The notes under the pieces: generated by a model
Databases searched by the model: none
What the model was told of the DNA's origin: nothing
What the model saw: only the letters and a program-made list of their open reading frames with translations
Source of the DNA: a virus
DNA: 20,869 bases
Strand: one strand, 5' to 3'
Virus record (IMG/VR): IMGVR_UViG_3300010883_000638
Span: 1-20,869 of that record
Program-made: the position numbers and the translations under genes
Shown here: one piece after another, positions 1-20,869 of the stretch
Layout of the letters: the number at the start of each line of letters is the position of its first letter
How positions within the stretch are numbered: position 1 is the stretch's first letter

Positions 1-101
1 TCTAGATTAGTAGTTGAATGATAAGGACTAGTTTCTTCATATACATCTATAGACGCACATTTAGTATTTACACATATATTAATTTTAGGAACAAGAGCCA
101 T
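1..101 (-). CDS. Partial structural protein, N-terminus only (runs off the left edge)
   Basis: An open frame starts at the ATG at 101-99 and runs without a stop off the left edge, giving 33 complete codons. It begins MALVPKINICVNTKCASIDV and continues with acidic and Ser/Thr-rich residues. Short N-termini of this kind, with two cysteines and an E/D-T-T/S turn ahead of a Y, remind me of small tail or neck proteins in Bacteroidota phages, but this is an impression and no fold can be assigned. It is the next gene after the 437-aa structural protein on the same strand, separated from it by a strong terminator, so it probably has its own promoter or is reached by readthrough. Confidence 0.6.
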   Translation of the reverse strand, partial: MALVPKINICVNTKCASIDVYEETSPYHSTTNL

Positions 102-118
102 TATAATAGGTTTTACAT

Positions 119-148
119 TTACTACTTAAAGGTAGTAATTTTTTTTAA
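119..148 (+). terminator. Small hairpin with T-run, plus-strand orientation (weak)
   Basis: TTACTAC (119-125) and GTAGTAA (132-138) form a 7-bp stem with a 6-base loop, followed by eight T (139-146). It has terminator form for rightward transcripts. No rightward gene is seen here, so it may instead be a leader hairpin of the leftward gene that starts at 101. Confidence 0.35.
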
Positions 149-153
149 TTAAT

Positions 154-198
154 AAAAAAAAGTAGCCTGCCTAGACAGCAATATTTCGGCAGGCTACT
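154..198 (-). terminator. Rho-independent terminator after the 437-aa structural gene
   Basis: AGTAGCCTGCC (161-171) pairs perfectly with GGCAGGCTACT (188-198), an 11-bp stem with a 16-base loop. On the minus strand it is followed directly by a run of eight T (complement of the A-run ending at 161). It lies just after the stop codon of the gene at 222-1535 and is the strongest terminator in the window. Confidence 0.92.
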
Positions 199-221
199 GA
201 GGGTTGAGGAGAAAATCCTTA

Positions 222-1535
222 TTATGACATATCTAATGAAGTAACGGCAGCTACTTGTGGTGCTAATGCTCCACATAAAATTTTACCTGTACTTACACCT
301 CCTGCGCCTGTTACAGCACTTACAAGTCCTGTAGCAGCACCGTTAAGGTTTAAATAGATCAAAACATTACCTTTAGCTGTTGCATTAGATGTTAAATAAC
401 TTACATCTTCTGTCCAAGCAATATTTATAACAGAATATCTAGAAGTTAATGCTGTGTTAGCACTTTCTCCAGGAATTTTAACTGCAGACTCACGAATTGT
501 TGGAGGAGTACCAATAGTACCTTGTCCTTCAAATCCCCAATTCATAAATTCATCCATAGCAACTTGTTCCCACATACCGCTACCTGTTTTAGCTCCTACT
601 AAAGAAGTAATAGTTGCAGCAGTATCAGAAAATGTAGCTGTAAAACGATTTGTGTAGTAATTTCTCCAATTAGAAACACTAAACTTATTTTCAACACCTG
701 TAATCTGAACTCCTGATGCAGCAGCGACTGCATTAGCATTAGTAATACGAATAGCTACAGCAGATGCTACAATTGTAATAGTCTCACCTTGGTAAGCCCA
801 TTCTAAAGTAAGATCCCCTGAAGTAGTTTCTTCAGAAGTTACTTTATATACAGGGCTTGTTAATACATTAGAAACTGCTATGTAGTCACCTGCTACAATA
901 GCTGTAGTAGCAGTAGCAGCAGAAGCTTCAACTAATTTAGAACCTTTAGTAAAAGTAAGTTCTACTGTACCTGTAGCTGTTATAGCACTTCTTGCTCCAG
1001 CATTAAGCATTTCAAATTTAATATATCCATCTGGATCAAGGGCAAAGTTTTTAATACCACTTTTTACTAATTCTTTTGCTACTTCTGATTGAGTTGCAGC
1101 AGCATCAGTTTTAATAGGACCTGCAAATTGACTAGTTGGTTGAGAGTTGTCTCTTCCATTGTTGTCATTTCTACGAATTCTTAAATAGTAATCTGTAGAG
1201 TTAGCTGATGGTAAAGAACCTGTAGTTCCATTATACCCAACAGTAGTAACTTGTTGTACAGCATCTACGTGTACTCCAAGAGAAAAAGTTTCTTTTCCTT
1301 TAGTAATAAGAGGACTTCTCATTAAAGGCTTATTTACTCCTAAACTTTGAACAATAGCATATCTACCGCCTGTAGCAATATCACCATAAGTTTCTCTTCT
1401 TCCACCTGCGTCTACAAAACAAACTCCTCCTGAACCTAGGTTAGCATTTGTTACAAGTTTTCCGTCAGCAGGAATTGTCGATGTTTCGTGATCGCTTACT
1501 AATGCAGCGAAGACGTTGTCTGATTTTCTTAACAT
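222..1535 (-). CDS. Virion structural protein of the head-neck-tail block (437 aa)
   Basis: A 437-residue protein rich in Ala, Thr, Ser, Gly and Val with few charged residues, typical of beta-rich virion proteins. No signal peptide or membrane segment is visible. Near residue 320 it has the pattern GSGMWEQVAMDEFMNWGFEG followed by a Pro-Pro pair, and it ends in a hydrophobic LIYLNLNG segment. I associate such W-E-x-V/A...E-x-F...G-x-E-G patterns with tail-tube-like or tail-hub-like phage proteins, but this is not a firm assignment. It follows the connector-like 254-aa gene by 37 bases and is followed by a strong terminator, so it is the last gene of this transcription unit. Candidate roles are tail hub, ring protein or capsid decoration. 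The structural class is likely; the exact role is unknown. Confidence 0.8.
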   Translation of the reverse strand: MLRKSDNVFAALVSDHETSTIPADGKLVTNANLGSGGVCFVDAGGRRETYGDIATGGRYAIVQSLGVNKPLMRSPLITKGKETFSLGVHVDAVQQVTTVGYNGTTGSLPSANSTDYYLRIRRNDNNGRDNSQPTSQFAGPIKTDAAATQSEVAKELVKSGIKNFALDPDGYIKFEMLNAGARSAITATGTVELTFTKGSKLVEASAATATTAIVAGDYIAVSNVLTSPVYKVTSEETTSGDLTLEWAYQGETITIVASAVAIRITNANAVAAASGVQITGVENKFSVSNWRNYYTNRFTATFSDTAATITSLVGAKTGSGMWEQVAMDEFMNWGFEGQGTIGTPPTIRESAVKIPGESANTALTSRYSVINIAWTEDVSYLTSNATAKGNVLIYLNLNGAATGLVSAVTGAGGVSTGKILCGALAPQVAAVTSLDMS

Positions 1536-1572
1536 TTTTTGTTTTTTTTAAGTTAATATTATGTTAAATTGT

Positions 1573-2337
1573 TTATTCTAAATCTTTTGAAGACATAGTG
1601 TTAACTAAGTCTTGCTCTCGTACTCTTTCTAATAATAAACTCTTAGCTATATCTATAATAGGTAAATGAGTTGATTCATCGAGAATACAATTTCTTTGGT
1701 CTGCAACAGTATCTCTATCTACTACAATGTTAGGCGGATTTATAAGATAGTTTATAGCATAGCTTTCTATATTATAAGTTCCGTCTGTAACTAATTGGTG
1801 TCTTTTAGCTGTAGCTACAGCAGAAGGTAATTCTCCTGAAGTTTCTCTAGAAAACACTAATCTCCAAGTCATTGAGTCACCGTAAGTAGTGAAATAAGGT
1901 TTTTTATACTTATTTTTTGATAGTCTAGAAACCTCATCATGTGATACTACATTAAATATAGTACTTATTGGAGTAACACCATCTGTACAAATCTTTTTGT
2001 CTATTGTTCCTTCTTCATGTATTGTATACATAAAAGAATCATTAGTTCCATTAGGTAAGTCATAAAACGTACCGTTAGCAAAAACACCTGTTTGATCAGT
2101 AGAAGCAGTGAGCACAGCTCTCGCAATAAGAGCACTGAGCCCCTGACTTCTTACCTCGGTTTCTTCTAAACTTTCACCTTTACGGTTATTTTTTCTATCA
2201 ATAAACTGTTTAATGTATACATGCATAGCGTCAGTAAGAACAGAAGAATAATCTACATCTTCGTATCCTGGTGAACCAAAACTAGTAGCTCTGTCTACTT
2301 GTTGGTCTAGTTCGTTTGCCATTGCATTTGCATCCAT
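1573..2337 (-). CDS. Probable head-to-tail connector (ring/adaptor) protein (254 aa)
   Basis: A 254-residue protein. The N-terminus is helical (ALTDAMHVYIKQFIDRKNN-like, residues about 35-50). The C-terminus (about 200-240) reads NPPNIVVDRDTVADQRNCIL, then a D-E-S-T-H-x-P-I-I-D-I-A helix and LLLERVRE. In crAss-like phages a 'C-x-L-D/P-E-x-T-H-x-x-I-V-D-x-A' ending is, to my memory, typical of a conserved connector protein stacked under the portal. That attribution is from family knowledge and not from a search. It starts 8 bases after the stop of the 143-aa gene and precedes the 437-aa structural gene, which fits the neck part of the operon. The start at ATG 2337 is the only nearby ATG in frame. 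Confidence 0.75.
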   Translation of the reverse strand: MDANAMANELDQQVDRATSFGSPGYEDVDYSSVLTDAMHVYIKQFIDRKNNRKGESLEETEVRSQGLSALIARAVLTASTDQTGVFANGTFYDLPNGTNDSFMYTIHEEGTIDKKICTDGVTPISTIFNVVSHDEVSRLSKNKYKKPYFTTYGDSMTWRLVFSRETSGELPSAVATAKRHQLVTDGTYNIESYAINYLINPPNIVVDRDTVADQRNCILDESTHLPIIDIAKSLLLERVREQDLVNTMSSKDLE

Positions 2338-2345
2338 ATTTTACT

Positions 2346-2777
2346 TTATTTTTTGTTAGCCATTTCTACTTGAGATTTAACTCTCATATGCATGTCCTGG
2401 TTCTCTGGGTCTTCCATCCACCTCAAGGCTTGTGTCAGATCTCCTATTTCTATTCCGTTATCCAAAGTATAACGTCTATCATTCATTTTTTTAACGGCTC
2501 CAACTTCAACAGCTTGCTGCATAAAGATTTTACCTTTGTATGTAGGATCTTCTACAATTCTTAAAAATCCTTCAGGGCTTTCTTCTAGTACCTGTAGTAT
2601 TTCTGTTTCTAACCAATCACTATTGTAATTAGCAGGAATTGTTCTTCCTAACGCCCTAATGAATCCTTTCATGTTAGAATCACTAGATACAATTTTACCA
2701 TACTCTGCAAAAGCTCTTGTTTTAAGTTTACCTGCTTCAGCTCTTTGAGAAACTAATTTACCTTGATTCACAACCAT
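2346..2777 (-). CDS. Conserved small virion/neck-block protein (143 aa), function unknown
   Basis: A soluble, mostly helical 143-residue protein with mixed charge: Lys/Arg-rich in the first 30 residues, acidic in the middle. No membrane segment, signal peptide or known catalytic motif is seen. The reading frame stays open for about 23 codons before the first ATG (2777), back into the end of the previous gene, but contains no ATG, GTG or TTG, so 2777 is kept as the start. It lies between the 159-aa and 254-aa genes with short gaps, in the segment that holds head-completion and ring proteins in crAss-like phages. A head-neck role is inferred from position only. Confidence 0.7.
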   Translation of the reverse strand: MVVNQGKLVSQRAEAGKLKTRAFAEYGKIVSSDSNMKGFIRALGRTIPANYNSDWLETEILQVLEESPEGFLRIVEDPTYKGKIFMQQAVEVGAVKKMNDRRYTLDNGIEIGDLTQALRWMEDPENQDMHMRVKSQVEMANKK

Positions 2778-2824
2778 GAATTCATAAGTAGCTCTGTTTC
2801 TTCTTTCCTCATAAGAAGGAGAGA

Positions 2825-3304
2825 TTAAGTTATGGTAGATATTAAAATTTTATATCTAAACATACCTAAAGCAGTATTTAAATCAAGAGTCATACCTTGC
2901 TTAGTCAAAGTAACTCTACTTTTTTTATCCGTTCTCCAGAAATTATCTGCTGGAACATTGTACGGATTTAGGTCTACACCTAATTCTTTTTCAAAAAACT
3001 CACGCTCGGTCATACCGTTAGGAAAACCGTCAATGTATTTTTTAATCATTTTTTTATCAATGTCATCAAGTATCATTTTAATTCCTCCACCTTTTCGGGC
3101 ACTCATTAAAGGAACTTGAAAACTCTTTTTTACTTTGTTAAACATGAAAGGCTCTTTTGTAAGATCCTGTCCTGCTACTAGTAATTTTTTCCACTTTCCT
3201 GAAGACTCTATAGGTTTAACCTCTACAGTTCTTTTTTCTAGAAAGGATTCCCAGACAATCTTTGTCTCGGATATTTTTGTTTTAATCTTTGTTTCTACAC
3301 TCAT
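2825..3304 (-). CDS. Conserved crAss-like head/neck block protein (159 aa)
   Basis: A 159-residue basic protein, first gene downstream of the major capsid gene. Its C-terminus carries the block DNFWRTDKKSRVTLTKQGMT followed by LDLNTALGMFRYKILIS. I recognise this 'NFWR-x-D-K-x-x-R-V-T-L-T-K-x-G-x-T-L-D-L' ending from proteins encoded next to the capsid gene in crAss-like phages, where the function is not established to my knowledge. There is no signal peptide or membrane segment. The MCP terminator lies between the MCP stop and this start, so expression depends on readthrough or on a promoter in the roughly 45-base gap 3305-3349. Auxiliary capsid and head-completion roles are both possible. 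Confidence 0.75.
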   Translation of the reverse strand: MSVETKIKTKISETKIVWESFLEKRTVEVKPIESSGKWKKLLVAGQDLTKEPFMFNKVKKSFQVPLMSARKGGGIKMILDDIDKKMIKKYIDGFPNGMTEREFFEKELGVDLNPYNVPADNFWRTDKKSRVTLTKQGMTLDLNTALGMFRYKILISTIT

Positions 3305-3349
3305 TTTGCTGTCGTTATTATATTAAATTTTTCCTCAAAAACTTAAATA

Positions 3350-3378
3350 AGCTCCCCTACTGTTAGAGTAAGGGAGCT
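3350..3378 (-). terminator. Hairpin terminator downstream of the major capsid gene
   Basis: AGCTCCCCTACT (3350-3361) and AGTAAGGGAGCT (3367-3378) form a 12-bp stem with one G-T pair and a 5-base loop. On the minus strand it follows the MCP stop by about 15 bases and is followed by a T-rich but interrupted stretch. It is probably a partial terminator or RNA-stabilising hairpin that raises MCP transcript relative to the genes beyond it. The GGGAGC core recurs in two plus-strand terminators at 16126 and 17376. Confidence 0.7.
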
Positions 3379-3392
3379 ATATTTAATATTAA

Positions 3393-4901
3393 TTATTTAG
3401 TTACGTTCAAACGTAAATCTACAACTTTAGTAGGATCTTCAATCATCATTCCTCCCCATTTTTGGAAGTGAACTTCGTATCCATCAATTGCTGACGATAC
3501 TGATTTAGGAGAACCTTTACCACCTGCAGTAAACGGATCACGCATACCTGCGATGTATGCCCAGTTATAATCTGGAACACCTTTTGGTTTAACTCTGTAG
3601 ATTCCTGCATCTTCACCGTAGTCAAGAGCGATCATTCTGTGAGACTCAACAATCCCTGCACCATCTGGGTGACGTTGTGGGAAGTATACATCATCATCAA
3701 GGAAATCTAAGATCTCAACTCTAAGCTCAACACCGTTATACCATGAGTATACGTTATATTGTGGCTCCATAGAAGAGTAAGTATTATTACCTCCAAGGTT
3801 TCCTGGTTGAGTTTTACCTGTTAACCATCTATCAGAAATAACAGTTACTGTTGAAGCAGTTTTAGCAGAAATTTGCTTAGAAATTTCAATCGCACCGAAC
3901 TCACCAGTCATGATGTGAACTACACGTTTTCCACGCTCAAGTTTACCAACACCCATATCAAGTAACATCTCTAAATGCCAATCAAGGTCGTATGTATTGT
4001 AGTAGTGTACGTTTGATGGAGCAATTTGCTCAAAGAAACCAGCACCAGACTCAATAGCATATTTAGTCTTGTCATCTTTGTTTAAATACTTGTGATCAGA
4101 TGTCCAGTTTTTCTTACCATAAAGACACATTCTTGCAAACATTTCTTCTAATTGGTGGTGAGCAACTAAATCCTGATAGTTAATCCACATTGATTCTTTT
4201 TCACCTTTGTAGTTGAATCCAAATTCTAATGGCTCATTTTTTCCTTTGTTGATTGTGTTACCAGCAACTTCATACTGCATACGCAATGTAGAAGGACGGT
4301 TTTCCATTCTCCAAGGAGAACTGTAGTAAGGTTCAGCACCTTGATAAGACAGTGTAGAAGGCGTAGCTCCGTAGAATTTAGAGAAACGAGTACTAACTGC
4401 TAATTCATCAGAAGGAACAGTAGTGTTTGTATCATCTGTAAGTAATTCAACTTCTACTTTGTAACGTGAACCTGCGTCCATTGATTTTTTTACTAAGTAG
4501 TGGTAAGCATCAGATTCTCCACGTAAAACATTTGTTTCTTCAAACAAAGGCTCGTCAAAAATAAGATAGAAACGCTCTCCATTTGATCCTACATTTGCAG
4601 GAAAAGTTCCAGCAGAAATAGTAAGACCACCGATTGTTTCAGCATCAACAAGAGCTAAATTTTTGTCATGTTGACCTTGTAGCATCCAGTTATAGAAACC
4701 ATTTTCTTGTTCAACTTCTTTTACAGGAAAACGATCTACGAATTCACGTAGTTTTCCTTGTAAGTTAGTTTTGTAAATAGACTTGATTACGTTAGAAATC
4801 AATTCTGGTTTTTGTTGGTACAAAGCATGAAAGTGATTATCGGTAACAAGACCGTTATAATCCACAGCAGCATACTTTTGTAACGGAAGTAATTGTGACA
4901 T
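3393..4901 (-). CDS. Major capsid protein, crAss-like (502 aa)
   Basis: The HK97-fold shell protein of crAss-like phages is about 490-510 residues long, and this gene matches at 502. Recognisable segments are the N-terminal helix around residues 15-60 (HFHALYQQKPELISNVIK), the middle block YYSSPWRMENRPSTLR, and the conserved C-terminal block DYNWAYIAGMRDPF (444-457) followed by a Gly-rich turn. It sits after the portal and scaffold-position genes and before the neck genes, the usual order. Its base composition is richer in G and C than the neighbouring genes and its codons look more selected, as expected for the most abundant virion protein. A hairpin terminator follows it. Start at ATG 4901, preceded by an A-rich leader. 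Confidence 0.95.
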   Translation of the reverse strand: MSQLLPLQKYAAVDYNGLVTDNHFHALYQQKPELISNVIKSIYKTNLQGKLREFVDRFPVKEVEQENGFYNWMLQGQHDKNLALVDAETIGGLTISAGTFPANVGSNGERFYLIFDEPLFEETNVLRGESDAYHYLVKKSMDAGSRYKVEVELLTDDTNTTVPSDELAVSTRFSKFYGATPSTLSYQGAEPYYSSPWRMENRPSTLRMQYEVAGNTINKGKNEPLEFGFNYKGEKESMWINYQDLVAHHQLEEMFARMCLYGKKNWTSDHKYLNKDDKTKYAIESGAGFFEQIAPSNVHYYNTYDLDWHLEMLLDMGVGKLERGKRVVHIMTGEFGAIEISKQISAKTASTVTVISDRWLTGKTQPGNLGGNNTYSSMEPQYNVYSWYNGVELRVEILDFLDDDVYFPQRHPDGAGIVESHRMIALDYGEDAGIYRVKPKGVPDYNWAYIAGMRDPFTAGGKGSPKSVSSAIDGYEVHFQKWGGMMIEDPTKVVDLRLNVTK

Positions 4902-4940
4902 TTTTCTTTTTTTTATTTATTAAACGAATATATTTATTTA

Positions 4941-5399
4941 TTACTTTTTCTTTTTATAGCCTCTTTCTAGCATATCTAAAATTCCAGAAGTTTTTCCTGA
5001 AACATTAGAAGAGTTTTGTCTACCTAGACCTCTTTCTTCTTCTGATGCTAATACTCTATCTAATTCTGATACAGCTTTTGTTTTAGCTACTTTTTTAATC
5101 TTATCAATGTTAGGCACAAACTTACCTTCTTTAGTAACATCGAAAAGTCCTAGTTGATCGTAGTAACTCATGAGTGCCTGAAATTCTGCAGGCTGTTTCA
5201 TTTGTTTATACATTAAACTAGTATATTCTCTACCGTTTTCGTCTTTGTAGACTGGGGCAGTCATATTAGTTTTAATTTTATCTCTAACAGTTTTGTTAAG
5301 CTTTAGTCCAGTTATAAACTCTTCTCTAGAATCTACAGTAGTCATTAAATTATTAAACTGTTCGTTTTGAGCATTTTTATATTGCTCCATTTTTTGCAT
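4941..5399 (-). CDS. C-terminal part of a split scaffold-position protein (152 aa from the first ATG)
   Basis: From its first ATG (5399) this encodes 152 hydrophilic, helical residues ending in a basic YKKKK tail. The same frame is open for 34 more codons upstream (5400-5501), encoding a coiled-coil-like stretch (EADGIDKLEQKAKTALPSL...), and meets the preceding gene at a single TAA (5504-5502). The two pieces therefore read as one 401-codon gene, the length and composition expected of a scaffold or internal head protein between portal and MCP. There is no ATG, GTG or TTG between the TAA and 5399 that would give an earlier start. It may be translated separately, made by readthrough, or disabled. 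Ends 39 bases before the MCP start. Confidence 0.75.
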   Translation of the reverse strand: MQKMEQYKNAQNEQFNNLMTTVDSREEFITGLKLNKTVRDKIKTNMTAPVYKDENGREYTSLMYKQMKQPAEFQALMSYYDQLGLFDVTKEGKFVPNIDKIKKVAKTKAVSELDRVLASEEERGLGRQNSSNVSGKTSGILDMLERGYKKKK

Positions 5400-5501
5400 C
5401 TTATCTTGTTCAGCTTTTTTTACTACTGAAGAAGCTTGATTTATAAGAGAAGGTAAAGCAGTTTTAGCTTTTTGTTCTAACTTATCAATACCGTCAGCTT
5501 C

Positions 5502-6146
5502 TTAAACCATCTTTCTAGCCTCATCATCTGAAAAATTCTTTCCTTTTAAATATTCAAAATAAATATTTTTTTGAAGGTTAGCATCTTCAGAAAGAGCCAT
5601 TGAAGAAACGTTTTCTAAAAAATCAAGACGTTGTGCTATTTGAATAGCTTGGTCTGTATCAGAAAATTTATCTTCAATTTCTAAGAATTTTTTCTTAGCT
5701 CCTGAAAAGTTGTTCATCCAAGATTCTGTTTGAGATTTAAATTGTGTTTCTAATGTTCTAGCCATAAGTTTTTTAACTGTATCGGCTGAAGCATCTTCTA
5801 ACATTCCTTCAATCTCTTCTTCATCAACTCCTAAAAAGATATCGTCTTTCATCAAGTCTTTAATAAGAGCTTGATAACGAGTAGTTCCTTTTTCAGGAGG
5901 ATCAACAGAATCTTTAGATTCCATTGTTGTAGTTTCAATTTCCTCGCCAGAAGTCGTTTCTTCTGGTGGCATGATAGTTAAACCATCACTAATAGATATT
6001 TCTTTTTCTTCTTCCTTCGTTTCTTCCGAAACTTCTAGATTTTCAGAATCTTCACTTTTAATTTCTCCTCCTAAATGTGATTCTTCTAATTCTTGCGGTG
6101 ATAATATCTGAATACCGTCAAACAATTCATTTTCTCCTTTACTCAT
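5502..6146 (-). CDS. N-terminal part of a scaffold-position protein (214 aa), ends at an in-frame TAA
   Basis: The first 85 residues are extremely acidic (runs of Glu with Ser/Thr); residues 90-214 are helical with alternating charge. Acidic, low-complexity, helical proteins between portal and major capsid genes are usually scaffolding or head-cargo proteins, and that role is inferred here from position and composition. The frame ends with ...ARKMV then TAA at 5504-5502, and continues open in the same frame to 4941 (see the separate 152-aa entry). A one-base change of the TAA to AAA, GAA or CAA would restore a single 401-residue protein. The start ATG at 6146 has an AT-rich upstream gap of 96 bases that could hold a promoter. 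Confidence 0.8.
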   Translation of the reverse strand: MSKGENELFDGIQILSPQELEESHLGGEIKSEDSENLEVSEETKEEEKEISISDGLTIMPPEETTSGEEIETTTMESKDSVDPPEKGTTRYQALIKDLMKDDIFLGVDEEEIEGMLEDASADTVKKLMARTLETQFKSQTESWMNNFSGAKKKFLEIEDKFSDTDQAIQIAQRLDFLENVSSMALSEDANLQKNIYFEYLKGKNFSDDEARKMV

Positions 6147-6242
6147 TGCTGTCTTTATTTAATTACAATATTAAAATTATTTTTATAATATATAAACCTT
6201 ATTTAAGTTATTTTGTTCTAAGAAGTATAGCTATATATTAAA

Positions 6243-8681
6243 TTATTTATTTTTTCCTGTTACTGTTTTTACAGGTTTATCACGTTTAATTTCTTCATTT
6301 GCTTTATTACTTCTAATAGTTTCTTCTAATCTATTTTCTTGAATTTCAATAGTTCCTCTTTTAAATTCTTCATCTACTTCTGTTCTTTTTACATCTATTT
6401 CATCTCTTATACCATTTCCATCGCTATCTACTCGCATGCCGTCTCTAATAAACCCTGCTTCTTCTTTAAAAAGAATTTCTTCTTTCTTTGCTTCGATTTT
6501 AGCATATTCAACTTTACGATCTTCGTTTTTGTGGAAATCATCTCTTTCCCACATTTGTTGTTGCATTTGATTTTTAGCAGCTTCCATTTTTTCTTGAGAA
6601 GCTCTATTTGCTTCTGCTTGTTCATTCTGCTCATTTCTAATACGCTCTGCAGAAACTTTTAACTTACGAGAAGTTTCTTGTACAGACTCTGATGTAGAAA
6701 TAGCAATTAGATCTTCTATCTTAGCTTGTCCATTTTGTATAGCTGCTTGCGATAAAGATTTAATTTCAGAATACAATGCTGTATCTGCTGTAGAATTTCC
6801 AATATGTATATCCATTTCTGAAGCAGCAAACTCATCAAAGTTATCTACCATAATAGCGCTCATATCATCCATTAAGAACTGACCTCTTTTAGGATTCTTT
6901 TTATAGGCATATTTACATACATCTAAAAATTTAGTCATTACTCGTTTACGGAAGTTAGCGTCTACTGCAAACCATTTTTCTGTAATGTGAGAAGTTTGTG
7001 CAACTTCACGTTCTACGTTACCTACTGCTTCACGATTTTGTATTTGTCCTTCTCTGGCTCCAGAAACACCTGCTAATTTACCTAGTGTATTTTCTATATC
7101 CAAGAGTATGTTTGTATACATTTGAATAGCATTAGGATCTCCTATCTGAACATTAGTAGCAGTCAGTGTATTAAACGCTCCTGCAGACTTTCCTTGAGAA
7201 GGCCCTTTTAATATTTCATTTGTAGGATCTAAGAATCCAAATTTATTTACTGTAATGTATCTAATCCATTCTGCTGGTTCCCATCCTGCAGGAATCATAG
7301 ACGCATTAATTGCAGCAAAGTTTCCTTTATATGTAGCAATTTCTAGTTCACGTTTGTAGTAAGCAATATCATAAGAATAAGCTAATGGTTTCATTACATC
7401 TGATAAAGATTGTACTCTAGTATCATTAGTACTATAAACTGATCCTACAAACGGAGGTGTGCCTTTAGATTTATTTGTTAAAGATTTTCCAGCATAACGT
7501 ACAGGCTGCATTGCTACATAAATATCATCTGCTATTTTAGTAGCTTCTAGCCATTCGTTAACCCATGTTTCTTCTAACTCTTCTCCTAAATCTTTTTTAG
7601 CTTTATAAAACTCATCTACAAAATCATATTGAGTTTCTCCGTCTTCATCGTAATATTTACGTTTATATATTTTACGTCTAGATCTCCAACATGCTCTAAC
7701 AACTCTTACATTACCTGCAGTATCAAAAGATCCTGCAAAAGTTCTAGTTGCCATTTCACTTGGATGAAATATTTGTAAAGCATCTACATCTCCGTATATA
7801 TCATTTATAGCAAAGTCTCTATTAAGTCCTATTGCTGTAGAAGCGTCTGAGTTAGTATTAGTACCTGTTTCTAAAAACTCTACATCTTTAGGTGTAAGCT
7901 CGTCCCAAAAATCATCAATAACTTGCCCAGTAGATAAATAATCGTACCACACAATTACATCAGAATCTTCTATATACATAGAACTTCCTCCTAATGTGTA
8001 AAGATTTAAAGGATTAACTCTTCTCATAACAGGCTCTCCTCCCATTACTCCACAGTATACTATTTCTTCTCCTGCAACAAGTAAGTCTTCAAATGTACGT
8101 AGAAATAAAAAATCTAAATCTTGTTCTTTATATTCTCTTTTAAGAATTCTATTAGCTGTAATTTCAGCAATGTCTTGAAAATCATAACTAGCATAGTCTG
8201 CTTGTTCTTTTAAAAGTCTTTGAACATCTTCTTCTGATTGAGCTTCTCCTTTAATAATCCCTACAATTACTTCGTCCATCTGTTTTTTTATCTCTTTTTC
8301 TTTTCGAGAGATACCTTCTTTATCATTAGCAGATAAGTATGCACGATATTCTTTTCTTCTTTTAGAGTACTCTCCTAGTAAAAGATTAATTTTAGAATTT
8401 TCTATTCCTATATGTTGAAATTGTGCAGGAAGTTTTTCTAGATCTAGATTATCAGGATTAATATATCTTTGAAAATCTTTAGGGTTAATTATATTAGAAC
8501 GTAGACTATAGTTAGTTTGCTTGTTTTTAAAATTAGCTCTTAACTCATAATCTGAAGATAAAATTTCTTCTGCGTAATCTACACATTCTTTAAACCACTT
8601 TTTTGTTTTTTGTTTGTCAGACAGCTTTTGCCGAGGAAAGCTAACTATGTTATTTAATTTTACACTTGAATTGTATGCCAT
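6243..8681 (-). CDS. Portal protein, crAss-like (812 aa)
   Basis: The portal forms the dodecameric ring at one capsid vertex through which TerL pumps DNA. The 812-residue length suits crAss-like portals. Recognised segments are KKWFKECVDYAEEIL (27-41), VVRACWRSRRKIYKR (327-341), and a conserved core around 441-505: YYKRELEIATYKGNF, AAINASMIPAGW, then FGFLDPTNEILKGPSQG. Residues about 660-745 form a long charged coiled coil rich in Gln, Glu and Lys, as in the barrel or C-terminal extension of large portals. Residues 752-763 read DSDGNGIRDEID, an EF-hand-like metal-binding loop. It lies directly downstream of TerL (45-base gap) and upstream of the scaffold-position gene, the standard packaging order. 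Start ATG 8681. Confidence 0.93.
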   Translation of the reverse strand: MAYNSSVKLNNIVSFPRQKLSDKQKTKKWFKECVDYAEEILSSDYELRANFKNKQTNYSLRSNIINPKDFQRYINPDNLDLEKLPAQFQHIGIENSKINLLLGEYSKRRKEYRAYLSANDKEGISRKEKEIKKQMDEVIVGIIKGEAQSEEDVQRLLKEQADYASYDFQDIAEITANRILKREYKEQDLDFLFLRTFEDLLVAGEEIVYCGVMGGEPVMRRVNPLNLYTLGGSSMYIEDSDVIVWYDYLSTGQVIDDFWDELTPKDVEFLETGTNTNSDASTAIGLNRDFAINDIYGDVDALQIFHPSEMATRTFAGSFDTAGNVRVVRACWRSRRKIYKRKYYDEDGETQYDFVDEFYKAKKDLGEELEETWVNEWLEATKIADDIYVAMQPVRYAGKSLTNKSKGTPPFVGSVYSTNDTRVQSLSDVMKPLAYSYDIAYYKRELEIATYKGNFAAINASMIPAGWEPAEWIRYITVNKFGFLDPTNEILKGPSQGKSAGAFNTLTATNVQIGDPNAIQMYTNILLDIENTLGKLAGVSGAREGQIQNREAVGNVEREVAQTSHITEKWFAVDANFRKRVMTKFLDVCKYAYKKNPKRGQFLMDDMSAIMVDNFDEFAASEMDIHIGNSTADTALYSEIKSLSQAAIQNGQAKIEDLIAISTSESVQETSRKLKVSAERIRNEQNEQAEANRASQEKMEAAKNQMQQQMWERDDFHKNEDRKVEYAKIEAKKEEILFKEEAGFIRDGMRVDSDGNGIRDEIDVKRTEVDEEFKRGTIEIQENRLEETIRSNKANEEIKRDKPVKTVTGKNK

Positions 8682-8726
8682 GAGAGTATTTGTTTAAGTA
8701 ACAAAGTTAAATATAAAAATTTAAAT

Positions 8727-10922
8727 TTAATGTCCTAGTTTAAATGGATTATCAAAGTTATCAAAAACAGTCTGAGATTCTTTATATTTTAATACTCCCA
8801 TATCTTTAAAATAAGAATTATCTAAGAACGTTTTAACAGCAACTTTTTCTTTTTCTATATGTCTTTGTGTTGTAGCATCGTGCCACAACAACATGCCTAG
8901 GGAAGATACACGGTCAAAGTTACCGCTTCTATTCCACATAATAAGTTCTATCAACATTGCTGGCGAGTAAATTAATTCTAAAACTCTTTTATCAGAATTA
9001 CTAGAAGTTTTTTCCAGTAACCAAGATTTAATAAAATCTCTAGCCGTTTGATTAACTTTCTCTGAGGCATTAATACCTTTAGAAGTATTAGTGCCTTGCC
9101 TAAATGTATCTGAGTTACGTAATTGATAAGGTGTATCTGCTAACAAATACAAACATTTCTTACGTTCAAAGTATGTAAACAGTCCTGGTAAATTCTGCTC
9201 GTACATTCCTGTAGCGTTGTAATATAATAATAATTTTCTACAAATCTCATAAAAATCATTAGGGTCATCTGTACGTCCTGTATACTCTGCAACAATTTGT
9301 CTAGTAAATCTATTCATTACTACTATAGAAGGAAGCGAGCTTGTAGTAGCTCTAGCTTTATCTACGACATCCATCCCTGCTATGTATGTACCTCTAGGAA
9401 CAACTCCCTCTTCATTTTTTTGTGGTTTTACCCATACTTCTGTACAACCTTCTTTAGCATCGTTTTTCTTTAAAGGAAAATTTCTTATAGGTTTAGCATC
9501 TTGTATTGTAGAAAAATCTACTTTACCTTCTTCATCAAAAATTAACTCTCCTTTAAAAGAACTGTCTACATACTTGTGACACTCTCCTCCTTCTACTTCT
9601 GCTAAGTGATTTTTTAAATACAATGTAGGAAAGTACGCACCTTCTACAACTAAGAATGCTTCAGAAGGAATTATAGGTCCATTAATAATCTCACCTTGGT
9701 ATACAGAAGGATCGTCTGATTTTTTAGCTTGATCTCTTCTATGTGTAATATAAAGATCTGCTCGTTTGTCGTCTGTAATAAAATTAGGCTTGTCTTTAAA
9801 CTCATTAAGAGTTTTAGTATAAGGTACAAAGTATCCTATTTCTCCTCTATTCTCAAATATATCTTCAAACACTAAGCAGTTATAATCTTGTGGATTACGG
9901 AAAATAGATTCTGCATATAAAGCAGCTCTACCTGCTACCAGACCGCCAGTACCTAGGGCCCAAATAACTAGATTCTTTTTTTGCTTAGATTGTTGTGTTG
10001 CTTCTATAGCTGCCCAAGATTCTTTTATGTTATACATAAAACCAATCTCATCCATAGCAACTAGGTTAGGTCTAGTACCATTGGCTGCTAGCGGATTATC
10101 TTTAAAGGTTCTATGTCGTAACAAAGACCCTGTTTTTGATTGGTATTCTTTATTGGCAGCAAGTGATCCTGTATGCGATACCAATAGTGGAGAAGGATGT
10201 TTCTTTTCTGAAGAAAGCTTATAACCTCCAGGCAACATTTCTAATGCATGGAGTACTTTTTTAATTAAAGGCCCTGTATATTTAGTGTCAATAGCTCCTA
10301 CTATTGTATCCGAGGCAATATAGTTTTTTTCTTTTTTACGTTCTAAATATACGTCATAATCTGTAGCTCCATCAAATAAATAATTATGATTTATTAAACC
10401 TGATGTTCCGTAAGACTTCCCTCCTCCACGAGATTGGATACTTATTAAATGCTTGGCTTCATTTTTATAAAGAGGCTTGCCTAAATCTTTTCCGTGGTTA
10501 AGTCTTAGGTATTCTCTGGCATTTACAAATACTCTAGTGTTTACTTCTTTTTGTGTAATACGTCCTAACAAGATAGCTAAATCTTTTTCAGGACCGTACT
10601 TCCTATCACAAGTATACTTTAAATCTTTGGAAAAACCTGAGAATCCTCTACATTCTTCATAAATGTAAAACATTTCCCAGTCTAAGTCTCTAAGCCAAGG
10701 AAGTCCTGAAGCTTGTGCAACAGAACTATCGTCTTCAAATAATATGTTATGGAAATTTACATAGTAGTATAACGGGCCAGGCATCCATTTACCTGATATC
10801 CAATACCCTTCAATACATCTGCGCTTTTGTGTTTGCCAATAAGATAGACGTTCATAGTATTCTAACTCAGGGTGTAGGTTAGGAACTTTTCCTGTAAGAA
10901 AGTTAGAATTGTTTATTATCAT
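8727..10922 (-). CDS. terL: Terminase large subunit, ATPase and nuclease (731 aa)
   Basis: The motor that cuts concatemeric DNA and drives it through the portal. The ATPase domain has a Walker A variant SRGGGKSY (164-171) and a Walker B LVAMDEIG (287-294) with the catalytic Asp-Glu at 291-292; a coupling motif is likely at WALGTGG (321-327). The RNase H-like nuclease domain shows GMDVVDK (516-522) with the first Asp at 518, an acidic residue at MYEQN (575), and the late block FDRVSSLGMLLWHD (669-682). Length and N-terminal extension (about 160 residues before Walker A) resemble crAss-like TerL. No intein or intron is visible. Its ATG overlaps the stop of the upstream 178-aa gene (TAATG), suggesting translational coupling. 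Confidence 0.95.
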   Translation of the reverse strand: MIINNSNFLTGKVPNLHPELEYYERLSYWQTQKRRCIEGYWISGKWMPGPLYYYVNFHNILFEDDSSVAQASGLPWLRDLDWEMFYIYEECRGFSGFSKDLKYTCDRKYGPEKDLAILLGRITQKEVNTRVFVNAREYLRLNHGKDLGKPLYKNEAKHLISIQSRGGGKSYGTSGLINHNYLFDGATDYDVYLERKKEKNYIASDTIVGAIDTKYTGPLIKKVLHALEMLPGGYKLSSEKKHPSPLLVSHTGSLAANKEYQSKTGSLLRHRTFKDNPLAANGTRPNLVAMDEIGFMYNIKESWAAIEATQQSKQKKNLVIWALGTGGLVAGRAALYAESIFRNPQDYNCLVFEDIFENRGEIGYFVPYTKTLNEFKDKPNFITDDKRADLYITHRRDQAKKSDDPSVYQGEIINGPIIPSEAFLVVEGAYFPTLYLKNHLAEVEGGECHKYVDSSFKGELIFDEEGKVDFSTIQDAKPIRNFPLKKNDAKEGCTEVWVKPQKNEEGVVPRGTYIAGMDVVDKARATTSSLPSIVVMNRFTRQIVAEYTGRTDDPNDFYEICRKLLLYYNATGMYEQNLPGLFTYFERKKCLYLLADTPYQLRNSDTFRQGTNTSKGINASEKVNQTARDFIKSWLLEKTSSNSDKRVLELIYSPAMLIELIMWNRSGNFDRVSSLGMLLWHDATTQRHIEKEKVAVKTFLDNSYFKDMGVLKYKESQTVFDNFDNPFKLGH

Positions 10923-11458
10923 TATAGTGCGTCTTCGTCTGAGAGTGATAATGTTCTTGTCCCTTTTCTATGAACCTTTTCTTCTTCAAAGGTAGCTTTA
11001 ATTTTATTATAGTCGTCAAACATTTTAGGAGTAGCTGCTAACATAGAGTCTACATCTTTTAAAGCTTTAGTATCTAACATAGCTGTGCCTCCTTGAAGCA
11101 GTTCCTGGTACAACTCTTTAATAGCGTGATCTCTCATCTTAATAGTTATATTCCAAGAAGTTAGTGCTCTTTCTGCATCTGACAATGCCGTGTCTCTATA
11201 AGAATCTATTACATTAGAAATTTTCTTCCAATTAACTTTAATATTTTTTAGAAATGTCTTAGACATCTCTTCATACTTATTAGGTCTGTTGTAAAATTTA
11301 GAATCAGGTTGTTCACACATTTGTATAGCCCACATAATTCTAGAAGATTCTTTTTTATCTTTAGAAGTGTCTTGCTTGTAAAACTCTTCTAACTTAGCAG
11401 CAAATCTCATCTCAGGGTGAGTTGTCCAAAAACTAGTTTCAAATATACTAATGTCCAT
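10922..11458 (-). CDS. Conserved 178-aa protein in the small-terminase position
   Basis: An all-helical, charged protein. It begins with a hydrophobic/aromatic MDISIFETSFWTTHPEMRFA, followed by helices around SSRIMWAIQMCEQPDSKFYN (39-58) and coiled-coil-like segments to the C-terminus. I do not recognise catalytic residues. The 'KESSRIMWAI...DPxSKFYN' theme occurs in proteins encoded near TerL in Bacteroidota phages, as far as I recall. The position directly before TerL, with a TAATG stop-start overlap, makes a small-terminase or packaging-accessory role plausible, but no helix-turn-helix typical of TerS is evident. It overlaps the IHF-like gene by 11 bases. Start ATG 11458. Confidence 0.78.
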   Translation of the reverse strand: MDISIFETSFWTTHPEMRFAAKLEEFYKQDTSKDKKESSRIMWAIQMCEQPDSKFYNRPNKYEEMSKTFLKNIKVNWKKISNVIDSYRDTALSDAERALTSWNITIKMRDHAIKELYQELLQGGTAMLDTKALKDVDSMLAATPKMFDDYNKIKATFEEEKVHRKGTRTLSLSDEDAL

Positions 11459-11708
11459 TCTTTTTCTTTTCTAAATATTTATTAGCGTAGGTTATCTTGT
11501 TTAAGTTAGGAATAAATTTTCCAAAGTTATCTATATGAATAGTTTTAAATCTATCCGCTACATACAACCCGTCTTCCATTTTATCTTCTTCTGAAATAGT
11601 AGTAGCTATTTTATCTACGAACAGACCGAAGATTTCTTCAGCCTGTCCTATAGATATGTTGTGTTTTTTGGCTAGGTTGTTAAGTATAATCTTTTGTTTC
11701 TTTGCCAT
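11448..11708 (-). CDS. IHF/HU-like DNA-binding protein, degenerate (86 aa)
   Basis: The length (86 aa) and layout match the HU/IHF family: two N-terminal helices (KIILNNLAKKHNISIGQAEEIFGLFVDKIATTI in outline, residues 5-38), then a beta strand with the family signature in the form IHIDNFGKFIPN (compare V-x-L-x-G-F-G-x-F). The flexible DNA-wrapping arm and the Pro at its tip are missing or much shortened. Conserved IHF-like genes in the capsid and packaging block are a known trait of crAss-like phages; a role in shaping DNA for packaging or in virion-block regulation is inferred. It ends with TAG, and its ATG directly abuts the stop of the 185-aa gene. Confidence 0.72.
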   Translation of the reverse strand: MAKKQKIILNNLAKKHNISIGQAEEIFGLFVDKIATTISEEDKMEDGLYVADRFKTIHIDNFGKFIPNLNKITYANKYLEKKKNGH

Positions 11709-12266
11709 TTACAAAATAGTAATGTCTCCGTCAGAATAGTTACTTCCTATTACAGTATCAATTCCATTAGAAGGAGGAGCTAATTTACGAGGTGCTGTCA
11801 CCCCCGATTTTTTAAGTTCCTCCTTTTTAATGGGCTCCTCAATAGGAATTATTTTATCTTCTTTTTTAGGAGTTCTGTGAAGCGGTTGTTTACTCATGCT
11901 CATTTTAATCTGTATCTCTAAACCATCTGAATCAGGTTTAAATAACAAACCAGGATTTAATATTCCTTCTGAGCTCAACACAGGCTTGCCCATGTATTGT
12001 ATTTTTTTAAGTCTAGAGATTAAACCGTTATATTGTTTTTCTTCTATTTCTAGTTTTTCTCTAACTTCCTTACGCATATCAGTACTAAGAACAAACTTAG
12101 CTCGTTTGTCTACAGGCAATGCTGCGTACTCATGGTTCAACACAATCAGTTCCGCAATCACATCTCTTTCTTGAGGAGTAGCTCCCATAAGAAAGTTCAT
12201 AAAAGAAAGTATTTGTTTGTACACTCTTTTATCATCTGTAGGTATGTTGATAATATGCTTTTTCAT
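11709..12266 (-). CDS. Probable winged-helix DNA-binding protein (185 aa)
   Basis: Residues about 60-115 read as helix-turn-helix plus wing: MRKEVREKLEIEEKQYNGLI, then SRLKKIQYMGKPVLSSEGIL and NPGLLF. This 'helix, L-x-I/V, I-S-x-L-K-K, G-x-x-x-LNP-x-L-F' arrangement matches winged-helix regulators and RepL-type replication proteins. The C-terminal 65 residues are Pro/Lys-rich and look disordered. It lies one base after the 125-aa gene and directly before the IHF-like gene, so it is co-transcribed with TerL. Possible jobs are late-gene regulation, initiation of packaging (a small-terminase-like DNA reader) or replication. The fold assignment comes from pattern reading only. Confidence 0.72.
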   Translation of the reverse strand: MKKHIINIPTDDKRVYKQILSFMNFLMGATPQERDVIAELIVLNHEYAALPVDKRAKFVLSTDMRKEVREKLEIEEKQYNGLISRLKKIQYMGKPVLSSEGILNPGLLFKPDSDGLEIQIKMSMSKQPLHRTPKKEDKIIPIEEPIKKEELKKSGVTAPRKLAPPSNGIDTVIGSNYSDGDITIL

Positions 12267-12267
12267 T

Positions 12268-12645
12268 TTAAGAATTTCTAGCTACTTCTTGTAATTCAGT
12301 ATCTACGTTTAATAATTTACCCAGCTCATCCCAATGCAACAAAGTAGTTTCTGCTACAATAGTCAACACTGCCATTAATACTTGAGTCTCCATCTTAAAC
12401 TTATCATAGTCTTTAGGTTTTGTAAATGGAATAGTTTGTAGTTCTCTTTCTGGATGTCCTGCTTCTCTTAGTTTAACCGTAAAGTTATACTGAGTAAGAG
12501 CGTCTTTATCTTTAAGATCTACTACAGGTTTTAATTCATAGGAAAACATCTTCCCTGATCCCTGTCTCTGTTGAGAATTGTTTACTCCATCAAACACAGC
12601 ATCTATAATACTGAACAGTTGATCTGATTGTTGTTTTGCTTTCAT
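12268..12645 (-). CDS. Hypothetical protein, packaging block (125 aa)
   Basis: Not recognised. A 125-residue soluble protein: a helical N-terminus with Gln/Ser-rich linker (NNSQQRQGSG), a central part with alternating strands (YELKPVVDL, QYNFTVKL, ELQTIPFTKP), and a C-terminal hydrophobic helix VLMAVLTIVAETTLLHWDEL that is interrupted by charges and more likely a core helix than a membrane span. Its ATG overlaps the stop of the upstream 58-aa gene (ATGA) and it is followed one base later by the winged-helix gene, so it is translated within a tight operon. Confidence 0.75.
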   Translation of the reverse strand: MKAKQQSDQLFSIIDAVFDGVNNSQQRQGSGKMFSYELKPVVDLKDKDALTQYNFTVKLREAGHPERELQTIPFTKPKDYDKFKMETQVLMAVLTIVAETTLLHWDELGKLLNVDTELQEVARNS

Positions 12646-12818
12646 GATGTTATTTTAATTTCTAGTGTATAAAAATTAGAGTCTGTTATAAAATACTTTA
12701 TTTCTATTATTATATCTTTCTTAATACAATATTCTTTAATAGTATCTTGTAAAGACTCCTCTTTATTAAATAAGTAAAAAAGATCTTTACTCTTGAATTG
12801 GAGCTTTTGGTCTTGCAT
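12642..12818 (-). CDS. Small hypothetical protein (58 aa) filling the gap between two operon genes
   Basis: An ATG at 12818-12816 opens a 58-codon frame beginning MQDQKLQFKSKDLFYLFNKE and ending ...YTLEIKITS, stop TGA at 12644-12642. The stop overlaps the start of the 125-aa gene in the classic ATGA arrangement, and the start overlaps the end of the 91-aa gene by 32 bases, so the frame exactly fills what would otherwise be a 140-base gap in an otherwise gapless operon. The product is charged, with a central KEYCIKKDIIIEIKYFITD segment of helix-strand character. Function unknown. Support is context and overlap; coding is likely but not proven. Confidence 0.62.
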   Translation of the reverse strand: MQDQKLQFKSKDLFYLFNKEESLQDTIKEYCIKKDIIIEIKYFITDSNFYTLEIKITS

Positions 12819-13062
12819 CTATTAAAAACACTTGAGGTACAACAGCATCCGCTCCTACAATTACTCTTGCAGTTAAATCTGTTTCATACTCAGTTAATAA
12901 CTTGTCAATCGCTGCTCCACAAGCATCACGTTGCATTTTTCTATAAGCTCCATACTCTTCTGGAGATAAATCTTTTAGAGAAACTTTCTCTTCATTAGGC
13001 GTTACTGTTTCTTGGTTCTCTTCTCCTTTCACCTCAGTAGCCATTGTTTGTTCTTTTGCCAT
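12787..13062 (-). CDS. Hypothetical protein (91 aa)
   Basis: Not recognised. The first 30 residues are acidic and low in complexity (Glu, Thr, Asn), probably disordered. Residues 30-65 form a helix (SPEEYGAYRKMQRDACGAAI), and the C-terminus has a strand pair around ARVIVGADAVVPQVFLIDA. It lies 18 bases after the winged-helix gene as second gene of the leftward operon. Its sequence is somewhat GC-richer than the surroundings. An alternative start at the second Met (residue 7) is possible. Confidence 0.72.
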   Translation of the reverse strand: MAKEQTMATEVKGEENQETVTPNEEKVSLKDLSPEEYGAYRKMQRDACGAAIDKLLTEYETDLTARVIVGADAVVPQVFLIDARPKAPIQE

Positions 13063-13080
13063 CTTATTATTTATTATTTA

Positions 13081-13377
13081 TTATGTTGAAAAAATTTGCA
13101 TGTTTAATCTATACCTTCCCCTAACAGTAGTAGTTAGTATCAAACCTCTTTTTTTAAGAGAGCTGATGTGTTTGTCTAATGTCACAGGTGATATCTCAAG
13201 CTTATTCATGATACGTTCTTTATGTACTTTATCTGCATACCAAATATGATTTTCCATATCAGTCTGTCTTAATATATAATACAAGACATGGAAAGTTCTG
13301 TCCTTAGACTTTAGTAAAATACTTTCTTTTGTATCTAAATAAACTGTTATCACTTTTCTTTTTCTTCGTTTAAACAT
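13081..13377 (-). CDS. Winged-helix transcription regulator or RepL-like protein (98 aa)
   Basis: First gene of the leftward block. A very basic N-terminus (FKRRKRKVI) is followed by a winged helix: HKERIMNKLEISPVTLDKHI is helix-turn-helix, and SSLKKRGLILTTTVRGRYRL with NMQIFS is recognition helix end plus wing. The pattern fits RepL-type and MarR-like winged helices of phages and plasmids. The start is GTG 13380 or ATG 13377; ATG is preferred because it is the standard codon and keeps more leader. It is transcribed from the promoter at 13414-13445, which carries the palindromic sites described separately, so autoregulation by this protein is the simplest model. Origin binding is an alternative. 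Confidence 0.78.
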   Translation of the reverse strand: MFKRRKRKVITVYLDTKESILLKSKDRTFHVLYYILRQTDMENHIWYADKVHKERIMNKLEISPVTLDKHISSLKKRGLILTTTVRGRYRLNMQIFST

Positions 13378-13395
13378 CACAAATATATAATTTTA

Positions 13396-13410
13396 TATCA
13401 ATAATTGATA
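13396..13410. promoter_or_regulatory. Operator-like palindrome at the leftward start site
   Basis: TATCAATAATTGATA is a perfect inverted repeat with 6-base arms and a 3-base centre, continuing rightward as TGATAGT. It lies where the leftward transcript from the promoter at 13414-13445 should start, so a bound protein would block initiation. It shares the TGATAGT half-site with the other copies in this region. Confidence 0.6.
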
Positions 13411-13445
13411 GTACAAATATAAAAAAGTTTAGTTACTGTTACAAA
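13406..13445 (-). promoter_or_regulatory. Leftward promoter of the virion/packaging block
   Basis: On the minus strand TTTG (complement of 13442-13445), a 20-base spacer and TATATTTG (complement of 13414-13421) match the Bacteroidota housekeeping promoter (TTTG at -33, TAnnTTTG at -7). Transcription should start near 13406-13408, giving a leader of about 30 bases before the winged-helix gene. The -33 TTTG lies inside the palindrome at 13435-13454, and another palindrome overlaps the start. Confidence 0.68.
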
Positions 13446-13454
13446 TATGATAGT
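13435..13454. promoter_or_regulatory. Operator copy, ACTGTTA-N6-TGATAGT
   Basis: ACTGTTACAAATATGATAGT. The arms are imperfectly complementary (differences are transitions). The centre CAAATA gives TTTG on the minus strand, used as the -33 element of the leftward promoter. Same pattern as 13700-13719 and 13747-13766. Confidence 0.7.
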
Positions 13455-13459
13455 AATAA

Positions 13460-13476
13460 TATCAAAAAATGATAGT
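13460..13476. promoter_or_regulatory. Operator copy, TATCA-N5-TGATAGT variant
   Basis: TATCA and TGATA form a perfect inverted repeat around five A, extended on the right to TGATAGT. It lies just upstream of the leftward promoter. Confidence 0.5.
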
Positions 13477-13494
13477 AAGCCTTTGTTTTACTGC

Positions 13495-13526
13495 AAAAAA
13501 AACCCTCCTAATTTCTTAGAAGGGTT
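13495..13526 (-). terminator. Rho-independent terminator, leftward, inside the control region
   Basis: AACCCTCCTAA (13501-13511) and TTAGAAGGGTT (13516-13526) form an 11-bp stem with one mismatch and a 4-base loop. On the minus strand eight T follow (complement of 13495-13502). There is no T-run on the plus side, so it acts on leftward transcripts. It insulates the leftward operon promoter at 13414-13445 from anything started further right. Confidence 0.85.
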
Positions 13527-13610
13527 CAACCACTATAAACTAAACATTATGAATAAATCGCTACCAGGTATAACAAGAAATAAAAACACTGGATAGCTTC
13601 ATAACTATAG
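13527..13610 (-). ncRNA. Candidate short leftward RNA in the divergent control region
   Basis: A TATATTTG box (complement of 13614-13621) predicts a leftward start near 13607, and the terminator at 13495-13526 would end the transcript at about 110 bases. A further promoter at 13679-13710 would give about 175 bases. Inside, GCTACCAG (13560-13567) pairs with CTGGATAGC (13589-13597) with one bulged base, a stem of 8 bp. No convincing protein is encoded on the minus strand (only a 13-codon frame). The RNA is inferred from promoter, stem and terminator together. Confidence 0.4.
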
Positions 13611-13671
13611 CAACAAATATATAAATATTTATGTATAAGATTTACAAAATAAAAAAAATTATTATTTTTCT

Positions 13672-13710
13672 TGCATAATTAAAATAGTTTACAGGGCTTA
13701 CTGTTACAAA
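13672..13710 (-). promoter_or_regulatory. Second leftward promoter overlapping an operator copy
   Basis: Minus-strand TTTG (complement of 13707-13710), a 20-base spacer, then TATTTTAA (complement of 13679-13686) matching six of eight positions of TAnnTTTG in length and TA...TT core. The geometry is identical to the main leftward promoter, with TTTG again inside the palindrome. Transcripts would stop at the terminator at 13495-13526. Confidence 0.42.
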
Positions 13711-13719
13711 CATGATAGT
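13700..13719. promoter_or_regulatory. Operator copy, ACTGTTA-N6-TGATAGT
   Basis: ACTGTTACAAACATGATAGT, followed at 13723-13729 by a further ACTATCA half-site. Identical to the copy at 13435 except for one base in the centre. Confidence 0.7.
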
Positions 13720-13746
13720 CAGACTATCAGACGGTGTTAGGTCAGT

Positions 13747-13766
13747 ACTGTTACAAACGTGATAGT
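13747..13766. promoter_or_regulatory. Operator copy, ACTGTTA-N6-TGATAGT
   Basis: ACTGTTACAAACGTGATAGT. A degenerate sixth copy follows at 13777-13789 (CAAACG then TAACAGT, left arm lost). No -7 box lies at the 20-base spacing here, so these sites may serve binding only. Confidence 0.68.
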
Positions 13767-13777
13767 ATTAGCCAACC

Positions 13778-13799
13778 AAACGTAACAGTACGTTTTTTT
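13778..13799 (+). terminator. Short rightward hairpin with T-run (weak)
   Basis: AAACGT (13778-13783) and ACGTTT (13790-13795) form a 6-bp stem with loop AACAGT, followed by T to 13799. It could stop stray rightward transcripts ahead of the early promoter. The short stem makes this uncertain; it also contains an operator half-site. Confidence 0.3.
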
Positions 13800-13834
13800 A
13801 CAATATCTTTAACGCCAGGCAGTTAGCTATAATT

Positions 13835-13854
13835 ACTATCATAAACATAACAGT
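13835..13854. promoter_or_regulatory. Operator copy in inverted arrangement, upstream of the rightward genes
   Basis: ACTATCATAAACATAACAGT: the arms are exchanged relative to the other copies (ACTATCA ... TAACAGT) while the centre keeps the same A-rich orientation. It is the copy nearest the rightward genes, about 40 bases before a possible -7 box. Confidence 0.6.
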
Positions 13855-13896
13855 AATTTTAATATAAGGTAAAACCTTTAGGTTATACATTTTACT

Positions 13897-13911
13897 TATC
13901 TTTATACTTTA
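13897..13911 (+). promoter_or_regulatory. Possible rightward promoter for the early block
   Basis: TATCTTTA (13897-13904) matches seven of eight positions of TAnnTTTG, and would start transcription near 13911, about 20 bases before the ATG at 13931. No TTTG lies at the expected -33 spacing, so this may be a weak or activator-dependent promoter. The same TATCTTTA word precedes the gene at 16698. Confidence 0.35.
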
Positions 13912-13930
13912 ATAACTTATAATCAATATC

Positions 13931-14278
13931 ATGGAAGAAAAATTTTTAAGCATTTATCTAACAGCATCCTCTGCAAGATCTCTGTTAAGTACTAAAGATG
14001 TAGTGGGTGTAGACATGGCTTCTACATCAACTGTTAAGATCTGGTATAAAGGAGGAAGAACTGCAACGCTAACATTAAATGCGGCTATGGCAGCAAACAT
14101 TAATACAGTATCTGATTTCTTAGCAAATGAAATAGCACAGTCACATAATCCTAATACAAGTCCTCAGAGTAAATATGTAAATACTATAAATCAAATTGCT
14201 ACTCCGTTTCCTAATGGCATTCTTAATGGAGCAGGTACTCCTGCAGCAGTAACTGTAACAAGTATAGTCATAGCATAA
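13931..14278 (+). CDS. First rightward gene, hypothetical protein (115 aa)
   Basis: Not recognised with certainty. The product begins MEEKFLSIYLTASSARSLLS, has a strand-rich part (VKIWYKGGRTATLTLNAAMA), a helix (INTVSDFLANEIAQS), and a Pro/Gly/Ala-rich C-terminus ending in VTVTSIVIA. No signal peptide, membrane span or catalytic motif. Beta-strand endings of this type occur in small virion-like phage proteins, but the position at the head of the early block argues for an early role. It is followed by a T-rich stretch with repeated TATAATATTTTT words (to about 14310) that may weaken transcription. Confidence 0.72.
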   Translation: MEEKFLSIYLTASSARSLLSTKDVVGVDMASTSTVKIWYKGGRTATLTLNAAMAANINTVSDFLANEIAQSHNPNTSPQSKYVNTINQIATPFPNGILNGAGTPAAVTVTSIVIA

Positions 14279-14323
14279 TATTTTTATAATATTTTTTTTA
14301 TAATATTTTTTGTGCGTGTTTAA

Positions 14324-14387
14324 ATGGAGACCAGCAAAAGCAACGACCCTAGCTAAAACTTGAGCGGGGTAATACTGCCCCTCTCAA
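14324..14387 (+). promoter_or_regulatory. Leader with mini-ORF and hairpin before the 80-aa gene
   Basis: A 10-codon frame METSKSNDPS (14324-14356) is followed after three bases by a hairpin: TTGAG-C-GGGG (14360-14369) pairs with CCCC-T-CTCAA (14378-14387), nine pairs plus one C-T mismatch and an 8-base loop. The hairpin ends 16 bases before the ATG at 14404 and is not followed by a T-run, so it is more likely a translation or stability element than a terminator. The leader is GC-richer than its surroundings. Confidence 0.5.
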
Positions 14388-14403
14388 ATTTAAAATTTAT
14401 ATT

Positions 14404-14646
14404 ATGGCAACTGCAACATTCCACAGCAACAAAGGCGAGAAGTCTGCGTTAATTCTAGTTAAGAAAAATCCATTCGTATTCGAAACTACACCTGTCTACG
14501 TACCAAGACAAGCTTGTGCTGACTACAACGAGGGTGACACATTCGAGATACCTGATGGCTACACACTTGTCGACATGGTTGGCGAAGACGGTGTCGCCTA
14601 CACTACCAAAGACGGTTCGGCTATACTAAAAATGCTCTCTTACTGA
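14404..14646 (+). CDS. Hypothetical 80-aa protein with distinct, GC-rich codon use
   Basis: Not recognised. It begins MATATFHSNKGEKSALILVK and has a beta-rich, acidic outline (NPFVFETTPVYVPRQ, GDTFEIPDGYTLVDMV), suggesting a small compact barrel. By hand count about 45% of the coding bases are G or C, against roughly 30% in neighbouring genes, with many C-ending codons (GAC, TAC, GGC, GTC). This could mean strong expression with selected codons, or recent acquisition. It has its own hairpin leader and a terminator overlapping its stop codon, so it behaves as an independent unit. Confidence 0.75.
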   Translation: MATATFHSNKGEKSALILVKKNPFVFETTPVYVPRQACADYNEGDTFEIPDGYTLVDMVGEDGVAYTTKDGSAILKMLSY

Positions 14647-14659
14647 GAGTATTTTTAGT
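14625..14659 (+). terminator. Terminator overlapping the 3' end of the 80-aa gene
   Basis: ACTAAAAATGCTCTC (14625-14639) and GAGAGTATTTTTAGT (14645-14659) form a 15-bp stem with one G-T pair and a 5-base loop; the outer half is A-run against T-run. The stop codon TGA lies in the loop region. This is a well-formed rightward terminator and could work in both directions. Confidence 0.8.
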
Positions 14660-14722
14660 TGTCATTCATTAGATAAAGTAGTCCAAAATTCAAAAGATAA
14701 ACTTAAACTTAAACTATACATT

Positions 14723-14899
14723 ATGAAGAAATCATTTTTTACCTCAGCAATGTTTATGTGTCTAGTATGTACTATGACATTCTTAACATTAACATTATTA
14801 TCATTTGCAACAGTATTGCCTATTTTTATGAATGTATTCTTTGCAGTATGTACATTAACTATGGCTATGATGTTACCAAGTTGTTCAACTAATGAATAG
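14723..14899 (+). CDS. Small two-span membrane protein (58 aa)
   Basis: ATG 14723 opens 58 codons beginning MKKSFFTSAMFMCLVCTMTF and ending MMLPSCSTNE, stop TAG. After two Lys the chain is almost entirely hydrophobic (residues 5-52), with room for two membrane helices separated near LPIF (33-36). Codon use and the A-rich leader (AAACTATACATT before ATG) match neighbouring genes. Small membrane proteins in early phage blocks may alter the host envelope, exclude other phages or serve as holin-like pores; none of these can be chosen here. Good coding signal; function unknown. Confidence 0.68.
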   Translation: MKKSFFTSAMFMCLVCTMTFLTLTLLSFATVLPIFMNVFFAVCTLTMAMMLPSCSTNE

Positions 14900-15192
14900 A
14901 TTTGTTATTTATTCGATAAAGTAATGATGCTTCATAGGTCTAACCACAGCTTTTAGTACACAAACTATAAGCAAGTAGAATTATATCATTTAATTCTTTA
15001 TAGCATTATATTACAACAAGTCTAAATAGATGATCACATACTTGAACCTTGTTTATCGAATAGTTTATCCTTATTTAACCCTTTAAATTATAAACAGGAG
15101 TGTGAATATAAAACCTAATAGGAGAAACAATAATGTTTCCAGGTATAGTTCCTGTTTACTATTAATTTATCTAACCCTTTAAATTATACAAC
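14900..15192 (+). other. Gene-free stretch with repeats and predicted RNA structure
   Basis: No convincing gene in 293 bases. TATTCGATAAA (14910-14920) and its exact complement TTTATCGAATA (15052-15062) could close a 130-base domain, inside which AGAATTA...TAATTCT forms a 7-bp hairpin near 14980-15000. Then 15091-15099 and 15150-15158 (TAAACAGGA / TCCTGTTTA) form a 9-bp outer stem around an inner GAAAC/GTTTC hairpin (15124-15139). A 21-base direct repeat (15072-15092 and 15168-15188, one mismatch) flanks that second structure; the right copy leads directly into the next gene. Confidence 0.5.
15072..15188 (+). repeat. 21-base direct repeat flanking a hairpin
   Basis: The copies at 15072-15092 and 15168-15188 differ at one base; the shared core is TAACCCTTTAAATTATA. 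Each is followed within a few bases by a GTG (the right one is the start of the 66-aa gene). They may be duplicated leader sequences, with the left one remaining from a lost gene. Confidence 0.6.
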
Positions 15193-15393
15193 GTGAAAAA
15201 TTCATTCAAAGAAACAGGCGATATGACTATCGCAATGCTAGATGTGTACATAGCTCATCAAGATAGCGTAAACAAATTATTAAACAGACTCGTTACCAAT
15301 GAGATTGATCGTAATGATTATGATAGACGAGAACGAGCTCTCTTTAACTTATTTAAAAATAACATTGATAAGAACTATGGCGTTAAGCTGTAG
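15193..15393 (+). CDS. Hypothetical protein with GTG start (66 aa)
   Basis: Not recognised. A charged helical protein (MKNSFKETGDMTIAMLDVYI..., then NRLVTNEIDRNDYDRRERAL...) with no membrane segment. The start is GTG at 15193, preceded by an A/T-rich leader like that of other genes here (ATTATACAAC); the next in-frame ATG is 11 codons later, so a slightly shorter product is possible. It is followed by a hairpin at 15414-15443. DNA- or RNA-binding is possible from the charge, but nothing specific is seen. Confidence 0.65.
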   Translation: MKNSFKETGDMTIAMLDVYIAHQDSVNKLLNRLVTNEIDRNDYDRRERALFNLFKNNIDKNYGVKL

Positions 15394-15413
15394 TTCTTTA
15401 ACCTTTTAACAAT

Positions 15414-15443
15414 ACTAACTGTGATCTGCTTTCCACAGTTAGT
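15414..15443 (+). other. Perfect 10-bp hairpin after the 66-aa gene
   Basis: ACTAACTGTG (15414-15423) pairs fully with CACAGTTAGT (15434-15443) around a 10-base loop. The following bases AAGACTTTTACT give only a poor T-run, so it may be a weak terminator, a processing or stability hairpin, or a protein-binding site. The next gene starts 124 bases later and nothing else is evident between. Confidence 0.55.
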
Positions 15444-15567
15444 AAGACTTTTACTACTAGGCAGTTACCATCTCTTCAAGTCAGACAATAGAGAATGCAA
15501 TGTGCCGAACTGATAAGTCTGCTATAAATGAAAGCTATATTATAATCTAAATTAAAATCTAAACAAG

Positions 15568-16113
15568 ATGAATCTAGACGAATTGAATCAAAACGAATGC
15601 GTAATCCTTAACGCAAAAAAAGTAAGAGGAGGAAAAGTACAATTGATGTTTGCAGAAAAGATTGTAAACCCTAATTTAAGACCTACTTCTATAGTAGGTA
15701 TTTTAAATAAATCTGATGAGCGCTTTGCTAACACAGGTAAACCTAGATATGCATGGCATTCAGGTGAGTCTGAAGATATCAAAGCTGCGTTGGATATTGA
15801 TTGCAGTTCTTTAGTTAATGAAGGAGATGTAATGGAGGTTAATCTTATGAACCCTACTATCGAAGGGCAAGATTTGCATATTCAAATTACAGAAACAACA
15901 ACAGGAGATGAGTATGATTACGCTAACATAGACACACGTGCTAAACGTGCAGGAAAAGATGGCGATTTCATTCTATCATCTGATGGAGATTATATCTTCG
16001 TAAAATCAGACGTTGTACCTGGTACTGCAAAGCATACATTCTTAGAGAATACTGCTAGAAAATCTACAGTAGCATCTACTGATGATGCAGTTGCGCAAGC
16101 ACTTGCAGGATAA
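15568..16113 (+). CDS. Hypothetical early protein, strand-rich (181 aa)
   Basis: A 181-residue acidic protein. Residues 8-60 alternate strands (CVILNAKKVRGGKVQLMFAE...), and 85-125 carry further strands (GDVMEVNLMNPTIEGQDLHI). The C-terminus, from about residue 150, is Thr/Ala-rich and probably flexible. A beta-rich core with a flexible acidic tail recalls single-stranded-DNA-binding or other OB-type replication proteins, which crAss-like phages do encode, but no diagnostic residues are visible, so this is a guess. It stands alone between a hairpin upstream and a good terminator downstream, and codon use suggests good expression. Confidence 0.72.
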   Translation: MNLDELNQNECVILNAKKVRGGKVQLMFAEKIVNPNLRPTSIVGILNKSDERFANTGKPRYAWHSGESEDIKAALDIDCSSLVNEGDVMEVNLMNPTIEGQDLHIQITETTTGDEYDYANIDTRAKRAGKDGDFILSSDGDYIFVKSDVVPGTAKHTFLENTARKSTVASTDDAVAQALAG

Positions 16114-16125
16114 TTAATTTAATAT

Positions 16126-16155
16126 AGGGAGCTCTTAGGAGTTCCCTGTATTTTT
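16126..16155 (+). terminator. Rho-independent terminator after the 181-aa gene
   Basis: AGGGAGCTC (16126-16134) and GAGTTCCCT (16139-16147) form a 9-bp stem with one G-T pair and a 4-base loop, followed by GTA and TTTTT. It lies 13 bases after the stop codon. Confidence 0.85.
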
Positions 16156-16169
16156 AAACTTTTTCAATT

Positions 16170-16418
16170 ATGAGTGAGATTATAAACTATGTAGACAGTT
16201 TAGTTATACAACACAGTATTAAAAGCTTTTTACACTATCAAGAACAAGAAGATAAAAGACCTAATTTATTAGACATAATAAACTATGTAGAAAAGGATAC
16301 ATTACATGACGGTTTAGACATTATTAGACACGTCAATCAATTAACTATTACTTTAAAAATAAAGAAAGTAAAAGCTAATTTTAATAAGCAATCCTATAAA
16401 CTTATAGAGAAGTTATAG
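16170..16418 (+). CDS. Hypothetical protein (82 aa)
   Basis: Not recognised. A soluble helical protein with an internal echo: IINYVDSLVIQHSIKSF (4-20) and IINYVEKDTLHDGLDII (36-52) share IINYV, so it may derive from a short duplication. The C-terminus is basic (KIKKVKANFNKQSYKLIEKL). It follows a terminator by 14 bases, so a promoter must lie in or before that gap, or the terminator is partly read through. Confidence 0.65.
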   Translation: MSEIINYVDSLVIQHSIKSFLHYQEQEDKRPNLLDIINYVEKDTLHDGLDIIRHVNQLTITLKIKKVKANFNKQSYKLIEKL

Positions 16419-16458
16419 CATTATCTTAAACATTTATTAATCATTTAAACTTTATATC

Positions 16459-16668
16459 ATGAAATCATTAATCATTTTATTTACATTATTATTATCATTT
16501 ACATCTTCAGCTAACACTGAAATAACAAATGAGACAACAGATAAGTCTGTTGCTGTAGAATCTACTATTGTCTATGACAAAAGAAAAAGACAACGTAAAC
16601 GTTTTAATAGAAAACACGGTGTTAAAAAAAGCAAGTGTTTAAAACAATATAGAATTAAAGTACGGTAA
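16459..16668 (+). CDS. Exported small basic protein with signal peptide (69 aa)
   Basis: A clear Sec signal peptide: MKSLIILFTLLLSFTSSANT, with likely cleavage after SSA (residue 18). The mature part has a short acidic/Thr-rich segment and then a strongly basic tail, about half Lys and Arg (KRKRQRKRFNRKHGVKKSKC). Such a tail could bind LPS, peptidoglycan, nucleic acid or a membrane, and might be toxic outside the cytoplasm; the target is unknown. It is one of two exported proteins encoded within 900 bases. Leader ACTTTATATC before ATG is typical of this block. Confidence 0.68.
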   Translation: MKSLIILFTLLLSFTSSANTEITNETTDKSVAVESTIVYDKRKRQRKRFNRKHGVKKSKCLKQYRIKVR

Positions 16669-16697
16669 TAAATTTCTTATCTTTAATATAATTGCTT

Positions 16698-16889
16698 ATG
16701 CTAAAACAAACATTCTTAGAAATGGATAGTACGTTAGAAATTATATACTGTGAGGACACATTTCCTAATATGACTAAAGTAGAAGTAGTACAACAGTTAC
16801 TGCTTCTACCTTTAATAACATTATATAGATCTGAATACTGTTCTATACCTGGTTTAGGTATAGATGAATGCACTATCTTTTTAAACTAA
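16698..16889 (+). CDS. Hypothetical protein (63 aa)
   Basis: Not recognised. Starting at ATG 16698 (a TTG lies two codons earlier) the product reads MLKQTFLEMDSTLEIIYCED, then a hydrophobic helix VVQQLLLLPLITLYR and a Cys/Gly ending (CSIPGLGIDECTIFLN). The hydrophobic stretch (about 15 residues) is short for a membrane span. A TATCTTTA word 16-25 bases upstream resembles a -7 box. The overlapping minus-strand frame is judged a shadow because leader, strand and spacing fit the plus-strand series. Confidence 0.55.
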   Translation: MLKQTFLEMDSTLEIIYCEDTFPNMTKVEVVQQLLLLPLITLYRSEYCSIPGLGIDECTIFLN

Positions 16890-16920
16890 ATCATTATTAA
16901 CTTAATTAAACTTATACAAC

Positions 16921-17331
16921 ATGAAAAACTTATTATTAGGTATACTGTTAGCGGTTAGCTCAATGGTATACAGTCAAGGAACAGAATTCTTTACAACATA
17001 TGGAGATGTATTAAACGGTAAAGAAGAATTTACAGTAATAACAATTTATAAAAACAGCGATGATTCTTCTAAATGGGAACTTTTAACTAAAAAACATGCA
17101 ACTGTTTTTCATAATATTATGTTGCCTTGTAACGAAATGCATTTAATTTCTTTTGTTAATGGAGACGAAGAGAAATTCTTATACATAAAAAACTATAAAG
17201 AAGGAGCATATCCTATCACAATAGATTTCAATTATAAAGATATAGATGCTGTTATATTTAGAAATGAATTGGGATATACTCATGTTTCAGGTACTGAAGA
17301 AGAATTATTTGGAGCTACTGTGAGTATGTAG
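16921..17331 (+). CDS. Exported protein with signal peptide (136 aa)
   Basis: A signal peptide MKNLLLGILLAVSSMVYSQG, likely cut after VYS so that the mature protein starts with Gln, as is common in Bacteroidota. The mature 117 residues form alternating strands (EEFTVITIYKNSDDSSKWEL, MHLISFVNGDEEKFLYIKNY, YPITIDFNYKDIDAVIFRNE), a single small beta-sandwich or barrel in outline. No lipobox, sorting domain or enzyme motif. A periplasmic or secreted role is predicted, for example envelope modification or exclusion of other phages, but the target cannot be read from sequence. Followed by a strong terminator. Confidence 0.72.
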   Translation: MKNLLLGILLAVSSMVYSQGTEFFTTYGDVLNGKEEFTVITIYKNSDDSSKWELLTKKHATVFHNIMLPCNEMHLISFVNGDEEKFLYIKNYKEGAYPITIDFNYKDIDAVIFRNELGYTHVSGTEEELFGATVSM

Positions 17332-17342
17332 TTAAAGAAATG

Positions 17343-17361
17343 GACCGATAATAAATCGGGT
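17343..17361 (+). other. Small hairpin before the terminator
   Basis: GACCGAT and ATCGGGTC pair with one bulged base around a short A/T loop, between the stop codon at 17331 and the terminator at 17376. Probably part of the 3' end structure of the exported-protein transcript. Confidence 0.4.
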
Positions 17362-17375
17362 CATAATTAGAATAT

Positions 17376-17409
17376 AAGGGAGCCTTTGTGGAATGGGGCT
17401 CCCTTTTTT
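17376..17409 (+). terminator. Rho-independent terminator before the polymerase operon
   Basis: AAGGGAGCC (17376-17384) pairs perfectly with GGCTCCCTT (17397-17405), a 9-bp stem with a 12-base loop, followed by a run of T to 17409. It separates the small exported-protein genes from the replication genes. Confidence 0.88.
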
Positions 17410-17413
17410 AGTG

Positions 17414-17436
17414 GGTTTATATGTTATGTATAAACC
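17414..17436. promoter_or_regulatory. Inverted repeat upstream of the polymerase operon
   Basis: GGTTTATA (17414-17421) and TATAAACC (17429-17436) are exact complements around a 7-base centre, directly after the terminator and 28 bases before the ATG at 17464. It is in the right place to be an operator for the replication genes. It differs from the TGATAGT sites of the divergent region. Confidence 0.45.
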
Positions 17437-17463
17437 TTATGTAAAATATTAATTCATACTTTT

Positions 17464-17790
17464 ATGCTAAATATAGGGAGAAAAATAAAGAGAAAAAAAG
17501 CGCAGCTCGATGAGCTCGGAATGTTTATAAGACTATTGCAAATAGATTATGTAATAAAGTCTAAAGAACATTTAGTTACACTAATTGCTGAACATTTTAA
17601 TAAAGTATGTGATGTTGCTGATATTGAAAGATATGAGCAAATGCACGTAGTACAAGAAGACTATGAAAAACTATCCAGGATGGTTAGTAACGGTAATCTA
17701 GAGCATTTAATTGAAGACTATGAGCAAATGCATATAGATGTTATAGAAAAAGAAGAACCTTATATAAACGATTTTTTACCAAAAGAATAA
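17464..17790 (+). CDS. Hypothetical protein cotranscribed with DNA polymerase (108 aa)
   Basis: A helical, charged protein: a very basic N-terminus (MLNIGRKIKRKKAQ), then helices around EHLVTLIAEHFNKVCDVADI (35-54) that may include a helix-turn-helix, then a coiled-coil-like acidic part. The tetrad YEQMH occurs twice (about 57-61 and 86-90), suggesting an internal repeat. It ends 5 bases before the DNA polymerase start, so the two are translated from one message. A polymerase accessory or regulatory role is inferred only from this linkage. Confidence 0.7.
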   Translation: MLNIGRKIKRKKAQLDELGMFIRLLQIDYVIKSKEHLVTLIAEHFNKVCDVADIERYEQMHVVQEDYEKLSRMVSNGNLEHLIEDYEQMHIDVIEKEEPYINDFLPKE

Positions 17791-17795
17791 ACATT

Positions 17796-19814
17796 ATGAG
17801 CACATATTTTATTACTAATCAACAGAGTTTATTTACTCCTGTTGGCTATAGTTTTAGTACTGTAGACAAATGTCTAGAGTATTTAGAAACGTTAGACGAA
17901 GTAGGCGTAGATACAGAAACTAGACGGTTTGATCCGTCTGTTGAATCTGATTTGTTATCATTGCAATTAGGCGATGATAAGAAACAGTTTGTAATAGACT
18001 GTGGTACTGTAGATATACAACTATTTAAAGATATAATAGAGCGTAAGCTTGTATTATTACAGAATGCTAAGTTTGACTTAAAGTTTTTATACTTCTTTAA
18101 GATTGTACCTAGTAAAATATACGATACTTTCTTAGCAGAACGTATCTTAACTACTGGTATACCTACTGCAAGAAAAGGTTTAGATGCATTGGTTTGGAAC
18201 TATTGTAAACAACATATGGATAAATCCATAAGAGGTAGTATACATAGAGAAGGACTAAGCGCTAGAGTTATTAAGTATGCAGGTGATGACGTTAAGTATT
18301 TATCTGAGATAAAACGTAAACAACTAGAAAAAGCAGAGACATTAGATTTAACAAAGTCTATTAGTCTTGACAATGAATATGTTAGAGTGCTAGCATATAT
18401 AGAACATTGTGGTGTTAAACTAGATGTGGATAAGTGGAATACTAAGTGTCTAGAAGATAAGAAGTTTTTAGAGAAGAAAGCAAAAGAGTTAGATAAGTTT
18501 ATATTCGATAACTCTAAAATGTTTCCGCATCTAATTGATAACCAAATGGACTTGTTTGACCCTAAACCTCAGACTCGTATAAACTGGAATAGCTCTAAAC
18601 AAGTTATACCTTTTATGCAAAAAATAGGTATAGATACTAAAGTTAAAGATAAGAAATCTGGTTTGACTAAAGATTCTATTGATAAAAGTGTACTGTCTCC
18701 TCAAAAAGATAAACATAAGATAGTGCCTTTATACATAGAGTATAGTGAAGCTTATAAAGTAGTGTCTACGTATGGTGAGAATTGGTTGGATTATATTAAT
18801 CCTAGAACTCAGCGTATACACACTAACTATACTCAGATTATGAATACAGGCAGACTTAGTAGTGGTCAGAAAGGTAACAAGAAACGTGGTTTAAGTCAAA
18901 AACCTAACATGCAAAACGTTCCTTCTGATGATAGAACAAGGTCTTGTTTTATTGTAGAAAAAGGTAATACACTTATTGTTGCAGATTATTCTGGTCAAGA
19001 ACAGGTAGTGCTAGCAAATAAATCGTTAGAACCTAATCTATTAGAATTTTATGCTAAAGGATTAGGAGATATGCATTCGTTTAATGCTAAAAAGATATTT
19101 AGTACTGAATTGGCTGATGTTGAACTAAACGATGTTAAAAAAGCTAGACCTGATTTGAGACAAATGGCTAAAGCTGCAGGCTTTGCTATTAACTATGGCG
19201 GTGTAGGTATGACTATTGCTAGAAATCTATCTATTCCTTTAGAAACAGGCGAGATGGTGTATAAAGCATACTTTGAAGCATTTCCTGGACTAGCAAACTA
19301 TTTTAAACTACAAAAAGATAGAGCTATTAAAAACGGTTATATTGAATTTAACGATGTAAGCAAAAGAAAATGTTTTGTTTATGGATTTGAAGACTTTAAA
19401 GCATTACACAAGGAACTGTATGACGATAAAGGTTTTTGGTCAGAGTATAAAGCAGAAAAGATTAAAGACTCTGATCATTTTAAGAACACACTGAAACCTA
19501 AAGTACGTGAGTATTTTGTAAAGAAAGGTGGTATTGAACGAGATGCTTTGAATTATCCTATTCAAGGTACATCTGCAGATATAACCAAACTTGCTGGTAT
19601 TTATATGTTTAGATATTTAGAAAAGCATAACCTTGTGTTTAACGTCCTAATGCCTAATGTAGTGCATGACGAGATACACTTAGAATGTAAGACAGAAAAA
19701 GCAGAAGAGCTGTCTTTAGTATTAAAAAAATGTATGGAAGATGCTGGCGATGTGTTTTGTAAAACAGTGCCGCTTAAAGCAGAACCATGCTTAACCCCTT
19801 ATTGGACACACTAA
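17796..19814 (+). CDS. Family A DNA polymerase with 3'-5' exonuclease domain (672 aa)
   Basis: The replicative polymerase of the phage. Exonuclease motifs: DTET (39-42), NAKFD (90-94) and YAGDD (161-165). Polymerase motifs: TGRLSS (351-356), QKPNMQNVP (368-376), motif A DYSGQE (397-402), motif B RQMAKAAGFAINYG (455-468), NYPIQGTSAD (586-595) and motif C VHDE (623-626). Phe463 falls at the position of E. coli Phe762. There is no 5' nuclease domain, as usual for phage enzymes. Motif A has Gly-Gln where Gln-Ile is common, and the segment between motif B and NYPIQG is about 40 residues longer than in E. coli Pol I. It is preceded by the 108-aa gene and its stop overlaps the next ATG. Confidence 0.96.
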   Translation: MSTYFITNQQSLFTPVGYSFSTVDKCLEYLETLDEVGVDTETRRFDPSVESDLLSLQLGDDKKQFVIDCGTVDIQLFKDIIERKLVLLQNAKFDLKFLYFFKIVPSKIYDTFLAERILTTGIPTARKGLDALVWNYCKQHMDKSIRGSIHREGLSARVIKYAGDDVKYLSEIKRKQLEKAETLDLTKSISLDNEYVRVLAYIEHCGVKLDVDKWNTKCLEDKKFLEKKAKELDKFIFDNSKMFPHLIDNQMDLFDPKPQTRINWNSSKQVIPFMQKIGIDTKVKDKKSGLTKDSIDKSVLSPQKDKHKIVPLYIEYSEAYKVVSTYGENWLDYINPRTQRIHTNYTQIMNTGRLSSGQKGNKKRGLSQKPNMQNVPSDDRTRSCFIVEKGNTLIVADYSGQEQVVLANKSLEPNLLEFYAKGLGDMHSFNAKKIFSTELADVELNDVKKARPDLRQMAKAAGFAINYGGVGMTIARNLSIPLETGEMVYKAYFEAFPGLANYFKLQKDRAIKNGYIEFNDVSKRKCFVYGFEDFKALHKELYDDKGFWSEYKAEKIKDSDHFKNTLKPKVREYFVKKGGIERDALNYPIQGTSADITKLAGIYMFRYLEKHNLVFNVLMPNVVHDEIHLECKTEKAEELSLVLKKCMEDAGDVFCKTVPLKAEPCLTPYWTH

Positions 19815-20122
19815 TGACAGAATTAAATTTGAATTACGACAATGACTTTAGTAATGTTTTTAGCATTCAAGAAAACAAAAGCAAATGCTTTATTAACGCA
19901 TTATGTTTTACAGAAACCATTAAACATGCATCTTTAGAACTAGGTGTATCGGAGAAATGTATTTTTGATTTTATGAGTGGACAAGACATTACTAGAGAAC
20001 ATGTCAAGTTAATGAGAGAAGATTTTAATAAAACTAGAAAAGAAATAAAATTAAGATTTGATCCTGTTATAAGAGGAGAAAAAGTAATTTATTATAAAAA
20101 CAAAGAAAATGGTACAAATTAG
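19814..20122 (+). CDS. Hypothetical protein with possible helix-turn-helix (102 aa)
   Basis: The ATG at 19814 overlaps the polymerase stop (TAATG), a typical coupled start; an ATG 27 bases earlier in frame is less likely because it lies inside the polymerase C-terminus. Residues about 33-60 (ETIKHASLELGVSEKCIFDF) have the spacing of the short helix-turn-helix found in homing-endonuclease-associated and other phage DNA-binding modules (A-x-x-L-G-V-S-x-x-x-I). The C-terminus is basic. Probable DNA-binding accessory of the replication operon; no nuclease residues are seen. Confidence 0.68.
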   Translation: MTELNLNYDNDFSNVFSIQENKSKCFINALCFTETIKHASLELGVSEKCIFDFMSGQDITREHVKLMREDFNKTRKEIKLRFDPVIRGEKVIYYKNKENGTN

Positions 20123-20432
20123 AATTTTAACCCAGTATTTAGAGAATTACTCTGACACTGATGTTCCATATTGGAAAAACAAAGGAGGACATACTTTTAC
20201 TATTAAAGATGTTAACAGTGATTTAGTTATGTATTCTAATAATCTTAGTAAGATATTAGCTAATTTAGTAGAAACTGAAAATAACGAGCATAGTAAATAC
20301 AAGTACATAGAACATGAAGTACTGTTCCAAGAAGATGATTACTGTATTGATAATGCTATGCTTGCACAGGAAATACAAAATTATAATGGAAAAGATAGAA
20401 AAGATGGAACAACTTCGTCAAGAAATACTTGA
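20109..20432 (+). CDS. Hypothetical protein (107 aa)
   Basis: Starts at ATG 20109 inside the end of the previous gene (14-base overlap). It begins MVQIRILTQYLENYSDTDVP and has strands around WKNKGGHTFTIKDVN, then helices and an acidic segment. It is not recognised. The last 15 residues overlap the next small frame and look low in complexity, so the true C-terminus is as read but its importance is doubtful. Confidence 0.68.
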   Translation: MVQIRILTQYLENYSDTDVPYWKNKGGHTFTIKDVNSDLVMYSNNLSKILANLVETENNEHSKYKYIEHEVLFQEDDYCIDNAMLAQEIQNYNGKDRKDGTTSSRNT

Positions 20433-20526
20433 TGAAAAAATGAAAGATAATCCTAATGTAAAGTATATTAGAATTTTACAACAAATGTTAGATAGAGTAC
20501 ATAAGAAATACAAAAGTGTTAAATAA
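20386..20526 (+). CDS. Small helical protein (46 aa), overlapping
   Basis: From ATG 20386 the product is a single charged helix (MEKIEKMEQLRQEILDEKMK, then NPNVKYIRILQQMLDRVHKK), a likely coiled coil. The frame extends upstream to 20314, but the translation there is Cys/Met/hydrophobic in a way unlike the rest and lies wholly inside the 107-aa gene, so the shorter start is preferred. Overlaps the previous gene by 47 bases. Confidence 0.55.
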   Translation: MEKIEKMEQLRQEILDEKMKDNPNVKYIRILQQMLDRVHKKYKSVK

Positions 20527-20638
20527 GTTTACAAACATAATCGTAAGTGGGCTTTTGCTAATAATTTATTATGTAGGTATTGTTACATTAAAAATAAAAA
20601 GTAATGGAGGGAGAAATAGAAGTAAATTTAATAAATAA
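20516..20638 (+). CDS. Possible small single-span membrane protein, GTG start (40 aa)
   Basis: GTG at 20516 overlaps the end of the 46-aa gene. The product begins MLNKFTNIIVSGLLLIIYYV, one membrane helix (about 7-25), followed by a basic tail (KIKSNGGRNRSKFNK). It overlaps the start of the next gene by 35 bases. The membrane helix plus positively charged tail makes sense as a protein, but the non-ATG start and short length leave doubt. Confidence 0.42.
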   Translation: MLNKFTNIIVSGLLLIIYYVGIVTLKIKSNGGRNRSKFNK

Positions 20639-20869
20639 TACTATAGAAGATCTTAAACGTATAGATATTAACCAGCAAATAATAAAACTTCTTGCTGACG
20701 AAGCAAAAGTAAAGCAAAATAGAATAAACATGGACAGGACAGAAATGATTGAAAAAATACTAGATTTCTCAGGAGATAAGTTTGAAACAAAAGAAGATCT
20801 TATTGAATTAGCAAAAGAAAGTAGCTATGCATTAATGAAAAGATTAATTATTCTTAAAAAATCTAATAA
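20604..20869 (+). CDS. Partial hypothetical protein, N-terminus (runs off the right edge)
   Basis: ATG 20604, preceded at short distance by A-rich sequence, opens a frame of 88 codons with no stop before the window ends. The product is hydrophilic and helical (MEGEIEVNLINNTIEDLKRI ... MDRTEMIEKILDF ... KEDLIELAKESSYALMKRLI), with no signal peptide or known motif. It continues the series of closely packed small genes behind the polymerase. Length and function cannot be judged because the 3' end is missing. Confidence 0.68.
   Translation, partial: MEGEIEVNLINNTIEDLKRIDINQQIIKLLADEAKVKQNRINMDRTEMIEKILDFSGDKFETKEDLIELAKESSYALMKRLIILKKSN

Follow-up and report, generated by a model that had tools for sequence, protein, structure and literature searches.

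Locus and gene blocks

The window, by which we mean the whole stretch of DNA analysed (20,869 bp), is an entire IMG/VR record that covers part of a crAss-like phage genome. The TerL that it encodes shares 36% identity at 95% coverage with that of Cellulophaga phage phi14:2, whose record is classified as Crassvirales; Steigviridae, and the window has the related terminase, the portal and the block organisation of the Crassvirales, the two opposed gene blocks being found in the relative L011. Genes left of ~13.4 kb run leftward and form a virion-side block (terminase, portal and further virion-side genes), and those right of ~13.9 kb run rightward and form an early/replication block that includes a family A DNA polymerase. 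The leftward virion operon opens with an ORF for a 98-aa winged-helix protein, here called WH (13081..13377, minus strand). Between the blocks lies an array of palindromic sites, and its position at their border agrees with an earlier note on this DNA. In L011 (IMGVR_UViG_3300046167_000815), a 79-kb relative, genes diverge only at the equivalent intergenic region, and the gene blocks converge at 53 kb.

Expression of crAss001 and phi14:2 follows an early/middle/late programme in which a virion RNA polymerase reads the early genes, and host RNA polymerase has been suggested for the middle and late genes (PMC8375218). The authors of the crAss001 study also proposed that both blocks are under the control of DNA-binding proteins at the divide (PMC6235969).

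Palindromic sites between the blocks

The array of operator-like sites is genuine. Four 22-bp palindromes, starting at 13434, 13699, 13746 and 13834, fit the pattern TACTRTYA-N6-TRAYAGTA, and their strict 20-bp cores (ACTRTYA-N6-TRAYAGT) start at 13435, 13700, 13747 and 13835, where the earlier note had placed them. The strict palindrome is found four times in the whole window, each time in the array, against a chance expectation of 0.007 (0.0004 per intergenic region) derived from sequence of equal dinucleotide content. From left to right, these copies are site B (13434..13455; TACTGTTA-CAAATA-TGATAGTA), which contains the -33 element of the WH promoter; S3 (13699..13720); S2 (13746..13767), 47 bp from S3; and S1 (13834..13855), in which the arms are exchanged and whose distance from S2 is 88 bp in clade-1 relatives.

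A repeat search showed that sites A (13459..13477), upstream of B, and C (13395..13413), over the predicted transcription start, have the form TATCA-N5-TGATAGTA. The copies previously listed at 13396 and 13460 are real, but they differ from the strict sites in having a centre of 5 bp rather than 6 and one truncated arm; both are kept in clade-1 relatives. The element near 13777 is, as had been proposed, a half-site. This half-site, H (13771..13790), lies 23 bp from S2 and consists of the arm TAACAGTA at 13783-13790, the second arm being replaced by GCCAACC, which reads GGTTGGC on the minus strand and is itself kept in most relatives. Among 20 distinct sites three half-sites swap with one another (ACTATCA 23 times, ACTGTTA 13 and ACTATTA 4), as would be expected if a dimer binds each arm.

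Relatives were fetched from IMG/VR by the WH gene, giving 14 and then 33 loci, and by the terminase, giving 18 loci. More than 20 related contigs carry the array, the order of the sites is identical in every close relative, and relatives with the same gene order retain the sites beside the WH gene, which answers the motif search of related phage genomes that the earlier note had proposed. It is very likely that these are operators bound by protein, adjoining the WH gene. A genome-wide regulon was also considered and rejected, because the sites of L011 are confined to this region and occur nowhere else in its genome. Neither the array, its protein family, the fusion of operator and promoter nor the concerted operator switch reported below is described in the literature on crAss-like promoters, origins and operators that we searched.

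A promoter built into site B

The primary sigma factor of Bacteroidetes (sigma-ABfr) has the consensus TTTG at -33 and TAnnTTTG at -7 (PMC6847099, PMC7366714). Over both strands of the window together, TTTG-N19-21-TAnnTTTG occurs once, as TTTG-N20-TATATTTG at 13445-13414: the -33 TTTG (13442..13445, minus strand) is the centre of site B, and the -7 box TATATTTG (13414..13421, minus strand) lies 20 bp away, so that both sigma-ABfr elements are present at a distance of ~20 bp. The spacing claimed earlier for this copy is thus correct. The TTTG is kept in the centre of B in 27/27 loci listed, and TTTG-N19/20-[TGA]ATATTTG precedes the WH gene in 26 of these 27; the exception, L018, keeps the TTTG and has TATATCTTTTG as its -7 box. 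Many relatives of clades 2 and 3 have the -7 box GATATTTG, one letter off the consensus. In all clade-1 relatives the core of B starts at -77 from the WH start codon, and the promoter arrangement persists even where a cargo gene lies between the WH promoter and the main cluster (L062, L069, L071-L073, L076, L077 and L032). In the Flavobacterium johnsoniae (F. johnsoniae) consensus the final G of the -7 box stands at -5 (PMC6847099), and transcription is accordingly predicted to start at about 13409, inside site C.

The earlier note had gone further, taking the -33 element to belong to the site in general, so that every site would be an operator with a built-in -33 and several leftward promoters would fire from the array. 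We regard this as very improbable. The centres of S3 and S2 do read TTTG in the window, but they do so in only 6/22 (S3) and 3/22 (S2) relatives, and the box 20 bp from the TTTG at 13700 is TATTTTAA, with 4/6 consensus letters. The window has a single consensus promoter. The idea of operator and leftward promoter as one unit holds, and is conserved, at site B; at 13700 and 13747 the TTTG is not conserved, and the -33 element is conserved solely at the WH gene's own promoter. Nor does the centre always keep its orientation: it does so in the window's copy at 13835, but it is reversed to AAAC in whole clades at the equivalent of 13700 (L015/L016/L019, L061/L078 and L062/L069/L072). A search of the window for a rightward consensus -33/-7 promoter next to the early genes found none.

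Since B covers the -33 element and C the predicted start, the layout would be that of repression. The palindromes overlap the promoter of the putative regulator itself and are conserved with its gene, as in an autoregulatory array, and autorepression through A, B and C is, on the sequence evidence, the best-supported functional step of the model that we propose.

A second copy of TATATTTG lies at 13380-13395, two to three bases before the WH ATG, in nearly all relatives. It stands too near the WH ATG to serve it at the normal distance; in L079-L085 the distance would suit a leaderless message whose first base is the A of the ATG.

The winged-helix protein

WH is the likely binder of the array. 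It has a basic N-terminal arm, and its AlphaFold2 model (pLDDT 89.6) shows the element order of a winged helix. Fold comparison gave generic winged-helix matches only, none with E <= 0.001, and the matches to Pfam were weak HTH hits below the cut-offs. The best PHROG match is also weak (phrog_678, 'replication initiation O-like', E 0.0019), and the homologue in L076 matches RP-C with E 0.0084. Homologues are present at 33 IMG/VR loci. No credible relative was found in 50,697 phage records, in PDB sequences or in 84,980 bacterial and archaeal species genomes, so there is no annotated homologue from which a function could be borrowed.

The distant homologues (L028, L036 and L079-L085) are without the basic N-terminal arm. 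Several of the distant loci have another palindrome, e.g. TTATAATAACTA...TAGTTATTATAA, ahead of the -7 box, and L079, L084 and L085 have a gene of ~172 aa directly upstream of the WH gene.

Concerted change of operators

In L032, L034 and L077, both S2 and S3 have switched to TACTATACCT...TATAGTA palindromes with the geometry unchanged. Within these genomes S2 and S3 are alike at 20, 19 and 22 of 22 bases (L032, L034 and L077), compared with a mean of 11.8 between classes, and in L032 the switched motif is found at this locus only. As the sites change jointly and the spacing is kept, we infer that one protein binds them and that it forms a complex whose geometry matters. The recognition helix of WH has changed from PVTLDKHI/PPTLDKHI to TPALDKHI/VPALDKHI/TPGLDKHI in L032, L034 and L077. 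Helix and operator changes are seen together in a single clade, and their coincidence could therefore be due to shared descent. Concerted operator change at constant spacing nevertheless offers a natural series for the study of regulator-site coevolution.

These data also bear on whether the array is bound by some other protein, be it a host factor or a further regulator of the phage, the WH gene being merely a neighbour. Further small genes of unknown function lie nearby, and the gene directly upstream of WH in L079, L084 and L085 could encode such a binder. We nevertheless hold this to be improbable, since the sites travel with the WH gene in the clades that have them, even across intervening genes, and the clade with the changed recognition helix is also the one with altered operator letters. 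Nor would a host factor obviously explain why the sites are confined to one phage locus.

The upstream cluster

The main cluster has a constant layout: H with its GGTTGGC, 23 bp, S2, 47-48 bp, S3. This spacing is constant in 22/22 relatives tabulated, where the search for the S2-S3 distance was limited to 46-49 bp; an unrestricted pattern search again gave 47 or 48 bp wherever both sites matched. Adjoining S3 is the conserved element F (13670..13695, minus strand; CCTGTAAAC-TATTTTAATTATGCAAG), which runs into very AT-rich DNA. Rigid spacing together with an AT-rich flank favours an assembled complex at the cluster.

Three readings of the S1-S3 cluster are live: a distant operator working with the promoter-proximal sites, a titration device, or a replication origin. 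An origin had been named in the earlier note as the main alternative, and because of the rigid spacing it is a stronger candidate for this cluster than was then allowed. S1-H-S2-S3 and the AT-rich stretch by S3 would form the origin, and WH would be an initiator that is also an autorepressor. Besides the rigid 23 and 47/48 bp spacing and the conserved element F and AT-rich DNA adjoining S3, such a role would suit the presence of one cluster copy per genome at the divergent point and the match of WH to the O-like phrog_678; in addition, a scan of ten replication-block proteins returned helicase, primase and ligase matches and no recognised initiator. The PHROG match, however, is weak, other winged-helix families match too, and WH is without a second domain for helicase loading. 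The sites are palindromic with exchanged arms, regularly spaced but not tandem direct repeats, and the GC-skew minimum, which is confounded with gene direction and does not discriminate between the readings, lies 0.4-1.8 kb off on the early side (window 15,477; L011 75,096; L032 80,417). On balance we think an origin possible but doubtful, at roughly one chance in four.

A version that joins the two functions is somewhat less likely still. In it, one 98-aa WH protein would build a replication (or repressor-titrating) complex on the cluster and would repress the late promoter through the operator that contains the -33 element. If this were true, genome copy number itself would release virion gene expression in a crAss-like phage.

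Other elements around the locus

Between the two operator groups lies a candidate small RNA of ~110 nt (13493-13621, minus strand). It has a TATATTTG box at 13621-13614, a stem supported by compensatory changes (three pairs changed on both sides, six sequences) and an intrinsic terminator near 13502-13526. It has no Rfam match, and no Rfam family matched anywhere in the window.

A variable cargo slot occurs between the main cluster and the WH promoter, and its content differs among relatives (L062:1932-2891, L069:2345-2737, L076:1284-2060, L077:2138-2917 and L032 genome 81008-81814). It may hold a 319-aa gene whose product looks secreted, a gene of 130 aa or one for a 258- to 268-aa protein, the last of which looks, by eye, like a 3'-5' exonuclease.

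Element E (13863..13884), on the early-gene side, is a short inverted repeat, AACCTTTAGGTT (13873-13884), with TATAAGGT alongside. The window and the L011 genome each contain its exact form once. The loop has 2-4 bases and the stem letters covary across clades, e.g. AACCTT-GTT-AAGGTT, AAATCT-TAT-AGATTT and ACCTAC-TGT-GTAGGT; the element could be the hairpin of an early promoter for the virion RNA polymerase. Before the first early gene there is also a conserved leader (window ~14320-14400; L015:1291, L019:2431, L030:4490 and L032 genome 80639, on minus strands) with the pattern GGTTACYA...ACCC(C)TACTAAA...GGGG-N-CCCC; in relatives a run of at least six C often comes before it. The leader looks like a structured RNA.

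A model for the array

The reading that we favour, and consider probable, is that the array is a two-part operator set of the adjacent WH protein, which would repress its own gene and build a complex at the cluster. Part 1 (A, B and C; 13395-13477) would be the autoregulatory promoter. WH bound at B, over the -33 element, and at C, over the start, would block host RNA polymerase at a promoter that serves the WH gene and the virion operon behind it. At part 2 (S1, H, S2 and S3; 13699-13855) WH would build a larger complex of fixed geometry at the divergent point. Most likely, part 2 would act with part 1, by cooperating with it, by looping or by titrating the repressor as the genome copy number increases, and the combined action would set the timing of leftward late transcription relative to the rightward early block.

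Several points count against this model. In clades 2 and 3 the promoter-proximal sites (TACTATAAAATTTGTATAGTA) are unlike those of the main cluster in their own genome, so that one protein would need to accept both forms. The centre is 5 bp in A and C compared with 6 bp in B and the S sites. Finally, autorepression by itself leaves the exact spacing of the distant cluster unexplained.

The passage from early to late expression and the start of replication in crAss-like phages are not established in the literature that we searched. A single 480-bp locus and one small protein, conserved in many environmental relatives, would provide a handle on both questions.

Comparison with known systems

Arrays in which operators serve the regulator encoded next to them are already known. 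The nearest phages for comparison, crAss001 and phi14:2, likewise have two opposed blocks with DNA-binding proteins near the divide (PMC6235969). No comparable array was found in phi14:2, where there is only a chance-like site match with one mismatch and no similar repeats in the divide, and WH has no homologue among the phage records searched.

The model can also be set beside other known systems. Iteron-type origins with an autorepressing winged-helix Rep are found in R6K, P1 and F, and lambda O with its ori is comparable for the binding part. Sites near the gene and a separate phased cluster by AT-rich DNA, a winged-helix binder (here predicted) and an operator at the binder's own promoter are common to these systems and the present locus. 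The differences are that the sites here are palindromes rather than direct repeats, that the protein is a single domain of 98 aa and that the skew minimum lies off the cluster.

The OR/OL regions of lambda-type phages are operators of an autoregulated repressor in divergent control regions. They resemble the present array in that a number of interchangeable palindromic operators lie between divergent blocks, with one over the promoter of the regulator, and in the adjacency of the regulator gene. The regulators differ, being a short, phage-specific winged-helix protein here and the helix-turn-helix proteins CI and Cro in lambda. Unlike lambda, the locus described here also combines a Bacteroidetes -33/-7 promoter inside a palindrome with a distant cluster of fixed 23/47-48 bp geometry.
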